A stretch of 64,000 nt of DNA from Novosphingobium ginsenosidimutans (GTDB lineage: Bacteria; Pseudomonadota; Alphaproteobacteria; Sphingomonadales; Sphingomonadaceae). Made by a program: the position numbers and the translations under genes. The stretch covers positions 434,001 to 498,000 of the forward strand of contig NZ_CP042345.1 of assembly GCF_007954425.1 (NCBI RefSeq), in the 5' to 3' direction. This document shows, piece after piece, positions 1 through 64,000 of the stretch (position 1 is the first letter of the stretch; every line of letters starts with the position of its first letter). The notes below the pieces were generated by a model. The model was not told where the DNA came from. It saw only the letters and a list, made by a program, of their open reading frames with translations, and ran no database searches.

Positions 1-562
1 ACTTCTTCGCCAGCGCCGGATAGATCGGATCGAACTTGCCGCGATAGTCCGCTCCCAGGTTCGGGGCGGCAAGCATGCCCATCAGCACCACGGGAATGCC
101 GCGCGCCTTGAGCTTGCCCAGCATCTCGTCAAGGTTCTTGCGGGTCGCTTCAGGTGGCAGGCCGCGCAGCATGTCGTTGCCGCCCAGGCTGATCACCACC
201 AGCGCCGGCGGCTTTTCCATGCTGTTGAGCGTGAAATCGAGGCGGCCCAAACCGCCCGCCGTGGTATCGCCGGAAACCCCGGCATTGGTGATCCGCGCGT
301 TCAGCCCGCGCGCGCGCAGCGCCGCTTCCAACCGCGCGGGATAGGATTGGCCGGGTTCCAGCCCGTAACCAGCGAACAGGCTGTCCCCCAGTGCAACGAT
401 CCGCAGTTCATCGCCCATCACCGGCAGGTCCGGCACCGCGCTGGCGCTCTGCGCAGGCGCAGGCGTGGCCGGCTGCTCCGATCCGCAGGCACCCAGCACA
501 AAGACCAGCGCCAAGATTAGCCCGCTGGGGCTTGCAAGTCGCGCTGCCGATTTCCATTTCAT
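1..562 (-). CDS. SGNH/GDSL arylesterase (TesA-like) lipoprotein, C-terminus cut by window edge
   Basis: Reading in from the left edge on the minus strand, this frame stays open to an ATG at 562, so the stop lies outside the window. The N-terminus is a lipoprotein signal with lipobox LGAC followed by a Ser/Glu/Pro/Ala-rich linker, so the mature enzyme should be an envelope lipoprotein. The GDSL block (ALGDSLFAGYGL) carries the nucleophile Ser, and a GGND block follows, as in TesA-type lysophospholipase/arylesterases. The Asp/His end of the triad is not in view. It is divergent from an ABC exporter across 51 bp, a pairing common for TesA-like genes and the YbbAP-type exporter, which suggests a shared role in lipid or acyl handling. 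Family call is firm; the substrate is unknown. Confidence 0.85.
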   Translation of the reverse strand, partial: MKWKSAARLASPSGLILALVFVLGACGSEQPATPAPAQSASAVPDLPVMGDELRIVALGDSLFAGYGLEPGQSYPARLEAALRARGLNARITNAGVSGDTTAGGLGRLDFTLNSMEKPPALVVISLGGNDMLRGLPPEATRKNLDEMLGKLKARGIPVVLMGMLAAPNLGADYRGKFDPIYPALAKK

Positions 563-613
563 GCCGGAAGGTTCCTTCAGTTCGTTTCCCCCTAGCTATG
601 GCCATTCGCTGAC

Positions 614-1303
614 GTGACAAGCCCCCAGATGGCGATCACCGCCACGAACCTGACACTTACCCTTGGCTCTGGCGAGGCGGCGGTCGAGATCCTGCGCGGG
701 ATCGACCTGGCCGTGCCGCAGGGGCAGACCCTGGCGCTGCTTGGCCCTTCGGGATCGGGCAAGAGCTCGCTGATGGCGGTTCTGTCAGGCCTTGAGCGGG
801 CAAGCGGCGGGGCGCTGGATGTTGCCGGCGAGAACTTTGCCGCGCTCGACGAGGATGCGCTTGCCGCCGCGCGCCGGGGGCGGATCGGGATCGTGCTGCA
901 GGCATTCCACCTGCTGCCGACTATGACAGCGCTGGAAAACGTCATGACGCCGATGGAGCTGGCCGGGATGGACGATGCCCGCCCCCGCGCAGAAGCGGAA
1001 CTGGCCGCCGTTGGCCTTGGCCACCGGTTGCACCACTATCCCTCCCAGCTTTCGGGCGGCGAACAGCAGCGCGTTGCCATCGCCCGCGCGCTCGCCCCGC
1101 GCCCCGCGCTGGTCTTTGCCGACGAGCCGACCGGCAACCTCGACGCCGCTACTGGCAGTTCGATCGTTGACCTGCTGTTCGCGCGCCGCGCCGACGCCGG
1201 GGCCACGCTGGTGATCATCACGCACGATGCAGGCCTGGCCGAACGCTGTGAACGGGTGGTGACGCTCGCCGATGGCCGCATTGCGAGCGATACCGCCGCG
1301 TGA
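614..1303 (+). CDS. ABC transporter ATP-binding protein, LolD/YbbA type
   Basis: A 229-residue ATPase with Walker A GPSGSGKSS (about residues 44-52), signature LSGGEQQR (about 144-151), Walker B ALVFADEPT and an H-loop histidine in VIITHD. This is the MacB/LolD/YbbA subfamily, whose ATPases power mechanotransmission or extrusion rather than bulk transport. The start is GTG at 614; an ATG 15 bases downstream is the alternative. The last codons overlap the next gene by 4 bp (GTGA), so the ATPase and permease are translationally coupled and surely form one complex. The adjacent esterase mirrors the tesA-ybbA-ybbP arrangement of enterobacteria. The substrate cannot be read from the sequence. Confidence 0.93.
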   Translation: MTSPQMAITATNLTLTLGSGEAAVEILRGIDLAVPQGQTLALLGPSGSGKSSLMAVLSGLERASGGALDVAGENFAALDEDALAAARRGRIGIVLQAFHLLPTMTALENVMTPMELAGMDDARPRAEAELAAVGLGHRLHHYPSQLSGGEQQRVAIARALAPRPALVFADEPTGNLDAATGSSIVDLLFARRADAGATLVIITHDAGLAERCERVVTLADGRIASDTAA

Positions 1304-3825
1304 GTGAGACCGCCCTTTCCTGGTCCACCGCCTGGACGATTGCCCGGCGCGACCTGTCGGCGCGGTTCCGCGGCCTGCGGCTGCTGCTGGCCTGCCTGTT
1401 CCTGGGGGTCGGCGCGCTGGCGGCGATCGGCACGCTGACCGGGGCGATCGAGGACGAGCTGAAGTCGCGCGGGCAAACGATCCTTGGCGGGGACGTCCAG
1501 ATCGAGGTCTGGCAGCGCGGTGCCACCCCGGCCGAACGCGCCGAGCTTGAGAAGTTCGGGAAACTTTCGGGCGGCGTGCGACTGCAGGCCATGGCCTCAA
1601 GCGACGAAACCGTGGTGCCGATCGAGCTGAAGGCCGTGGACCAGGCATGGCCCTTGGTCGGCCGGCTGACGCTGAGCGATGGCCGCAAGGTTGGCGCGCC
1701 GGCACCCGGTACGGCCTGGGTCTCACCCGATGCACTGGCGCGGCTGGAACAACAGAATGGCGGCACGTTCTCGCTGGCGGGTCAGACGCTGAAGATCGCC
1801 GGCGTTATTGCCGATGAACCCGACCGCCTGAGCGAGGGCTTTGCGCTCGGCCCGACGGTGATCGTTGCTGATGGCTTTCCCGAAGCCGCCGGCCTGACCG
1901 CCCCTGGCGCGATGTACCGCAGCAAGTACCGTCTGCTGCTGCCAGCGCAGCGCGATCCGGTGGCGACGATTGACGAATTGAAGGCGAAGTTCCCAACCTC
2001 GGGCTTTACCTATCGCCAGCGCGATCGGGCCGCGCCGGGGGCGGACCGGTTCGTATCGCGGATGGGTGAGTTCCTGGTCCTCGTCGGCCTGACGGCGATG
2101 GCAATTGCCGGGATCGGGATCGGCGGCGGAGTATCCTCCTATCTTGAGGCACGGCGCAACAGCATCGCCACGCTGAAGGTGCTTGGCGCGACCAGCCGCG
2201 ACATCACCCGGATCTACCTGCTGCAACTGCTGGCCGCCGCCGTGGTTGGCAGCCTTGCAGGCTTGCTGGCGGGCATCCTGGTCATGCCTGCCCTTGGCAA
2301 GGCGCTTGGGGCACTATTGCCGGTTGCCCCCGGTATCGTTTTCGACTGGGCGGCGCTTGCTCGGGCCACCGCCTATGGCTTGCTGGTCGGGCTGGTCTTT
2401 GCCGCCCCGCCGCTACTTGCCGCGCGGCGTTTCCCGGCGCTGGCGCTAATGCGCGCACGGGTCTCGCCCCTTTCGGGTCAGTGGCGTGAAGCGGTTTGGC
2501 CCGTCGGCCTGGGCTTTGCCGCAATCATCGGCTTGACTTTGGCAAGCGCGGCGCAGTTGCCCGTAACCGCCGGATTTCTGGCGGGCGCCATTGTCGTACT
2601 CGGCCTGCTTGGCCTGCTTGGTTGGGCCTTGCGCAAACTGGCAGCGCGCCTGCCGCGACCGCAGCGGCCCTTGCTGCGCCTGGCGCTCTCCAATCTCCAC
2701 CGCCCGGGCGCGCAGACGGGATCGCTGGTGACCGCGCTGGGCTTCGGCCTTTCGGCGTTCGTCCTGCTTGCTGTCGTCCAGACCAGCCTTTCGGCCAATA
2801 TCGCCAGCCGCGTCCCGCAGCGCGCGCCGGACTACTTCATGCTTGATCTGCCGCGCGACCGCGCCGCAGAGATGGAGCGGATCGTCCTGGCCGCCGCGCC
2901 GCAGGCCAAGGTCCGCCAGGTTCCCGCACTGCGCGGGGCGATCCTGGCCTATGGCCCGGAGAACGCGATGACCCGGGTGGCAGACCTCAAGGAAATTCCC
3001 GAGGAAGCCTGGCCACTGCGCGGTGAGCGCGGACTGACCTATTCTGCCACCCTGCCCGAAGGCAATTCGCTCACTGCCGGCCAGTGGTGGCCCAAGGACT
3101 ATTCCGGCGAGCCGCTGGTCTCGGTTGACGAGGAACTGGCCAAGGCGATCGATCTGAAGCTGGGCGACAAGATCACCATCGGTGTGCTGGGCGTAGAGCG
3201 CAGCGCGCGGATCGCCTCGTTCCGGCGGATCGACTGGGATTCGATGGGCTTCAACTACGTCCTCGTTTTCTCGCCTAACACGCTGGCCGATGCCCCGCAC
3301 AACCTTGCAGCGACGATCGACCTGCCCGCTGGCGCCGACCGCACCCAGTTGCTCCCGCAACTGCTCAAGGCCTTCCCGGCGAGTTCGGTGATCGAGGTCG
3401 GCGGCGTGCTCAAGCAAGCGCGCGAACTGCTGACGCAGGTCTCAACCGCCATCCTTGCTGCGGCCTCGGTCGCGGTACTGGCCGGGATAGCCGTACTGCT
3501 CGGCGCGATTGCCGCAGCGCGGGCCAGTCGGCTTTACGATAACGTGGTGCTGCGCGTCCTTGGCGCCAGCCGGCGGCAATTGCTGCTGCTGCAGCTGGCC
3601 GAATATGGCTTGCTGGCACTGCTGCTTGCCGGCGTGGCGCTGGTCCTGGGTTCGGCGATCGGCTGGCTGGTGATCGTGCAGCTGTTCAAGTTCGACTGGC
3701 TGCCCAACTGGCCGCAGGTGCTGGCCGTGCTGGGCGCTGGCCTGGGAATGACCGTTGCCTTCGCGCTGGCCGGCTCGCTGCCGCTGCTGCGGGCCAAGCC
3801 GGCGCAGGCCCTTCGCGAGCTGTGA
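1300..3825 (+). CDS. FtsX-like ABC transporter permease (YbbP type)
   Basis: An 841-residue inner-membrane protein with the duplicated FtsX layout: one N-terminal transmembrane helix, a large periplasmic region, a cluster of hydrophobic helices around residues 260-480, a second soluble region, and a final FtsX helix bundle at about 715-835. The length matches the YbbP family. It starts with GTG at 1300, inside the stop of the ATPase gene. FtsX-type permeases with YbbA ATPases are thought to act on envelope lipids or lipoproteins; here the esterase at the divergent promoter supports that but does not prove it. No truncation or frameshift is seen. Confidence 0.92.
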   Translation: MSETALSWSTAWTIARRDLSARFRGLRLLLACLFLGVGALAAIGTLTGAIEDELKSRGQTILGGDVQIEVWQRGATPAERAELEKFGKLSGGVRLQAMASSDETVVPIELKAVDQAWPLVGRLTLSDGRKVGAPAPGTAWVSPDALARLEQQNGGTFSLAGQTLKIAGVIADEPDRLSEGFALGPTVIVADGFPEAAGLTAPGAMYRSKYRLLLPAQRDPVATIDELKAKFPTSGFTYRQRDRAAPGADRFVSRMGEFLVLVGLTAMAIAGIGIGGGVSSYLEARRNSIATLKVLGATSRDITRIYLLQLLAAAVVGSLAGLLAGILVMPALGKALGALLPVAPGIVFDWAALARATAYGLLVGLVFAAPPLLAARRFPALALMRARVSPLSGQWREAVWPVGLGFAAIIGLTLASAAQLPVTAGFLAGAIVVLGLLGLLGWALRKLAARLPRPQRPLLRLALSNLHRPGAQTGSLVTALGFGLSAFVLLAVVQTSLSANIASRVPQRAPDYFMLDLPRDRAAEMERIVLAAAPQAKVRQVPALRGAILAYGPENAMTRVADLKEIPEEAWPLRGERGLTYSATLPEGNSLTAGQWWPKDYSGEPLVSVDEELAKAIDLKLGDKITIGVLGVERSARIASFRRIDWDSMGFNYVLVFSPNTLADAPHNLAATIDLPAGADRTQLLPQLLKAFPASSVIEVGGVLKQARELLTQVSTAILAAASVAVLAGIAVLLGAIAAARASRLYDNVVLRVLGASRRQLLLLQLAEYGLLALLLAGVALVLGSAIGWLVIVQLFKFDWLPNWPQVLAVLGAGLGMTVAFALAGSLPLLRAKPAQALREL

Positions 3826-3868
3826 TTTTGGCGGTTGAACCCGCCCGGTAAAGGCCTACATCGGCCTC

Positions 3869-4447
3869 ATGTTTATTGAGACCGAAACCACCCCGAATCC
3901 GGCCACGCTGAAGTTCCTGCCCGGGCAGGAAGTTATGCCGTCCGGCACCCGCGACTTCCGCGACGAGACCGAGGCTGCCGCCTCTCCTCTGGCCGAAGCG
4001 CTGTTCAGCCTGGGCGACGTGACTGGCGTATTCTTCGGTTTCAACTTCGTTTCGGTCACTGCTGGTGAGGGCGCGGACTGGTCGGCTTTGAAGCCCCAGG
4101 TTGTGGCGATCCTGCTCGATCACTTCGTCAGCCAGGCCCCGCTGTTCCATGCGGCCAGTGGCAATGGCATTGCTGTCCCGGCTGAAGAAGACGCCGACTA
4201 CGGCGACGATCCGGCCGACGCCGACGTGGTCGCCCAGATCAAGGAACTGCTCGAAACCCGGATCCGTCCGGCCGTCGCCAATGATGGTGGCGACATCGCC
4301 TATCGCGGCTTCCGCGAGGGCGTGGTCTACCTTTCGATGCAGGGCGCCTGCTCGGGCTGTCCGTCCTCGACCGCAACGCTCAAGCACGGGATCGAGAGCC
4401 TGCTTAAGCACTACGTGCCAGAGGTGAGCGAAGTTCGCGCGGCCTGA
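3869..4447 (+). CDS. NifU/Nfu-family Fe-S cluster scaffold protein
   Basis: A 192-residue protein with two domains. The N-terminal half ([19 protein letters not shown] onward) is the Nfu N-domain typical of alphaproteobacterial and mitochondrial Nfu. The C-terminal half is the NifU-like domain with the cluster-binding CxxC (ACSGCPSS). It would assemble or carry [4Fe-4S] clusters to client apoproteins in the cytoplasm. MiaB and MoaA, both Fe-S enzymes, are encoded in this window, but no operon link exists. The gene stands 43 bp after the permease and 29 bp before a nitroreductase-family gene. The ATG at 3869 fits the conserved N-terminus exactly. Confidence 0.95.
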
Positions 4448-4476
4448 TCTGCACCGCACAAACAGGGGAGTTACAC

Positions 4477-5070
4477 ATGTCTCAGCCGCTCAGCGATGCT
4501 GCGCTCGATCAGCTGTTCCGCACGGCGCGGACCTATAACGGCTACCTCGACAAGCCGGTCAGCACCGAACAGCTTCATGCGATCTGGGACCTGATGAAGT
4601 TCGGCCCAACCAGCGCCAACATGCTGCCCGCGCGGCTGGTCTGGTGCACCACGGACGAGGCCAAGGCCAAGCTCGCCGCCTGCTGCCTGCCGGCCAATGC
4701 CGAAAAGGTGCTCAAGGCCCCGGTTACCGTGATCATCGGCATGGACATCGATTATCATGAACAGCTCCCCTGGCTGTTCCCGCACACCGACGCCAAGGCC
4801 TGGTTCGATGGCAACGAACCGCTGCGCGAGGTTTCGGCAATGCGCAATTCCTCGCTCCAGGGCGCCTATTTCATCCTCGCCGCGCGCGCTTTGGGGCTGG
4901 ATACGGGGGCGATGTCGGGCTTTTCAAACGACGCCGTTGACGCAGCCTTTTTCGCCGAAACGCCGCGGGTGAAGTCGAACTTCATCTCGACCCTTGGCTA
5001 CGGCGATCCCGCGACGATCTTTGAGCGCAGCCCACGCCCTGATTTCGATACCTTCAACAGGATTGCCTGA
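4477..5070 (+). CDS. malonic semialdehyde reductase-type nitroreductase family protein (RutE/HadB-like)
   Basis: A 197-residue FMN-dependent nitroreductase-fold protein. The opening (residues 1-20), the [14 protein letters not shown] segment, the [15 protein letters not shown] stretch and the late GYGD motif match the RutE/HadB family, which reduces malonic semialdehyde to 3-hydroxypropionate with NAD(P)H. A purine-rich ribosome site (AGGGGAG) precedes the ATG. No other pyrimidine-degradation (rut) gene is nearby, so RutE function in uracil catabolism is not supported by context; a general aldehyde or nitro reductase is equally possible. Complete, with no missing conserved block that I can see. 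Confidence 0.85.
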
Positions 5071-5137
5071 GTGCACGGCGGACATCCGTCCGCAGCCGCA
5101 CTTTGCCAAAAAAGCCTGACGCGCTAACAGGCGCGTA

Positions 5138-5752
5138 ATGAAGACGCTGGTAATCGATAGCGCGACCGAGGCCTGCTCGGTTGCCTTGCTGCAGGGCTAT
5201 GACGTGCTGGCGGGCGACTACCGCCTGCTGGGGCGCGGCCATGCCGAAGCACTGGTGCCGATGATCGGCGCGCTGCCTGACAAGGGAAGAGCAGATCGCA
5301 TCGCTGTCGCGCTTGGCCCGGGCAGCTTTACTGGCGTGCGGGTCGGACTTGCCGCCGCACGGGCGCTGGCGCTGGCCTGGCATTGCGAGCTGGTCGGCTA
5401 TCCCTCTCTCGCCCTGGTTGCAGCCATGGCGCAGGACCAGGCGGGCACGCAGCCCTGCACCGTGGCGATGACTGGCGGGCATGGCGAGTGGTTCGTTCAA
5501 TCGTTCGCGGCAGACGGTCTTCCGCTTGGTGAACTCGCCTCGCTGAATCCGGATGCAGCAGCTGCGTCCAGCAGTATCGATCTTGTCGCCGGCACCCAGG
5601 CCGAAGCACTGGTAACACGACGCGGCTCTGGACAGGCGCTGCCCTTGCATCCCGACGCCCGCTCTTTCGGGTTGCTCCCTGCTGTCCTGATCGGACCGGC
5701 CGATCAGCCGCTCTATGGCCGGGCCCCGGACGCCCGCCTGCCCGCAGCATGA
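5138..5752 (+). CDS. tsaB: tRNA threonylcarbamoyladenosine biosynthesis protein TsaB
   Basis: A 204-residue ASKHA-fold protein. The opening LVIDSATEACSVALL and the internal ALGPGSFTGVRVGLAAA motif are diagnostic of TsaB, the non-catalytic partner of TsaD that helps make t6A at position 37 of ANN-decoding tRNAs. The stop overlaps the ATG of the following rimI-type gene (ATGA), and the tsaB-rimI pairing is conserved across proteobacteria. The start at 5138 places the conserved strand at the N-terminus. Confidence 0.95.
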   Translation: MKTLVIDSATEACSVALLQGYDVLAGDYRLLGRGHAEALVPMIGALPDKGRADRIAVALGPGSFTGVRVGLAAARALALAWHCELVGYPSLALVAAMAQDQAGTQPCTVAMTGGHGEWFVQSFAADGLPLGELASLNPDAAAASSSIDLVAGTQAEALVTRRGSGQALPLHPDARSFGLLPAVLIGPADQPLYGRAPDARLPAA

Positions 5753-6192
5753 TGCCGCCGGCTGACGATATCGATCGGATCATGGCGGTGATGCAGGCCG
5801 CCTTTGATCCGGTCTATGGCGAGGCCTGGACCCGCCGCCAGGTGGAAGACGCACTGCTGGTCGGCAATTGTCACTACCGGATCGCCGAGGTCCTGGGCGA
5901 ACCCGCCGGCTTTACTTTGTCACGCTATGGGTTCGAGGAAGAAGAACTGCTTCTCATCGCAGTTTCGCCTGATTTTCGTCGCCGCCGGATTGGTAACCAA
6001 TTGTTGCAGCAATGCAAAGATGATGCCCGCCTGCGCGGGGCAAGGCAGCTTTTGCTGGAGATGCGGAGCGACAATCCGGCAGTCCACCTCTATCGGCAGA
6101 ATGGCTTCGTACAGATCGGCACCCGCACCAACTACTACCGCACCCCTGGTGGAGATCGACTTGACGCGATTACTTTTCGCTGCTCACTATAG
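5749..6192 (+). CDS. rimI: ribosomal-protein-alanine N-acetyltransferase (RimI-like GNAT)
   Basis: A 147-residue GNAT domain. The acetyl-CoA loop is seen as VSPDFRRRRIGNQLL, followed by the LLEMRSDNPAVHLYRQNGFVQIGTR segment (split by helix and strand) that is typical of RimI. RimI acetylates the N-terminal alanine of ribosomal protein S18. The assignment leans on the ATGA overlap with tsaB; sequence alone would allow any GNAT. The start ATG at 5749 overlaps the tsaB stop, implying translational coupling. Confidence 0.88.
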   Translation: MMPPADDIDRIMAVMQAAFDPVYGEAWTRRQVEDALLVGNCHYRIAEVLGEPAGFTLSRYGFEEEELLLIAVSPDFRRRRIGNQLLQQCKDDARLRGARQLLLEMRSDNPAVHLYRQNGFVQIGTRTNYYRTPGGDRLDAITFRCSL

Positions 6193-6351
6193 TTAACGCC
6201 GTTCGTACAAAGTCGATCCTTTTCAGCAAATTTAGCATCATTTGGCTTGCGATAGCTGCTTAACCGGCATAGGCGAACAATGCGGCAGGTTTCAGGACTC
6301 GCTGCGAAACAAAAAAACAAAGTGGTCGCTTAGAACGAAAGGTAGCGGGTC

Positions 6352-6801
6352 ATGGAAACTCCGCAGTCCGACTTGAATGAGATGCTTATTACACTGACGT
6401 CCGATATTGTTGCCGCACATGTCAGCAACAACCCCGTCTCGGTCGATGATGTCGCTCCGCTGATCAGCAAGGTCTATGGGGCGCTCGCCGGTCTGGGCCA
6501 GGTTGCCGCTCCGATCGTGGAAGAAGCGCCGAAGCCGGCGGTTTCGATCCGCGCCTCGGTCAAGCCCGATCACATCGTCTGCCTGGAAGACGGCGTGAAG
6601 CTGAAGATGCTGAAGCGCCACCTGATGACGCACTACAGCATGACCCCGGAACAGTATCGCGCGCGCTGGAACCTGCCCGCCGACTATCCTATGGTTGCCC
6701 CGGACTATGCCGAAAAGCGTCGCGAACTGGCCAAGAAGATCGGCCTGGGCCGCAAGCCGGGTCAGAAGCGTGGCCGCAAGCCCAAGGCTGCCAAGGCCTG
6801 A
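6352..6801 (+). CDS. Ros/MucR family zinc-finger transcriptional regulator
   Basis: A 149-residue protein with the Ros/MucR zinc finger C-x2-D-x9-H-x3-H (Cys in VCLEDG, His pair in RHLMTHY), then the conserved YRARWNLPADYPMVAP block and a basic, lysine-rich tail after KKIGLGRK. MucR proteins bind AT-rich DNA and silence many genes in alphaproteobacteria. The 160-bp upstream region is visibly more AT-rich than its surroundings, including a run of seven A, which would suit autoregulation. The gene is followed by an intrinsic terminator and then fur. Confidence 0.95.
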   Translation: METPQSDLNEMLITLTSDIVAAHVSNNPVSVDDVAPLISKVYGALAGLGQVAAPIVEEAPKPAVSIRASVKPDHIVCLEDGVKLKMLKRHLMTHYSMTPEQYRARWNLPADYPMVAPDYAEKRRELAKKIGLGRKPGQKRGRKPKAAKA

Positions 6802-6835
6802 GGCCGGATAAGTCCGCCACACGCGGTTGAAGAAT

Positions 6836-6872
6836 CGTCCCGCCGGGTTCATATCCGGCGGGACGTTTCATT
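6836..6872 (+). terminator. intrinsic terminator after mucR, just upstream of fur
   Basis: A perfect 11-bp stem, CGTCCCGCCGG (6836-6846) with CCGGCGGGACG (6855-6865), has an 8-nt loop and is followed by TTTCATT. It ends only 19 bases before the GTG of fur. Confidence 0.75.
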
Positions 6873-6884
6873 GACGGACAGCCA

Positions 6885-7310
6885 GTGCACCAGCAGATCG
6901 ACATCGAAGCCCTTTGCGCCGAGCGCGGCCTCCGCATCACGGAGCAGCGCCGTGTAATTGCCAAGGTGCTGTCCGAAAGCACTGACCATCCGGACGTGGA
7001 AAAGCTGCACGAGCGCGCGGTCGCCGTCGATTCGCGCATCTCGATCGCCACGGTCTATCGCACCGTGCGCCTGTTCGAAGAGGCTGGCATCCTTGATCGT
7101 CACGATTTCGGCGATGGCCGCGCCCGCTATGAAGCCGCGCCCGAAGCCCACCACGACCACCTGATCGATGTCGAAACCGGCAAGGTGATCGAATTCGTCG
7201 ACCCTGAGCTTGAGGCGCTGCAGCGCCAGATCGCCGAAAAGTTGGGCTACCGGCTGGTTGACCACAGGATGGAGCTTTACGGCGTCCGTCTTGGCCGGGA
7301 AGGCCAGTAA
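6885..7310 (+). CDS. fur: Fur family transcriptional regulator
   Basis: A 141-residue Fur-fold repressor: winged helix with RITEQRRVIAKVL and the recognition helix IATVYRTVRLFEEAGI, then the metal-binding dimer region HDFGDGRARYE and HHDHLIDVETGKVIEF. It lacks the CxxC structural zinc pair, which is usual in alphaproteobacterial Fur. It controls iron (or manganese, if it acts as Mur) homeostasis in the cytoplasm. The start is GTG at 6885. The order fur-plsC-miaB-phoH-ybeY-corC is a conserved block. The mucR terminator lies directly upstream, so fur either depends on read-through or has a promoter within or before that hairpin. Confidence 0.92.
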   Translation: MHQQIDIEALCAERGLRITEQRRVIAKVLSESTDHPDVEKLHERAVAVDSRISIATVYRTVRLFEEAGILDRHDFGDGRARYEAAPEAHHDHLIDVETGKVIEFVDPELEALQRQIAEKLGYRLVDHRMELYGVRLGREGQ

Positions 7311-7316
7311 CCACCC

Positions 7317-8078
7317 GTGGCGATCGCGCTCAGCCGGCCGCGCCGCCTACCGCTGCTAGGCTGGGTTAGGGTTACGCTGCGGCTGGCGGCGATGCTGCTG
7401 CTCCTGTTGGCCTGCCTGCCACTCTATTACCTTGCCAAGCCCTTCATGAGCCACAATCCGGTGCCGCGTTTCTTCCTGGCTGGAATCGGCGCGATTGCCG
7501 GGATGCGGCTACAAACGCGGGGGGAGAAGGTCCATCGCGGGGCCTTCCTGCTGGCCAATCATGTTTCCTGGCTTGATATCCCGGCGCTGGCGGCCACCAC
7601 CGGCAGCGCCTTTGTTGGCCACGATGGCCTGGCTGCGATGCCGCTGCTCAAGTGGCTGTGCAAGATGAACGACACGGTCTTCGTGGCCCGGCACGACCGC
7701 AAGAGCGTTGCTCGCCAGGTCGAGGATGTGCGCACCGCGATCCGCGATACCGGGGCGCTGACGATCTTCCCGGAAGGCACCACCAGCGACGGCACGGGCC
7801 TGCTGCCGTTCAAGAGCTCGCTGCTCTCTGCGCTGGAACCGCTACCCGATGGCATCGCGGTCCAGCCGGTGCTGCTCCACTTCGGCCCGGAAGCCGCAGA
7901 CATTGCCTGGGTCGGCGAAGAGCACGGCGTCGACAATTTCCTCCGGCTGCTCGCCCGCCGCCGCCCGATTGAGCTGACCGTGCACTTCCTGCCGGTGTTG
8001 AGCGGGGCAGAGCTGGCCAGCCGCAAGACCATCGCCCAGGCCGCGCGCGACGCGATGCTGGCGCGGCTAAGCGGATAG
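7317..8078 (+). CDS. lysophospholipid acyltransferase (PlsC-type, 1-acylglycerol-3-phosphate acyltransferase)
   Basis: A 253-residue membrane-associated acyltransferase. One hydrophobic helix lies at about residues 20-42, then the catalytic NHVSWLD (H-x4-D) motif and the glycerol-phosphate-binding [11 protein letters not shown] motif. It should acylate lysophosphatidic acid (or ornithine lysolipid) at the inner membrane. GTG start at 7317, 6 bases after the fur stop, indicates co-transcription with fur. OlsA-like acyltransferases share the same motifs and cannot be excluded. Confidence 0.9.
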
Positions 8079-8118
8079 CGCTTCAAAAGCTGCGCCAATT
8101 GGCGTATCGGCGCGGCCC

Positions 8119-9441
8119 ATGCGCCCCACTCCGCCCCCCAGGACCTATCGGGTCAAGAGCTTCGGCTGCCAGATGAACGTCTATGATGGCGAACGCATGG
8201 CCGAACTGCTGGGCGAGCAGGGCATCACCCCCGCGCCCGAGGGGGAGGAGGCCGATCTCGTCGTACTTAACACCTGCCACATCCGCGAGAAGGCGGCCGA
8301 GAAGGTCTATTCCGACATTGGCCGCTTGCGCCGCGAGGACGGCACCAGCCCGCTGATCGCGGTGGCCGGCTGCGTCGCCCAGGCTGAGGGCGAGGAAATC
8401 ATGAAGCGCGCGCCCGCCGTCAGCATGGTGGTGGGGCCCCAGGCTTATCACCGCCTGCCGGCGATGATCGCCGAAGCGGTCGAGGGCCGCCGCGCGGTCG
8501 ATACCGACATGCCGGCCGAGACCAAGTTCGATGCCCTGCCGGCGCGTCGCAAGGTTGGCCCCAGCGCTTTCCTGACCGTACAGGAAGGCTGCGACAAGTT
8601 CTGCACCTATTGCGTGGTGCCCTATACCCGCGGCGCCGAAGTTTCGCGCCCGTTCACCGATCTGGTCGAAGAAGCGAAAAAGCTGGTCGAGGCCGGTGCG
8701 CGCGAACTGACCCTGCTGGGCCAGAACGTGAATGCCTGGCGCGACGCGGATGGCCGCGGGCTGGAAAAGCTGATCGAAGTGCTGGCGGTGATCCCCGGCC
8801 TTGCCCGGATCCGCTATACCACCAGCCACCCCAACGACATGACCGACGGGCTGATTGCCGCCCACCGCGACGTGCCGCAGTTGATGCCGTTCCTGCACCT
8901 GCCGGTCCAGGCCGGGAATGACCGGGTGCTCAAGGCCATGAACCGCAGCCACACAACCGAGAGCTATCTGCGCGTGCTTGACCAGGTTCGCGCCGCGCGG
9001 CCCGACATTGCCCTGTCGGGCGATTTCATTGTCGGCTTCCCGGGCGAGACCGATGCCGAGTTCGAAGACACGCTGCGACTGGTCGAACAGGTCGGCTATG
9101 CCCAGTGCTTCAGCTTCAAGTATTCGGCCCGCCCTGGCACGCCCGCCGCGACGATGGACGGACAGGTTCCCGCCGCAGTAATGGACGAGCGGCTCCAGCG
9201 CCTCCAGGCCGCGGTCAACGCCAGCCAACTGGCCTTCAACCAGGCTTCGCTGGGCAAACGCTGCACCGTGTTGGTCGAACGGCAGGGCCGCCACGCCGGC
9301 CAGTGGCTTGGCAAATCCCCCTGGCTGCAGTCGGTCCACTTTACGGGCGATGCCGCGATCGGCGACCTGGTCGAGGTGGAATTGACCGAAGCAGGGCCGA
9401 ATTCGCTGTCGGCCCGGTTGCTGGAACCTGCCACCGTCTGA
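8119..9441 (+). CDS. miaB: tRNA-2-methylthio-N6-dimethylallyladenosine synthase
   Basis: A 440-residue methylthiotransferase. The UPF0004 domain cysteines appear in [20 protein letters not shown] and [10 protein letters not shown]; the radical-SAM cluster is [15 protein letters not shown] (C-x3-C-x2-C); a TRAM domain closes the protein. It adds the 2-methylthio group to i6A37 in tRNAs reading UNN codons, using two [4Fe-4S] clusters. The FGCQMN and VVPYTRG wording separates MiaB from MtaB and RimO. Located in the conserved block upstream of phoH. Confidence 0.97.
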
Positions 9442-9550
9442 CCGGTTTTCCACCGACTGTAACCCCAGTGTCGCTTGCGCGCGGCACGCCTGCGCCTAAG
9501 CTTCGAATCAGCCAGTCCGGCTGCACTGAAAGGAGCGCCCCGCCCACTTT

Positions 9551-10579
9551 ATGGCTCGCAAACCTGCCCGCGCCCACGATGACCGCGATGTCTTCGGGCA
9601 AACCCGCATCCAGCCCCGCCGTGCCCGGACGGAGATGGAATTTGACGAAGCCACGATCCTGGGGGCGCTGTTCGGGCAGTTCGACGCCAACCTGGTGCAG
9701 ATCGAAAACCGGCTCGGCGTGTTCATCTCTGCGCGCGGCAATCGTGCCCAGATCGAAGGACCGGAAGAAAGCGTGGCCCGTGCGCGCGACGTGCTGAAGA
9801 CCATGCACCAGCGGCTGATGAACGGGCAGGAGCTTGATCCCGGTGCGGTCGAATCGATCATCATGATGTCGGCTGAACCGACGCTGGAAGGAATCGTCTC
9901 GGGCGATACCGGCGCCCCCTCAGTGATGATCCGCACCCGCAAGAAAACGATCGTCCCGCGCAGCGCGACCCAGATCGAATACATGAAGGCGCTGGCCAGC
10001 CGCGACGTGATCTTCGCACTCGGGCCGGCCGGTACCGGCAAGACCTATGTCGCGGTGGCTCAGGCGGTCTCCCAGTTGATCACTGGTTCCGTCCAGCGCC
10101 TGATCCTGAGCCGGCCGGCGGTGGAAGCAGGGGAACGGCTAGGTTTCCTGCCGGGCGACATGAAGGACAAGGTCGATCCTTATCTGCGCCCGCTCTATGA
10201 CGCGCTTTACGATTGCATGCCGCCCGAGCAGGTCGAGCGCCGGCTCGCCTCGGGCGAGATCGAAATCGCGCCGATCGCCTTCATGCGCGGGCGAACCCTG
10301 GCCGAAAGCTTCATCATCCTTGACGAGGCGCAGAACACGACGCCCGCGCAGATGAAGATGTTCCTCACCCGCTTCGGCCAGAACAGCCGCATGGTGATCT
10401 GCGGCGACCCCAACCAGGTCGATATCCCCGGCGGACCGCAGATGAGCGGCCTTAACGACGCCGTCGCCCGGCTGGAGGGCATCGAAGGGATAGCCGTTAC
10501 CCGCTTCACCAGCGCCGACGTGGTCCGCCACCCGATCGTCGGGCGGATTGTCGATGCCTATGAGGGGCAGCATGGGTAG
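9551..10579 (+). CDS. PhoH-like ATPase
   Basis: A 342-residue cytoplasmic ATPase with Walker A GPAGTGKTYVAVA (near residue 158), Walker B FIILDEAQN and the GDPNQVD sensor segment of the PhoH family. An N-terminal KH-like region covers about residues 35-100 (NRLGVFISARGNRAQIEG). PhoH proteins are linked to RNA metabolism and stress; the tight neighbourhood with ybeY (rRNA maturation) and corC is conserved in many bacteria and supports an RNA-related role. The 109 bp before it hold no gene; a GTAACC there is not followed by CGAA. Confidence 0.94.
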   Translation: MARKPARAHDDRDVFGQTRIQPRRARTEMEFDEATILGALFGQFDANLVQIENRLGVFISARGNRAQIEGPEESVARARDVLKTMHQRLMNGQELDPGAVESIIMMSAEPTLEGIVSGDTGAPSVMIRTRKKTIVPRSATQIEYMKALASRDVIFALGPAGTGKTYVAVAQAVSQLITGSVQRLILSRPAVEAGERLGFLPGDMKDKVDPYLRPLYDALYDCMPPEQVERRLASGEIEIAPIAFMRGRTLAESFIILDEAQNTTPAQMKMFLTRFGQNSRMVICGDPNQVDIPGGPQMSGLNDAVARLEGIEGIAVTRFTSADVVRHPIVGRIVDAYEGQHG

Positions 10580-10596
10580 GTCAGTCGGCCGTTCCT

Positions 10597-10681
10597 CGTC
10601 ACCCCGGGCTTGACCCGGGGTCCCGCTTCCCCTTGATGTCGGGCTTGAAAAGCGGGACCCCGGATCAGGTCCGGGGTGACG
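10597..10681. repeat. long palindromic intergenic repeat (REP-like hairpin)
   Basis: Two 32-nt arms at 10597-10628 and 10650-10681 match at 29 of 32 positions when one is reverse-complemented, and two of the three differences would be G-U pairs in RNA. Each arm is itself palindromic around ACCCCGGGC and CCGGGGT. The outer ends are CGTCACCCC and GGGGTGACG. Elements of this kind, rich in CCCCGG and GATCCGGGG, are familiar as dispersed intergenic repeats in Sphingomonadales and related genomes. It separates phoH from ybeY. Only one copy is present in this window. Confidence 0.85.
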
Positions 10682-10690
10682 GAGACTGGT

Positions 10691-11209
10691 TTGGAACTGG
10701 AAATCGCGATCGAAGCCGGTTGGCCCACACCCCCGAACTGGGAAGCCGTGGCCGGGCGCGCCCTTGCCGCGCTGAGCCAGGTGGCTCCCGAACTGGCCAA
10801 CCCGCGCCTGTCCGCCAGCTTGCTGTTCTCCGACGATGCCGAAGTGCACGAACTCAACCGCGAATGGCGCGGCAAGGACAAGCCGACCAACGTGCTGTCC
10901 TTCCCCATGCTGGAGCGCGAAGGCCTGCTGGCGCTCAGCCCTGAAGGCCCGCCCGAACTGCTGGGCGACATCGCCCTGGCGCTCGAAACCTGCGCGCGCG
11001 AGGCCGCGGACAAGGGCGTGCCGCTGGAACACCATGCCGCCCATCTGGTTGTTCATGGCCTGCTCCATCTGGCGGGCCACGACCATGTTCACTCCGACGA
11101 AGACGCCGCGGCGATGGAAGCACTGGAAATCAAGGCTCTTGCGTTGATGGGCATTGCCGACCCATATGGCGATCGCGATCCAGTGACCGGATCGCCAAAA
11201 GGGGACTGA
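10691..11209 (+). CDS. ybeY: endoribonuclease YbeY, rRNA maturation factor
   Basis: A 172-residue protein with the zinc-binding motif HGLLHLAGHDH (family HGxLHLxGYDH, here His replacing Tyr) and the NREWRGKDKPTNVLSFPM block. YbeY takes part in 16S rRNA 3'-end maturation and ribosome quality control. The start is not obvious. A GTG at 10676 lies inside the right arm of the palindromic repeat, while TTG at 10691 has a GGAG at 10681-10684 with suitable spacing and gives MELEIAIEAGW, close to family N-termini, so I chose TTG. It sits between phoH and corC as usual. Confidence 0.93.
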   Translation: MELEIAIEAGWPTPPNWEAVAGRALAALSQVAPELANPRLSASLLFSDDAEVHELNREWRGKDKPTNVLSFPMLEREGLLALSPEGPPELLGDIALALETCAREAADKGVPLEHHAAHLVVHGLLHLAGHDHVHSDEDAAAMEALEIKALALMGIADPYGDRDPVTGSPKGD

Positions 11210-11217
11210 CAGGTACC

Positions 11218-12120
11218 ATGGCCGAGGGCCCATCCGGAGAAGGGGAGTCTAGGCGCTCCACCTGGCGCGCGATCAAGCGCTGGTTTGAGCGGGTTGACGG
11301 CGGCGGCGAGCAATCGCTGCGCGCCCAGCTGGAAGAAGCGATCGACGAGCACGAGGACGACGGCGGCTCGGTCCGCAACGGCGACCTCTCCGCGCTGGAG
11401 CGCGAGATGCTCCGCAATCTGCTCCACTTCAGCGAGCACGATGCTGACGATGTCGCGATTCCGCGCGGCGAGATCGTCGCCGTACCTGAAACCGCCAGCT
11501 GGGAAGACGTTGTTGCGGCCTTTGCCGACCATGGCCATTCGCGCATGCCTGTTTATCGCGACACGCTGGACGAGATCGTCGGCATGGTCCTGATCAAGGA
11601 TGTGTTCAAGCATCTGGCCAGCGGCAAGCCGCCCAAAGACTGGACCAGCCTGCTGCGCCAGCCGCTTTATGTCCCGCAGGCGCGCGGGGCGCTGGACGTG
11701 CTGAACGACATGCGCGCCAGCCGCGTCCACCTGGCCGTGGTGATCGACGAATACTCGGGCACCGACGGGATCATCACCATCGAGGACCTGGTCGAAGAAA
11801 TCGTCGGCGAGATCGAGGACGAACACGATGACGCGCCCGAGGAACTGCTGACCCGGCTTGAAAACGGCATGTGGGAAGCTGATGCCCGGGCGGAGCTGGA
11901 AGACGTGGCCGCAGCGATCGACCGCCGCCTGGCTGAGGTTGAGGAAGACGTCGATACGCTTGGCGGCCTTGCCTTCCTGCTGGCCGAGGCGGTGCCGCCA
12001 GTCGGGTCAATCCTCGAGCATCCCAGCGGTTGGCGGCTGGAAGTGATTGCAGGCAATGAAAAGCATGTTACCCGTCTGCGCCTGCATCCGCCCTCTCCCC
12101 AGGACGAATCCGAAGAGTAA
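11218..12120 (+). CDS. CorC/HlyC-type CBS-pair protein with transporter-associated domain
   Basis: A 300-residue soluble protein. A CBS pair spans about residues 70-200 (VPRG-like IPRGEIVAVPE, VIDEYSGTDGIITIEDLVEEIVG), followed by the CorC_HlyC transporter-associated domain (about 215-295, DTLGGLAFLLAEAVPPVG). CorC was tied to magnesium and cobalt efflux and a regulatory role is assumed. It lies 8 bp after ybeY. In many genomes lnt follows corC; here a LysR-type gene starts 3 bp later instead. Confidence 0.92.
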   Translation: MAEGPSGEGESRRSTWRAIKRWFERVDGGGEQSLRAQLEEAIDEHEDDGGSVRNGDLSALEREMLRNLLHFSEHDADDVAIPRGEIVAVPETASWEDVVAAFADHGHSRMPVYRDTLDEIVGMVLIKDVFKHLASGKPPKDWTSLLRQPLYVPQARGALDVLNDMRASRVHLAVVIDEYSGTDGIITIEDLVEEIVGEIEDEHDDAPEELLTRLENGMWEADARAELEDVAAAIDRRLAEVEEDVDTLGGLAFLLAEAVPPVGSILEHPSGWRLEVIAGNEKHVTRLRLHPPSPQDESEE

Positions 12121-12123
12121 CCC

Positions 12124-13008
12124 TTGGCCATTCGCCGTCTGCCCCCTCTGCGCGCGATCGAAGCGTTTGTGCGGATCGTCCGGCTTGGCTCTGCCCGCGC
12201 GGCGGCCGATGAGCTTGGCCTGAGCCCCTCGGCGCTCTCGCGCCGGGTGTCAGCCCTGGAAGACTTTATCGGCAAGCGGCTGTTCACGCGCCAGCACCAG
12301 GCGATGAAGCTGACTGACGATGGCAGCACCTTCTACAACGCGGTAGCACCCAAGTTCGACGAACTTGCGGCGGCAGTCGAGGGCCAGGTTGAGGACAGCC
12401 GCGTGCTGCGCCTGCGCCTAGGCGTCCTGCCGCTGTTCGGCAGCCAGCGGCTGTTCCCGCGCCTGCCCGAACTGCGCAAGGCCCAACCGCGGCTGCATAT
12501 CGACTTCGACACCAGCCCGCATCTTGATCACCGGGTCGGTGACACGCTCGATGCGGCCTTCATCCTGTCGCCCCAGCCGGACCCTTCGTTCCATGCGGTC
12601 CAGCTCGATCACAATAAGGTCTATGCGATCACTTCCAAGGTCCTGGCCGACGAGATCGGACCGGTGCCCGATCGCGAAACCCTGTCGCGCCAGACCTTCC
12701 TGATCCACAACGAGCTGCCCGACAGCTTCATCGCCTGGAAGCAGGCGATCGGCCTGCCCGATCTGGAGCCGGCGGCGATCGACCATTACGATTCGGGACA
12801 GCTGATCCTCGAGGCTGCGGCCCAAGGCCTGGGCATCGCGATCATGCATGATGCCCATTTCGACCGCGCGCAGGATGGCCGCCTGGCCAACCTCTACGAT
12901 ATCGAGGTCAAGAGCCCCTATTCCTACTGGTTCATCTGCAAGCCGCACGCGCTGGACGTGCGGGCAGTGCGGATCTTCCACGACTGGGTGGTGAAAACCG
13001 GGCTGTAA
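12124..13008 (+). CDS. LysR family transcriptional regulator
   Basis: A 294-residue LTTR. The N-terminal helix-turn-helix reads LPPLRAIEAFVRIVRLGSA then AADELGLSPSALSRRVSALE; the rest is the substrate-binding-like effector domain. The PPLRAIEAF opening is close to the GcvA-like branch of LTTRs. The start is TTG at 12124, 3 bp after corC, so it is likely co-transcribed rather than divergent from a target, which is unusual for the family. Target and ligand are unknown. Confidence 0.9.
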   Translation: MAIRRLPPLRAIEAFVRIVRLGSARAAADELGLSPSALSRRVSALEDFIGKRLFTRQHQAMKLTDDGSTFYNAVAPKFDELAAAVEGQVEDSRVLRLRLGVLPLFGSQRLFPRLPELRKAQPRLHIDFDTSPHLDHRVGDTLDAAFILSPQPDPSFHAVQLDHNKVYAITSKVLADEIGPVPDRETLSRQTFLIHNELPDSFIAWKQAIGLPDLEPAAIDHYDSGQLILEAAAQGLGIAIMHDAHFDRAQDGRLANLYDIEVKSPYSYWFICKPHALDVRAVRIFHDWVVKTGL

Positions 13009-13025
13009 TCAGGCAGCATCAGCCC

Positions 13026-13712
13026 ATGAACCGTCGATTCGCCCTGCTCGCCATTCCTGCCCTCTTCGTGCTGGCGGCCGCCGCGCCGCCCAAGAAGGCC
13101 CCGGCCAAGCGCCCCGTCGCTGCCAAGCCGGCTCCGCCGCTGGGCGACACGGTCAAGATCGCGCTGGTGACCGAACTGGGCATGATCGAGCTAGAGCTCG
13201 ATAACAAGCGTGCGCCGATCACCACGCAGAACTTCGTGCGCTATGTCGATCTCAAGAAGTTCGATGGGATCGTGTTTTACCGCTCGATGCGGCTCCCTTG
13301 GGGCGACCAGCCCAATGGCCTGATCCAGGGCGGCTTGCAGGGCCATCCGCTGAAGGTGCTCAAACCGATCGCGCATGAGCCGACCAGCCTGACCGGGATC
13401 AATCACAAGGCCGGCACAATCTCGATGGCGCGCCATGCGCCCGGCACGGCAACGGCCGACTGGTCGATCCTGCTGTCGGACCTGCCCAGCCTGGATGCCG
13501 ATCCCAAGGCGGCCGAACCTGAAGCCCAGGCCGGTTTTGCCGCCTTTGGCCGGGTCACGCAGGGGATGGATGTGGTGCGCAAGATCTGGGATGCGCCGCT
13601 CTCACCCATCAAGGGCGAGGGGCCGCTCAAGGGCCAGATGCTGGAGCCGCCGGTAAAGATCCTCAGCGCGCGGCGGATCGCTGACCCGCCGGCGCCAAAG
13701 CCCGCGTCTTAG
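13026..13712 (+). CDS. periplasmic cyclophilin-type peptidylprolyl isomerase
   Basis: A 228-residue protein with a cleavable signal (FALLAIPALFVLAAAAPPKK), a Lys/Ala/Pro linker and a cyclophilin domain (TELGMIELELDNKRAP, then NGLIQGGLQG in place of the usual FMIQGGD, and GTISMARHAPGTA). It would catalyse cis-trans proline isomerisation in the periplasm. It converges on a cytoplasmic cyclophilin gene with a 4-bp overlap of the 3' ends. The QGGLQG variation suggests a divergent active-site edge, though the fold is clear. Confidence 0.9.
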   Translation: MNRRFALLAIPALFVLAAAAPPKKAPAKRPVAAKPAPPLGDTVKIALVTELGMIELELDNKRAPITTQNFVRYVDLKKFDGIVFYRSMRLPWGDQPNGLIQGGLQGHPLKVLKPIAHEPTSLTGINHKAGTISMARHAPGTATADWSILLSDLPSLDADPKAAEPEAQAGFAAFGRVTQGMDVVRKIWDAPLSPIKGEGPLKGQMLEPPVKILSARRIADPPAPKPAS

Positions 13713-14155
13713 GCGACAGTCGCCTTGCGGATCACGCCGGGATTGGCCGGCGGTTCGCCCTTGGGCAGGGCGTCGACATGTTCCATGCCTTCGATCACCT
13801 GGCCCCAGACGGTGTACTGCTTGTCGAGGAAGGTCGCATCGTCGAAGCAGATAAAGAACTGGCTGTTGGCCGAATGCGGATAGCTGGTGCGGGCCATCGA
13901 GCAGACGCCGCGCACATGGGGTTCATTATTGAATTCGGCCTGCAGGTCCGGCTTATCCGAACCGCCCATGCCGGTTCCGTTGGGGCAGCCGCCCTGGGCC
14001 ATGAAGCCCGGGATCACGCGGTGAAACTTCACCCCGTCATAGAAGCCTTCTTGGGCCAGCTCGACGATCCGTTCGACGTGGCCTGGCGCAAGGTCCGGAC
14101 GCAGCTTGATGACGACATCGCCGCTATCGAGCGACAGGGTGAGGGTTTCGGCCAT
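13709..14155 (-). CDS. cytoplasmic cyclophilin B-type peptidylprolyl isomerase
   Basis: A 148-residue single-domain cyclophilin without a signal peptide. Catalytic-site motifs are FHRVIPGFMAQGGCPNGTG, MARTSYPHSANSQFFICF and WGQVIEGMEHVD. I place the start at the ATG at 14155 (MAETLTLS) because GGAG lies 7 bases upstream; an in-frame ATG 12 bases further up would leave that Shine-Dalgarno inside the gene. Probably assists cytoplasmic protein folding. It converges on the periplasmic cyclophilin gene. Confidence 0.95.
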   Translation of the reverse strand: MAETLTLSLDSGDVVIKLRPDLAPGHVERIVELAQEGFYDGVKFHRVIPGFMAQGGCPNGTGMGGSDKPDLQAEFNNEPHVRGVCSMARTSYPHSANSQFFICFDDATFLDKQYTVWGQVIEGMEHVDALPKGEPPANPGVIRKATVA

Positions 14156-14267
14156 GGTAGTCTCCATTAGGTTTTCGCAGCCGATATAGGGCCGGTTGGG
14201 ACAAAGTCACGCATCAAGCCGAAGGCCGGGTTGCAAATGCCGGCAACGCGCCTAGACCGGCCCGGTC

Positions 14268-15701
14268 ATGACCGTGGACAAGCTCGACCCAGACCTGCTC
14301 GAAGGCGCCGCTGCCGCGGCCGAGCCGGCGCACGAAAGCGACAGCCTGGACGCCGAAAATACACTCAAGCCTGAATTCGTCCGCCGCGTCCGCGACGGGC
14401 TGGAAGCGGGCGAGAACGACGCGGTCTATGGCTTGGTCGAAGGGCTCCACCCGGCCGACATCGCCGACCTGTTCGAACTGCTCGATTCCGACGAACGCCC
14501 GGCGCTGGCCATTGCCATCAGCGACCTGATGGGCAGCGAGGTCTATGCCGAGCTGAACGACTATGTCCGCGAGGACATCGTCGAACAGCTTCCGGCCGAA
14601 ACCGTCGCGGATATTGCCGAACAGCTCGACACCGACGACGCCGTCGCCATGCTGGAAGACCTCGACGAGGAAGACCAGCAGGCTGTCCTCGCCGAAATGG
14701 AGCCCGAGGACCGCGCGGCGATCGAGACCGCGCTGTCCTATCCGGAAGAGTCCGCCGGCCGCCTGATGAGCCGCGATTTCGTCGCGGTGCCCGAACACAT
14801 GACCGTCGGTGACCTGATCGATTTCTTGCGCGACGGACGCGATCTGGCCAACGAGTTCTGGGAAGTGTTCATTGTCGACGCGCGGTTCCACCCGGTCGGT
14901 ACCTGCGCCTTGAGCTGGATCTTGCGCACTCCCCGGTCGATCGCGCTGACCGACGTGATGCAGCGCGACCAGACCCTGATCCCGGTGACCATGGATCAGG
15001 AAGAGGTGGCGCTGCGGTTCCAGAAATATGCCCTGATCTCGGCCGCCGTGGTCGATGCCGATGGCCGCCTCGTCGGCCAGATCACGGTCGATGACGTGGT
15101 CCACATCATCCAGGAAGAAGCCGGCGAAGACGTGCTGCTGCTGTCTGGCGCCGGCGAAGGCGATATCAACGAGCCGATCCGCGATTCCTATGTCGCGCGC
15201 GTCCGCTGGCTGATCGCCAACCTCGCGACCGCGCTGCTTGGCGCAACGATCATCAGCAGTTTCGGCGGGGCGATCGAAAAGCTGGTCGCACTCGCCGCAC
15301 TATCGCCGATGGTGGCCTCGATCGGTGGCAATGCCGGGACGCAAACGATGGCCGTCGCCGTCCGCGCGCTCGCAACCAATCAGCTGACCCGCACGAACAC
15401 CACCCGCATCCTGTTGCGCGAATTCCGCGTCGCCGTGCTCAACGGGGTGACTGTCGCCACGTTGATCGGCGTCGCGACCGCACTGGTCTTCTCGAACCCG
15501 CTGCTTGGTGTCGTGATCGGCACGGCCGTGGTGGTCAACATCATCACCGCGGGCCTCGCCGGGGTGGTCGTGCCGGTTACGCTCGACCGCCTGGGCCAGG
15601 ACCCGGCCGTGGCAAGCTCGGTCTTTGTCACCATGATCACCGATTCGATGGGCTTCTTCGCCTTCCTGGGATTGGCGGTGGCCTCAGGATTGGTGGGCTG
15701 A
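14268..15701 (+). CDS. mgtE: MgtE-type magnesium transporter
   Basis: A 477-residue channel with the full MgtE architecture: acidic N-terminal helical domain (about 25-150, ADIADLFELLDSDERPAL), tandem CBS domains (about 150-285) and five transmembrane helices in the C-terminal third. The pore-lining segment ASIGGNAGTQTMAVAVRAL is the MgtE signature. It moves Mg2+ (also Co2+) across the inner membrane, gated by cytoplasmic Mg2+ at the CBS and N domains. It is divergent from the cyclophilin B gene over 112 bp and followed at 3 bp by DUF1489. Confidence 0.96.
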   Translation: MTVDKLDPDLLEGAAAAAEPAHESDSLDAENTLKPEFVRRVRDGLEAGENDAVYGLVEGLHPADIADLFELLDSDERPALAIAISDLMGSEVYAELNDYVREDIVEQLPAETVADIAEQLDTDDAVAMLEDLDEEDQQAVLAEMEPEDRAAIETALSYPEESAGRLMSRDFVAVPEHMTVGDLIDFLRDGRDLANEFWEVFIVDARFHPVGTCALSWILRTPRSIALTDVMQRDQTLIPVTMDQEEVALRFQKYALISAAVVDADGRLVGQITVDDVVHIIQEEAGEDVLLLSGAGEGDINEPIRDSYVARVRWLIANLATALLGATIISSFGGAIEKLVALAALSPMVASIGGNAGTQTMAVAVRALATNQLTRTNTTRILLREFRVAVLNGVTVATLIGVATALVFSNPLLGVVIGTAVVVNIITAGLAGVVVPVTLDRLGQDPAVASSVFVTMITDSMGFFAFLGLAVASGLVG

Positions 15702-15704
15702 GCC

Positions 15705-16103
15705 ATGCCGCTTCACCTGACCAAAGTGGCCTACGGGGCGCAGTCGCTTGAGGAAATGCGCAGCTGGTTCGCAACCCGCGGCGCCGAGGCGCGGCTGACC
15801 ACGCGCTATCTGCCCAAGCGGCACGAGGAAATCGTGCCAGGCGGCTCGCTGTTCTGGATCTTCAAGCACCAGCTCGTCATGCGCAGCCCGATACTGCGGT
15901 TTGAAGAGGCCGAGGGCGGGCGGACCAACATCGTCATTGCCGCCAAGCTGATTGACGTGCTGCCGCGTCCCAAGCGCGCCCACCAGGGCTGGCGCTATCT
16001 TGAGGACGCCGATGCCCCGCGCGATCTTGGCAGCGATGAAGACAGCGGCGAGGTCCTGCCAGGCCACATCGCCGCCGATCTGGCCCGGCTGGGCCTCGTC
16101 TAG
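15705..16103 (+). CDS. DUF1489 family protein
   Basis: A 132-residue protein matching the DUF1489 family in length and in blocks such as LTKVAYGAQSLEEMRSW, RYLPKRHEEIVPGGSLFWI and HQGWRYLEDADAPRDL. Found almost only in alphaproteobacteria, with no known function. It is 3 bp behind mgtE, so co-transcription is likely. No signal peptide or membrane segment is visible. It converges on nrsF with a 3-bp gap. Confidence 0.9.
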   Translation: MPLHLTKVAYGAQSLEEMRSWFATRGAEARLTTRYLPKRHEEIVPGGSLFWIFKHQLVMRSPILRFEEAEGGRTNIVIAAKLIDVLPRPKRAHQGWRYLEDADAPRDLGSDEDSGEVLPGHIAADLARLGLV

Positions 16104-16106
16104 AGC

Positions 16107-16751
16107 CTACCAGCGCAGCAGCGGCGGCACGATCAGCCGGCCCAGCACGGCGGCGATCGCTACCGCCAGTCCGTGCCAGATGCCGATGTGGACCATGTCG
16201 GTATGCGGGCAATAGAGCGAGACCGCGAAGATACCTGCGCTGCCCGCACTCAATCCCGTCAGCAACCCGGCTTGGCCCAGCCGCACCGGCGCGCCGCGGC
16301 GCAGCCAGGCCGTCAGGATCGCGGCGGTAAACAGCCCGGCGAACAGGCCAAAGGTAATGCAATCGCGGCCATTGTCGCGCAGCGGCGATGCGTTGCCATG
16401 CAGCAGGCCGGTCACGATCAGGAACAGCGCCCCTAACGGCAGAACTGCGGCGGCAGCGAGGCTCCAGGCCCAGCCATCGCGCCTTGCGCCGACCGCAGGT
16501 CGGGCCGAATCGATCGCCGCCCAGGCCGAGGCCAGGGTCAGGACCAGGAATACGCCGGCCGAAACCACCCCGACCGGATCGGGGCGCGCGGCGAGGAGGT
16601 CAGAGCGGATCCCGAACAGGCCCAGCAGCAGCAGGACGCCTGCCGCCAGGCCGAGCAGGGCGCCGGCCATGCCACGCCAGCGGCGGAGCGGACGGACCGG
16701 GGCCAGGTCCTGCGCCAGCGCTTCGATCAGGGAATCAGTACTGCGTGTCAT
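16107..16751 (-). CDS. nrsF: NrsF-type membrane anti-sigma factor (DUF1109)
   Basis: A 214-residue protein with six predicted transmembrane helices after a short cytoplasmic N-terminus (MTRSTDSLIEALAQDLAPVR). It has exactly two cysteines, C131 (NGRDCITFG) and C181 (VSLYCPHTD), the pair I recall as conserved and needed for metal signalling in Caulobacter NrsF. It should hold SigF at the membrane and release it when copper, cadmium or chromate perturb those cysteines. The start at 16751, 11 bp after the sigma gene, is preferred over longer in-frame readings that run back into sigF. Last gene of the bufA1-doxX-sigF-nrsF operon. Confidence 0.92.
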   Translation of the reverse strand: MTRSTDSLIEALAQDLAPVRPLRRWRGMAGALLGLAAGVLLLLGLFGIRSDLLAARPDPVGVVSAGVFLVLTLASAWAAIDSARPAVGARRDGWAWSLAAAAVLPLGALFLIVTGLLHGNASPLRDNGRDCITFGLFAGLFTAAILTAWLRRGAPVRLGQAGLLTGLSAGSAGIFAVSLYCPHTDMVHIGIWHGLAVAIAAVLGRLIVPPLLRW

Positions 16752-16762
16752 GATGGTTCTTC

Positions 16763-17287
16763 TCAATTCTCGATCAGGGCAGCCAGCCGCTTGAGGCCGC
16801 GGTGAATGTTGACCTTGATCAGCGATTCGCTCTGCCCCGTGGCAGCGCTGGCCTCGCTGATCGAACGGCCTTCGATCTTGACCAGTTCGATCGCCCGGCA
16901 CTGCGCCGGGGGCAATTCCTCGAACAGCCGGTCAAGGCTGATCCGGGCAGTAATCGCCGGTTCGGCATCGACTGCGGGCAACTGCTCGTCGCTCAGTTCG
17001 TCCTCAGCGCGGCGGTAGGCCAGGCGAAGGTGGTCGACAAATTTGTAGCGGGCAATCGCCGCCAGCCAGGGCAGGAACGGACGTCCCGGATCGTAGCTGG
17101 CCAGCTTGCGGTGCAGGCTGAGCAGCGTTTCCTGGACAAGGTCATCCAATTCGCACGGGTTCACCCGCCGCCGCAAATAGCGCAGCAGCCAATCCCGCGC
17201 GGCCTGCAGCAGCGCGGCATAGGCCGTCCGGTCGCCGTGCTGGGCCAGCGCGGCGAGCCGGGCCAGGGTGGCTTCGTCGGCCGTCAA
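16763..17287 (-). CDS. sigF: ECF RNA polymerase sigma factor, SigF type
   Basis: A 174-residue ECF sigma. Region 2 is LDDLVQETLLSLHRKLASYD with FLPWLAAIARYKFVDHLR; region 4 is LPPAQCRAIELVKIEGRSIS then SESLIKVNIHRGLKRLA. These match the SigF group that pairs with DUF1109 anti-sigmas. It should recognise GTAACC-N16-CGAA, found in both directions 0.8 kb upstream. The TTG start overlaps the doxX stop (TTGA), an inefficient coupled start that would keep sigma levels low relative to the precursor. Autoregulation is expected because it lies in the operon that its own promoter drives. Confidence 0.94.
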   Translation of the reverse strand: MTADEATLARLAALAQHGDRTAYAALLQAARDWLLRYLRRRVNPCELDDLVQETLLSLHRKLASYDPGRPFLPWLAAIARYKFVDHLRLAYRRAEDELSDEQLPAVDAEPAITARISLDRLFEELPPAQCRAIELVKIEGRSISEASAATGQSESLIKVNIHRGLKRLAALIEN

Positions 17288-17748
17288 CAGCGTCCTCGCG
17301 CCAGCAGTGCATCAAGGCTGAGCCAGCCGCCGCCGCGCAGCACCAGCACCAGGGCGAGCGCGGCCCACAGTGAATGAACCGGCCACCAGGCCTCCGGATA
17401 GACGAAGAACTGGATCGTCAGCGTCATGCCCAGCAGGCCGAGCGCGGACAGCCGCGTGAATAGCCCGGCCACCAGCAAGGCGGGAAAGACATGCTCCGCC
17501 GCCGTGGCGGCCAGCGCCGCGAATTCGGGCGGCAGCGGGACGCCGGCATATTCGGTCCGGAACAGCTCATAGGTCGTCTCGGTCACCTGGAACCAGGTGC
17601 CCTCCTCTACCTTGGTCTGCCCGGAACGCCAAAAGATCCCGGCCAGCACGACCCGTACGAAGGCCAGCAGCACGCCATCGGGCACCTTGCCGGCCAGCGT
17701 CGCGGTCAGGCTGTCATAGCGCTGGATCAACCCGGACAGCAGTGTCAC
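17284..17748 (-). CDS. DoxX family membrane protein of the bufferin operon
   Basis: A 154-residue, four-helix DoxX-family protein ([20 protein letters not shown] near residue 32, [17 protein letters not shown], then two further helices). DoxX-family genes are regular companions of DUF2282/DUF692/DUF2063 clusters. The function is not established; a role in redox balance or membrane handling of the modified peptide is only inference. The GTG start overlaps the bufA1 stop (GTGA) and its own stop overlaps the sigF start, so translation is coupled through three genes. Confidence 0.9.
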
Positions 17749-18023
17749 GGACGCGGTTCCAGCGAACCGAAGCCCTTGGGGGTTTTCGTCTTGAGGCAGG
17801 TGCCCTTGGGAACCAGCTTCCAGGCATTGCCCTGGTAATCGCGGGTCGAGGTGCCGGCGCAGCTGGTGCCGGGGCCGGCGGCGCAGTCATTCTTGCCGGC
17901 CTTGGCTACGCCGTAGCACTTTTCGGTCGCCTTAGCGGGCTTGCTCTGCGCCTGCGCGGCGCTGGTGGCGGTGAGGACGGCGAGGGCAGCCAGGGCGGAA
18001 ATCGAGACGGTCGAGCGGTTCAT
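17745..18023 (-). CDS. bufA1: BufA1-family (DUF2282) bufferin precursor peptide
   Basis: A 92-residue secreted peptide. The N-terminal signal ends around TSAAQAQS (about residue 26). The mature part carries four cysteines, C36, C47, C55 and C76, in the DUF2282 arrangement [20 protein letters not shown] and KGTC. In bufferins, cysteines of this core are converted by a DUF692 oxygenase into thiooxazole-type heterocycles that bind copper. The ATG at 18023 has an AGGAG 8 bases upstream and gives a clean signal peptide; a longer in-frame reading adds a non-signal extension overlapping the promoter. First gene of the minus-strand operon, with a SigF-type promoter 54 bp upstream. Confidence 0.93.
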
Positions 18024-18076
18024 GGGGGCAACTCCTGTAATGCGGGGCAGCGCCGGTTGGCGTTGTCCTTCCCCCA

Positions 18077-18102
18077 TTCGGCAGCCCGCGCCGAGCGGTT
18101 AC
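18077..18102 (-). promoter_or_regulatory. SigF-type promoter for bufA1-doxX-sigF-nrsF
   Basis: On the minus strand, GTAACC (18097-18102) is followed by exactly 16 bases and CGAA (18077-18080). This is the -35/-10 pair I recall for Caulobacter SigF. The expected transcription start near 18070 leaves a leader of about 47 nt before bufA1. Confidence 0.87.
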
Positions 18103-18137
18103 AGCCAGCCCTAAAAAGAAAAATGCGCCGTCCGGCT

Positions 18138-18163
18138 GTAACCCGATCGGCAGCGGCGGCGAA
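18138..18163 (+). promoter_or_regulatory. SigF-type promoter for bufA2-bufB-bufC
   Basis: On the plus strand, GTAACC (18138-18143), 16 bases, then CGAA (18160-18163). Both promoters share the extended GGCTGTAACC, and the two -35 elements lie 35 bp apart, back to back around an A-rich stretch (18111-18123). Expected leader is about 40 nt before bufA2. Confidence 0.87.
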
Positions 18164-18209
18164 TGGCCAGATGCCGACCTGGCACGACCCTCAATTGGAG
18201 TTCCCCGAC

Positions 18210-18494
18210 ATGCACACTGCCAAGACCGCTTCGGCGCTTGCTTCGCTCGCCGCCGCTTTCGTCCTCGCCGCCGCTGCCAACGCTGCCCCCGCCCCGGCCG
18301 GCAGCTCGGGCAAGGCGCTCGCCGATGCTGACACCGTCCACTGCTACGGCGTCAACACCTGCAAGGGCACGGCTGACTGCAAGACCACCGAACACGAATG
18401 CAAGGGCATGAACGGCTGTAAGGGCCACGGCTTCAAGGCCATGAAGGCCGGCGAATGCCTGAAGCGCGGCGGCACGATCGGCGATCTGGGCTGA
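18210..18494 (+). CDS. bufA2: BufA2-family bufferin precursor peptide
   Basis: A 94-residue secreted peptide. The signal runs [17 protein letters not shown] and onward to about ANA-AP near residue 26. The mature region has six cysteines, C45, C51, C57, C64, C70 and C83, in a near-regular pattern: [38 protein letters not shown]. This Cys-Lys-Gly repeat is the BufA2 signature and differs from the four-Cys DUF2282 type across the promoter. The ATG at 18210 has GGAG 9 bases upstream. Likely post-translationally modified by BufB/BufC and exported as a copper-binding metallophore. Being under 100 residues, it is easily missed or wrongly extended leftwards through the promoter. Confidence 0.92.
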
Positions 18495-18504
18495 TCCCTC
18501 CCCC

Positions 18505-18544
18505 GGGCCCGGCCGCTGCCCTCACCCCCCTCCCGGCCGGGCCC
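18505..18544 (+). other. strong stem-loop between bufA2 and bufB
   Basis: A perfect 11-bp inverted repeat, GGGCCCGGCCG (18505-18515) and CGGCCGGGCCC (18534-18544), has an 18-nt loop and starts 10 bp after the bufA2 stop. No T-run follows, so it is better read as an mRNA-stabilising or partly attenuating hairpin than as a full terminator. Confidence 0.8.
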
Positions 18545-18575
18545 ACCCCTTTCCTCGCGCAATGGTTCAACAGCG

Positions 18576-19409
18576 ATGACCGGCACCATCCCGCCCTTCT
18601 CCGGCTTTGGCCTGGGTCTGCGCAAGGAACACCACGAAGCGTTCCTGACCGCGCCGCAGCCGGTCGACTTCGTCGAGGTCATTTCCGAGAATTTCATGGC
18701 CTGTGGCGGCCGCCCGCTGGCCACGCTGGAAGCCGTGCGCGAACGCTATCCGGTGATCCTGCACGGCGTTTCGATGTCGCTCGGCGCGGACCAGGAGCCG
18801 GACCGCGCCTATCTGGCCGAGCTCAAGACGCTGGCCCGGCGGATCGACCCGCTGTGGGTCTCCGACCATCTCTGCTGGACCGGGTTTGGCGGCCACAATT
18901 CGCACGATCTGCTGCCGGTCCCCTATACCGCAGAAGCGCTGGCGCGCTGCATCCGCAACCTGACCATCGCGCAGGACGCGCTGGAGCGGCCGCTGCTGAT
19001 CGAGAACCCGTCAAGCTATGTGCGCTTCCCGGACAGCACTCTTACCGAATGGCAGTTTTTGGCCGAACTGAGCGCTTCAACCGGCTGCTACCTGCTGCTC
19101 GACGTGAACAACGTCTTCGTTTCCAGCGTCAACCACGGCTTCGATCCGCTCGAATTCCTGAGCGGGATCCCGACAGGCCGCGTCCGCCAGATCCACCTCG
19201 CCGGGCATAGCCAAGGTCCAGAGGGCATGCTGATCGACACCCACGATGCGCCCGTGCCTGACCCGGTCTGGCAGCTCTATGCCTCTGCGGTTGACCACCT
19301 TGGTCCGGTTGCGACCATGATCGAACGCGATGACCAGGTTCCGCCACTGGCGGACCTGTTGGCCGAGCTCGCCCAGGCGCGCTGTCTGGCGGAGCGCGTG
19401 CCGGCATGA
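18576..19409 (+). CDS. bufB: DUF692 multinuclear iron oxygenase (BufB) for bufferin maturation
   Basis: A 277-residue TIM-barrel protein of the MNIO (DUF692, MbnB-like) family. Candidate iron ligands lie at the expected strand ends: E38 (ISEN), H63 (ILHGVSMS), D97-H98 (SDHLCW), E143 (LIENPSS), D176 and N178-N179 (LLDVNNV), H187, H207 (IHLAGH), D221-H223 (DTHD) and E250 (MIERDD). MNIOs use two or three irons and O2 to convert peptide cysteines into heterocycles. The following DUF2063 gene overlaps by 4 bp, as in other MNIO-partner pairs. The Shine-Dalgarno is weak, so BufB should be made in smaller amounts than BufA2. Confidence 0.95.
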   Translation: MTGTIPPFSGFGLGLRKEHHEAFLTAPQPVDFVEVISENFMACGGRPLATLEAVRERYPVILHGVSMSLGADQEPDRAYLAELKTLARRIDPLWVSDHLCWTGFGGHNSHDLLPVPYTAEALARCIRNLTIAQDALERPLLIENPSSYVRFPDSTLTEWQFLAELSASTGCYLLLDVNNVFVSSVNHGFDPLEFLSGIPTGRVRQIHLAGHSQGPEGMLIDTHDAPVPDPVWQLYASAVDHLGPVATMIERDDQVPPLADLLAELAQARCLAERVPA

Positions 19410-20140
19410 CCCTGGCAGTCCTGCAACGCGCCTTCCTGGCCGAGATTGCTGCCGATGACGCGCTGCCGCCCTCGTCCGCTGGCATGGCGATCTACCGCAA
19501 CGCCTATCGCGGCCGGTTGAGCGATGCGCTGGCATCGGGCTTCGAGCGGACCAAACGCTGGGTCGGCGAGGAGGCCTTTGAACAGGCCGCCGCCCATTAC
19601 ATCCTGACCAATCCGCCGCATCGCTGGACGCTCGATCTGTTTGGGGAAGCTTTTCCGGATCTGCTCGGAACCCTGTTTGCCGAAGATCCCGAAGTGGCAG
19701 AGCTGGCCTGGCTCGAATGGCAGCTGCAACAGGCGTTTGCCGCCCGCAATGCGCCAGTCCTGACTGCTGCGGACTTGGCCGAGGCCAGCTTGTCCGAAGA
19801 CGATTGGGCGCGGCTGCGCTTCATCCCGGCGCCGGGCTTTGCGGCGCGCCAGGTGAACTTCGATGTGGTGACCTTGTGGCCGCTGCTGCGAGACGAGGCG
19901 GCGGCGAGCGCCCCGGCAAGGCTGCCGGAATCAGGCTGGCTGATCGTCTGGCGCCAGGACCTGTCGCCGCACTACCGGCTGCTTGACCCGGCTGAAGGTA
20001 CCGCGCTCGTAGCTCTGGCGGGCGGGGAGAGCTTTGGCGAAGTGGCTGCGCGCGTTGGTGCGGACGGCCTTCCGCAATTCGGAGCGTGGTTTGCCAGCTG
20101 GCTGGCCGAGGGCCTATTTTCCGCCCTGGAGCTTACCTAA
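19406..20140 (+). CDS. bufC: DUF2063 partner protein (BufC) of the bufferin oxygenase
   Basis: A 244-residue protein. The N-terminal DUF2063 domain reads LQRAFLAEIAADDAL, MAIYRNAYRGRLSDALASGF and HYILTNPPHRWTLDLFG; a second all-beta/alpha half follows. Family members (MbnC, BufC, HvfC) bind the precursor and present it to the DUF692 enzyme. The ATG overlaps the bufB stop (ATGA), consistent with an equimolar complex. The 3' end converges on an SDR gene with a 4-bp overlap. Confidence 0.93.
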   Translation: MTLAVLQRAFLAEIAADDALPPSSAGMAIYRNAYRGRLSDALASGFERTKRWVGEEAFEQAAAHYILTNPPHRWTLDLFGEAFPDLLGTLFAEDPEVAELAWLEWQLQQAFAARNAPVLTAADLAEASLSEDDWARLRFIPAPGFAARQVNFDVVTLWPLLRDEAAASAPARLPESGWLIVWRQDLSPHYRLLDPAEGTALVALAGGESFGEVAARVGADGLPQFGAWFASWLAEGLFSALELT

Positions 20141-20907
20141 CCGCCGCGCAGGCGGGCGATATAGGCGCGCACGTCGTGCTCCTCATCGCCGTCATAGCGC
20201 GGGGCATAACGGGCAAAGGCCGCTTCCAGCGCAGCGGTCCGCTCGGTCATCGGCACCACGTTGTAGGCGTGGCTGACCACGAACCGCTCGCGTGCGGCCA
20301 GCTGCGGCAGGATGATCTCGGCATAGCGCTCGGCCGGCATGGCCTGATCGCGCCCGCCCTCGCTGGTCAGGCCGGAAAGGACCCAGCCGGGGATGATCGT
20401 GCCGGCATGAACATGCTCGGGCAGGTCCTCGCGCAGGCTTTCGGTCAGGCCCAGCACCGCGTGCTTTGAGGCGATGTAGGCGGCTGAACGCGGGACCGCG
20501 CAGAACAGCGCGTTTTCGGAAGCCACGTTGTAGATCGCCGAGGGGTGGTCCTGCGCCGCCATGCGCGGGGCAAAGGCCGCGCAGCCGTGCCAGACGCCCC
20601 AGAAATTGACCTCGAACACGCGGCGGGCGGCGGCAATGTCGGCCTTCCACAAGCGCCCACCGCCGCCGGAAATCCCGGCGTTGTTGACCAGCAGGTCAAC
20701 CCGCCCAAAGCGCTGCCAGGCCAGCTCAGCCAAAGCTTCGACCTCTTCCAGGTTCGCTACGTCGCAGGCAACGATTCCGTCCGCCGCTTCACGATCGGCC
20801 AGCAGGACCTGCGCGCCTGCCGCTTCGAGCGCCTTGCCAAGGGCCCCGCCGATCCCCCCGGCCCCGCCGGTGATCACCGCGACCTGGCCAGAATAGTCGG
20901 GCATCAT
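20137..20907 (-). CDS. SDR family NAD(P)-dependent oxidoreductase
   Basis: A 256-residue classical SDR: cofactor loop TGGAGGIGGALG, NNAGISGG, catalytic Ser in YNVASENAL and the Y-x3-K motif AAYIASKHAVLGL. An Asp-rich second strand (LLADREAAD) favours NAD(H). The substrate is unknown. It overlaps the upstream FrnE-type gene by 4 bp, so the two are co-translated, at the end of a minus-strand run mutY-hydrolase-nudC-dsbA-SDR. Confidence 0.93.
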   Translation of the reverse strand: MMPDYSGQVAVITGGAGGIGGALGKALEAAGAQVLLADREAADGIVACDVANLEEVEALAELAWQRFGRVDLLVNNAGISGGGGRLWKADIAAARRVFEVNFWGVWHGCAAFAPRMAAQDHPSAIYNVASENALFCAVPRSAAYIASKHAVLGLTESLREDLPEHVHAGTIIPGWVLSGLTSEGGRDQAMPAERYAEIILPQLAARERFVVSHAYNVVPMTERTAALEAAFARYAPRYDGDEEHDVRAYIARLRGG

Positions 20908-21605
20908 CCTGCCCGCGCCGCCAGCTCAGCCTCGCGCGTGACCACGCGGCGCAGGGCATTGGCATAGGTCTCGGGCTCCTGCGCGCCGGGGATCAGGAAC
21001 TTGCCGTTGATCAGCATCGCCGGCACGCCGCTGACGTTCATATCATAGGCCATGCGCTGTTCTTCCTGCGCCTGCTGGGCCAGCACCGTGTTGTCGAGCG
21101 CGGCCGCAGCGGCGTCTCGATCAATCCCGACAGCTTCCGCCACATCTAGCAGCACGGCAGGGTCAGAGACATTGCGGCGCTGCTGGAAGTGCGCATCGAA
21201 CAGCGCCAGTTTCAGCTCGGTCTGCTTTTCCGGCCCGTGCTGCGCCAGCGTCCACAGCAGCAGCTGGTGCGCGCGCAGCGTGTTCCACAGCCGCGCCTGC
21301 GGTGCCTCACCCTCACCCGTATAGTCGAACGAATAGCCGGCCCGGGCGCCGATCTCCTTCATCTGTCCGCGCGCTGCGGCCATCTGGTCGGGCGTGCGGC
21401 CATATTTGCGGGCAAGGTGCGCCTGCTGTTCCTCGCCCTCTGGCGGCATATCGGGATTGAGCTGGAAGGCATGCCAGCGGACCTGGGCCTCAACCTCGCC
21501 CTCCAGCGCTGCCAGGCCCTTCTTGAGCTGTGAATAGCCGATGATGCACCATGGGCACATCACATCAGACCAGATGTCGATCGTGACTTTAGCGGGCTGG
21601 GTCAT
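20904..21605 (-). CDS. FrnE-like DsbA family oxidoreductase
   Basis: A 233-residue cytoplasmic thioredoxin-fold protein with an inserted helical domain and active site MCPWCIIG near the N-terminus, the hallmark of the FrnE/DsbA_FrnE family (disulfide isomerase or 2-hydroxychromene carboxylate isomerase-like). No signal peptide is present. The ATG at 21605 overlaps the nudC stop (ATGA), which favours it over the GTG 12 bases upstream. It may act in thiol redox control or oxidative-stress defence, inferred from the family. Confidence 0.92.
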   Translation of the reverse strand: MTQPAKVTIDIWSDVMCPWCIIGYSQLKKGLAALEGEVEAQVRWHAFQLNPDMPPEGEEQQAHLARKYGRTPDQMAAARGQMKEIGARAGYSFDYTGEGEAPQARLWNTLRAHQLLLWTLAQHGPEKQTELKLALFDAHFQQRRNVSDPAVLLDVAEAVGIDRDAAAAALDNTVLAQQAQEEQRMAYDMNVSGVPAMLINGKFLIPGAQEPETYANALRRVVTREAELAARAG

Positions 21606-22480
21606 TTGTCGAGCCACCAGACTAGCAGGTTGTGGGCAATGGCGAAGGGCCGCGGGAAGATCAGCGTGTCGGTACCATCAGGACCGGCGGCACGCGCGGC
21701 TTCCAGTTCCTCGCGGGTGAACCAGCGCGCTTCTTCAAGCTCGGTGAAGTCAACTGCCAGCTCCGGATCATCGGTGAAGGCGTGGCACCCGATCATCAGC
21801 TGCGAGGGGAACGGCCACGGCTGGCTGGCGACATAAGACACGTCGCGCACCCGCACGCCGGCTTCTTCGAAGCTTTCACGCGCCACGGCTTCCTCGATCG
21901 TTTCGCCGGGTTCGACAAAGCCCGCCAGCGCCGAATAGATCCGCGCCGGAAAGCGCGGCTGGCGGCCCATCAGCAGGTGGCCCTTGTGTTCGATCAGCAT
22001 GATCGTGACCGGATCGGTGCGAGGGAAGTGCTGGGCCTTGCAGCTGTCGCAGTTGCGCTGCCAGCCACCCTTGCTGACCTGGGTCGCGCCGCCGCACCGT
22101 GCGCAGAAGCGGTGCCGGGCGTGCCAATCGACCAGGCTGCGCGCGCCGCCATAAAGCGCCAGTTCGCCCGGATCGAGCGCCGACATGGCGGCCCAGATCG
22201 AAGGGTTGGCATAGGCTGGCCCGGTCGCGCCTTCATCGGGCACGGCGGCGAAGCAGGCCTTGCCATCCATCAGCCCCAGGAACACCAGTTCCGCGTCCGG
22301 ATCGGCATCCGCCAACGTGCCCCATTCCAGCGCGCCCTCATCGGTATAGACCGGCGCCAGGCCATCCAGCTTAAGCAGCCGCGCGCGCCAGTTCGTCAGG
22401 GCCGCCAGCTCTTCGGGATTGGCGCGGATGTGGTCGGCCCGGTCGATCGGTGAACCGGCAAAGGCGATCGGCGCCTTCAT
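21602..22480 (-). CDS. nudC: NAD(+) diphosphatase NudC
   Basis: A 292-residue Nudix hydrolase. The zinc ribbon is CARCGG with NCDSC, the Nudix box GFVEPGETIEEAVARESFEE continues into AGV, and the NudC-specific SQPWPFPSQLM follows. NudC cleaves NADH/NAD+ and removes the NAD cap from RNA 5' ends. It overlaps both neighbours by 4 bp. Confidence 0.96.
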   Translation of the reverse strand: MKAPIAFAGSPIDRADHIRANPEELAALTNWRARLLKLDGLAPVYTDEGALEWGTLADADPDAELVFLGLMDGKACFAAVPDEGATGPAYANPSIWAAMSALDPGELALYGGARSLVDWHARHRFCARCGGATQVSKGGWQRNCDSCKAQHFPRTDPVTIMLIEHKGHLLMGRQPRFPARIYSALAGFVEPGETIEEAVARESFEEAGVRVRDVSYVASQPWPFPSQLMIGCHAFTDDPELAVDFTELEEARWFTREELEAARAAGPDGTDTLIFPRPFAIAHNLLVWWLDK

Positions 22481-23805
22481 GCGCCGCGCATCGCAGCCAG
22501 ATCGGCCAGAACCGTCTGCGGGAACTCGGCGTGGATCGGCAGGGCTTCGGACGGCATGTACTGGGTATAGACCCCGGCGCGCAGGCCCATCCGGACATTG
22601 ACGAAGCCGACTGTCCCGGCCGCGCCGCCCCAGCCGAAAGTCCCGGCATCGCGCCCCATGCCCGAACGACCACCCGCGCCGTTGCCCGCACCTTCAATAA
22701 AGGTGCCCTTGGTCTCGACCCCGTCGGGCAGCAGATTGCTGACGCCCAGCGCGACCGACGCCGCGCCCATCACCCGCCGGGTGCCGACAAGACCGCCATT
22801 GGCGATCATCTTGAGGAAGCGGTCATAGTCCGCCGGCGAGCAGACCAGGCCCGAACCACCAAAAGCGAAGGCCGGGCGGTCCAAGTAGATCGAGTTCTTG
22901 CTCAGATCGATCGGCAGCGGAAAACCGCCCATCAGGCCGTAATTGGCGGTCAGGCGATGCACTTCGCTCGCGGGCACCTGGAAATAGCTGCTCTTCATGC
23001 CGATCGGATCGAACATCCGCTCTTGCAGGAAAGCCTCGAAGCTCTTGGCCCCCGAAGCGCGCTGGATCACCACGCCCAGCACGTCGAGGCCCATCGAATA
23101 GTGCCATTCAGTGCCGGGTTCGGAGACCAGCGGCACGGTGGCGGCCAGCTTGACGAACTCGTCCGGGCCCGGGGTTGGCGGGCTGACCGGCAGGCCGGGA
23201 ATCTTCATCCGAGTCAGCACCGCCGGGGTCACGCCAAGGCGCAGTAGCTCGGCGCTGACCTTTTCCTTGCCAACGCCGGCATAGCCCAGGCCGGCCGTAT
23301 GCGTCAGCAGGTGGCGGACGGTTATCTGGTTCTGCGCCGGACGCGATTCCAGGCTGTTCTTCGGATCAATCGCCACCCGCATATTGGCAAATTCGGGGAT
23401 GAAGTCTGCCACCGGCTGGTCCAGCTTCAGCTTGCGATCGTCGATCAGCATCATTGCCGCCATGCCGGTCACCGGCTTGGTCTGCGAATAGGCGCGGAAC
23501 AGGCTGTTTTCGCCCGCGCTATCAGGATCGTCGAAAGCCTCCTTGCCGCGCACGATGAAGCCCGGGTCCTTTTCCCCCCAGCCAAGCGCCGCGACCATGC
23601 CCGCGACCTTCTTTTGGCTGACGTACTTGTCGAGCATGGCCGTAACCTTGGGCCAGCGGGTTTCAAAGCCCACGGCCGCGGCGGCATGGGCCAGCTGGCT
23701 GCCGAACGGCAGGGCACCGACGGCGGCTCCTGCCCCCAGCAGAACGCTAGAGCGCAGCAGGTTCCGGCGCGAAAGCGCGATGGCGTCGTGGTGATGCAAG
23801 GTCAT
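22477..23805 (-). CDS. Tat-exported serine hydrolase of the beta-lactamase family (class C/EstB-like)
   Basis: A 442-residue protein with a twin-arginine signal (SRRNLLRSSVLLGAGAAVG) and a class C-type serine hydrolase domain. The SxxK motif is YSQTKPVTG, the YxN position is filled by HYSMG, and the third box is GWGGAAGT rather than KTG. These substitutions fit esterase-like members more than true beta-lactamases. It is periplasmic once exported, substrate unknown. Start and stop overlap mutY and nudC by 4 bp each. Confidence 0.9.
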   Translation of the reverse strand: MTLHHHDAIALSRRNLLRSSVLLGAGAAVGALPFGSQLAHAAAAVGFETRWPKVTAMLDKYVSQKKVAGMVAALGWGEKDPGFIVRGKEAFDDPDSAGENSLFRAYSQTKPVTGMAAMMLIDDRKLKLDQPVADFIPEFANMRVAIDPKNSLESRPAQNQITVRHLLTHTAGLGYAGVGKEKVSAELLRLGVTPAVLTRMKIPGLPVSPPTPGPDEFVKLAATVPLVSEPGTEWHYSMGLDVLGVVIQRASGAKSFEAFLQERMFDPIGMKSSYFQVPASEVHRLTANYGLMGGFPLPIDLSKNSIYLDRPAFAFGGSGLVCSPADYDRFLKMIANGGLVGTRRVMGAASVALGVSNLLPDGVETKGTFIEGAGNGAGGRSGMGRDAGTFGWGGAAGTVGFVNVRMGLRAGVYTQYMPSEALPIHAEFPQTVLADLAAMRGA

Positions 23806-24857
23806 TCTCCCGTTTCTCGTTCAGCCAGCGCCAGCCGCGCTGCCTTGGCGAACAGGGTGGGCAGGCCGGCTTCATCGATCCGGTCCAGCGGCCACCATTC
23901 GCCATTGTCAGACGCCAGCCTATCCAAATCGCCGCCCGAATAAAGCATCAATTGCAAATCGAGATCGAAATGGGTGAAGGCGTGCCGAACCACGCCGCCA
24001 GCGCGCCATTCCCCCGGCAACGGTCCTTCGCCGCAGCCATCGCTGCGGGCCGCCCAGCCATCATCAGGCAAGGCCCGCATCCCGCCCAGCATCCCCGTGT
24101 TCGGCCGCTGCACAAGCCAGACTGCACCGCCCCGCTCGATCCAGAAGGCGCAGCCCCGGCGCTGCGCCTTGGCGGCCTTGGCTGGCTTGACCGGAAACCG
24201 CTCTGCACCAGCGCGGCGCCCGGCGCAGTTCGCGGCCAGCGGACAAAGCAGGCAGCGCGGATTGCGGTTGGTGCAGACCGTTGCCCCGAGGTCCATCATT
24301 GCCTGGGCGAAATCGCCGGGCCGCTCAGCCGGAGTCAGTTCCTCGGCCCGCGCCCGGATCGCCTTGCGCGCGGCGGGCAGCGGTTCATCAATCGCAAACA
24401 GCCGCGCCACCACCCGCTCGACATTGGCATCCACCACTGTGGCCCGTTCCCCAAACGCAATCGCGGCAACAGCAGCAGCAGTATAGGCGCCCAGCCCCGG
24501 CAGTTCCCGCAGCTCCGCCTCGGTGCCGGGAAAAGCGCCGCCGCGCGCCGCCACGGCCCGGGCGCAGGCCAGCAGATTGCGGGCGCGGGCGTAATAGCCC
24601 AGCCCTGCCCAGGCGGCCATCACCTCGGCATCATCGGCGGCCGCAAGCTCCTTGACAGTTGGCCAGCGCGCCAGGAACTTTGCGAAATAGGGACCGACTG
24701 CTGCAACCGTAGTTTGCTGTAGCATTACTTCGGACAGCCAGACACGATACGGATCCGGCGGCGGCGTGCCCGGCGGGCTGCGCCAAGGCAGCACGCGCGC
24801 CAAGCCCTCATACCAGGCCAATAGACTGGCTGATATCGTGTCCGTGCTGGTATCCAT
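23802..24857 (-). CDS. mutY: A/G-specific adenine DNA glycosylase MutY
   Basis: A 351-residue glycosylase: EVMLQQTTVAAVGPYFAKF, helix-hairpin-helix LPGLGAYTAAAVAAIAFGE with catalytic Asp in VVDANVERVVARLF, and the [4Fe-4S] loop C-x6-C-x2-C-x5-C (CTNRNPRCLLCPLAANC). A C-terminal NUDIX-like domain recognises 8-oxoG. It removes A opposite 8-oxoguanine. I place the start at the ATG at 24857 (MDTSTDTISASL); longer in-frame starts would run across the promoter and into the divergent DUF721 gene. Confidence 0.95.
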   Translation of the reverse strand: MDTSTDTISASLLAWYEGLARVLPWRSPPGTPPPDPYRVWLSEVMLQQTTVAAVGPYFAKFLARWPTVKELAAADDAEVMAAWAGLGYYARARNLLACARAVAARGGAFPGTEAELRELPGLGAYTAAAVAAIAFGERATVVDANVERVVARLFAIDEPLPAARKAIRARAEELTPAERPGDFAQAMMDLGATVCTNRNPRCLLCPLAANCAGRRAGAERFPVKPAKAAKAQRRGCAFWIERGGAVWLVQRPNTGMLGGMRALPDDGWAARSDGCGEGPLPGEWRAGGVVRHAFTHFDLDLQLMLYSGGDLDRLASDNGEWWPLDRIDEAGLPTLFAKAARLALAERETGE

Positions 24858-24886
24858 TCCCGCGCTATGGCATTGCCAGCGATGCA

Positions 24887-25438
24887 ATGGAACGGGACCC
24901 GAAGAAGCCAGGCACAAAGCCCGTAAAAGGGGCCGCAGCAAAGCCGCGCCCCTATGAACGGCCCCGCGGCGGGGCGGCGCGCAGCGTTTCCGAACTGATG
25001 CCAGAAGTGGGCCGCACCGCCTTTCGCCGGTTCGGCTTCGTCCAGTCGAGCGTGGTGACCCGCTGGCCCGAAATCGTCGGGGCCAAGCACGCCCGGGTCT
25101 GCAGCCCCGAAGCGATCCGCTTCCCGCCGGGCGAAAAGGCGAGCGGCATCCTTGAGCTGGTGGTCTTGCCCGCCCACGCCCCGCTGATCAGCCACGTCAC
25201 GCCCGAGATCATCGATCGGGTAAACCGCTTCTTTGGCTACAGTGCGGTTGCCCGGGTCAAACTGCGCCAGGGGATAGTCAAGCCGCCAACGGAAGAACGC
25301 CGCCCCGCCGCGCCGCCCTCGCTCAAGCCGATTCCGATGGAACTCGGCGATTCCTTGCGCGATATCGGCGATCCCGAACTGCGCGCCGTGCTCGAATCGC
25401 TGGCCCGCAGCCTGGGTGAAAACAACGAGGACAAGTGA
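24887..25438 (+). CDS. DUF721 (DciA-like) protein
   Basis: A 183-residue protein. A basic, Pro/Lys-rich N-terminus (MERDPKKPGTKPVKGAAAKP) leads into the DUF721 domain, with VVTRWPEIVGAKHARVCSPE and VNRFFGYSAVARVKLRQG. DciA-type DUF721 proteins load the replicative helicase DnaB in bacteria lacking DnaC, so this could be the loader here; that is family knowledge, not visible proof. It is divergent from mutY by only 29 bp. Its GTGA end overlaps the first of three thioredoxin-fold genes. Confidence 0.88.
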   Translation: MERDPKKPGTKPVKGAAAKPRPYERPRGGAARSVSELMPEVGRTAFRRFGFVQSSVVTRWPEIVGAKHARVCSPEAIRFPPGEKASGILELVVLPAHAPLISHVTPEIIDRVNRFFGYSAVARVKLRQGIVKPPTEERRPAAPPSLKPIPMELGDSLRDIGDPELRAVLESLARSLGENNEDK

Positions 25439-26118
25439 TCTTGAAGCATCTGCTCCGCCCCGCCCTGCTGCTCACCGCCGCCGCGCTGACCCTGGGCGCC
25501 AGCCCGCCGCTGGACTGGAACCGGGTCGTGACCCGGACCCCGCAGCAAAGCACGATCCTTGGCAACCCGGCCGCCAAGGTGAAGCTGACCACATTCGTCA
25601 GCTATACATGCCCGCATTGCCGCGAATTTGAACTCGAATCCGATGCCGGGCTGAAGCTCAAATACATCCGCAGCGGCAAGGTTTCGGTGGAGATAAAGCA
25701 TGTGGTGCGCGATCCGATTGACCTGACCGTGGCGATGCTAACCAATTGCGGACTGAAGGACCGGTTCCCGCTCAACCACAGCGCCTTCATGCGCAGCCAG
25801 CCGGTGTGGATCCAGACCCTGGCCCGCAGCAGCAAGGCCCAGCAGGCGCGCTGGACCACCGGCGAACTGCCTACCCGGACCCGCGCGATCGCCGCCGATT
25901 TCCGCTTCTACGAGATCATGGCGTCCCGCGGCTATGACCGGGTGACGGTTGATCGCTGCCTGGCCGATGGCGCCATGGCACAGCGGCTGGCCGCTGGCAG
26001 CGAGGCCGCCTCGAAACTGGGCGTCGATCACACGCCCAGCTTCGCGATCGACGGCGCGTTGCTTTACGGAACCGATGGCTGGAGCCTGCTGCAGCCGCAG
26101 ATCGAGGCGCGGATGTAA
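25435..26118 (+). CDS. DsbA-like secreted thioredoxin-fold protein 1
   Basis: A 227-residue protein with an N-terminal export signal (LLRPALLLTAAALTLGASPP) and a DsbA-type domain with active site YTCPHCREFE. The GTG at 25435 overlaps the DUF721 stop; TTG at 25441 is an alternative. Likely a periplasmic thiol oxidoreductase. It is followed without a gap by two paralogues, a tandem set upstream of smc. Confidence 0.88.
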   Translation: MILKHLLRPALLLTAAALTLGASPPLDWNRVVTRTPQQSTILGNPAAKVKLTTFVSYTCPHCREFELESDAGLKLKYIRSGKVSVEIKHVVRDPIDLTVAMLTNCGLKDRFPLNHSAFMRSQPVWIQTLARSSKAQQARWTTGELPTRTRAIAADFRFYEIMASRGYDRVTVDRCLADGAMAQRLAAGSEAASKLGVDHTPSFAIDGALLYGTDGWSLLQPQIEARM

Positions 26119-26810
26119 TGCGGCGGCGGGGTTTGTTCTCCGGCCTGCTTGCCCTTGCGGCCGCCACCTTGCTGACCGGCGCGAGCAAGCCGAAGGAACC
26201 AGACTGGTCCGCCACGGTCACGATCAGCAAGGAAGGCTACCACGTTCGCGGCAATCCGCATGCGCCAATCCGGCTGATCGAATATGCCTCCTACTCCTGC
26301 CCCCATTGCGGCATCTTCGAGATGCAGGGCGGCGAGGAACTGACCGAACGCTTCATCAAGCCCGGCTCGGTCGCCTATGAAATCCGCCCGTTCTTCCTCA
26401 ACGAGATCGACAAGACGGTCTCGCTGATCGCCTATTGCGGCAAGCCCGAGAAGTTCTTCGGCAACACGACTCAGCTGCTCAAGTTCCAGCACGAATGGCT
26501 ACGGAGCCCGACCCGGGCCCAGGCGCAGCGCTGGTCCGACCCGGACTGGAACAAGCGCGTCCAGGCCATGACCGAAGACCTTGGGCTTTACGCGATGATG
26601 GAAAAGCGCGGCTACAAGCGGCCCGAGCTTGACAAGTGCCTGGCCGATGAGGCGCTGGTGGCAGAGCTGCAAAAGGGCACCGAGAACGCCTTTTACAGCG
26701 AAGGGGTCAAGGGCACCCCGGCCTTCCAGCTCAACGGGCAATTGCTGCCGGTCAACACCTGGCCCGCGATCCGCGAAGTGCTGGCCCGCGCGATGAAAGG
26801 TTTTGTCTGA
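26118..26810 (+). CDS. DsbA-like secreted thioredoxin-fold protein 2
   Basis: A 230-residue paralogue of the preceding protein, with signal LFSGLLALAAATLLTGAS, active site YSCPHCGIFE, a helical insert and the cis-Pro loop VKGTPAFQLNG. Stop and start overlap by one base (TAATG), implying reinitiation. Periplasmic thiol:disulfide exchange is the expected role; no dsbB-like partner is nearby. Confidence 0.9.
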   Translation: MRRRGLFSGLLALAAATLLTGASKPKEPDWSATVTISKEGYHVRGNPHAPIRLIEYASYSCPHCGIFEMQGGEELTERFIKPGSVAYEIRPFFLNEIDKTVSLIAYCGKPEKFFGNTTQLLKFQHEWLRSPTRAQAQRWSDPDWNKRVQAMTEDLGLYAMMEKRGYKRPELDKCLADEALVAELQKGTENAFYSEGVKGTPAFQLNGQLLPVNTWPAIREVLARAMKGFV

Positions 26811-26911
26811 GACTCCTGTGGAGAAGCCTGTCGGCTATGCAGGCGCTCCTTCCCGCTCCCCGGCCGCTAGGCTAGTTTTAGCGGCTCAAATCCAGAGGAT
26901 TTTTGCGAATC

Positions 26912-27673
26912 ATGACTGCTGCAAAATTCGGTTTCGCGCCCAAGGCACTTGTCGCTGCAACCATGGCCCTGGCGCTGGTCGCCTGCGGCAAGAAGGAAGA
27001 GGGCGCGGCCGCCGCGCCGACCAGCGGCGAAGCAATTGCCAAGATTGCCCCGCCGGCCGGCGGCAGCTGGGCCGATACCTATGCGGCGACGCCCGAAGGT
27101 GGTTACCGAATGGGCAATCCCGATGCCCCGATCAAGCTGGTCGAATATGGCGCGCTGAGCTGCTCGCACTGCGCCGAGTTTGCCGAAAAGAGCGCCGCCG
27201 AAATGCGCGACAATTTCATCGCCAGCGGGCGCGTCAGCTATGAAGTGCGCTTCTTCATGCTCAACGCGCTCGACGTGCCGGCTACCCTGCTCGCCACTTG
27301 CGGTTCGCCCGAGGCGACCCTGCCGCTGGCCGAGCAGTTCTGGGGCTGGCAGAAGAACATGTTCACCAACCTGCAATCGAACGAAGCCGCGCTCCAGGCC
27401 GCCAGCCAGCTGCCACCCGAGCAGCGTTTTGTCGCGATTGCCCAGGCTGGGGGCATGGACACCTTTTTCACCTCGCGCGGGATTGCAGCCGATCAGGCCA
27501 AGGCCTGCCTGGCGGACACGGCGAAGGCCACCAAGCTGGTCGAGGCGACCAACAAGGCCGGCCAAGAGCTGAACATCACCGGCACGCCGACCTTCTTCCT
27601 CAACGGCGCCAAGCTGGACACCAACACCTGGGAAGGCGTGAAGGTACTGCTCGAAAAGGCTGGCGCCCGCTAA
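26912..27673 (+). CDS. DsbA-like thioredoxin-fold lipoprotein 3
   Basis: A 253-residue third paralogue, but a lipoprotein: lipobox ALVACGKKEEG, then a spacer and a DsbA-type domain with active site LSCSHCAEFA and cis-Pro loop ITGTPTFFLNG. The C-S-H-C dipeptide differs from the C-P-H-C of its neighbours, so its redox potential probably differs. The ATG at 26912 is chosen over TTG at 26903, which lies too close to the AGAGGA. A 101-bp gap with a 7-bp inverted repeat (26863-26869 and 26879-26885) separates it from gene 2, so it may have its own promoter. Confidence 0.88.
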   Translation: MTAAKFGFAPKALVAATMALALVACGKKEEGAAAAPTSGEAIAKIAPPAGGSWADTYAATPEGGYRMGNPDAPIKLVEYGALSCSHCAEFAEKSAAEMRDNFIASGRVSYEVRFFMLNALDVPATLLATCGSPEATLPLAEQFWGWQKNMFTNLQSNEAALQAASQLPPEQRFVAIAQAGGMDTFFTSRGIAADQAKACLADTAKATKLVEATNKAGQELNITGTPTFFLNGAKLDTNTWEGVKVLLEKAGAR

Positions 27674-27703
27674 GCCGGGACCAGGCGGGGGACCGGCCAG
27701 ACG

Positions 27704-30700
27704 ATGCGGATCAAGCGGCTTAAACTGTCGGGCTTCAAAAGCTTCGTAGAGCCGGCTGAGCTGCATATCGAGCCGGGCCTGACCGGCGTGGTCGGCCCCA
27801 ACGGCTGCGGCAAGTCAAACCTGCTCGAAGCGATCCGGTGGGTCATGGGCGAAAGCAGCCCCAAGTCGATGCGCGGCGGGGGCATGGAAGACGTGATCTT
27901 CGCCGGCACGGCCCAGCGCCCGCCACGCGATTTCGCCGAAGTCGTGCTGCTCGCCGATGCCGGAGACAATGACAGCGATCTGGAAGTTGTCCGCCGGATC
28001 GAGCGCGGGGCCGGCTCCGCCTACCGCGTGAATGGCCGCGACGTGCGGGCCAAGGATGTCGCGCTGGTCTTCGCCGATGCGGCGACCGGCGCCCACTCCC
28101 CCGCCCTCGTCAGCCAGGGCAAGATCGCTGCCGTAATCGCCGCCAAGCCGGCCGAACGGCGGATGATGCTGGAAGAGGCGGCGGGCATCGCCGGTCTCCA
28201 TGTCCGCCGCAAGGATGCCGAGCAGAAGCTGCGCGCGACCGAGGCAAACCTGGCGCGGCTGGAAGACCTGATGGGCCAGCTCGACGCCCAGATCGGGTCC
28301 TTGCGCCGCCAGGCCCGCGCGGCGGAACGCTACAAGGCGCTGTCTGACAAGATCCGGCTGGCCGAGGCGCGGCTGGTCTATGCCCGCTGGCGCGATGCGG
28401 CAGCGGCGGCCGAAGCTGCCCGGGCCGAAGCCCAGGCTGCCGAAGCCCGCGTTGCTGCCGCCCAGGCCGCCATGGCCGAGGCGCAGAAGGCCCAGCACGA
28501 AGCAGCCTCTGCCCTTGCTGAAGCGCGCGATGAACTGGCCGACCGACGCGACGACGCCACGGCCCATGGTCACCGCATGGCCGCGCTGACCAGCCAGCTT
28601 GAAGCGGCCGAAGAGCGACTCAACGACCTCGACCGGCAGGCAGCGCGGCTGGAAGCGGACAAGGGCGATGCTGACCGGCTGACTCGCGATGCCGCCGAAG
28701 CCCTCGCCAGGCTGGAACGCGAACTGACCGAGGGTGAGGAGCGGCTCGAGGCTGAGGAAAGGCGCCGCCCGCTCATCGCCGCCGCGCTTGACGATGCCGA
28801 TCGCAACCTGCGCGGTGCCGAACTCGCGCTGGCCAAGGCAACCGCCGACCAGGCAGGGGTCGAGGCCGAATGGCGCGTGGCCGAGGCCGAAGTCGCCGCC
28901 GCCCAGCAGCGCCTGTCGCGGCTTGAGGCCGAGGCGCGGCGGCAGGAAGACCTGAAAGCCGCGCTCGCCCGCGAAGGTGATCCGCTCGCCGCGCTGGCCG
29001 AAGCCGAACGGGCACGCGATGCGGCTGGCGAACGGCTGGTAGCCGCTCGCGCCGCGCTGGAAGGGCAGCAGGCACGCAAGGCAGAGCTGCAGTCCGCGCG
29101 CGATGCCGCATCATCGACCGTGGCCTCGGCCAAGGCCGAACTTGCCGGGGTAGAGCGCGAATGGCAGGCGCTGGTGCGTGACCGCGATGCCCGCGCCAAG
29201 CAGGCCAGCGGCAAGCACGGCCTGCCGGTCGCGCTCGATCAGGTGCGCGCCGCGCCGGGTTACGAGCGCGCGATTGCCGCCGTGCTCGGCCGCGATGCCA
29301 AGGCGCCGCTGGGCCAGGCTCCCGCTGGTGAGGATGGCCGCTTCTGGACCGGCGCTGCCGCGCCCAAGCCGGTCGCCGATAGCCTTGCCGCGCACGTCAC
29401 CCAGTGCCCGGACGAGCTCAAGGCCCGCCTTGCGCTGGTCCATGTGGCGGAAAGCGACGATGGCCGCGCGCTGGGCCCCGGCGAATGGCTGGTCACCCGC
29501 GCCGGCCGGATCCGCCGCTGGGATGGCTTTGTCAGCCAGGGTGAAGGCGCCGCCGAGGCCGCGCGGCTGGAAGCCGAGAACCGCCTGACCGCGCTGGAGG
29601 CCGAACTGCCCGACAAGCGCGCTGCCGTCGAGACAGCCGAAACCAGCGCTGCTGCGGTACAGGCTGAACTCTCTGAGCTACAACTGGCGGTGATTGCGTC
29701 CGAACGCGCTCTTGCCGCTGCTTCCGAAGAGGAGCGCGCCGCGCTGCGCGCCGTCGACCAGGCCGAGGCTGCCAGGGCCCGGCTCGAGGCGCGGCGCACT
29801 GAACTGGCCGAAGCGGCTGGCGATCTGGCCGAACAACGCAAGCAGGCCGAAGCCGAGCTGGCGGGCGCAGAAGTGCGCCGTGCCGAATTGCCTGATCCTG
29901 CCACCGGCCGCGCCCAGCTTGCCGCGGCCCAGGCCCGCCATGACGCATCGCGCCAGGGGTTGCAGGCGGCCACCGCTGCGCTGGCCTCGCATGACCAGGG
30001 CTTGGCCGTCGCGCGCGAACGCTGCAATGCGCAGCGCGCCGACATCAAGGGCTGGCAGACCCGGGCCGGCGATGCCGCCAGTCGCCTCAGCGAAATGACC
30101 CGCCGCACCGAGGAAATCGCCGAGGAACGCGCCGTCGTGGCCGCGAAGCCCGCCAGCCTGATCCGCGAGATTGAAGCGGGTGATGAAGTGCGCAATCGCC
30201 TTGGCAGCGAACTCGCTGCAGCCGAGGCCAAAGTCAGCGAGCTGGGCGATGCCGCTCGCCGGATCGAGAACCGCTTTGCCGAGGCCAACGAAGCGCTCGC
30301 CTCCGCGCGCGAAGCCCGCGCCGGGGCAGCGGCCCGCGCCGAGAACGAGGAAGGCCGCCGCGCGGAAATGGCCGCGATCTCTGGCGAGCGCTTCCAGTGC
30401 CCGCCGCCGCTGCTGCCTGAACGGTTCGAATTCGTCGCCGCCGAAGTCGGCCCCTCAGGCCAGGAAAGCACCGAGCATGACAAGCTGGTCGCAGACCGCG
30501 AGCGGCTTGGCCCGGTCAACCTGGTCGCGGCCGAAGAGCTCGCTGAAGTTGAGGGGCGCCACGCCTCCAGCATCGCCGAGCAGGCCGAACTGACCGAAGC
30601 GGTGCACCGCCTGCGCGGCTCGATCGGCAACCTCAACCGCGAGGGCCGCGAGCGGTTGCGCGCCGCCTTCGAGGCGGTCAACACCCACTTCCAGCGCTTG

Positions 30701-31132
30701 TTCTCCAAACTGTTCGAGGGCGGCCAGGCGCACCTGGCACTGGTCGACAGCGACGATCCGCTTGAAGCTGGCCTCGAAATCTACGCCCAGCCGCCGGGCA
30801 AGCGCCTGACCTCGCTGACCCTGCTCTCGGGCGGGGAACAAGCTCTGACGGCGGTGGCGCTGATCTTCGCACTGTTCCTTACCAACCCGGCGCCGATCTG
30901 CGTGCTCGACGAAGTCGACGCGCCGCTAGACGATGCCAATATCGAGCGCTTCTGCGACTTGCTTGACGCGATGGTGAAGGAGACCGACACTCGCTACCTG
31001 ATCGTCACCCACAACGCCGTGACGATGAGCCGCATGCACCGCCTGTTCGGCGTGACCATGGTCGAGCGCGGGGTGAGCCGCCTGGTCAGCGTCGACCTTG
31101 AGGGCGCGGAAGAACTGCTGGCGGCGGAGTAG
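27704..31132 (+). CDS. smc: chromosome segregation protein SMC
   Basis: A 1142-residue SMC ATPase. Walker A GPNGCGKSNLLEAIRWVMGE sits near residue 32, followed by two long Ala/Glu/Arg-rich coiled coils (about 165-480 and 640-920) flanking a short hinge (about 490-600). The C-terminal head has signature LLSGGEQALTAVALIFALF and Walker B CVLDEVDAPLDD. It compacts and separates sister chromosomes with ScpA/ScpB, which are not encoded here. The Ala-rich coils give many spurious antisense frames. Confidence 0.97.
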   Translation: MRIKRLKLSGFKSFVEPAELHIEPGLTGVVGPNGCGKSNLLEAIRWVMGESSPKSMRGGGMEDVIFAGTAQRPPRDFAEVVLLADAGDNDSDLEVVRRIERGAGSAYRVNGRDVRAKDVALVFADAATGAHSPALVSQGKIAAVIAAKPAERRMMLEEAAGIAGLHVRRKDAEQKLRATEANLARLEDLMGQLDAQIGSLRRQARAAERYKALSDKIRLAEARLVYARWRDAAAAAEAARAEAQAAEARVAAAQAAMAEAQKAQHEAASALAEARDELADRRDDATAHGHRMAALTSQLEAAEERLNDLDRQAARLEADKGDADRLTRDAAEALARLERELTEGEERLEAEERRRPLIAAALDDADRNLRGAELALAKATADQAGVEAEWRVAEAEVAAAQQRLSRLEAEARRQEDLKAALAREGDPLAALAEAERARDAAGERLVAARAALEGQQARKAELQSARDAASSTVASAKAELAGVEREWQALVRDRDARAKQASGKHGLPVALDQVRAAPGYERAIAAVLGRDAKAPLGQAPAGEDGRFWTGAAAPKPVADSLAAHVTQCPDELKARLALVHVAESDDGRALGPGEWLVTRAGRIRRWDGFVSQGEGAAEAARLEAENRLTALEAELPDKRAAVETAETSAAAVQAELSELQLAVIASERALAAASEEERAALRAVDQAEAARARLEARRTELAEAAGDLAEQRKQAEAELAGAEVRRAELPDPATGRAQLAAAQARHDASRQGLQAATAALASHDQGLAVARERCNAQRADIKGWQTRAGDAASRLSEMTRRTEEIAEERAVVAAKPASLIREIEAGDEVRNRLGSELAAAEAKVSELGDAARRIENRFAEANEALASAREARAGAAARAENEEGRRAEMAAISGERFQCPPPLLPERFEFVAAEVGPSGQESTEHDKLVADRERLGPVNLVAAEELAEVEGRHASSIAEQAELTEAVHRLRGSIGNLNREGRERLRAAFEAVNTHFQRLFSKLFEGGQAHLALVDSDDPLEAGLEIYAQPPGKRLTSLTLLSGGEQALTAVALIFALFLTNPAPICVLDEVDAPLDDANIERFCDLLDAMVKETDTRYLIVTHNAVTMSRMHRLFGVTMVERGVSRLVSVDLEGAEELLAAE

Positions 31133-31573
31133 CTATTCCAGCACATATCTCGGCCCCGTGCCCCCTGCCCCCGCACGATCATCCCTGTTGTAGAGCTGGC
31201 AGCGCTGGAGGCTAAGGCAGCCGCAGCCGATACATTCATCGAGCTTGGCGCGGGTGCGGGTGAGCAGCTGGATCTTGGCATCGAGCGCGACACGGACCGA
31301 GCGGCTGAGCTTCTGCCAGTCTGACAGGGTGGGCGTGCGGCCCTGCGGCAGCTGCGAGAGTTCTGCTTCGATCTCGGTCAGACCGAGGCCCAGTTTCTGT
31401 GCGATCAGGATGAAGCTGAGCCGGCGGATATCGCTGCGCAAAAAGCGCCGCTGGTTGCCCATGGTTCGGAACGCCTGGATCAGGCCCTTATCCTCGTAGA
31501 ACCGGATTGCGGAAACCGCGAGGCCCGTGCGCCGCGCCAGTTCGCCGATCGGGAGCAGGTCGTTCTTGTCCAT
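31133..31573 (-). CDS. soxR: redox-sensing MerR-family activator SoxR
   Basis: A 146-residue MerR-type regulator: winged helix IGELARRTGLAVSAIRFYED, a dimer helix, and the [2Fe-2S] motif C-x2-C-x-C-x5-C (CIGCGCLSLQRC), which defines SoxR. Redox-cycling compounds oxidise the cluster and switch on target promoters. The ATG at 31573 is preferred to a more upstream in-frame ATG that would run over the operator. A consensus SoxR box lies 34 bp upstream and faces the divergent VOC genes, the apparent direct target. Its 3' end abuts the smc stop. Confidence 0.96.
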   Translation of the reverse strand: MDKNDLLPIGELARRTGLAVSAIRFYEDKGLIQAFRTMGNQRRFLRSDIRRLSFILIAQKLGLGLTEIEAELSQLPQGRTPTLSDWQKLSRSVRVALDAKIQLLTRTRAKLDECIGCGCLSLQRCQLYNRDDRAGAGGTGPRYVLE

Positions 31574-31590
31574 GGCCAAATGCCTTTTCC

Positions 31591-31604
31591 AAGCGAATTC
31601 GCTT
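31591..31604. repeat. 14-bp perfect palindrome beside the SoxR box
   Basis: AAGCGAATTCGCTT is a perfect palindrome 18 bp upstream of the soxR start. Its right end overlaps the TTGACC -35 of the opposing promoter. It may be an operator for soxR itself; no partner sequence is known to me. Confidence 0.5.
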
Positions 31605-31633
31605 GACCTCAAGTTAGCTTGAGGTTGCATCTA
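31603..31633 (+). promoter_or_regulatory. SoxR-controlled promoter of the VOC gene pair
   Basis: The 18-bp operator CCTCAAGTTAGCTTGAGG (31607-31624) differs at one base from the Escherichia coli soxS operator (CCTCAAGTTAACTTGAGG). It lies between a -35 TTGACC (31603-31608) and a -10-like CATCTA (31628-31633), with the abnormal 19-bp spacing that MerR-family activators correct by DNA distortion. Confidence 0.92.
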
Positions 31634-31687
31634 GGTAAAGCCTTATTCGCACTTTGCGGATCAAGATGCTGAAAAGGATAAAGAATC

Positions 31688-32059
31688 ATGGCCAACGGAT
31701 TTCTAGAGCATGTCAACATCACGGTCAGCGATCCCGAGCGCTCGTCAGCCCTGCTCCAGCGCCTGTGCGGCTGGCACGAGCGCTGGCGTGGTCCTTCGCA
31801 GCTGGGCGGGTGGACAATCCATGTCGGCAGCGAGCGCGATTACCTGGCGATCTACACCAACGAGGGCCGCGGCGGCCCCTTCGCCAAGGGCACCCCGCTG
31901 AACCATGTCGGGTTGGTGGTGGACGATCTTGATGCCGCAGAAGTGGTGGTCAAGGAGGCCGGCCTCGTCCCCTTCAACCATGCCGATTACGAACCCGGCC
32001 GCCGCTTCTACTTCTTCGACTGGGACGGAATCGAGTTCGAGGTGGTCAGCTATGCGTGA
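31688..32059 (+). CDS. VOC (glyoxalase-fold) family protein 1, SoxR target
   Basis: A 123-residue VOC protein: EHVNITVSDPERSSALLQRL, then LNHVGLVVDDLDAAEVVV and FFDWDGIEFEVVSY. Candidate metal ligands are His in EHVNITV, His in LNHVGLV and a Glu near the end (EFEVVSY). Members include glyoxalases, dioxygenases and antibiotic-binding proteins; the substrate is not evident. Placement behind the SoxR box suggests detoxification of redox-active compounds or their products. A Shine-Dalgarno-like AAAGGATAAAG precedes the ATG. Confidence 0.9.
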   Translation: MANGFLEHVNITVSDPERSSALLQRLCGWHERWRGPSQLGGWTIHVGSERDYLAIYTNEGRGGPFAKGTPLNHVGLVVDDLDAAEVVVKEAGLVPFNHADYEPGRRFYFFDWDGIEFEVVSYA

Positions 32060-32450
32060 GGCGGCTCTCAAGTTGCGGGTCGCACGACCGACCAACGACA
32101 TCGATGCCCTCTTATCGTTCTATCGCGACGGACTGGGCCTGACCGTGCTGACCAGTTTCGCGGATCATGGCGGATTCGACGGGCTCATGTTAGGCCTACC
32201 TGGCGCGCCCTGGCACTTGGAGTTCACCCGCGCCCCAGGCCACATTGCACCGACTGCACCAAGCGAGGATCACCTGCTGGTGCTCTACATGCCTGACGTC
32301 GCCGAATGGCAAGCCGCCTGCGCGCGGATGGAAGCGGCGGGCCATGCGCCGGTAGCCTCCTTCAACCCTTATTGGGACCTGCTCGGCAAGACCTATCAGG
32401 ATCCGGAAGGTTACCGCGTAGTGATCCAGCAGCAGGAGTGGCCGCTTTGA
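32052..32450 (+). CDS. VOC (glyoxalase-fold) family protein 2
   Basis: A 132-residue VOC protein: LRVARPTNDIDALLSFYRDG, WHLEFTRAPGH and TYQDPEGYRVVIQQQ. It starts at the ATG at 32052 inside the previous gene (8-bp overlap), so the pair is translationally coupled and probably SoxR-controlled. Related to YycE-like VOC proteins in the GLGLTVLTSFADHGGFDG region. Function unknown; the two proteins may act in sequence or together. Confidence 0.9.
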   Translation: MREAALKLRVARPTNDIDALLSFYRDGLGLTVLTSFADHGGFDGLMLGLPGAPWHLEFTRAPGHIAPTAPSEDHLLVLYMPDVAEWQAACARMEAAGHAPVASFNPYWDLLGKTYQDPEGYRVVIQQQEWPL

Positions 32451-32454
32451 CCCG

Positions 32455-33087
32455 CTAAAGCAGCGGCGGCTGGGTGCCGATGGGTTTTCCGTCCACCCAG
32501 CGGTCGCCGGTGTGGTCGGCCAGCAGCGGTCCTCGCCAGGTCTGGCAGAGGTCGAGTGCATGATCGATCGAGCCACTGGTCCATTGCTCCCAGCTATCCG
32601 GGGCCAGGATTACCGGCATCCGGTCATGCACCTCGGCCATGGCGGGCGAGCTGTCGACCATGACCATGGCATAGCAATCGCCCCACTCTGCCGTCGGGCG
32701 CCACAGTCCGGCAACCACCATGACCTCGACGCCAGGCAGCGAGTACCACGAGCGGGTCATGCGCCCGGCCGGGCCCTGCGGCTCGGCCCACTGGGTTACA
32801 GGGATCAGACAGCGGCGGCGGGCGAAGCTGTCGCGCCAGAACGGGGTCAGCAGCTTGTCGTCGCGGGCGTTAGTGACCGGCTTGGGCTTGAGCTTCTGGC
32901 CCTGCTTGCCGGTCAGCACAACCGGCAGGCCCCAGTTCATTGCCCGCAGCCGTCCACCCTCGACCACCAGACCCGGATAGCCGGGATAAAGCTCGGCCGC
33001 GAAATTGGTGCCTGCCGCCGCGTCCTCCACCGCGAACAGCGCGGCGACTTCGGCCGTGCCCTTGGTCATCCGGTAGAGATTGCACAT
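32455..33087 (-). CDS. SOS response-associated peptidase (SRAP/HMCES, YedK-like)
   Basis: A 210-residue SRAP protein. Cys2 is the catalytic residue (MCNLYRMTKG) after Met removal, with a conserved Asn in TNARDDKLLTPFWRDSF and His in EVHDRMPVIL. The family forms a thiazolidine crosslink to abasic sites in single-stranded DNA and shields them. The start overlaps the ubiA stop (ATGA). Start choice is certain because Cys2 must be the second residue. Confidence 0.95.
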   Translation of the reverse strand: MCNLYRMTKGTAEVAALFAVEDAAAGTNFAAELYPGYPGLVVEGGRLRAMNWGLPVVLTGKQGQKLKPKPVTNARDDKLLTPFWRDSFARRRCLIPVTQWAEPQGPAGRMTRSWYSLPGVEVMVVAGLWRPTAEWGDCYAMVMVDSSPAMAEVHDRMPVILAPDSWEQWTSGSIDHALDLCQTWRGPLLADHTGDRWVDGKPIGTQPPLL

Positions 33088-33989
33088 CAGGCGTTACCGA
33101 CCACCCAGCAGGCCAGCGCGACCAGCAAGCCGGCAGTGCGGTTGGCGCGGAAGCGGGCGAGTGCATTGTCGGCATCACGGTCATCCAGGGTGAGCACTTG
33201 CCAGGCAAGGTGCAGCACCGCCGGGGCTAGGGCCAGCAACGCCAGCCAGTCTGGCCGAAGCAGCCAGAAGGCCAGCGCCCAGAGCAAGACTGCCCCGGCA
33301 TAAAATACAGCCACGCCTGCCTTCACATGCGTACCCAGCGTCAAGGCGCTCGAACCGATCCCGACCATGGCATCGTCCTCGCGATCCTGACAGGCGTAGA
33401 TCGTGTCGTATCCGACGCACCACAGCACCGCCCCGGCATAGAGCGCCGTCATGGCCGCAAGGTTCCCATCGTTCACAGCGATCCAGCCGACCGGGGCGCC
33501 CCATGTGAAGACGAGCCCCAGCCAGGCCTGCGGAAAGCCGGTGATCCGCTTCATGAAGGGATAGGCAGCGACCAGCGCCAAGCTGCCCAGCGCGACCAGC
33601 TGCGCTTGCCAGCGAAGTTGCAGCAGCACGATTAGCCCGACCCCGCACAGCGCCAGCAGCCAGGCCCAGGCCATTCCCTGGCTAACCCGCCCACTCGCCA
33701 CCGGCCGCGCCGCAGTGCGCGCCACCTGCCGGTCCAGATCGGCATCGACGATATCGTTATAAACGCAGCCCGCGCCGCGCATCGCGATCGAGCCGAGCAG
33801 GAACCACAGCAGCAGGTCCCATCGGCTCTCCCCGCCCGCCAGCAGCAGCCCCCAGGCGCAGGGCCAGAACAGGAGCCACCAGCCGATCGGCCGATCAAAC
33901 CGGGCGAGCTGCGCCAGGTCTCGCAGCGGCTGCGGCAGCGCGGCCACCAGCCCGCGGTGCTGGGTATCGGGGACGATTTCGGCGGTCAT
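33087..33989 (-). CDS. ubiA: 4-hydroxybenzoate polyprenyltransferase UbiA
   Basis: A 300-residue membrane prenyltransferase with about eight helices. The two Asp-rich motifs are NDIVDADLDRQVARTAARP and YACQDREDDAMVGI, which bind Mg-diphosphate. It attaches the polyprenyl tail to 4-hydroxybenzoate in ubiquinone synthesis. I place the start at the ATG at 33989 (MTAEIVPDTQH), preceded by AGGG; longer in-frame readings run into the divergent rsmE gene. Confidence 0.94.
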   Translation of the reverse strand: MTAEIVPDTQHRGLVAALPQPLRDLAQLARFDRPIGWWLLFWPCAWGLLLAGGESRWDLLLWFLLGSIAMRGAGCVYNDIVDADLDRQVARTAARPVASGRVSQGMAWAWLLALCGVGLIVLLQLRWQAQLVALGSLALVAAYPFMKRITGFPQAWLGLVFTWGAPVGWIAVNDGNLAAMTALYAGAVLWCVGYDTIYACQDREDDAMVGIGSSALTLGTHVKAGVAVFYAGAVLLWALAFWLLRPDWLALLALAPAVLHLAWQVLTLDDRDADNALARFRANRTAGLLVALACWVVGNA

Positions 33990-34034
33990 GCTTACCCTGT
34001 AGCCAATCAGCCGAAATCCGCTAGAGCATGCGCC

Positions 34035-34790
34035 ATGCCCGCCACCCCCGCCTGGCCACCCAAATCCGCGCCGCGCCTGTTCGTTGAGCAGATGCTGGGC
34101 GAAGGCCTGCAAATCAGCATCGAGGGTCCGCAGGCGCATTACCTGGCGCGGGTGATGCGGGTCGGGCCGGGCGACGCGGTGATCCTGTGCGACAATACGA
34201 CCGGCGAATGGGCCGCACGCGTTGCGGATGCGGGCAAACGCGACGTGCTGCTTACCGCCGAAACCTTGCTCCGCCCCCGCGAGGCGGTGCCCGATTTCAC
34301 GCTCTGCGCCGCGCTGCTCAAGAAGGACCGGTTCGATCTGGTGCTGGAGAAGGCCTGCGAACTGGGCGTCGCGCGGATCCAGCCGGTGCTGACCCGGCGC
34401 TGCGTGGCCGACAAGCTCAACCTTGAGCGGGCGCGCGCCATCCTGACCGAGGCGGCCGAGCAATGCGCGCGGACTGCCTTGCCAGAGCTGCTCGCCCCGG
34501 TGAAGCTCGATGCCCTGCTGAGGGACTGGGAAGCCAATCGAACCCTGTTCTTCGCCGACGAGAATGGCGGCGGCCCGGCTGCCTCCGCTTTTGCCGCGAA
34601 CAACGGCCCCGCTGCACTCCTGACCGGTCCCGAAGGCGGCTTTGACGAGGCTGAGCGGACCGCTATCCGCGCCCTGCCGCAGGCCCGCCCGATCACCCTT
34701 GGCCCCCGTATCTTGCGCGGCGAAACCGCCGTCATTGCCGCTACCGCGCTATGGATGGGGACAAGGGGCGACTGGACAGCCCCCGCATAA
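34035..34790 (+). CDS. rsmE: 16S rRNA (uracil(1498)-N(3))-methyltransferase RsmE
   Basis: A 251-residue SPOUT methyltransferase. An N-terminal PUA-like domain (HYLARVMRVGPGDAVILCDN) precedes the knotted SAM-binding domain with KKDRFDLVLEKACELGVARI, LLTGPEGGFDEAE and LGPRILRGETA. It methylates U1498 of 16S rRNA. The ATG at 34035 is consistent with the family N-terminus. Divergent from ubiA over 45 bp. Confidence 0.95.
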   Translation: MPATPAWPPKSAPRLFVEQMLGEGLQISIEGPQAHYLARVMRVGPGDAVILCDNTTGEWAARVADAGKRDVLLTAETLLRPREAVPDFTLCAALLKKDRFDLVLEKACELGVARIQPVLTRRCVADKLNLERARAILTEAAEQCARTALPELLAPVKLDALLRDWEANRTLFFADENGGGPAASAFAANNGPAALLTGPEGGFDEAERTAIRALPQARPITLGPRILRGETAVIAATALWMGTRGDWTAPA

Positions 34791-34831
34791 ATTTGCTGGC
34801 GCGACGCGATTCTTCGCACTAACTCCGCGCC

Positions 34832-36217
34832 ATGAGCACCAGACAGGTTTCAGATCGCAACGATCCTGTGATCGAAAGCCGCGAGCAATTGCTCGCCCCA
34901 ATGATCAAGGGCGAGAAGCCGCGCGAGCGCTGGCGCATCGGGACCGAGCACGAGAAGCTGGTCTATTGCACCAAGGATCATCACGCTCCGTCCTATGACG
35001 AGCCCGGCGGAATCCGCGATCTGCTGGTCGCGATGCAGGACTATGGCTGGGAGCCGGTGACAGAGTCTGATGATTCTGGGGCGAGCAATATCATCGCCCT
35101 GTCCGGCAGCGACGGCGCGGTCAGCCTGGAGCCGGCTGGGCAACTTGAGCTGTCGGGCGCGCCGCTGGAAACCTTGCACCAGACCTGCGCCGAAACCGGG
35201 CGCCATCTCGATCAGGTCAAGGCGATCGGTAGCAAGACCGGCAAGGGCTTCCTGGGCCTGGGCATGTGGCCCGACAAGACTCGCGCCGAACTGCCGATCA
35301 TGCCCAAGGGGCGCTATGCGATCATGCTGCGGCACATGCCGCGCGTCGGCAACCTTGGCCTCGACATGATGCTGCGGACCTGCACGATCCAGGTCAACCT
35401 CGACTATTCGAGCGAGGCCGACATGGTACAGAAGTTCCGCACCAGTCTGGCGCTGCAACCGCTGGCCACGGCGCTGTTCGCCAATTCGCCCTTTACCGAA
35501 GGCAAGCCCAACGGCTTCCTCTCTTACCGCAGCCACATCTGGACCGATACCGATCCGGCCCGCACCGGCATGGCCAGCTTCGTGTTCGAGGATGGGTTCG
35601 GCTATGACCGCTACGTCGAATACATGCTCGACGTGCCGATGTACTTCGTGTTCCGCGACGGGAAGTACATCGATGCCGCCGGCCTCTCGTTCCGCGATTT
35701 CCTGGACGGCAAGCTGTCGATCCTGCCCGGCGAGCGTCCGCTGGCCAGCGACTGGGTCGATCACCTCTCCACCGCCTTCCCCGAAGTGCGGCTGAAGTCG
35801 TTCCTCGAGATGCGCGGGGCCGATGGCGGGCCGTGGAACAAGATCTGCGCTCTGCCCGCTTTCTGGGTCGGCTTGCTCTATGATCAGACCGCGCTCGACG
35901 CAGCCTGGGACCTGGTCAAGGACTGGGACATGGAAGGCCGCGAACGGCTGCGCGCCGAAGTGCCCAAGCTGGGTCTGGACGCCCCGCTGCCGGGCGGGGG
36001 CAAGCTGAAGGACATTGCCGCCGAAGTGCTGGTGATCAGCCGCGCGGGCCTTAATGCCCGCAACCGGCTCAATTCGATGGGCGATACCGAAGCCGGCTTC
36101 CTCAACCCGCTCGACGAGATCGTTTCGAGCGGCAAGGTTCCGGCCCAGCGCCTGCTCGACAAGTTCCACGGCGAATGGGGCGGCGATATCAGCCGCGTTT
36201 ACGAGCTGAGCTTCTGA
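34832..36217 (+). CDS. gshA: glutamate-cysteine ligase (alphaproteobacterial/plant type)
   Basis: A 461-residue GCS2-type ligase: WRIGTEHEKLVYC, VSLEPAGQLELSGAPLETLHQT and MMLRTCTIQVNLDYSSEADM. It performs the first step of glutathione synthesis, joining glutamate and cysteine with ATP. Length and motifs match the plant-like class, not the enterobacterial GshA. The stop overlaps the ATG of the next small gene. Confidence 0.96.
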   Translation: MSTRQVSDRNDPVIESREQLLAPMIKGEKPRERWRIGTEHEKLVYCTKDHHAPSYDEPGGIRDLLVAMQDYGWEPVTESDDSGASNIIALSGSDGAVSLEPAGQLELSGAPLETLHQTCAETGRHLDQVKAIGSKTGKGFLGLGMWPDKTRAELPIMPKGRYAIMLRHMPRVGNLGLDMMLRTCTIQVNLDYSSEADMVQKFRTSLALQPLATALFANSPFTEGKPNGFLSYRSHIWTDTDPARTGMASFVFEDGFGYDRYVEYMLDVPMYFVFRDGKYIDAAGLSFRDFLDGKLSILPGERPLASDWVDHLSTAFPEVRLKSFLEMRGADGGPWNKICALPAFWVGLLYDQTALDAAWDLVKDWDMEGRERLRAEVPKLGLDAPLPGGGKLKDIAAEVLVISRAGLNARNRLNSMGDTEAGFLNPLDEIVSSGKVPAQRLLDKFHGEWGGDISRVYELSF

Positions 36218-36519
36218 TGCCGATCGCGATCGTCGGCCAGTTCCGCATACCGGTTGAGAACCTGGCGGCGGCGCGCCCGCTGATGATCGCGGTTATCCAG
36301 GCGAGCCGAGCGGAAGCTGGCTGTATCGAATACAACTATGCCGAGGACCTGCTCGACCCCGGCCTGATTCGCGTCAGCGAGATCTGGGAAAGCCGTGAGC
36401 ACCTGGCCGCGCACTTCAAATCGGCGCACATGCAACGCTGGATTGCGGAGCGAGCGGACCTTGGCTTGTCGAGCCGGCAGGTCACCGGGTTCGCAGCGGA
36501 GCGCGGCGAACCGCTCTGA
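36217..36519 (+). CDS. antibiotic biosynthesis monooxygenase-domain protein (YgiN-like)
   Basis: A 100-residue ABM-domain protein: VGQFRIPVENLAAARPLM, AGCIEYNYAEDLLDPG and SEIWESREHLAAHFKSAHM. Usually a dimeric ferredoxin-like barrel; members include putative quinol monooxygenases. It overlaps the gshA stop by one base (TGATG), so it is co-expressed with glutathione synthesis. A direct biochemical role is not shown. Confidence 0.88.
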   Translation: MPIAIVGQFRIPVENLAAARPLMIAVIQASRAEAGCIEYNYAEDLLDPGLIRVSEIWESREHLAAHFKSAHMQRWIAERADLGLSSRQVTGFAAERGEPL

Positions 36520-37866
36520 TCATTCCGCCGGGTGCAGCACCTGGCGCCGCCCGCGCAGTGCCTGACCAAGGCGGCGGAACTGCCGCGTAATCAGCCCGTG
36601 CTGCGCCATCCAATCCGCATAGGCACGGTACTTGGGATCCTCGGCCAGCAGGTGTGCTTCTTCAGTCTTGGCGCGCCAGAAATAGATCGCGCTGACACAG
36701 GCCAGGAAAAAGGTGTTGCGCACCATGTCGGTGAACGAATGGCTGACCACCAGAAACGGCAGAGTCTCCAGCCACCAGAAGGTGTTCTTGGCCAGATAGG
36801 CTGGATGCTTGGTGAAGCGGTAGGGGCCGCCCGTCAGCACGCCGCGATAAGTCAGGTTGGAGAAGCGCAGGCCAAAGGCAACAGTCGCCCAAGCATAGAT
36901 CGCTGCGAGCATGACGAGAACGCCCGCCCAGGCCCACAGCACCAGCTCATGCCCGGCAAACCAGTAGGCCCAGTTCTGGGTATTGGTCTGGTAGTAAAGC
37001 GGACCGTTGCCCTGCATCAGTTGAAACGGCGGATAGCAGATCAGCGCCGCCAGCCAGCCCGCGAGGAACGGATTGGCGCTGCGGATCTGCGCGTCCAGCG
37101 GCTTCATCGTCATGATATAGCCCACTGTGCCAATCTGCGCGTCGAGCACGAACATCGCCGTTATCAGCAGACCCGCCAGCTGGACCGGATCGCGGAGCAG
37201 CGGCGCCCAGTCATTCTGCACCAGGATACCGAAGCCGCCTGGCACGATCGAGATCATGAAGGCGGTGAAGAAGCCCTTCACCGCCCAGGCGCGCGCGTGA
37301 TGCCAGACCTGTGCCGGATCGAACGGCTCGCGCCCGATCAGCAGGGCCCCGAAATGCCAGGCTCCATCGCGTGGCTCTACCAGCACGCGATCAAGCCAGA
37401 TGACATAGGGAATGGAAGCGACAAACAGTGGTCCGGCGAGGGTCCCCAGCACTTGCATGGACAGCAGGTATGGCTCGTCCCAATACCACCGGGCGACGCA
37501 GTATAATGCGCCGATCGCCGCCCAGGTGGCCCAGAGGCCAGCCAGCTTGGTGATCGAGATATCGACGATGGCGGCAACCGGCCTCGGCTTGCTCCAGTCG
37601 ATCCCGGTCGAAGGACGACGGTGGACCTTGTCCTTGACCAGCGAGACCACGACCATCGGCAGGGCCGCGGCAACCAAGCCGGCGAGCCCGGCATAGGGGC
37701 CAGACAGGCGCTCTTGCGGCGCAGCCAAACCTAGCGCTGCGCTGATTTCAGGCCAGAAATGGCAGAAGCAGATCCACACCGCCAGCCCGGCCACACCCCA
37801 CAGCCCCACGGCAGCGGAGACGTCGCTGGCCGGCCGCTGCGGCACCGGAGGCTGGGACGTGCTCAT
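36520..37866 (-). CDS. multi-pass membrane protein with C-terminal isoprenylcysteine/phospholipid methyltransferase-like domain
   Basis: A 448-residue protein with about ten hydrophobic helices. The last third has the ICMT/PEMT-like signature: LTGGPYRFTKHPAYLAKNTF, later KTEEAHLLAEDPKYRAYADW. This resembles proteins that methylate isoprenylcysteines or phospholipids, but the long N-terminal membrane region is not part of that family and I do not recognise it. Product and substrate are unknown. It converges exactly on the ABM gene, stop codon against stop codon. Confidence 0.75.
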   Translation of the reverse strand: MSTSQPPVPQRPASDVSAAVGLWGVAGLAVWICFCHFWPEISAALGLAAPQERLSGPYAGLAGLVAAALPMVVVSLVKDKVHRRPSTGIDWSKPRPVAAIVDISITKLAGLWATWAAIGALYCVARWYWDEPYLLSMQVLGTLAGPLFVASIPYVIWLDRVLVEPRDGAWHFGALLIGREPFDPAQVWHHARAWAVKGFFTAFMISIVPGGFGILVQNDWAPLLRDPVQLAGLLITAMFVLDAQIGTVGYIMTMKPLDAQIRSANPFLAGWLAALICYPPFQLMQGNGPLYYQTNTQNWAYWFAGHELVLWAWAGVLVMLAAIYAWATVAFGLRFSNLTYRGVLTGGPYRFTKHPAYLAKNTFWWLETLPFLVVSHSFTDMVRNTFFLACVSAIYFWRAKTEEAHLLAEDPKYRAYADWMAQHGLITRQFRRLGQALRGRRQVLHPAE

Positions 37867-37907
37867 TGCCTTCGCCTTAGCAGCGAAGGGTTAATGGCGC
37901 GGTAACA

Positions 37908-39251
37908 TCAACGGAAGGCAGAAATCCGGCCGCTGTCATCGAGGATGTAGAGCGAGCCGCCGGCCACGATCGGGGCCAGGGTCACCGGATTCTTGAGATC
38001 GGTGAAGGCCACCGGCGCCCCGTCCTCAACCCCGGCCGAATAGACCTGCCCGTTCGAATTGGCGAACCACAGCCGGCCGCCGGCCAGCACCGGGCCGGTC
38101 CAGAAGATCGGGTTCTTCTTCTTTTCCTCGTTCTCGAACCGGGCGAGCTGGGTGAGCCAGCGGACCTTGCCGGTCGCGCGCTGGATGCACAACAGCTTGC
38201 CATCGTCGGTCAGGGTGAAAATCCAGTCGCCCGCAATTGCCGGGGTGGAAATGCCCGCCAGGTTGAGTTCCCAGATGCGCTGGCCGGTGACCAGTTCATA
38301 AGCCGCCATGCGCCCGCCCTGACCCAGGGCGAAGACCCGGCCGCGATCAATGATCGGATCAGCGTCAATGTCGGTCAGCACACCCACGGTGGTCGAAAGC
38401 GAAGTACGCGCCAGCGCATCGGACCATAGCTGACGGCCGTTCTCATAGCGGAAGGCCACTAGTTCGCCGGTGCTGAAGCCCGCGACAATCGTGCCCTGTC
38501 CTGCGGCCGGAGCGGCCACGCCAAACACGCCGGTCTGGCCGCTTGAGGCTGCCTCGTTCCAAAGCGCAGCGCCGTCAGCTGCGTTGAGCGAATAGACCTG
38601 GTTGTCCATGGTCATGACGAAGACGGAGTTGAAGGCAATGGTCGGCGATCCGCGCAGCGGGCCGGCGGGCTTGACCTTCCAGACGATCGAGCCGTTGCTG
38701 GCATCAAGCGCGGCCACTTCGCCCAGGCCGGTGGTGATATAGACCCGCCCATCGGCAAAGCTGGCGCCGCCGCCATAGATCGAGGTCTGACCATCGCCCT
38801 TCAGCGAAAAGCTGGTGCTCCAGCGCTTGGCACCGGTTTGGGCATCAAAGGCGCTGACCGTGCCGGCCGTATCCATCACGAACAGCTGGCCGCCACCGAC
38901 CACCGGCGAAGCGGCCAGACGCTGCTTCTTGTCCGACCCGGCGACCTGCGCGGTCCACGAGCGTCCCGGATTGGCGGCGAGTTCGAGGTTCCCGTAAGAC
39001 TTGCTGGCCGTCCCGCCGGCTTGCGGCCAGTCCGGATTGGCGGCAGCGGGCGGAACGATCACCGAGATGCTCGCCAGCAGCGGATCGATCTTGGCCCCGG
39101 TATCGACGCGCGAAAGGATCGGAATGCGGTTGCCCAAGGTCGGGGTCTTCGGCTTGTCCTTGCCGCCGAATGCACCGCAACCGGCCAGCGAAACGGCGAG
39201 GACCAGCGCCAGCGAGGCAGTCAGGCGGCGGGAAATCGGTTTGGCTTGCAT
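37908..39251 (-). CDS. bamB: outer membrane assembly factor BamB-like lipoprotein (PQQ-type beta propeller)
   Basis: A 447-residue lipoprotein with lipobox VSLAGCGAFGG and repeated PQQ-like blades (LFVMDTAGTVSAFDAQTGAKRW split, VYITTGLGEVAALDASNG, VYSLNAADGAALW, MAAYELVTGQRIWEL). BamB helps the BamA complex insert outer-membrane proteins. The upstream TPR gene and the order TPR-bamB are conserved. The der GTPase that often follows is absent; a methyltransferase-like membrane gene follows instead. Confidence 0.93.
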   Translation of the reverse strand: MQAKPISRRLTASLALVLAVSLAGCGAFGGKDKPKTPTLGNRIPILSRVDTGAKIDPLLASISVIVPPAAANPDWPQAGGTASKSYGNLELAANPGRSWTAQVAGSDKKQRLAASPVVGGGQLFVMDTAGTVSAFDAQTGAKRWSTSFSLKGDGQTSIYGGGASFADGRVYITTGLGEVAALDASNGSIVWKVKPAGPLRGSPTIAFNSVFVMTMDNQVYSLNAADGAALWNEAASSGQTGVFGVAAPAAGQGTIVAGFSTGELVAFRYENGRQLWSDALARTSLSTTVGVLTDIDADPIIDRGRVFALGQGGRMAAYELVTGQRIWELNLAGISTPAIAGDWIFTLTDDGKLLCIQRATGKVRWLTQLARFENEEKKKNPIFWTGPVLAGGRLWFANSNGQVYSAGVEDGAPVAFTDLKNPVTLAPIVAGGSLYILDDSGRISAFR

Positions 39252-39270
39252 GGACTATCCTTGACTAAAC

Positions 39271-40038
39271 TTACTGCTGCGCGGTGACGAGGTTGACGGC
39301 ATCATCGCTGCCCGCATCATAGCCGAGCTGGCCGGCCACCTGGCGCATCCGCGTACGGAGTGTACCCGGCACTTCGGTATTCTTGCCGATCGCGGCAAAT
39401 AGCGGGCCGGCCTGATCGGGTTTACCCATCTTGAGATAGGCCATGCCGACCAGCTCGCCTGCGCTGCCGAACCAGGGATTGCCCGGCACGGCCAATGGCT
39501 TCAACTTATCCACCACCTGCTGCGGCTGCATCGCATCGAACCGCAGCGAAACCTCTCGGATCGTCGCCAGGTCGCGATAGGCCTGCGGCACGCCGGTATC
39601 GGCGGAAATCGCGGCAAAGGCTTTGGCGGCATCCTCGGGCTTGCCCTGCTGGACCAGGATCGCAGCGCGGGTCATCGCTGCGGCCGCCTTGCTGCCATCG
39701 CTGCCATCTTTGGTCAGCTGGTCGAGATCGGCCAGCGCGGCACCGGTATTGCCGGCATCCAACTTGTCGAGCGCGATGATCGCCTGCTCACTACGTTCGC
39801 CGGCGGCCTGCTTGGTCGAGTTATCCCAATAGAGATAGCCCGCCAGCGCCAGCAGCCCCACGGCAATAGCCCCGCCGATCGGCTTGCCATAGCGGGTCAG
39901 GATCGACTTGAGCTCATCCTCACGCAGCGCGTCATCGACTTCGCGCAGGAACACGTCCTGCTGGGCGGCGGCCTGCTCTTCGGACTTGGACGGTGCGGAA
40001 CGATCGGACGGAGGCAAGGCCAAGGCGGTGACTTTCAC
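39271..40038 (-). CDS. TPR-repeat inner-membrane protein (YfgM-like, DUF2133)
   Basis: A 255-residue protein. A cytoplasmic N-terminus (VFLREVDDALREDELKSIL) and one transmembrane helix (GGAIAVGLLALAGYLYWDN) lead to a periplasmic helical-repeat region. It matches the YfgM/ancillary SecYEG-associated family in topology and in its place upstream of bamB (19 bp). Start uncertain: GTG at 40038 is the longest reading, and in-frame TTG codons a few residues later are possible. Confidence 0.85.
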   Translation of the reverse strand: MKVTALALPPSDRSAPSKSEEQAAAQQDVFLREVDDALREDELKSILTRYGKPIGGAIAVGLLALAGYLYWDNSTKQAAGERSEQAIIALDKLDAGNTGAALADLDQLTKDGSDGSKAAAAMTRAAILVQQGKPEDAAKAFAAISADTGVPQAYRDLATIREVSLRFDAMQPQQVVDKLKPLAVPGNPWFGSAGELVGMAYLKMGKPDQAGPLFAAIGKNTEVPGTLRTRMRQVAGQLGYDAGSDDAVNLVTAQQ

Positions 40039-40139
40039 TCGGAAACTGGGTCAAACGTGCGCGCTGTTTAGCTGATGGGCGGGCCTTTTCAACGCCCGAT
40101 CTCTGCGCTGTCCCCCGTGAAGCACGGGTGAACGACGAT

Positions 40140-41291
40140 TCAGGGGAAGGCGGTGCGGCCCAGGGCCCCGGCGTAGAGGTTGCGATAGGCGGTGATCATC
40201 TTGGCTTCGTCATACTCGGCCTCGGCCCGGGTGCGGTTGGCCTTGCCGATGGACGCACGCAAATCGGCATCTTCGGCCAGGGCCAAAAGTGCCTGAGACA
40301 GGGCGGCTTCGTCCCCTGGAGGGGAGAGGAAGCGGCAGTTTTCGCCTGCTACCATCGCCTCGATATCGCCCACCCGCGGTGCGGCAATGGCCAGGCCGCT
40401 GGCCATTGCCTCGACCACCGAGATCGGGAACTGCTCACTGTCGGAAGACAGCGCGAACAGATCGAATAGCCCCATTGCCTGGGCCGGGTGAGCGACATGG
40501 CCGGGCAGGTGCACGCGGTGCCCGACCCCCAGTCTAACGGCCTCTGCGCGGATCGCCTCGCGCTCCGGCCCTTCGCCCAGGATCACCAGCTGCCATGCTT
40601 CGGGCAACGGCGCGAAGGCGCGGACCAGCCGCGGCAGGTTCTTGACCGCGCGCAGGCCCGCCAACGTCCCCAGCCACAGTTCGCCCGGATGCTTGATCAC
40701 GCGCGGCAGGACATCGGGCTTGGGCTTGCGGCCATAAGCGAAGACCGCGATGCCGTTGGGAATGCGTTTCACCATCGCCGCCGGCTGCTTCCAGGCGGTA
40801 CGGGCGATGTGTTCCAGCCGCTGCGACGGAACGACCAGCCTCTGGGCGCGGAACAGCGCGATCCGGCGGAAGAGATTGCGGTGCCACTTCAGCCGCACCG
40901 CCTCGTCCTGGTTGAAGCCGTCTTCGTGATGGATCAGCGGCGGCAGCTTCAGCACCTCGGCAAAGGCAGTGTGGGCAAGCACCGCGTCCATCGCGCCCCA
41001 GTTATAGGTCAGCACGAGGTCAAAGCCGATCATCGCACGGGCGAGCTCCTGCAGGCGGCGGGGGAATGGCTTGCCGGTCAGCTCGGGGAACTCGGGGTAG
41101 TCGACCGGGATCGCTGGATCGATCGCCCGCGCTGCGCCCAACGCCCCGGGCACGGCCGAGACGATGCTGTGCGCCACTTGCGGCCCGAAGGCGTTTATCA
41201 GCTGTACGGCACGCATTTCCTTGCCGCCGGGATCGAAACTGGAATGGAGATGCAACACCCGCAGCCGCGGGACCGGGGTGCGCTTCTTCAT
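40140..41291 (-). CDS. GT4-type glycosyltransferase
   Basis: A 383-residue GT-B enzyme: N-domain LRVLHLHSSFDPGGKEMRAV and C-domain with GTLAGLRAVKNLPRLVRAFA, VILGEGPEREAIRAEA and the E-x7-E motif SEQFPISVVEAMASG. It transfers a sugar from a nucleotide donor; acceptor unknown. It overlaps the preceding alpha/beta hydrolase gene (ATGA). No polysaccharide cluster surrounds it, so it may act on a lipid or small molecule. Confidence 0.92.
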   Translation of the reverse strand: MKKRTPVPRLRVLHLHSSFDPGGKEMRAVQLINAFGPQVAHSIVSAVPGALGAARAIDPAIPVDYPEFPELTGKPFPRRLQELARAMIGFDLVLTYNWGAMDAVLAHTAFAEVLKLPPLIHHEDGFNQDEAVRLKWHRNLFRRIALFRAQRLVVPSQRLEHIARTAWKQPAAMVKRIPNGIAVFAYGRKPKPDVLPRVIKHPGELWLGTLAGLRAVKNLPRLVRAFAPLPEAWQLVILGEGPEREAIRAEAVRLGVGHRVHLPGHVAHPAQAMGLFDLFALSSDSEQFPISVVEAMASGLAIAAPRVGDIEAMVAGENCRFLSPPGDEAALSQALLALAEDADLRASIGKANRTRAEAEYDEAKMITAYRNLYAGALGRTAFP

Positions 41292-42145
41292 TTGATCCGG
41301 GCCAGCAGCTGGTCGATCGCTGTCACGGCCACCGGCTCACTCAACGTCGGCGCATGGCCGACCTTGGGTACGGTAACTGTTACGGCCTCTGGCAAGCGCT
41401 TGGCCATCTGCTCGAAGGTTGCGGCCGACAGCACATCAGACAGCGCGCCGCGCAGCAGGGTGACCGGCCGGCCGGCCAGTGCCTCGAAGGCCGGCCACAT
41501 GTCGACATTGCTGGCCCCATCCGCTGTGGCGAAGGGTTCTGCAATCTTCATGTCATAGTCGAAGTGGATCCGCCCATTGCTGCCCACCACCATGCAGCGC
41601 TTGGCCATGGCCAGCCAGTCGGTGATCGAAGCCTCGGGGAAGGTTGGCCCCTGCGATTCCGCCAGCGCCCGGGCGGCGTGCATCCATGTGGGGAAGTTGC
41701 GCGCCTGGCCGACATAACCGCGGATCCGCTCGATCCCAGCGGGGTCAACTTCCGGCCCGACATCGTTCAGCAGCGCCCCGGCCAGGCGCTCTGGCCCGGT
41801 CGCGGCGATCAGCATGGTCAGCAGCCCGCCTAGCGAGGTGCCGATCGCCACCACCTGGCTGAGCTTGGCCTGCGCGAACAGCTCGCCCAGATCCTCAAGA
41901 TACTGCAGCGGATTGTAGGTGGCTGAATCCTTGGCATAACCGCTGTCACCGCGGCCGCGCAGCTCGACGCAGATCACCCGCCACTCGCCGGCCAGCCGCT
42001 GGGCCAGGTCCTCGAAATCGCGGGCGTTGCGGGTGAGGCCGGGCAGACACAGCACCGGGGGCCGGTCGGCGCGGCCAGCATAGTCGCGATAATGCAGTTG
42101 CAGGCCATCGCGACTGGTCCAATAGCCGTCAGTAAAATCAGTCAT
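41288..42145 (-). CDS. alpha/beta-fold hydrolase
   Basis: A 285-residue hydrolase: oxyanion region LCLPGLTRNARDF, nucleophile elbow AIGTSLGGLLTM (Ser in GTSLGG) and C-terminal KVGHAPTLSEP with the catalytic His. The start at the ATG at 42145 (MTDFTDGYWTS) matches typical N-termini; longer readings overlap selO. Substrate unknown. Coupled to the downstream glycosyltransferase gene by a 4-bp overlap. Confidence 0.9.
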   Translation of the reverse strand: MTDFTDGYWTSRDGLQLHYRDYAGRADRPPVLCLPGLTRNARDFEDLAQRLAGEWRVICVELRGRGDSGYAKDSATYNPLQYLEDLGELFAQAKLSQVVAIGTSLGGLLTMLIAATGPERLAGALLNDVGPEVDPAGIERIRGYVGQARNFPTWMHAARALAESQGPTFPEASITDWLAMAKRCMVVGSNGRIHFDYDMKIAEPFATADGASNVDMWPAFEALAGRPVTLLRGALSDVLSAATFEQMAKRLPEAVTVTVPKVGHAPTLSEPVAVTAIDQLLARIK

Positions 42146-42228
42146 CTTCTGGCCGGACCTTCGGGTAATGTTTAGCGGTACACTTTGCAGCGCTTGTGCC
42201 GCGCGGCGGTTGGTCCCACTATTGCCGG

Positions 42229-43614
42229 ATGCGTGCCGAACCGCAAGCCGCCCCCTATCGTGCCGATACGCCGATTGCCCAGCTCGCCCCATGGCTGGCC
42301 GATCCGGTGAAGGCTGCCGACTTTCCAAAGGCGGTCTTACGCTTTCGCAATCACCGCTGGGATCGGGCGGTTGGTCTGTCGGGCTTGTCCGACGACGCCT
42401 GGGTCGAGCACTTCGCCCGCTTTGCCCCTCTGCCGGACAACCTGCCCCAGCCGCTCGCGCTGCGTTATCACGGTCACCAGTTCCGCGTGTATAACCCGGA
42501 CCTGGGTGACGGGCGCGGCTTCCTGTTTGCGCAAATGCGTGATGGCGCGGGCCGACTGCTCGATCTTGGCACCAAGGGTTCGGGCCAAACCCCGTGGAGC
42601 CGCGAGGGCGACGGACGGCTTACGCTGAAAGGCGCGGTGCGCGAGATCCTGGCAACCGAAATGCTCGAGGCGTTGGGCGTAAACACCAGCAAGACCTTCT
42701 CGGTGATCGAGACCGGCGAAGATCTCTACCGTTCAGACGAGCCCTCCCCCACTCGCGCGGCGGTGATGATCAGGCTTAGTCACGGACACATTCGCATCGG
42801 CACGTTCCAGCGACTGGCCTACCTCGAAAGCCGCGCCGAAATGGCCGCGCTGATCGACTATTGCCTGGCGCAGTTCCCCGGCCCACCCCCGCCCGAGGAC
42901 GCCCCGGGACGCCACGAGCCGGCGGTGATCCTGCTCCACCAGGTGGTTGAACGGCTGGCGCAGCTGGCGGCAGAATGGATGGCAGCGGGCTTCGTCCACG
43001 GCGTGCTCAACACCGATAACATGAACATTTCAGGCGAAAGTTTTGACTATGGTCCGTGGCGCTGGCTGCCGGCCTGGGACCCGAGCTTCACTGCCGCCTA
43101 TTTCGACCATGCCGGGCTCTACGCCTTCGGCCGCCAGCCCGAAGCGCTGCACTGGAACTGCGGACAACTGGCGGTGGCGCTGCGGCTGGTGGCCGAAGCA
43201 CCGCCGCTGATCGCTGCGCTGGAGCGGTTTGGACCGCTTTACCAGACTGCCCTTGCTCGCCAATTCCTATGGCGACTGGGCGTGCAGTCGCGCGGGTTCG
43301 ATGCTGACTATGCCCTGATCGCCCGGGCCGAGCAGACCATGCGCGAAGAAGCGCTTTCGCCCGATGCCTTCTTCCACCGCCACCGCTTTGGCCGCCAAGC
43401 CGAGGGGGAATTTGCAACGCTGCTCAGGGATTTCAACCCGGTCGGCACCGAGCACGACCTGTGGCAAGAAGACCGGCCACCGAGCCTGGTGGTCGACAAT
43501 GTCGAGGCGATCTGGGCTGCGATCGACCAGCGCGATGACTGGGCTCCGCTGGGCGAGACGATCGCTGCAATCCGCCGACTGGGCGAGGCCCTGGGTCCAC
43601 CACCGCGCGTTTAG
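42229..43614 (+). CDS. selO: SelO/YdiU family pseudokinase (protein AMPylase)
   Basis: A 461-residue SelO-type protein: YHGHQFRVYNPDLGDGRGFL, LGTKGSGQTPWSREGDGRLT, ATEMLEALGVNTSKTF and GVLNTDNMNISGESFDYGPW. The family transfers AMP from ATP to Ser/Thr/Tyr of target proteins under oxidative stress. I chose the ATG at 42229 (MRAEPQAAPY); upstream in-frame starts would reach into the promoter shared with the divergent hydrolase gene. The C-terminus ends without the selenocysteine-type tail known in eukaryotes. Confidence 0.94.
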   Translation: MRAEPQAAPYRADTPIAQLAPWLADPVKAADFPKAVLRFRNHRWDRAVGLSGLSDDAWVEHFARFAPLPDNLPQPLALRYHGHQFRVYNPDLGDGRGFLFAQMRDGAGRLLDLGTKGSGQTPWSREGDGRLTLKGAVREILATEMLEALGVNTSKTFSVIETGEDLYRSDEPSPTRAAVMIRLSHGHIRIGTFQRLAYLESRAEMAALIDYCLAQFPGPPPPEDAPGRHEPAVILLHQVVERLAQLAAEWMAAGFVHGVLNTDNMNISGESFDYGPWRWLPAWDPSFTAAYFDHAGLYAFGRQPEALHWNCGQLAVALRLVAEAPPLIAALERFGPLYQTALARQFLWRLGVQSRGFDADYALIARAEQTMREEALSPDAFFHRHRFGRQAEGEFATLLRDFNPVGTEHDLWQEDRPPSLVVDNVEAIWAAIDQRDDWAPLGETIAAIRRLGEALGPPPRV

Positions 43615-43712
43615 GCTCAAATAGCTAACCTGAAAGCCAAAGCTTTTCAGAGCGGGCCTGCTCGGCTAAGGCGCTCGGCATCGGCGTGTCGCGGGCCGAT
43701 TGGGGTGGAAGC

Positions 43713-45128
43713 GTGAGCACAGCAGAACTGATTTCCTACGAGCCAGCCACGGGAGCCGAGCTCTGGCGAGGCAAGCATGGCGATGTCGATGAGATCGTCG
43801 GACGCGCCCGCCGCGCCTGGCCAGCCTGGGCCGCGCAGCCGCTTTCGACCCGGATGGAACTGGTCCGCCGCTTCGCCAACGAGGTTCGCAAGGATTCCGA
43901 AAAGCTGGCGACGATGATCGCGCGCGAGACCGGCAAGCCGCTGTGGGAAGCGCGCACCGAGGTCGAAAGCGTGGTCAACAAGGTCGAGATTTCGATCCGC
44001 GCCTATGCTGAGCGGACCGCACAGCGCAAGCTCGACAATGCCATGCAGGGCACCGCCGCGCTGCGTCACAAGCCGCATGGGGTGATGGCCGTTTTGGGGC
44101 CCTACAACTTCCCCGCGCACTTGCCCAATGGCCACATTGTCCCAGCACTGATTGCCGGCAACGCAGTTGTCTTCAAGCCCAGCGAGAAGACCCCGGCAAC
44201 GGCCGAGCTGCTGGTCCAGTGCTTCCACCGCGCCGGGATCTCGGCAGCGGTGATCCAGCTGCTGATCGGCGGCCCGGCCGAGGGCCAGGCGCTGGTCGCG
44301 CACGACGGGATCGATGGCGTGCTGTTCACTGGCTCGGCCCACACCGGCATCGCGATCAACCGCAAGCTGGCAACCCGTCCGGACAAGATCGTCGCGCTCG
44401 AGATGGGCGGCAACAACCCGCTGGTGGTCTGGGACACGCCGAAGATCTCCGATGCGGCTGCGCTGGTAGTGCAGTCGGCCTTCACCTCAGCCGGGCAGCG
44501 TTGCACCGCAGCACGCCGGCTGATCGTCAAGACTTCTATGCACGAGCCGCTGATGGCCGAAGTGAAGCGGCTGGCCGACCGGATCATCGTTGGCGCGCCG
44601 TTTGATGAACCAGCGCCCTATATGGGACCGGTGATCGACAACCAGGCTGCCGATGGTCTGACCGAGAGCTTCCTCTATCTGCTGAGCAACGGCGGCAAGG
44701 CGATCAAGCACCTGATCCGCCTGCGCGATGACCTGCCGTTCCTGTCCCCAGCGATCATCGATGTCAGCGCGGTCAAGGACAAGCCCGATCTCGAACTGTT
44801 TGGACCGCTGCTGCAAGTCAGCCAGGCCAGCGACCTTGATGAGGCAATTGCCGAGGCGAACAACACGCGGTTCGGCCTCTCGGCCTCGCTGATTGGCGGG
44901 ACCCCGCAGGAATACAACCGCTTCTGGGCCAATGTCCGCGCTGGCGTGATCAACTGGAACCGGCCCACCAACGGCGCCAGTTCGGCCGCCCCGTTTGGCG
45001 GGGTTGGCCTTTCTGGCAACCACCGTCCGAGCGCCTACTATGCGGCAGACTATTGCGCCTATCCGGTCGCCTCCAACGAGATGGAACAGCCCCGCGCGAT
45101 GATCGGGGTAGGCCTGCGCGAGGCGTGA
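43713..45128 (+). CDS. astD: succinylglutamate-semialdehyde dehydrogenase-type aldehyde dehydrogenase (AstD)
   Basis: A 471-residue ALDH. Cofactor-binding VMAVLGPYNFPAHLPNGHIV, catalytic Glu in LEMGGNNPLVVWD and catalytic Cys in SAGQRCTAARRLIV. The MGGNNPL and GPYNFPAHLPNGH wordings are AstD-specific. AstD oxidises N-succinylglutamate semialdehyde in the arginine succinyltransferase pathway, but no astA, astB, astC or astE is in the window, so it may be a lone copy. The start is GTG at 43713 (STAELISYEP); an in-frame GTG at 43686 is the alternative. Confidence 0.9.
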   Translation: MSTAELISYEPATGAELWRGKHGDVDEIVGRARRAWPAWAAQPLSTRMELVRRFANEVRKDSEKLATMIARETGKPLWEARTEVESVVNKVEISIRAYAERTAQRKLDNAMQGTAALRHKPHGVMAVLGPYNFPAHLPNGHIVPALIAGNAVVFKPSEKTPATAELLVQCFHRAGISAAVIQLLIGGPAEGQALVAHDGIDGVLFTGSAHTGIAINRKLATRPDKIVALEMGGNNPLVVWDTPKISDAAALVVQSAFTSAGQRCTAARRLIVKTSMHEPLMAEVKRLADRIIVGAPFDEPAPYMGPVIDNQAADGLTESFLYLLSNGGKAIKHLIRLRDDLPFLSPAIIDVSAVKDKPDLELFGPLLQVSQASDLDEAIAEANNTRFGLSASLIGGTPQEYNRFWANVRAGVINWNRPTNGASSAAPFGGVGLSGNHRPSAYYAADYCAYPVASNEMEQPRAMIGVGLREA

Positions 45129-45830
45129 TCAACCCTGGGTGACCAGGTCCACCTCGGTGACACCGTCGGCCAGCTTGCGGGCGTGAACCGCAAAAGACAC
45201 GCTGCCGTTCGCACCGCTGACCGCCAAGTCCGTGCCGATCCTCGCCACCCGCGGCAACAACCCGGCCCGAGCGGCGCTGGCATGATAAAAATCGATGACG
45301 TCGCTGACTGCCACGGGTGTGCGAAAGTTGACCACGCGCAGCCTGCACCCGGCCGCGTCGCTGCCGGCCGCTTCCTGCGCATGAGCTCGCGGGTAAACCG
45401 GCAAGGTGGCGGGCAGCCGGGCTGCCCAGATAAACGAATAGTCAAGCGAACCCGCGCATTTTGCCGCAAAGGGCAGCGCCGCCGCGACGCCGCCAGCGGT
45501 GACCGCTCGGGCGACGGACGAGACTTTTGCTCCACTTGCACCGTTCGGCGCGGGGGGAATGTTGCCGCCAATTAGACCGGCAGCCTCATCGCGGGCCCGA
45601 GCCGCTTCATTGGCATCGGGGCCGAATAACGGCACCCCGCCTTCCGCCAGGCCGCCGCCCGAGAGCATAGTGGCGTTGCGGCTGGCGCCGACCAGATCGG
45701 GATCGCTTAACAAGGGTTCGGAGAGAGCGCCCATAATGGCGGGATCGCGCAGGCGGGCCGTCTCGGGCGCCGCCGCATCACCGCAAGCGGTGAGCAGGCT
45801 TAACGCAAGCAGGGGCAGAAAACGGTCCAT
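45129..45830 (-). CDS. unrecognised lipoprotein
   Basis: A 233-residue protein with a lipoprotein signal, lipobox LLTACGDAA. The mature part includes a Gly/Ala-rich low-complexity region (about 55-115), and a C-terminal half with CAGSLDYSFIWAARLPATLP and DVIDFYHASAARAGLLPRV. I do not recognise a family. It may be a periplasmic lipoprotein of unknown role. It converges on astD end to end. Confidence 0.75.
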   Translation of the reverse strand: MDRFLPLLALSLLTACGDAAAPETARLRDPAIMGALSEPLLSDPDLVGASRNATMLSGGGLAEGGVPLFGPDANEAARARDEAAGLIGGNIPPAPNGASGAKVSSVARAVTAGGVAAALPFAAKCAGSLDYSFIWAARLPATLPVYPRAHAQEAAGSDAAGCRLRVVNFRTPVAVSDVIDFYHASAARAGLLPRVARIGTDLAVSGANGSVSFAVHARKLADGVTEVDLVTQG

Positions 45831-45869
45831 CGCGCGGGTAGCGTTACCCGCGCGATGGTTAAGGTCACT

Positions 45870-46358
45870 TTAGCGGCACTGATAGCCGTTGTTGCTGCTG
45901 TTCTTGTCGATCGCCCGGCCCAGCAGGGCACCGCCTGCAGCGCCCAGGATCGCGCCAACCGTGCGGTCACCGCGGCGTCCGGCGACTTCACGGCCGATCA
46001 ACGCGCCGGCGACACCGCCAACGATCAGGCCGGTCGTACCGTCGCTGCGGCGGCAGTAGTAGCGGCCGTCGTCACCGCGCCAGGTGCGGGTGTTGCGGTA
46101 GACCGGTTCGCCATAGTAGCCGCCATTGCGATAGTCATTGCGGTATTCGGTGCGATAGTCGCCCCGGTATTCGCCGCGATAGCCATCGCGATAGCGGTCA
46201 CCGCGGCGATCTTCCCAGCGATCACGCTTGCGTTCGCCATGGTGCCAGCCATTGTCATGGCCGCGATAGTGGTCCGGGTCGGCCAGCGCCGGGCTGGCAG
46301 TCAGCACCATAACCGGGGCCAGCAGGGCCAGGGTAGCGCTCTTGAAGGTCTTCGGCAT
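45870..46358 (-). CDS. secreted glycine-zipper (17 kDa antigen-like) envelope protein with Tyr/Arg repeats
   Basis: A 162-residue protein: signal ALLAPVMVLTASPALA, then a tandem Tyr-Arg-acidic stretch (YRGEYRGDYRTEYRNDYRN) and a C-terminal glycine-zipper 2TM region (GLIVGGVAGALIGREVAG, ILGAAGGALLGRAID). It ends YQCR. Proteins of this type sit in the outer membrane or periplasm, function unclear. The ATG at 46358 has AAGGAG 9 bases upstream. Confidence 0.88.
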   Translation of the reverse strand: MPKTFKSATLALLAPVMVLTASPALADPDHYRGHDNGWHHGERKRDRWEDRRGDRYRDGYRGEYRGDYRTEYRNDYRNGGYYGEPVYRNTRTWRGDDGRYYCRRSDGTTGLIVGGVAGALIGREVAGRRGDRTVGAILGAAGGALLGRAIDKNSSNNGYQCR

Positions 46359-46497
46359 GGTCAGTCTCCTTGATCCGTTGCATTCAGCTTTACGCCCAGA
46401 AAGCTGAACGGGCCGCAACCGGACTGTCAGGAACAGATTTATTTTGAGGCCGCGCTGCGCGCTTGCCGGAGTACGGCTGCAGGTCTAACCGGCGTCC

Positions 46498-47391
46498 ATG
46501 CATACGCCCGCCCCTCATCAACGCTCCGGCGGGCTCCCGCTTGCCTTGGGCGCGCACCTGATCTGGGGCCTGCTGCCGCTGTACCTGTGGCTCGTCGCGC
46601 ATATTCCGGCGGTGGAATTTGTCGGATGGCGGGTGATTTCCTCGCTGCCACTGTGCCTTGCAATCCTAGCCTGGCGCGGACAACTGGGCGAGGTACGGAC
46701 CGCCTTTGCTCAGCCGCGCACCCGCTGGATGCTGCTGGCCTCTTCAGTGCTAATCGGGATCAACTGGCTGGTCTATGTCGCCGCGATCCAGGCGGGCGAG
46801 GTCTATGCCGCCAGTATTGGCTATTATGTCACGCCGCTGTTCAGTGTGCTCGCCGGAACCGTGTTTCTGAATGAGAAGCTGACCCGGCGACAATGGTTGG
46901 CTGTCGCCATCTCTACCCTGGGCGTCCTGCTGATGGCCTGGGAAGCACTCGCCTCACTGGGGATCAGCATCGTACTGGCCCTCTCGTGGACCGCCTATGG
47001 CTTCGTTCGCAAGCTTGCACCTGTCAATGCGCTGACCGGGCTGACGGTTGAAGTGATTGTCCTTCTGCTGCCGGCGCTCGCCATTGCCAGCTGGTTCGCA
47101 CAGTCGCCTGCGGGCAGCGCGATCCTGTGGAGTTGGAAGGATGCCGGGTTGATCGTGCTGTCGGGCGTGGTCACTGCCGCGCCGCTGGTGCTGTTTGCCA
47201 TGGCGGCGCAGCGGCTGGCCTATTCGACCATGGGGATGATCCAGTTCCTCTCGCCTTCAATGGTCTTTCTGGTCGGCCTGCTGTTCTTCGGTAAGCCGCT
47301 GGGCACAGCTCAGCTCGCCAGCTTCGCGCTGATCTGGGCAGCTATCGCACTGTTCGTGATTGATCTGCTGGCGCGGACCCGCCGCGCCTAG
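46498..47391 (+). CDS. rarD: EamA-family transporter RarD
   Basis: A 297-residue, ten-helix drug/metabolite transporter with the RarD signature: [35 protein letters not shown] and [20 protein letters not shown]. RarD proteins were named for chloramphenicol sensitivity, but substrates are unsettled. Its stop overlaps the 3' end of pyrC on the other strand. Confidence 0.93.
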
Positions 47392-48428
47392 CCCAGGTAG
47401 CGCCAGACCAGTTCCTCGCCCGCGTGAAACGGTACGATGGGGGTGCCGTTGGCATCGATCATGTCGGGCACCTGTGTCCCGCTCCGCTCCAGCGTGACTG
47501 TGCCTTCGTTAAGCGGCAGACCATAGAAGCGCGGTCCATGCTCGCTGGCAAAGCCTTCGAACTTGTCAATCGCGCCTTCCTCTTCGAACACCGCCAGATA
47601 GCTTTCCAGCGCATAGGGCGCGTTGAAGATACCGGCGCAGCCGCAGGCCGCTTCCTTGGCGCCAACCGCATGCGGGGCGCTGTCGGTGCCCAGGAAGAAC
47701 TTGGCGCTGCCCGAAGTCGCCGCCTTGCGCAGGGCGAGGCGATGGACCTCGCGCTTGGCCACCGGCAGGCAGTACATGTGCGGGCGGATTCCGCCGGTGA
47801 ACATCGCGTTGCGGTTGATGTGCAGGTGCTGCGGCGTGATCGTTGCCGCCACGTTCGGCCCTGCGCTTTCGACGAAAGCCACGGCATCTGCAGTTGTAAT
47901 ATGTTCGAACACCACCTTCAGCCCAGGCAGGTCGCGGACCAGACCCGAAAGCGTGCGTTCGATGAACACGGCCTCGCGGTCGAAGATGTCGACATGGGCA
48001 TCGGTCACTTCGCCGTGAATCAGCAGCGGCATGCCGATCTTCTCCATCCGCTCCAGCACAGGGCGAATATTGGCGACGTCGGTCACCCCGTGCGCCGATC
48101 CGGTGGTGGCGTGCGCGGGATAGAGCTTGGCTGCGGTGAATACGCCCTCGGCAAAGCCACGCGCAATTTCGTCTGCGGCAATCGTGTCGGTCAGATAGGC
48201 CGTCATCAGCGGGGTAAAGCCAGGGCCAGCTGCCGCAACGATCCGATTGCGATAGGCCGCTGCTGCTTCCACGGTGGTCACTGGCGGCGAGAGGTTGGGC
48301 ATCACGATCGCCCGGGCAAACTGGTGCGCTGTGTGCTTCGCCACACCTGCCAGCACCGCGCCATCGCGCAGGTGAACGTGCCAATCGTCGGGGCGGCGGA
48401 TGGTCAGGCGATTCGGGGCGTCGGTCAT
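47388..48428 (-). CDS. pyrC: dihydroorotase (PyrC, Escherichia coli type)
   Basis: A 346-residue amidohydrolase: metal-binding [10 protein letters not shown], carboxylated Lys in [13 protein letters not shown], and later [18 protein letters not shown] and FLGTDSAPH. It closes the pyrimidine ring in de novo synthesis. Length and motifs match the class II (PyrC) type. Divergent from ygfZ over 38 bp. Confidence 0.95.
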
Positions 48429-48466
48429 CCCTTTCCCTTAGGCAAGCGCCGCCCTATCTGTCACGC

Positions 48467-49180
48467 ATGACTGCAACACTCCTCACCGACCGCGCCGTGA
48501 TCCGCCTCAGCGCCACCGAACCTGGCGAGGACCTGCGCGGGTTCCTCAACGGCCTGGTGACCAATGACGTCTCGGACGCCCTACCAGCCTGGGCTGCGCT
48601 GCTGAGCCCGCAGGGCAAGGTGCTGTTCGATTTCGTGGTCTGGGCCAATGGCGATGATCTGCTGATCGACTGCGAGGCTGATCAAGCCGAAGCGCTGGCC
48701 AAACGGCTGTCGATCTACCGTCTGCGCCGCAAGATCGGCATAGCCGTCGATTCGGCATTGGGCGTCCACTGGCAGCCGGGAGGTGGCACATCGCCTGACC
48801 CGCGCCTGCCGGACCTGGGCCAGCGCTGGCTTGGCGCGCGCGATGGTGAGGATGTCTCGGCCCAATGGCGCGCGCATCGCTTGTCACTGGGCGTGACCGA
48901 GGGCCAAGCCGAACTTGCCGATCTGCTCTGGCTAGAATGCAACGCCGCCGAACTCAACGGCGTGTCGTTCACCAAGGGCTGCTACGTGGGGCAGGAAAAC
49001 ACCGCGCGGATGAACTGGCGGCAGAAGGTCAATCGCCGGCTGGTGGTGGTGCCGCTGGCCGAAAGCGATCCGGCGCGGCAGCGCACGGCCTATCCTGAGC
49101 TAGGCCTGGCGGTCGATCACCGCCGGGTTGAGGATATTCCGGCCGAGCGCCTGCCCGACTGGCTTCAGCTGGAAGGCTGA
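48467..49180 (+). CDS. ygfZ: folate-binding YgfZ/CAF17-type protein
   Basis: A 237-residue tetrahydrofolate-binding protein with the family hallmark KGCYVGQENTARM and FLNGLVTNDVSDALPAWAALLSPQGKVLFDF (split). It helps in the synthesis or repair of some [4Fe-4S] enzymes such as MiaB, which is encoded in this window at 8119. The last 16 bases overlap the end of a TetR gene on the other strand. Confidence 0.93.
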   Translation: MTATLLTDRAVIRLSATEPGEDLRGFLNGLVTNDVSDALPAWAALLSPQGKVLFDFVVWANGDDLLIDCEADQAEALAKRLSIYRLRRKIGIAVDSALGVHWQPGGGTSPDPRLPDLGQRWLGARDGEDVSAQWRAHRLSLGVTEGQAELADLLWLECNAAELNGVSFTKGCYVGQENTARMNWRQKVNRRLVVVPLAESDPARQRTAYPELGLAVDHRRVEDIPAERLPDWLQLEG

Positions 49181-49764
49181 TCCGGCACCACGATCCCGGC
49201 GGCGATGGCGCCGTCAATCAGCATCTTCTCGGCAATGTCGCGCGCGGCGGTGCGCTTGAGGCCCAGCGAATCGGCCAGCGGTCCGCCCATCAAGGCATCG
49301 CCCAGCGCCATCAGGCACAGCGCATGCGTGACGTCGTGCATCTTGCCGCCCTCGTGCTCGCCCAGATCATCGACCAGCTCGTGAATCACTGCCAGCAAGG
49401 GATCAAGCGCATCTTCATTGCCGTTCATCAACATCCAGGTGGCAAGCGCGCCGCCGCCTTCCTTGTCGAAGGCATCGAAGGTCAGATCGACCACGTCGCG
49501 CGGGCTCCCTTCACCCTTGCGGCTGGCGAGGACCGCTTCCTCGATCGTGGCGCAGATCGTAATCGCCAAGTGCTCGGCCAGTGCCTTCTGCAGCCCCGCC
49601 GCCGAACCGAAGTGGTGCAGCAGGTTGGCATGGGTGCGGCCGATTCGCGCCGCCACAGCCTTAAGCGTCACTGCTTGCGGACCCAGTTCGATCAGCAGCG
49701 CGCGCGCGGCTTCCAGCGCCACGGTGCGGCTCTCTTCCTGGCTCAGGCGTTTCCTTATTGACAT
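49165..49764 (-). CDS. TetR/AcrR family transcriptional regulator
   Basis: A 199-residue regulator with an N-terminal helix-turn-helix (LKAVAARIGRTHANLLHHFGS) and a variable all-helical ligand domain. It is divergent from the metal-dependent hydrolase-family gene with only 28 bp between start codons, so that gene is the probable target. The ATG at 49764 lies within a candidate operator. Ligand unknown. Confidence 0.92.
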   Translation of the reverse strand: MSIRKRLSQEESRTVALEAARALLIELGPQAVTLKAVAARIGRTHANLLHHFGSAAGLQKALAEHLAITICATIEEAVLASRKGEGSPRDVVDLTFDAFDKEGGGALATWMLMNGNEDALDPLLAVIHELVDDLGEHEGGKMHDVTHALCLMALGDALMGGPLADSLGLKRTAARDIAEKMLIDGAIAAGIVVPDQPSS

Positions 49765-49772
49765 GAGTGTCA
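49759..49772. promoter_or_regulatory. candidate TetR operator overlapping the regulator start codon
   Basis: TGACA-TGAG-TGTCA (49759-49772) is a 5-bp inverted repeat with a 4-bp centre. It covers the regulator ATG (49762-49764) and lies 20 bp before the divergent gene. The location suits control of both genes. The assignment rests on symmetry and position alone. Confidence 0.5.
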
Positions 49773-49792
49773 GTTAATCCTAATAAGGCGCC

Positions 49793-50686
49793 ATGAACGC
49801 CCCCACCAAGTTCCCCCTCGACGTAGAACCCGCCGCCACGATGAGCAAGGCCGGTCCTACCCCCGCAGACCTCACCATCACGGTGCGCGACCAGCGTTTT
49901 GGCCGGCAGAACAAGCCCGGTCGTTGGTGGCTGAACAACGATCCGATCGCCACGGGCTGGCACAATGCCCTGTCGGCCACCTTCCCGCGCGGTGAAGCCT
50001 TCTTCATCGAAGCCGTGAAGGCCCACCGCGAAGGCGCCGGCCCCAAGCTGGAGGCTGAGATCCGCGCTTTCGTGAAGCAGGAAATCAATCACACCCGCGA
50101 ACACATCGCCTTCAACCGCGCGGCGGTCGATGCCGGGTATGACCTTGATGCGATCGATCAGCGCGTTGCTGCGAACCTGGAACTGACCAAGGACCGTCCG
50201 GCGATCCTCAACCTCGCCGTCACCATGGCGCTGGAACACTATACCGCGATGATGGCGCAGGAGTTCCTGGCCAACCCGCAGCACTTCGCCGGGGCCGAGC
50301 CCGAAACCGCCGCGATGTGGCGCTGGCACGCAATCGAAGAGATCGAGCACAAAGGCGTCGCCTATGACACCTGGCTCCATGCCACGAAGGACTGGACCCG
50401 TTACAAGCGTTGGAAGGTGAAGAGCCTGATGATGCTGATCGTCACCACCAACTTCATCCGCAACCGCTGGCAGGATACGCTGGAACTGCTCAAGCAAGAC
50501 GGGCTGAGCGGCTGGAAGGTCAAGGCCAAGCTGGCCTGGTACCTCGTTGGCACGCCGGGCGTGCTGCGCCGGATCTTCCCGGCCTGGCTCAGCTACTTCC
50601 TGCCGGGCTTCCACCCCTGGAACCACGACGACCGCGCGCTGATCGGCAAGCACGACAGCGAGTTCAAGGACGCCGTGCTGGCCTGA
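49793..50686 (+). CDS. metal-dependent hydrolase family protein (PF10118-like, ferritin-type helices)
   Basis: A 297-residue protein of the family annotated as predicted metal-dependent hydrolases. Likely metal ligands are spread as GEAFFIEAVKAH, QEINHTREHIAFN, MALEHYTAMMAQE and WHAIEEIEHKGVAYD, an E/H pattern like di-iron proteins. Substrate unknown. Its partner is the adjacent TetR regulator. The gene ends at a strong intrinsic terminator. Confidence 0.88.
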   Translation: MNAPTKFPLDVEPAATMSKAGPTPADLTITVRDQRFGRQNKPGRWWLNNDPIATGWHNALSATFPRGEAFFIEAVKAHREGAGPKLEAEIRAFVKQEINHTREHIAFNRAAVDAGYDLDAIDQRVAANLELTKDRPAILNLAVTMALEHYTAMMAQEFLANPQHFAGAEPETAAMWRWHAIEEIEHKGVAYDTWLHATKDWTRYKRWKVKSLMMLIVTTNFIRNRWQDTLELLKQDGLSGWKVKAKLAWYLVGTPGVLRRIFPAWLSYFLPGFHPWNHDDRALIGKHDSEFKDAVLA

Positions 50687-50703
50687 TCAAACTGGCTCAA
50701 GCG

Positions 50704-50738
50704 AAAAACCTCCCCAAGCCTGGCCTGGGGAGGTTTTT
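50704..50738. terminator. bidirectional intrinsic terminator
   Basis: The 13-bp arms AAAAACCTCCCCA (50704-50716) and TGGGGAGGTTTTT (50726-50738) are perfectly complementary with a 9-nt loop. A/T runs at both ends let it stop both the metal-hydrolase gene and the converging GNAT gene. Confidence 0.92.
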
Positions 50739-50750
50739 CTTGTCTGGCTT

Positions 50751-51311
50751 TCAGGCGGCGCGCTTCATGGCCGGGTCGTCGTCATCGCTGCGGCATGGTT
50801 CAGCAAGATCAAGCTCGTGCTCGACCGACGTCACTTCTGTCCCGCGCGCCAGGCTGAAGCGCTGGCGAACCCGACCCGTCGAGCGGAATCCAACCTTTCG
50901 CAGCACCCGGCCCGAAGCCGGGTTATCGGCAAAATGGCCCGCGACGAGCCGCTTGTGTCCGAGCACGCGGGCCACGCTGATCACCGCGCTGGCAGCCTCG
51001 CTGGCATAGCCTCTGCCCCAGTACTCGCGCGCGAGCCAGTAGCCCAGCTCAACGGCGTCGCCATCCTGGGCAAGGCCGACGCAGCCGATCAGCCGCGCCG
51101 GTTCGGCGCTGGTCGGCAGGGTGATGAAGAAGTGCGGCAGCCGCTGATCCTGCGGCTGGCTGGCAAACCAGCGGGCATCGTCGGCGGTATAGGGCCAGGG
51201 CGCCTTGGCGAGGTTCTTCACCACCGCTTCGTCGGCCACACGGGCGTGCAGTTCTTCCCAGTCCTCCGGCCAGCCTGGCCGCAGGAACAGTCGTTCGCTG
51301 CGCATAAACAT
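50751..51311 (-). CDS. GNAT family N-acetyltransferase (RimJ/RimL-like)
   Basis: A 186-residue GNAT of the RimJ/RimL subfamily: SERLFLRPGWPEDWEELHAR, VELGYWLAREYWGRGYASEA and SGRVLRKVGFRSTGRV. An acetyl-CoA transferase, substrate unknown. The ATG at 51311 has GGAG 7 bases upstream; a second in-frame ATG six bases later would be too far from it. It lies downstream of rplU-rpmA, a common placement for this GNAT, but after terminator-like hairpins. Confidence 0.9.
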   Translation of the reverse strand: MFMRSERLFLRPGWPEDWEELHARVADEAVVKNLAKAPWPYTADDARWFASQPQDQRLPHFFITLPTSAEPARLIGCVGLAQDGDAVELGYWLAREYWGRGYASEAASAVISVARVLGHKRLVAGHFADNPASGRVLRKVGFRSTGRVRQRFSLARGTEVTSVEHELDLAEPCRSDDDDPAMKRAA

Positions 51312-51417
51312 TCAAACTCTCCACTCGTCCGGCCCCGCCAGTCCGCTTTAGCGCGGTCCCGTGACGGCCAAGTTACATCTGCTCCGGGATGTTCCCGAAA
51401 GCGGCAGAGGGAGATGC

Positions 51418-51450
51418 AAAAAGAGGGAGACGGGCGGGCCCCTCTCCCTC
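51418..51450 (-). terminator. intrinsic terminator of the rplU-rpmA operon
   Basis: Read on the minus strand, GAGGGAGA (51443-51450) pairs perfectly with TCTCCCTC (51423-51430) over a 12-nt loop, followed by TTTTT (51418-51422). Confidence 0.8.
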
Positions 51451-51455
51451 GTTCG

Positions 51456-51496
51456 GCCGAAGCTTGCTTCGGCGGGGCTGCCCGTCAGGACAGCCC
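51456..51496. repeat. two further inverted repeats behind rpmA
   Basis: GCCGAAGC/GCTTCGGC (51456-51473, 2-nt loop) and GGGCTG/CAGCCC (51475-51496, 10-nt loop) lie between the rpmA stop and its terminator. They may stabilise the 3' end of the ribosomal-protein mRNA. Confidence 0.6.
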
Positions 51497-51512
51497 GTGA
51501 TCGACTGTCCGG

Positions 51513-51779
51513 TTATTCGGCGGCAATCGCCATGTCTACCGACACGTACTTGCGACCAAGCTTGCCATCGTGGAATCGGACGCGGCCTTCGGTCAGCGCG
51601 AACAGGGTGTGATCCTTGCCCATGCCCACGTTGGCGCCCGGGTACACGCGGGTACCGCGCTGGCGGATGATGATGTTGCCGCCGATCACTTCCTGACCAC
51701 CGAACTTCTTCACGCCAAGGCGACGGCCGGCCGAATCACGACCGTTACGCGACGAACCGCCTGCTTTCTTGTGTGCCAT
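51513..51779 (-). CDS. rpmA: 50S ribosomal protein L27
   Basis: An 88-residue L27: [20 protein letters not shown], then [20 protein letters not shown]. The N-terminal arm reaches the peptidyl transferase centre. There is no Firmicutes-type cleavable extension. Second gene of the rplU-rpmA operon. Confidence 0.98.
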
Positions 51780-51798
51780 CTCGAACTACTCCGGATTC

Positions 51799-52158
51799 TT
51801 ATTCAGCGGCCGCTTCGGCCTTGGGGGCGGCCTTCTTGGCAGCCTTCTTAGCCGGGGCTTCGCCACCGACCGACACGATGCGCAGCAGGGTCATCTGCTG
51901 GCGGTGGCCGTTCTTGCGGCGATAGTTGTGCCGGCGACGCTTCTTGAAAACGATCACCTTCTCGCTCTTCGCCTGAGCGATGATTTCAGCCGAAACGACG
52001 ACGCCCTTGGCATCCTTCACTTCGCCGCCATCACCAGCCAGCAGGACATCACCCAGCGTGATGGTTTCACCGGCTTCACCAGCCAGCTTCTCAACCGCGA
52101 TCTTGTCTCCGGCGGCAACCCGGTATTGCTTGCCGCCAGTGCGCACTACAGCGAACAT
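51799..52158 (-). CDS. rplU: 50S ribosomal protein L21
   Basis: A 119-residue L21: [20 protein letters not shown], then [20 protein letters not shown]. An Ala/Lys/Glu-rich C-terminal tail ([19 protein letters not shown]) extends past the usual ~103 residues, as in many alphaproteobacteria. The ATG at 52158 is fixed by the conserved MFAVV opening. Confidence 0.98.
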
Positions 52159-52315
52159 GTGACCTATTCCGTATATAAAGCATAGCAACCGCCCCGCGGG
52201 TGCGGGGGGCCACAAGAAGGTGCGCCACTAGTGCAAGGTCCCCGCGCTGTCAACCAACCGGGCCATGGATTCTTGGCCGCTGGCGCAGATCGCCGGGCGT
52301 GCTATGGCACGGGCA

Positions 52316-52813
52316 ATGAATCGCCTGCCCGCCAGCCTGACCCTTGCATTCCTGCTGAGTGCCTGCGCTTCGACGCCGGGTGAATACCCTTCGCTGGCGC
52401 GGCGGCCGATCGAACGGGTGACGGGAACATTCACTCCGCCGCCCCCACCGCCCGCCCCGGCACCGGTCGATCCGGCGGTCGCCCGGCAGATCGATTCGCT
52501 GCTGGACCGCGTCCGTGCGGCCGACGCCAAGTTCCAGGCCCGCGAAGGGCGGGTCCGCCAGATTGTCGGCGCGGCAGCCGGAGCCGCCAAGGCGAGTGAA
52601 GCCTGGTCCGTGGCCATGGTCGCGCTCGCTGACCTCGATACAGCGCGCAGTGAAGGCATGGTGGCGCTGGCCGATATCGACGCGATCTACGCGGCCAGCC
52701 GAATCGAGGGTGAACCGGCCAGCGAGGCCAAGGCCGCACGCGAGGCTGCGGGTGCCATCGTTGCCACCCAGGACAAGGTTATCGCCGGTCTGCAGGCGCA
52801 GCTCGCACCCTAA
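52316..52813 (+). CDS. unrecognised lipoprotein with Pro-rich linker and helical C-terminus
   Basis: A 165-residue protein. Lipobox AFLLSACASTPGE, then a proline run (TPPPPPPAPAPVDPAVA), and an Ala/Arg/Glu-rich helical region likely to form a coiled coil (VARQIDSLLDRVRAADAKFQ onward). No family recognised. ATG at 52304 is a possible longer start. It converges on moaE with a 4-bp overlap. Confidence 0.75.
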   Translation: MNRLPASLTLAFLLSACASTPGEYPSLARRPIERVTGTFTPPPPPPAPAPVDPAVARQIDSLLDRVRAADAKFQAREGRVRQIVGAAAGAAKASEAWSVAMVALADLDTARSEGMVALADIDAIYAASRIEGEPASEAKAAREAAGAIVATQDKVIAGLQAQLAP

Positions 52814-53253
52814 CCCCAGCGGCGCAGGTCCGCGTGATCCTGATCGCGCGGTTCGATCCAGTTCCAGACCCCACCGCGCAATTCGCGCTTCCAGAACCAC
52901 GAATCGCTCTTGAGGTGGTCCATCGCGAAGTCGACCGCGTCGATGGCCGCGCGCCGGTGTTCGGCTGCGGCGGAAACACAGACGATCGGCTCACCGGGAT
53001 ACATCGTGCCGACCCGGTGGAGCATCAGCATCCCCATCAGGCCGAATCGGCTCGACGCCGTTTGCGCCAGCGCCCGCATCCCCGGCAGGGTCAGCGGTTC
53101 GTAGTGCGAGAGCTCCAGCGCCTCGACCCCGCCACCGCCGCGCACTTCGCCCACGAAGGTGCAGACCCCGCCCAGCCCGGGATGGGCATTGGTAAAGGGA
53201 CCGATGAAGACCCCGGGAATGAACGGCTCGGTCAGCAGACGCACGTCGAGCAT
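52810..53253 (-). CDS. moaE: molybdopterin synthase catalytic subunit MoaE
   Basis: A 147-residue MoaE: GGVCTFVGEVRGGG, LELSHYEPLTLPGM, VGTMYPGEPIVCVSAAAEHR and the active-site lysine region MDHLKSDSWFWKREL. It converts cPMP to molybdopterin using MoaD thiocarboxylate. The ATG at 53253 lies 4 bp after moaD, and longer readings overlap moaD. Confidence 0.95.
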   Translation of the reverse strand: MLDVRLLTEPFIPGVFIGPFTNAHPGLGGVCTFVGEVRGGGGVEALELSHYEPLTLPGMRALAQTASSRFGLMGMLMLHRVGTMYPGEPIVCVSAAAEHRRAAIDAVDFAMDHLKSDSWFWKRELRGGVWNWIEPRDQDHADLRRWG

Positions 53254-53257
53254 TGGC

Positions 53258-53494
53258 TCAGCCCCCGCTGACGGGCGGCAGGAAAGCAATCTCGTCACCC
53301 GCCGCGACCATGATGCTGCCCGGATTGATCAGCAGCTCGCCGTTGCGGGCGATCCGGACCTTTTCGTCGAGCAATGCGACAGCCAATTCGACCGGCAGGC
53401 CGGCCAGGATCGCTTCGAGCGTCCCGGGCGCAACCTCGCACTCTGCTGCGCCGGCCAGGTCAGCCAGCCGGCCCAGGAATACCAGCTTGGCCAA
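53258..53494 (-). CDS. moaD: molybdopterin synthase sulfur carrier MoaD
   Basis: A 78-residue ubiquitin-fold carrier ending in the required Gly-Gly (FLPPVSGG). Start is TTG at 53494, one base after the moaA stop, so coupled translation is expected. Confidence 0.94.
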   Translation of the reverse strand: MAKLVFLGRLADLAGAAECEVAPGTLEAILAGLPVELAVALLDEKVRIARNGELLINPGSIMVAAGDEIAFLPPVSGG

Positions 53495-53495
53495 A

Positions 53496-54488
53496 TCAGC
53501 CCCCGGTCATCGACATATGGCGCGGCAGGGCCGGGGCCTGGCCATGCGCGTCGATCCGGAAGTTGTGGCGCAGCGGTTTGATCTTCATCGCCACGTCCAG
53601 CGCCTCCACCAGCGCCGCATCGGGATCTTCGGAGCGCAGCGCGGCCCGCAGGTCGACCCGCTCGCCCCCGCCGAGGCACGGATAGAGCTGGCCGGTGGCC
53701 GTTACCCGCACGCGGTTGCAGCCTTCGCAGAAGTTATTGGTCAGCGGCGTGATCAGGCCGATCCGCCCGCCCGTTTCCGCAACATCGAAATAGCGCGCCG
53801 GGCCGCCGGTGCGGTGCTCGCTGGGCGTCAGGGTCCAGCGTTGCTCCAGCGCGGCGCGCACTTCGCCAAGCGAGAGATGCTGGTCAAATCGGTCTTCCTC
53901 AACCTCGCCCAGCGGCATCACCTCGATCAGTGTGAGTTCCAGCCCGCGCGCGTGGGCCCATTCGATCAGGGCCGGGATCTCGTTCTCGTTGGTGCCCTTC
54001 AGCGCCACGGTATTGAGCTTGACCTTGAGCCCGGCCGCCTGCGCTGCCGCGATGCCTTCGAGCACTTGCGGCAGGCTGTCGCGCCGGGCGAGCCGGGCAA
54101 AGCCCTGCCGGTCCAAGGTGTCGAGCGAGACGTTCACGCGGCGCATACCAGCGGCGAACAGGGGGTCGGCAAATTCGGCCAGCCGCGTGCCGTTGGTGGT
54201 CAGGGTCAGCTCGTCGAGACCGTCACCCAGCTTGCGCCCAATCGCCTGGACCAGCTCGATCATGTCGCGCCGCACCAGCGGTTCACCGCCGGTCAGCCGC
54301 AGCTTGGTGATACCGCGCGCGATGAAACCCAGCGCCAGCTTGTGCAGCTCTTCCAGGCTCAACACGTCCTTGCGGGGCAGGAAGGTCTGCCGTTCGGGCA
54401 TGCAATAGGCGCAGCGCAGGTCGCAGCGGTCCGTCACCGAGAGGCGCAGGTAGGAGATCCGGCGCTGGAATTGATCAACCAGGGTCAT
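53496..54488 (-). CDS. moaA: GTP 3',8-cyclase MoaA
   Basis: A 330-residue radical-SAM enzyme. N-terminal cluster CDLRCAYCMPE (C-x3-C-x2-C), C-terminal cluster NFCEGCNRVRVTATGQLYPC (three Cys), and the essential C-terminal Gly-Gly tail. It makes the pyranopterin precursor of molybdenum cofactor. Overlaps the upstream 110-codon gene by 4 bp. Confidence 0.97.
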   Translation of the reverse strand: MTLVDQFQRRISYLRLSVTDRCDLRCAYCMPERQTFLPRKDVLSLEELHKLALGFIARGITKLRLTGGEPLVRRDMIELVQAIGRKLGDGLDELTLTTNGTRLAEFADPLFAAGMRRVNVSLDTLDRQGFARLARRDSLPQVLEGIAAAQAAGLKVKLNTVALKGTNENEIPALIEWAHARGLELTLIEVMPLGEVEEDRFDQHLSLGEVRAALEQRWTLTPSEHRTGGPARYFDVAETGGRIGLITPLTNNFCEGCNRVRVTATGQLYPCLGGGERVDLRAALRSEDPDAALVEALDVAMKIKPLRHNFRIDAHGQAPALPRHMSMTGG

Positions 54489-54817
54489 GAGGACGATGCT
54501 ATCACCGCCCCGGCCCCGGCGTCATCTAGCGAAATCAACTGGCCGGTCAGCCCCGGTGCGCGGGCGAGATATTCAGCCGCGGCGGCAACCGACGCCTCGC
54601 TGCCGCCCGCAACGGCGTTGACGCGCAGCGGCGCCTTGGCCCGCGCCAGCATCTGCACGGCTGCCAGCCGCCAGCCGCGATGGGTATGATCGGCAGCCGG
54701 AAAGACCAGCAGCAGATCAGTGGTGGCCGCGCGGACTGGAGCAACCTGTTCAACGTGAAACGCGGCCGCAGCCTCCAGCGGATCGTCCGGCAGGCCTGCG
54801 ATCCGCACCAGTTCCAT
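54485..54817 (-). CDS. small Rossmann-like protein of unknown function between folB and moaA
   Basis: A 110-residue protein: MELVRIAGLPDDPLEAAAAF, TTDLLLVFPAADHTHRGWRL, APLRVNAVAGGSEASVAAAA. The alternating hydrophobic strands and Ala-rich helices suggest a small Rossmann-like fold related to degenerate short-chain dehydrogenases, without a cofactor loop or a Tyr-x3-Lys. Coupled by overlap to folB upstream and moaA downstream, so it is surely expressed with pterin enzymes. Function unknown; a pterin reductase remnant is speculation. Confidence 0.75.
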   Translation of the reverse strand: MELVRIAGLPDDPLEAAAAFHVEQVAPVRAATTDLLLVFPAADHTHRGWRLAAVQMLARAKAPLRVNAVAGGSEASVAAAAEYLARAPGLTGQLISLDDAGAGAVIASSS

Positions 54818-55188
54818 CAGCGCCGCTCGCGGGTCAGAGTGATGCCGATCTTCTCGCCCGCCTCGCTGATCGCCAGCTTGACGATCTTGACGGTGACCGC
54901 CTCGACCCGCTCATCCTGCACAAACAGCGTGTCGCAGATATGATCGGCCACGGCCTCGATCAGGGTGAAGTGCGCGCCCTTGGGCAGCGCCTCGGAGGCG
55001 GCGAACTTAAGGTCCATGTAGTTCTTGCTGGCAGAAAGCGGCGTTTCGGGCGCGTAACGATCCGCCACCTTGAGCTTTACCTGAATGGTGAAGCGCAGCG
55101 GTTGCGGGCGGCCGGTTTCTTCAGAGTAGATGCCGGTCAGGACATCATGCTCGAAATCGGCAACTTCCAGGATCAGCGAATCGGCCAT
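54817..55188 (-). CDS. folB: dihydroneopterin aldolase FolB
   Basis: A 123-residue FolB-type protein: LEVADFEHDVLTGIYSEETG, NYMDLKFAASEA and FTLIEAVADHICDTLFVQDE. The His/Glu typical of the active site are at IYSEE and LIEAVA. It splits dihydroneopterin in folate synthesis. The ATG at 55188 is supported by the conserved N-terminus; its stop overlaps the ATG of the next gene. Confidence 0.9.
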   Translation of the reverse strand: MADSLILEVADFEHDVLTGIYSEETGRPQPLRFTIQVKLKVADRYAPETPLSASKNYMDLKFAASEALPKGAHFTLIEAVADHICDTLFVQDERVEAVTVKIVKLAISEAGEKIGITLTRERR

Positions 55189-55198
55189 GGGCGCCGCC

Positions 55199-56089
55199 TT
55201 AGCCGTTATTTGACCAGCGCGCGAAGATCGCGGTCGGCAAAAGGCGTCCGTCTTCGCCCGTCTCTCGCACCGCCAGGTCGCCATGCTCGATCTTGCCAGG
55301 CAGGTCGGCAAAGACTTCATCCAGCAGGCCAGCCAGAGCCAGACTGCTCATCCGTACGGCATAGACCGTCAGGAACAGGAACCGGCTGTCGGCATCCAGC
55401 AGCAGCCGGCAATCGCCGACCAGCGGTGCAAGATGCTCTTCCAGCCGCCAGACCTCACCCTCTGGCCCACGCCCGAACTTGGGCGGATCGAGAATGATCC
55501 CGTCATAACGCTTGCCCCGGCGCACCTCGCGCGCGGCAAACTTGGCGGCATCGTCAATGATCCAGCGGATCGGCCGCTCGGTCATGCCCGAAAGCGCCGC
55601 ATTCTCGCGCGCCTGGGCGACCGACTTCTTGCTGGCATCAACGTGAGTGACCGGACCGTATTGCGCCAGCGAGAGCGTGCCGACCCCTGTATAGCCGAAG
55701 AGGTTCATCGTCTGGGCGTCAGTTCGCCCGGCCAGCTGCTCGCCCATCCAGTCCCACACCGGGGCCATGTCGGGGAAGAAGCCGAGGTGGCGGAACGGGG
55801 TGCACTGCGCGGTGAATCTGACCGCGCCGCGCGCCAGCGGCCAGCCTTCGCGCGGGACCGGATTGGCATAGGACCAGCGCCCGCCGCCATCGTCATCGGA
55901 GGCCGGCACGAACTCCGCGTCCGACGCCCAACGCTCCAGCCGCGGCCGCCACAGCGCCTGCGGTTCGGGCCGGACGAACCGGTAGGGGCCATAGCTCTCA
56001 AGCTTGCGACCGTGACCGCTGTCGAGCAGGCCATAGTCCGGCCAGCCCGCCCCGGTCATCACGACCGGCGCCTCGATAAGCTCAGCCAT
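55199..56089 (-). CDS. SAM-dependent methyltransferase (RlmI/PF10672-like)
   Basis: A 296-residue class I methyltransferase: N-terminal RNA-binding-like part, then SAM site TMNLFGYTGVGTLSLAQYG, VDASKKSVAQARENAALSG and the catalytic DPPKFGRGPEGEVW. The DPPKFGRG loop suggests a base methyltransferase acting on rRNA, possibly 23S cytosine. Downstream of thrC by 8 bp, so probably the last gene of the cox-thrC run. Confidence 0.88.
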   Translation of the reverse strand: MAELIEAPVVMTGAGWPDYGLLDSGHGRKLESYGPYRFVRPEPQALWRPRLERWASDAEFVPASDDDGGGRWSYANPVPREGWPLARGAVRFTAQCTPFRHLGFFPDMAPVWDWMGEQLAGRTDAQTMNLFGYTGVGTLSLAQYGPVTHVDASKKSVAQARENAALSGMTERPIRWIIDDAAKFAAREVRRGKRYDGIILDPPKFGRGPEGEVWRLEEHLAPLVGDCRLLLDADSRFLFLTVYAVRMSSLALAGLLDEVFADLPGKIEHGDLAVRETGEDGRLLPTAIFARWSNNG

Positions 56090-56097
56090 TTAGCAGC

Positions 56098-57501
56098 TCA
56101 GCCACGCGGCACCGCGCGGGCGGCGACGTATTCTGCAATCGCCGCATAGTCACCCGGCAGCTCGACGAGTCGCTCCTCACGCTCGAACAGGTCACCGATC
56201 CGCGCTGGGAGCGTCGGGCGGTGACCGGTCGCGCGTTCGACCGCCTCACGAAACTTTGCTGGATGCGCCGTCGCCAGTGTAAGGACTGGCACCGCAGGAT
56301 CGATCCCTGCGACCTGCGCCGCATGGAGGCCGATTGCCGTATGCGGATCGAGCAGTTCCCCGGCTGCGTCCCAGGCCCAGCGCAAGGCGCGGGCCATATC
56401 ATCGGCATCGGCGCGGGCACTCGTGAACAGGGCCGCCGCCCCTTCGCGCTGCGCATTGGTCAGCTGCATCGCCTTGGTTGCCTCGAACCCGGCCATCTGC
56501 GCTGCGAGCGACTTGCCGTCACGCCCACCGAGGTCAAACAGGAGGCGTTCAAAATTGGACGAGACCTGGATGTCCATCGAGGGCGCTGCCGTTGGCGTGA
56601 CTGTCCCTGCAGAATAGTCACCCGTGGTCAGCGCGCGGTGGAGGATGTCGTTGACATTGGTAGCAACAATCAGCCGCTCGATGGGCAGGCCCATCTGCGC
56701 CGCGACATAACCGGCAAAGACATCGCCAAAGTTGCCAGTCGGCACGGCAAAGGCGACCTTGCGGTGCGGCGCGCCGAGCTGGAGCGCGGCGGCGAAGTAA
56801 TAGACCACCTGCGCCATCAGCCGCGCCCAGTTGATCGAATTGACCGCGCCGATCGCAAAACGATCGGTCATCGCCGCATCGTTGAACATCCGCTTCACCA
56901 TCGCCTGGGCATCGTCAAAGGTGCCCTCGATCGCAATGTTGTGGACGTTGGGGGCCAGCACCGTGGTCATCTGCCGGCGCTGCACTTCGCTGACCCGCCC
57001 CTTGGGGTGGAGCATGAATATCTCGACCCGGGCGCGGCCCGCCACGGCATCGATCGCCGCCGAGCCGGTATCGCCCGAGGTCGCGCCAACAATAGTCAGC
57101 GGGTCGCCACCGCGACTCAGGAATTCCTCGAACAGCAGGCCCAGCAGCTGCAGCGCCACGTCCTTGAAAGCCAGGGTCGGCCCGTGGAACAGCTCGAGCA
57201 GCCAGTGCTGTTCGTCGAGCTGCTTGAGCGGTGTCACGGCCTTGTGGGCGAAGCGGCCATAAGCCTGGGTAGTCAGCTCGAGCAGCCGCTCCGGCGTGAG
57301 GCTGTCACCCACGAAGGGCTGCATCACCCGCGCGGCGAGCTCGGCATAGGGCAGCCCGGCCATGGCTGCGATCTCGTCCGCGCTGAAGCGGGGCCATTCG
57401 CGGGGCACGTACAGCCCACCATCATTGGCGAGGCCAGCCAGCGTCGCTCCGGCGAAGTCCAGCGCGGGCGCGCTGCCACGGGTCGAAATGTAGTCCATCA
57501 A
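56098..57501 (-). CDS. thrC: threonine synthase
   Basis: A 467-residue PLP enzyme: MDYISTRGSAPALDFAGATL, PLP lysine in LAFKDVALQLLG, IVGATSGDTGSAAIDAVAG and VPTGNFGDVFAGYVA. It converts O-phosphohomoserine to threonine. Placement after SURF1 is typical for alphaproteobacterial oxidase operons. Confidence 0.96.
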   Translation of the reverse strand: MMDYISTRGSAPALDFAGATLAGLANDGGLYVPREWPRFSADEIAAMAGLPYAELAARVMQPFVGDSLTPERLLELTTQAYGRFAHKAVTPLKQLDEQHWLLELFHGPTLAFKDVALQLLGLLFEEFLSRGGDPLTIVGATSGDTGSAAIDAVAGRARVEIFMLHPKGRVSEVQRRQMTTVLAPNVHNIAIEGTFDDAQAMVKRMFNDAAMTDRFAIGAVNSINWARLMAQVVYYFAAALQLGAPHRKVAFAVPTGNFGDVFAGYVAAQMGLPIERLIVATNVNDILHRALTTGDYSAGTVTPTAAPSMDIQVSSNFERLLFDLGGRDGKSLAAQMAGFEATKAMQLTNAQREGAAALFTSARADADDMARALRWAWDAAGELLDPHTAIGLHAAQVAGIDPAVPVLTLATAHPAKFREAVERATGHRPTLPARIGDLFEREERLVELPGDYAAIAEYVAARAVPRG

Positions 57502-57510
57502 GCGGGGCCG

Positions 57511-58104
57511 TTAGCCCTCGTCGCCCCGCGCGGCAAGGCGCTTGCGCAGCGCAAGGGCATAGATCACCAGCGCCACCCCGGCGAACAGGAACCACTGGAT
57601 CGCGTAGGACCAGTGGTTGTTGGGGATCGATTTGGGATCGGGCAGCGCGCTGGCAGCGAGGCCAGCTAGCGGCGGATCGGCGATCAGGCGGATCGATTTG
57701 CCAGCACCTGGCGCGATCACGCCGCGCACCGTGCCGCCCCGCCACTGGCGTTCGGCAAGGTCCTTGGCCCATCCCAGCACCACTTCCGCTCGGGCGCCAC
57801 CGGGGAGAACGCAGGTCACGGCATGGGCCCAACCGACGGTGCCCTTGCGATCATAGCCGGCCAGCGGGGCGTCTTTGCCTTCCACTCGGCAGTCAAGCGT
57901 AGTCCGGCGGAACAGCATCGCTTCCTGCTGCGCCGGATCGATCGGCCACGACACCTCGGCAGTCAGGGTTTGAGCGGTGGCATAGCGCGCCAGCATCGCT
58001 TCCTTGTGGGCGCGGCGATCAAGCTGCCAGAAGCCGAGCGCAATCATCACGCCCACCGCGGCGAGCACCAGTACAGTTGGGATGATCGGCAGACGGCGCA
58101 TCAC
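57511..58104 (-). CDS. SURF1 family cytochrome oxidase assembly protein
   Basis: A 197-residue SURF1: two transmembrane helices at the ends (PTVLVLAAVGVMIALGFWQL and VALVIYALALRK-like) around a periplasmic domain with YDRKGTVGWAHAVTCVLPGG and NNHWSYAIQWFLFAG. SURF1 supports heme a insertion into subunit I. Overlaps DUF983 by 4 bp. Confidence 0.93.
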   Translation of the reverse strand: MMRRLPIIPTVLVLAAVGVMIALGFWQLDRRAHKEAMLARYATAQTLTAEVSWPIDPAQQEAMLFRRTTLDCRVEGKDAPLAGYDRKGTVGWAHAVTCVLPGGARAEVVLGWAKDLAERQWRGGTVRGVIAPGAGKSIRLIADPPLAGLAASALPDPKSIPNNHWSYAIQWFLFAGVALVIYALALRKRLAARGDEG

Positions 58105-58499
58105 GGCTGGCGCAGGTCGCTGCTAGTGGCCTCGATTGCCTTGCGCCGGTATTCGGCCACCAGCAAGGCAGCCTTGCTGACGCGCAGGCCCAAGAGCGTC
58201 AGGCCCGCAACCAGCGGCACCCACAGCACGATGTGGACCCAGAACGGGGGGTGCACAGCAAATTCCAGCCAGACCGCCAGGCCGACCACCAATGCGCCGA
58301 CAATCATGGTCAGGAAAGCCGCCGGACCATCGCCGACATTGAACTGCGCATAGTCCAGCCCGCACGATGTGCAGCGCGGGGCAAATCGCGCTGGCCCGTC
58401 AAACAGCGTGCGCGCGCCGCATTGCGGGCAAAGACCGAAAAGGGCAGCCGCGGGGATGCCGGGCTGCCCTTTCGTGGATTGGCTTGTGCCGTTTTCCAT
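58101..58499 (-). CDS. DUF983 membrane protein of the cox operon
   Basis: A 132-residue protein with an N-terminal zinc ribbon (GLCPQCGARTLF, RCTSCGLDYAQF) and two or three transmembrane helices. It is a regular member of alphaproteobacterial cox operons, function unknown, possibly metal or heme delivery. The ATG at 58499 overlaps the ctaE stop. Confidence 0.92.
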   Translation of the reverse strand: MENGTSQSTKGQPGIPAAALFGLCPQCGARTLFDGPARFAPRCTSCGLDYAQFNVGDGPAAFLTMIVGALVVGLAVWLEFAVHPPFWVHIVLWVPLVAGLTLLGLRVSKAALLVAEYRRKAIEATSSDLRQP

Positions 58500-59320
58500 C
58501 AGTGGATCGGGTGACCCCAGCCGCCCCACACGTAGATGGCAACGAACAGGAACAGCCAGACCACGTCAACGAAGTGCCAATACCAGGCAGCCGCTTCGAA
58601 ACCGAAGTGCTGCTTGGGGGTGAAGTCACCATTGTAGGCGCGCTTCAGACAGACGATCAGGAAGATCGTGCCGATCAGCACGTGGAAGCCGTGGAAGCCG
58701 GTCGCCATGTAGAAGGCCGAACCATAGGTGTTCTGGCCAAAGGCAAACGGCGCAGCCGAGTATTCATAGGCCTGGATCGAGGTGAACAGCAGGCCGAGCA
58801 GAATGGTAGCCCACAGGCCCTTCTTCAGGCCATCGCGGTCACCGTGGATCAGCGAATGGTGCGCCCAGGTCACCGTAGTGCCCGAGCAGAGCAGGATCAG
58901 CGTGTTAAGCAGCGGCAGGTCGAACGGATCGAGCACCGCTTCGATCGCCTTAGGCGGCCACTGTCCTCCGACCACTTCGGCCAGATCGCTGGGGAACAGC
59001 GAGAAATCGAAGAAGGCCCAGAACCAGCCGACGAAGAACATCACTTCCGAAGCGATGAAGGTGATCATGCCATAGCGCAGGTGCAACTGCACGACGGGCG
59101 TGTGGTGGCCTTCATGCGCTTCGCGAACAACCTTGCTCCACCACTGGAACATGGTGAACAGGATGCCGAAGAACCCGACCAGCAGTACATATTTGCCGGC
59201 GGCCATGTCATGCATGGTCAGCACGCCGCCGCTGGTGGCGGTCAGCGCCGAGACCGAACCGAGGAACGGCAGGATATCGGGCTCGAGAATGTGGTAATCG
59301 TGGTTCTTGGTGCCGGCCAT
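58499..59320 (-). CDS. ctaE: cytochrome c oxidase subunit III
   Basis: A 273-residue, seven-helix subunit III: MAGTKNHDYHILEPDILPF, WWSKVVREAHEGHHTPVVQL, LRYGMITFIASEVMFFVGWF and GFHGFHVLIGTIFLIVCLKR. Start at the ATG at 59320 by homology. Part of aa3 oxidase. Confidence 0.96.
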   Translation of the reverse strand: MAGTKNHDYHILEPDILPFLGSVSALTATSGGVLTMHDMAAGKYVLLVGFFGILFTMFQWWSKVVREAHEGHHTPVVQLHLRYGMITFIASEVMFFVGWFWAFFDFSLFPSDLAEVVGGQWPPKAIEAVLDPFDLPLLNTLILLCSGTTVTWAHHSLIHGDRDGLKKGLWATILLGLLFTSIQAYEYSAAPFAFGQNTYGSAFYMATGFHGFHVLIGTIFLIVCLKRAYNGDFTPKQHFGFEAAAWYWHFVDVVWLFLFVAIYVWGGWGHPIH

Positions 59321-59389
59321 GTGCGTGGTTCCCAATTGATCCCCTGAAGCGCCCCGGGCTGGCCCGCGACGCATGATTTCGCCTCGCCC

Positions 59390-59980
59390 TTATCGCGCGG
59401 CTAGCTGCTGGTCCAGTGTCTTTGCAGGCTGGTCCGCTGCCTTGTGGAAAGTGTAGCTGAGCGTGATCTGCTCGATGTCCTTGGTTTCCGGATCGTCGAG
59501 GATCTTCGGATCGACGTAATAGATCACCGGCATGTTGACCGACTGGCCCGGCTGCAGCGTCTGCTCGTTGAAGCAGAAGCACTGGACCTTGTGGAAGTAC
59601 TTGCCCGCCAGTTCCGGCTCGACATTGAACGAGGCGATTCCGGTGATCGGCTGGTCCGACAGGTTCTTGGCCGAATAGTAGGCCATCTTGCGCGAACCGA
59701 TCCGCAGTTCCTGCGTGGTCTGGTCCATGATGAAGTGCCACGGTAGCAGGCGATCGACATTGGCATCGAAGCGAACCGAGATCAGCTTGTTGGTGATCTT
59801 GACCGCCGAAGCTTCGGCCTCGGTCGAGCGCATGGTCGTGCCGCCAAAGCCGGTTACTTGGCAGAAGATCCGGTACAGCGGCACCGAGGCGAAGCCGAGA
59901 CCCAGCATTGCCGCGGCCCCCAACAATGCTAGCACGCCTGTGCGGGCGTTCGGATCCTTGGGCAGGCTCAGAACAGCCAT
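59390..59980 (-). CDS. ctaG: cytochrome c oxidase assembly protein CtaG (Cox11)
   Basis: A 196-residue Cox11: one N-terminal transmembrane helix, FASVPLYRIFCQVTGFGG, and the copper-binding CFCFNEQTL motif, followed by the immunoglobulin-like domain. It delivers copper to the CuB site of subunit I in the periplasm. 69 bp separate it from ctaE. Confidence 0.95.
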   Translation of the reverse strand: MAVLSLPKDPNARTGVLALLGAAAMLGLGFASVPLYRIFCQVTGFGGTTMRSTEAEASAVKITNKLISVRFDANVDRLLPWHFIMDQTTQELRIGSRKMAYYSAKNLSDQPITGIASFNVEPELAGKYFHKVQCFCFNEQTLQPGQSVNMPVIYYVDPKILDDPETKDIEQITLSYTFHKAADQPAKTLDQQLAAR

Positions 59981-59984
59981 GACC

Positions 59985-60128
59985 TTACCCCCCGATCCGC
60001 GCGATGCTGATGAAATAGAACAGCACGACCATAGCGCCGAGCAGGCCGCCCAGCATCAGGTTGCGCTGCTTGATGATCCGCTTGCGTTCAGCTTCGGGGT
60101 CTTCGGGAAAGTGGGGCATTTGCTTCAT
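59985..60128 (-). CDS. 47-residue single-span membrane protein (CoxF-like) between ctaB and ctaG
   Basis: A short frame of 48 codons: [20 protein letters not shown] followed by a hydrophobic helix ([20 protein letters not shown]) and RIGG. Start overlaps the ctaB stop (ATGA) and the stop is 4 bp before ctaG, so it is a real, coupled gene. Small proteins of this shape sit at this spot in many alphaproteobacterial cox operons, sometimes called CoxF. Probably an assembly or stability helper. Confidence 0.88.
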
Positions 60129-61039
60129 CCCATTATCCAGCGGTCCGCCACCAGGGCAGCGAACAGGGCGAAAAGGTAGAACACGGAAAAGCGGAACAGC
60201 CGCTTCTCAGGTCCCATGTCGGCTTCCCCCACCCCTTGGCGAAACACGGCGACGCGCAGCGCCAGCAACAGAAAGATCGTCGAAAGGATCAGCGCCGCAG
60301 CGCCATAGACCACGCCTGCCCCGCCAGGAATCCAGAAAGGCAACATGGACAGCGGCAGCAGCAGCACCGAATAGACCAGGATCTGGCGCCGGGTCGAATG
60401 GCGCCCGGCCACCACCGGCATCATCGGTATCCCCGCCTTGGCGTAATCGATCTCGACAAACAGCGCGAGCGCCCAGAAGTGAGGCGGGGTCCAGAAGAAG
60501 ATGATCGCGAACAGCAGGATCGGCATAAGCGTGACATCGCCGGTGGCAGCAACCCAGCCGATCATCGGCGGGAAAGCGCCCGCGCCGCCACCGATGACGA
60601 TGTTCTGGGGCGTGCGCGGCTTCAGCCAGATGGTGTAGATCACGGCATAGTAGAAGATCGAGAAGGCAAGGATCGCCGCGGCCAGGTATCCCACCCCGAC
60701 CGCCATCATCAGCACCGAGAAGAATGACAGCACCAGCCCGAAATCGCGCGCCGATTCGCGCGGCATCCGCCCAGCCGGCAAGGGCCGCGAGGCGGTGCGT
60801 TTCATCTGCGCATCGAGGTCCGCTTCCCACCACATGTTCAGCGCGGCCGAACCGCCCGCACCCACGGCAATGCAAAGAATGGCCGTAAAGCCCAGCACCG
60901 GGTTGACCGGCACCGGCGCGGCGAGCAGCCCGCACAGCCCAGTGAAGATCACCAGCGTCATCACGCGCGGCTTGGTCAGCGCGAAAAAGTCGCGCCAGTC
61001 GGTCGGTAGCGCCGGGGCGGTTGGGGTTGCTGCGGTCAT
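60125..61039 (-). CDS. ctaB: protoheme IX farnesyltransferase
   Basis: A 304-residue UbiA-family prenyltransferase with about nine helices: [40 protein letters not shown] and [20 protein letters not shown]. It turns heme B into heme O, the first step to heme A for this oxidase. Confidence 0.96.
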
Positions 61040-61064
61040 GGTTGGGTGCGCCTATAGTCGCGCC

Positions 61065-62036
61065 TTAGAGTCGCTTCAACCAATCGATGAGCAGGGCGTT
61101 CACTTCTTCCGGCCGCTCTTGCTGGGTCCAGTGGCCGACGCCTTCCAGCACGTGTCCTTCCACCTTGGGCGCGAACATCCGCATAATCGCCACGGGATCG
61201 GCCACGGCACCGAACAGCGTTGTGGCGGGATCGCGACTGCCGCCGATGAACAGGCACGGCTGCTCCAGCGGCTTGCCCTGCCAGGGCTTCAGCCATTCAT
61301 AGTCGCGCTCGTGATTGCGATAGCGGTTGAGCGGGCCGCGAAAGCCCGAGGCCTTGAACTCGCCCTCGTAGTAATCGAGGTCCGCCTCGCTCAGCCAGGG
61401 CACCGGCTGCGGATCGGGGAGGCCCTGCAGAAAGGTCGCGCCGAGCGGCTTCGACCAATAGTCCCCCGGCGGCACATCGCCCGAAATCGAGTACATCATT
61501 CGCGCCACGAAATCGCGCGGGTCGGCCTCGGCCTCGGCCTCGGCCACGCCGGGCTCCTGGAAGAACTCCTGATAGAAGAACCGACCCTGGCTGGTGAAAT
61601 GTTCTCGGAACACCTCGGTAAAGGGCCGCAATGGCGCGCCGGCGAAAGGTACGGACAGCCCGGCCACTGCGCTGATCCGCTCGGGATTGGTGAAGGCCGT
61701 GTTCCAGACGATCGGCGCGCCCCAGTCATGTCCGATCAGCACGACGCGGCTGTCCCGCGCGAGCGCATCGGCCAGGCCGATGAGGTCACCGGCGATCTTC
61801 TGGAGCGTATAGGCCTCGACCGGCTGCGGCTTGTCCGATCCGCCATAGCCGCGCACATCGATCGCGCAGGCCGTGTAGCCAGCCCCTGCGACTGGCCCAA
61901 GTTGATTCCGCCAAGAATACCAGCTTTCCGGAAAACCATGGACCATGATCGCCAGTGGGGCCGTGCCGGGCGCCGGGCCTTCGATTGCACAGCGCAAGGA
62001 CACTTCACCGCAATCGACCAACCGAAATTCAGGCAT
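61065..62036 (-). CDS. alpha/beta-fold hydrolase resembling epoxide hydrolase, inside the cox operon
   Basis: A 323-residue hydrolase: oxyanion HGFPESWYSW, nucleophile Asp in LIGHDWGAPIVW, cap domain, and C-terminal GVGHWTQQERPEEVN with the catalytic His. The HDWG nucleophile is typical of soluble epoxide hydrolases and haloalkane dehalogenases. It lies between ctaD and ctaB, with a terminator just upstream and its own GGAG 8 bases before the ATG at 62036. No known link to oxidase assembly. Confidence 0.9.
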   Translation of the reverse strand: MPEFRLVDCGEVSLRCAIEGPAPGTAPLAIMVHGFPESWYSWRNQLGPVAGAGYTACAIDVRGYGGSDKPQPVEAYTLQKIAGDLIGLADALARDSRVVLIGHDWGAPIVWNTAFTNPERISAVAGLSVPFAGAPLRPFTEVFREHFTSQGRFFYQEFFQEPGVAEAEAEADPRDFVARMMYSISGDVPPGDYWSKPLGATFLQGLPDPQPVPWLSEADLDYYEGEFKASGFRGPLNRYRNHERDYEWLKPWQGKPLEQPCLFIGGSRDPATTLFGAVADPVAIMRMFAPKVEGHVLEGVGHWTQQERPEEVNALLIDWLKRL

Positions 62037-62048
62037 CGCTATCGCTCC

Positions 62049-62082
62049 AAAGAAAACGCCCCGGACCTTGCGGGCCGGGGCG
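62049..62082 (-). terminator. intrinsic terminator after ctaD
   Basis: On the minus strand, CGCCCCGG (62075-62082) pairs perfectly with CCGGGGCG (62057-62064) over a 10-nt loop, followed by TTTTCTTT (62049-62056). It ends just before the Shine-Dalgarno of the hydrolase gene and would make ctaD the end of most transcripts. Confidence 0.82.
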
Positions 62083-62115
62083 GATTCTGTCCAGTCGGTT
62101 CGGACGGACCGGGTC

Positions 62116-63798
62116 TTAGTGGTGACCCTTGTCCTCGATGACCGGCAGGGTTTCGAACTGGTGGAACGGCGGCGGGCTGGACAGAGTCCATTCCAGCGTC
62201 GTGGCACCTTCGCCCCAGTAGTTGTCTTCCGCCTTCTTGCCCATGGTGAAGGCATAGATGATGTTGACGAACCAGATCACCAGCGAGCTCGCCATAATGA
62301 CGTAGCCGATCGAAGAGACGTAGTTCCAATAGGCGTAGGCTTCGGTGTAGTCCGGATAGCGGCGCGGCATCCCCTGCAGACCCAGGAAGTGCTGCGGGAA
62401 GAAGATGGTGTTGACGCCGATGAAGAATACCCAGAAGTGCAGGTGCGACAGGAACTCGGAGTGCATCCGGCCGCTCATCTTCGGGAACCAGTAGTAGAAC
62501 CCGGCAAAGAGCGCGGTTACCGCACCCAGCGACAGCACGTAGTGGAAGTGCGCCACCACGTAGTAAGTGTCATGCAGCACGTCGTCCACGCCGCCATTGG
62601 CCAGGACCACGCCGGTCACGCCGCCAACGGTGAACAGGAAGATGAAGCCCATCGCCCAGACCAGCGGCGACTTGAACTCGATGCTGCCGCCCCACATCGT
62701 GGCGATCCAGCTGAAGATCTTGATGCCGGTCGGCACCGCGATCACCATGGTCGCCAGGGTGAAGTAGAGCTTCGTGTTCACGCTCATGCCGGTGGTGTAC
62801 ATGTGGTGCGCCCAGACGACGAACCCGACCACACCGATCGCGACCATGGCATAGGCCATGCCGAGATAGCCGAACACCGGCTTCTTCGAGAAGGTCGAGA
62901 CGATCTGGCTGATGATGCCGAAGCCCGGCAGGATCATGATGTACACTTCGGGGTGGCCGAAGAACCAGAACAGGTGCTGATAAAGCACCGGGTCACCGCC
63001 GCCAGCCGGATCGAAGAAGGTCGTGCCGAAGTTGCGGTCGGTGATCAGCATGGTGATCGCCGCGGCAAGGACCGGCAGGGCCAGCAGCAGCAGGAAGGCA
63101 GTAACCAGCACCGACCACACGAACAGCGGCATCTTGTGCAGGGTCATGCCCGGCGCGCGCATGTTGAAGATGGTGGTGATGAAGTTGATCGCACCCATGA
63201 TCGATGCAGCACCGGCCAGGTGGAGCGAGAAGATCGCGAAGTCCACCGACGGTCCGGTCGAACCATAGGTCGAGAGCGGCGCGTAAGCCGTCCAGCCGAT
63301 CCCGGCGCCGATCCCCGTGCCGCCCGGCACGAAGGCCGAGAGCAGCAGCGAGCAGAAGCCGGCCACCGTCAGCCAGAACGAGATGTTGTTCATCCGCGGG
63401 AAGGCCATGTCCGGCGCGCCGATCATGATCGGCACAAACCAGTTGCCGAAGCCGCCGATGATTGCCGGCATGACCATGAAGAACACCATGATCAGGCCGT
63501 GCGCAGTGATCAGCACGTTCCACATGTGGAGCGCCTGGTCAAAGCTGGGATTGGCCTCCCCGAACCAGCGGGCAAAGGTATCGAGGTACTGGATGCCCGG
63601 CTGTGCCAGCTCAAGGCGCATCATGCCCGAAAAGGCACCGCCGATGATCCCCGCGAAGATCGCGAAGATCAGGTACAGCGTACCGATGTCCTTGTGGTTG
63701 GTCGACATGAACCAGCGGGCGAAGAAGCCCGGCTTGTGATCATGGTCATGGTGAGCCCCTTCGTCGTGGGCCTGGAAGTGTTCGGCAGTAGTAGCCAT
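62116..63798 (-). CDS. ctaD: cytochrome c oxidase subunit I
   Basis: A 560-residue heme-copper oxidase subunit I with twelve helices: [40 protein letters not shown] (CuB His and cross-linked Tyr), [13 protein letters not shown] and [13 protein letters not shown] (heme ligands). It is the catalytic core of aa3-type oxidase. The ATG at 63798 is 29 bp after the ctaC stop. Confidence 0.98.
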
Positions 63799-63827
63799 GA
63801 TCGAACCCTTGTCCTTCTAATTCTGGC

Positions 63828-64000
63828 TTAGGCGGCCGGGGCCGGCGAAGCAGCCGGAGCGGCGGCAGGCGCTGCAGCAGGAGCAGCGGCGGGGGCGGCA
63901 GCCGGCGCAGCAGCAGCCGGAGCTTCAGGCAGACCATCGATCTTGCCGCCAGCCTGGGTCATGACCCACGCATTGTACTTCGGACGGGGCAGCGCTTCGA
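63828..64000 (-). CDS. ctaC: cytochrome c oxidase subunit II, C-terminal end only
   Basis: The right window edge cuts this gene. The visible 56 codons read EALPRPKYNAWVMTQAGGKI, a subunit II C-terminal segment, followed by a run of Ala and Pro (about 30 residues of APAAA type) before the stop at 63828. Identification rests on the KYNAWV segment and on the position before ctaD. Confidence 0.85.
   Translation of the reverse strand, partial: EALPRPKYNAWVMTQAGGKIDGLPEAPAAAAPAAAPAAAPAAAPAAAPAASPAPAA

Follow-up and report, generated by a model that had tools for sequence, protein, structure and literature searches.

Two bufferin families appear to share one modifying enzyme and one metal-sensing switch in a seven-gene locus

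Gene content and organisation of the locus

The window (the whole 64-kb stretch of DNA analysed) was examined for ORFs, and seven were found in 16107-20140, exactly at the positions claimed in an earlier note made from the sequence, with their families matched by profiles. Four genes are on the minus strand in the order bufA1-doxX-sigF-nrsF, and bufA2-bufB-bufC are on the plus strand. The locus includes the following features.

16107..16751, minus strand: NrsF-family anti-sigma factor, 214 aa (PF06532, 4.4e-40; Cys131 and Cys181)
16763..17287, minus strand: ECF sigma factor, SigF-like, TTG start as listed (PF04542 and PF08281, sigma-70 regions 2 and 4; in an operon with NrsF, behind a sigma-F site)
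17284..17748, minus strand: DoxX-family membrane protein (PF07681, 1.3e-16; HvfX match under the cut-off)
17745..18023, minus strand: BufA1, Buf1/DUF2282 precursor, 92 aa (PF10048, 1.8e-25)
18077..18102, minus strand: sigma-F type promoter GTAACC-N16-CGAA of bufA1-doxX-sigF-nrsF (exact match; consensus from PMC3511200)
18138..18163, plus strand: sigma-F type promoter GTAACC-N16-CGAA of bufA2-bufB-bufC (exact match)
18210..18494, plus strand: BufA2, Buf2 precursor, 94 aa (NF050166, 102.2 bits, cut-off 60)
18505..18544, plus strand: intercistronic stem-loop between bufA2 and bufB (folding energy; stems at the same junction in relatives)
18576..19409, plus strand: BufB, MNIO maturase, Buf2-type (NF050167, 365.1 bits, cut-off 310; tree; contact site)
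19406..20140, plus strand: BufC, DUF2063 protein (PF09836, 1.8e-20; predicted fold like NGO1945, PME-type 1)
16104..20156, no strand: presence/absence unit, approximate extent (from the same-genus genome L185)

The start of doxX overlaps the stop of bufA1. The profile search that the earlier note had proposed returned DUF2282 (1.8e-25), the MNIO family (PF05114, 3.1e-107), DUF2063 (1.8e-20) and NrsF (PF06532, 4.4e-40), and the locus looks, from its sequence, like a genuine bacterial set of genes for making small secreted peptides that buffer copper. The Caulobacter work to which the note refers exists, and what PMC12452194 and PMC8224329 report on these points agrees with the note. The note's description of the locus as complete holds for the presence of all seven genes but not for BufA1, which is without an MNIO and partner of its own, the sole pair being Buf2-type.

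In L185, the two flanking genes are joined directly, with matches to 14227-16123 and 20147-21619 of the window that overlap by 10 bases. A mobile origin was not indicated, as the three plasmid records matched each covered at most 6% of the query, and an Rfam search of 15500-21000 gave no match up to E = 1.

The stem-loop between bufA2 and bufB has an 11 bp G+C-rich stem and a C-rich loop. The minimum free energy of 18490-18580 is -31.5 kcal/mol (z -2.14), with 3 of 200 shuffles equally good, and stems of at least 10 were found at this junction in 49 of 51 loci. A CCUCC loop motif was rejected as a common feature, being present in only 12 of the 51. The role of the stem-loop is probably to keep precursor mRNA above enzyme mRNA.

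A SigF/NrsF switch and two divergent promoters

The intergenic region 18024-18209 carries one exact sigma-F site on each strand, in divergent orientation, matching the published Caulobacter sigma-F consensus (PMC3511200). They are the only two exact sites in the 64 kb, where 0.16 would be expected and two were reached in 1 of 100 shuffles. Among 24 loci with the same layout, a site precedes BufA2 in 20, the exact pair is present in 11 and neither site in two. The two cysteines of NrsF, at 131 and 181, occupy positions shown to matter in the C. crescentus NrsF, which likewise has Cys131 and Cys181 (PMC3511200). The protein reached 50.6 bits against the equivalog model NF042994 (cut-off 300) and is hence NrsF-family by Pfam, not an NCBIfam equivalog; DoxX similarly scored 40.5 bits against the HvfX model NF050144 (cut-off 80). 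The earlier reading of a bufferin locus that carries a SigF/NrsF switch of its own is supported.

The C. crescentus sigma-F regulon (CC3254-3257, a Buf1 with DoxX, and CC2907-2905) has the same gene types and promoter consensus, and both of its DUF692-DUF2063 operons are under SigF (PMC3511200). However, in C. crescentus every precursor comes with an MNIO and a DUF2063 gene to itself, in separate places, whereas here two precursors and one pair lie in one place. CC2907 is called a DUF2282 protein in PMC3511200, and a Buf2 is reported for C. vibrioides in PMC12452194; CC2907 would then be this Buf2. A search of the C. vibrioides control genome with NF050166 gave no match.

In C. crescentus, copper induces the SigF regulon and a sigF::Tn5 mutant is sensitive to copper (PMC8224329); by analogy, the present locus may respond to copper and be induced by SigF once metal inactivates NrsF. 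An improbable alternative, which keeps the same chemistry with or without a common maturase, is that the physiological inducer and ligand is another metal or oxidant (gold, silver, chromate or cadmium), with copper secondary. Dichromate and cadmium do elicit the C. crescentus sigma-F response (PMC3511200), and in Cupriavidus metallidurans the gig cluster is responsive to gold, silver and copper (PMC8224329). However, the SigF regulon accounts for most of the C. crescentus copper response common to all conditions tested in PMC8224329, and the sigF mutant described in PMC3511200 is no more sensitive to dichromate or cadmium, whereas sigF::Tn5 is sensitive to copper.

A wider SigF regulon was sought with the motif, and rejected: 13 exact sites (N15-18) were found in the genome against 40 for a reversed control pattern, which leaves the motif without evidential weight on its own. 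Six of the 13 have N16, two of them at the bufferin locus. Of the others, one (L015) is antisense inside a thiolase-like ORF and one (L010) lies 38 bases after an ORF end and ~150 bases upstream of a small ORF, counted to its first ATG. A third (L007) precedes msrA yet is antisense within the neighbouring ORF, and msrA was discarded as a target: a search at the best msrA copy gave no exact site in any of 20 genomes that have the layout, although 9 of the 10 positions agree in one of them, and none in 10 genomes where MNIO and NrsF had no match. The last (L008) is 10 bases upstream of a cytochrome b561 gene, behind which a molybdopterin oxidoreductase gene lies; as a lead only, this pair resembles MsrPQ of C. 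crescentus, which SigF controls and copper induces (PMC8224329). The catalytic protein scored 82.6 bits against the MsrP model (cut-off 207), and of 18 relatives that have the layout and also match the cytochrome, 3 carry an exact site, ~310-340 bases upstream with a coding-like spacer.

Two precursors of different families

BufA1 has a signal-like N-terminal segment ending, by eye, in AQA and four cysteines in the mature part, and is the only DUF2282 match in the whole genome. In BufA2 the signal-like segment ends in ANA (by eye), and four of the six cysteines are followed directly by a lysine; no Pfam match was found to E 0.001, and the protein was recognised by the NCBIfam model.

Exactly four cysteines were found in 78 of 78 complete BufA1 copies from the three layouts in which the enzyme is Buf2-type, two contig-edge copies being set aside, and BufA2 has six in 101 of 105 copies counted and seven in the other 4; the two locus sets behind these counts overlap, so both the Cys counts and the overall motif count contain repeats. 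Over 15 hand-picked pairs, pooled pN/pS was 0.16 for the BufA1 mature domain, 0.13 for BufA2 and 0.20 for BufB. BufA1 therefore looks to have been kept and to be under constraint. Loci with both MNIO pairs are known (L101, L145, Marinobacter L157/L158 and Azoarcus L148), which makes the loss of a Buf1-type pair plausible, but that BufA1 is a decaying left-over of such a loss is highly improbable given this low pN/pS, the invariant four cysteines and a sigma-F site of its own.

A single Buf2-type maturase and its partner

BufB is the only MNIO match in the whole genome. It falls in a starred clade of the tree with all 52 BufA2-linked MNIOs. The remaining 24 on one side of a branch (100/99) are other MNIOs, 23 of which have a BufA1 in the same direction. 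BufB is Buf2-type, judged by this tree and the published selectivity residue. In the MNIO alignment, 32 residues show no variation across the rows that have a residue at the position (80 or more of the 84 MNIOs), including H63, H98, D111, E143, D176, H207, D221, H223, E250 and D252, and many invariant BufB residues are common to 3bww. Mapping onto PMC13097082 places Asp252 at the catalytic base and Asp253 at the contact with the BufA2 lysine.

Among 52 loci with BufA2 the contact Asp is retained in 49; among the 4 Buf2-type loci that have BufA1 but no BufA2, it has been replaced in 3 (Fisher p 0.0028, kinship ignored). In two of these three the replacement is a conservative one, Asp to Glu, and both belong to one clade; the other is L098, which is not firmly placed, its grouping with classic Buf1 enzymes not being rejected (p-AU 0.072). 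FonBC is selective for residues around the Cys. FonB-F250D still gave product (PMC13097082), so that the substrate is not determined by the contact site on its own. The captophorins or MNIO-PME1 peptides of that study (oxazolin, fontiphorin and gonophorin), like the present system, combine an MNIO with a DUF2063-type partner; their 5-thiooxazoles are copper ligands, and bufferins are counted among them. However, these three have EGKCG-type precursors and an MNIO with Phe where BufA2-type MNIOs have Asp.

A structure model of BufC (244 aa, pLDDT 93.0) gave 3DEE (1.7e-5) and TglHI 8hi7 (8.0e-5) as best PDB matches, and only E 1.3 against an RRE with leader peptide (5v1v); a fold like that of the MNIO partner NGO1945 (PME-type 1) is predicted. 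A sequence search against the PDB gave no match up to E = 1, and BufC scored 20.4 bits against the HvfC model NF050145, under the cut-off of 142.

Distribution among relatives

Family searches covered 249 genomes drawn from a larger group. Of 118 MNIO match rows 84 were used, 83 of them from 80 fetched loci and one from the window, and 34 lower-scoring rows that were classic, distant or fragmentary were left out. Two genomes among the latter (G210 and G018) look like further two-precursor loci whose MNIO match is split in two. Class-wise counts of layouts and promoters are from the 80 loci and the window only, because a second set of 59 loci overlaps.

BufA2-BufB with a divergent BufA1 was found at 41 of the 84 MNIO loci, and a single MNIO match was seen in 31 of 40 genomes with this layout (one of the 31 being 77% complete and one 86%). 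The two-precursor layout is common in the host's bacterial family. NrsF is encoded within 3.6 kb in 41 of 52 BufA2-BufB loci, whereas PMC12452194 describes Buf2 clusters without sigma/anti-sigma genes and Buf1 clusters with them. The right half of the locus corresponds to the Buf2 operon bufA2-bufB-bufC. The classic Buf1 operon bufA1-bufB-bufC-doxX-sigF-nrsF (10 loci in relatives) has the same DoxX-SigF-NrsF module and promoter, but its MNIO is Buf1-type and directly follows bufA1.

In three genomes BufA2 was not detected and a Buf2-type BufB-BufC pair is kept opposite BufA1. They form a clade (100/99) nested among two-precursor loci, and grouping their enzymes with classic Buf1 enzymes was rejected (p-AU 0.019, groups named after the tree was seen). 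Each also holds a second, stand-alone BufA1. An unrecognised further substrate of BufB in these genomes is possible.

Maturation of BufA1

As only a Buf2-type pair is present, BufA1 either relies on it or stays unmodified. Unmodified precursors are raised as a possibility in PMC12452194, which also describes bufferin precursors unlinked to any MNIO gene. BufB-BufC might thus modify BufA2 only, with BufA1 exported as a four-Cys thiol peptide that acts as a redox or metal sensor or as a DoxX partner. BufA1 is in an operon with DoxX and SigF/NrsF, the enzyme being elsewhere, and its cysteines are mostly in NDCAA and TSCAG (Cys-Ala) contexts, unlike the mostly Cys-Lys contexts of BufA2. However, where bufA1 directly precedes an MNIO gene the contexts are largely the same (NDCAA in 23 and TSCAG in 20 of 32), and the three genomes without detectable BufA2 keep the Buf2-type enzyme beside BufA1, so that an unmodified BufA1 is rather unlikely.

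It is probable instead that the locus is self-regulated, with one BufB-BufC pair maturing both BufA2 and BufA1 and with SigF inducing the genes once metal has inactivated NrsF. What can be read from the sequence is the set of parts, the pair of promoter sites, the presence of just one MNIO, of Buf2-type, and the apparent retention and constraint of BufA1; modification of BufA1 by BufB, thiooxazole chemistry and copper as inducer and ligand are what this model would add. In the resting state, the membrane protein NrsF would hold SigF until a thiol-reactive metal, most likely excess copper, reached its two conserved cysteines. SigF thus freed would fire both divergent promoters, one providing BufA1, DoxX and extra SigF/NrsF and the other BufA2 and the maturases. 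BufC would bind the precursor and BufB turn core cysteines into thiooxazoles, and after Sec export the peptides would chelate copper in the periplasm, as Cys-derived thiooxazoles of Buf1 are reported to do (PMC12452194).

On balance, though by a narrow margin, it appears that a Buf2-type BufB-BufC took over Buf1 maturation in the host's bacterial family, with the Buf1-type pair dropped, both peptides placed under one sigma-F switch, the enzyme's first substrate, BufA2, later lost in at least one lineage and the maturase, now with a different client family, relaxing at the substrate-contact residue. The distinctive feature of the locus is that two bufferin families apparently have one modifying enzyme and one metal-sensing switch; the earlier note did not remark on the single maturase for two precursor families or on its Buf2 type. 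Whether one MNIO-partner pair modifies several precursors or some stay unmodified is a question left by PMC12452194, and loci with two precursor families and a single enzyme make it directly testable, with the BufA2-less relatives isolating the cross-family substrate. At least for the host's bacterial family, the layouts also correct the view that sigma-F switches are confined to Buf1 clusters.

Gene content of the bufferin locus

All seven genes that the earlier note had assigned to a copper-buffering peptide (bufferin) system were found at 16107–20140, each in the family it had named. They form two divergent operons, with 186 bases separating the starts of the two precursor genes.

Features of the bufferin locus
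minus-strand operon (−): bufA1-doxX-sigF-nrsF, genes overlapping or nearly touching
plus-strand operon (+): bufA2-bufB-bufC
18077–18102 (−): GTAACC-N16-CGAA, exact motif match in the intergenic gap
18138–18163 (+): GTAACC-N16-CGAA, exact motif match in the intergenic gap
18505–18544: stem-loop at the bufA2-bufB junction (z −2.14; 3 of 200 shuffles as good)

The fold predicted for BufC (DUF2063; pLDDT 93.0) gave best matches to NGO1945 (3DEE, 1.7e-5) and TglHI structures.

One maturase, two precursor families

BufA1 belongs to the Buf1 precursor family and BufA2 to Buf2. In the genome, a single contig of 3.12 Mb, PF05114 (the maturase, or MNIO, family) and DUF2282 each gave one match, both located in the bufferin locus, and one BufA2 scored above the curated cut-off. 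In a tree of 84 MNIOs, taken from 80 fetched loci of the same taxonomic family and the window, all 52 enzymes encoded downstream of a BufA2 gene share one 57-row clade (support 99/83), and 24 others lie on one side of a 100/99 branch, 23 of these having a co-directed BufA1 just upstream and one having no detected precursor. The window BufB sits in the Buf2 clade, on a terminal branch of 0.76 vs a median of 0.21.

MNIOs of Cys-Lys (BufA2) precursors are reported to carry Asp at the site after the FonB catalytic base, Asp249, and in the model presented there this Asp touches the substrate Lys (PMC13097082). By our own mapping the FonB selectivity site would correspond to Asp252-Asp253 of the window BufB, and Asp was found at the mapped contact site in 49 of the 52 BufA2-linked enzymes (39/41 and 10/11). 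The published selectivity position agrees with the Buf2-type placement of BufB.

Retention of BufA1 and loci without BufA2

Exactly four Cys residues were found in 78 of 78 complete BufA1 copies from the three layouts whose enzyme is Buf2-type (both locus sets, with some genomes counted twice; two copies truncated at contig edges were excluded). Pooled pN/pS, from pairs chosen by hand, was 0.16 for the BufA1 mature domain (15 pairs), 0.13 for BufA2 (16 pairs) and, with 18 pairs each, 0.20 for BufB, 0.17 for SigF, 0.27 for DoxX and 0.38 for NrsF. Judged by sequence, BufA1 is alive without an enzyme of its own.

Three fetched loci from one genus (L088, L095 and L103) have kept a Buf2-type BufB-BufC opposite BufA1, with no BufA2 at the locus and no whole-genome match to E 0.001; each genome has another BufA1 elsewhere. 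Their BufB proteins group together with 100/99 support, in a clade nested within those of two-precursor loci. Grouping with the enzymes of classic Buf1 loci, where bufA1 directly precedes its own MNIO, was rejected (p-AU 0.019, the groups having been named after the tree was seen). A fourth locus, L098, has two co-directed BufA1 genes and no BufA2; its enzyme groups with that of a two-precursor locus (99/96), but forcing it with the classic Buf1 enzymes was not rejected (p-AU 0.072). Across L088, L095, L103 and L098 the contact residue is Glu in two, Asp in one and Asn in one (vs Asp in 49/52 BufA2-linked enzymes, Fisher p = 0.0028 without kinship correction). As kinship is uncorrected, Glu is a conservative change, and FonB-F250D is reported to have still yielded product (PMC13097082), this change is suggestive only.

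Distribution and history of the locus

Among 249 genomes of the family, an MNIO was found in 95, DUF2282 in 87, BufA2 above the cut-off in 53 and an NrsF match in 121 (120 above the cut-off). BufA2-BufB with a divergent BufA1 accounts for 41 of 84 MNIO loci: 24 have the layout of the window, 13 have sigF-nrsF ahead of bufA2, and 4 are partial or have two MNIOs. These 41 loci represent 40 genomes, and in 31 of them, by our own tally, no second MNIO was seen. The window layout occurs in the named collection in Novosphingobium, Croceicoccus, Qipengyuania, Altererythrobacter, Erythrobacter, Pontixanthobacter, Sphingomonas and others.

In Marinobacter, two records carry a complete Buf2 cassette and a complete Buf1 cassette in succession, and in an Azoarcus record both precursors are interleaved with two MNIO pairs. 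Fetched loci L054 (19 kb), L101 and L145 include two or three MNIOs with BufA1 and BufA2 variously paired, and could represent stages between a two-cassette layout and one with a shared maturase. Four Sphingopyxis loci (L161, L163, L173 and L176) have a tandem pair of BufA2-like precursors ahead of one MNIO, and no BufA1 was found in the stretches fetched.

In a genome of the same genus (L185), the DNA matches the window to 16123 and resumes at 20147 without a gap, the locus being cleanly absent. There the two flanking genes, for a DUF1489 protein and a short-chain dehydrogenase, are directly joined, the two matches overlapping by ~10 bases, which makes a clean empty site at the place that the 4 kb locus occupies in the window (16104–20156). 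The same join was not present in the other two same-genus genomes, and none of the three had an MNIO match. The record of Novosphingobium sp. UBA6722 carries this locus at the corresponding position, with 94% identity across 10.3 kb. Either gain or loss of the locus would fit.

Sigma-F sites and the bufA2-bufB stem-loop

The two divergent motifs match the published C. crescentus binding sequence of sigma-F, for which target-operon promoters were located via 5' RACE (PMC3511200), and are the only exact copies (N15–18) in the 64 kb window (0.16 expected). The window NrsF has Cys at 131 and 181, sharing position numbers with the two Caulobacter NrsF cysteines, replacement of which is reported to raise sigma-F-dependent genes (PMC3511200). 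Exact sites (N16–17 searched) were found upstream of BufA2 in 20 of the 24 window-layout loci, upstream of BufA1 in 13 and before both in 11, while 2 had no site of any kind; the spacer was N16 in 36 of 38 sites. Across 1.31 Mb of loci (repeats included), 169 motifs lay upstream of locus genes and 14 elsewhere, and a reversed control pattern occurred 5 times.

Ten of ten classic Buf1 loci (L107, L110–L112, L114–L117, L119 and L125) have a second site before doxX within the operon, so doxX-sigF-nrsF may be separately driven there. Elsewhere in the window's own genome, an exact site (C1:863025–863050; L008) lies 10 bases 5' of a gene for cytochrome b561, with a molybdopterin oxidoreductase gene next in line; the pair may have a counterpart in C. 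crescentus MsrPQ, which SigF controls. Another (C1:1386301–1386326; L010) has an ORF ending 38 bases upstream on one side and a small ORF on the other.

The window stem-loop gave z −1.9 when recomputed on a slightly different stretch. At the bufA2-bufB junction of 51 family-set loci, z was below −2 in 36, and in 49 the stem reached 10 pairs or more, the stem sequences differing. Mean stem length was 12.8 vs 8.7 in simple shuffles, and in 29 of the 51 loci the stem beat every one of 20 shuffles. The excess was small at the bufA1-bufB (8.1 vs 7.7 shuffled; 18 cases) and bufA1-doxX (8.3 vs 7.5; 39 cases) junctions. The stem-loop had no Rfam match, and is taken as a putative element holding precursor mRNA above enzyme mRNA.

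A proposed shared-maturase copper buffer

Bufferins are described as Sec-exported precursors whose Cys residues are converted by BufB-BufC to thiooxazoles that sequester periplasmic copper (PMC12452194). In C. crescentus, the SigF regulon is reported to be copper-induced under all conditions tested, and a sigF::Tn5 mutant to be copper-sensitive (PMC8224329). Bufferins, SigF-NrsF control and the idea of one MNIO pair for several precursors are already in print (PMC12452194). In the part of the literature that was searched, no account was found of a locus in which Buf1 and Buf2 precursors share one maturase. Taken with this published work and the BufC fold, the parts of the locus suggest a two-peptide buffer in which copper would trigger the locus, the locus would amplify its own expression, and one shared maturase would serve both bufferin peptides.
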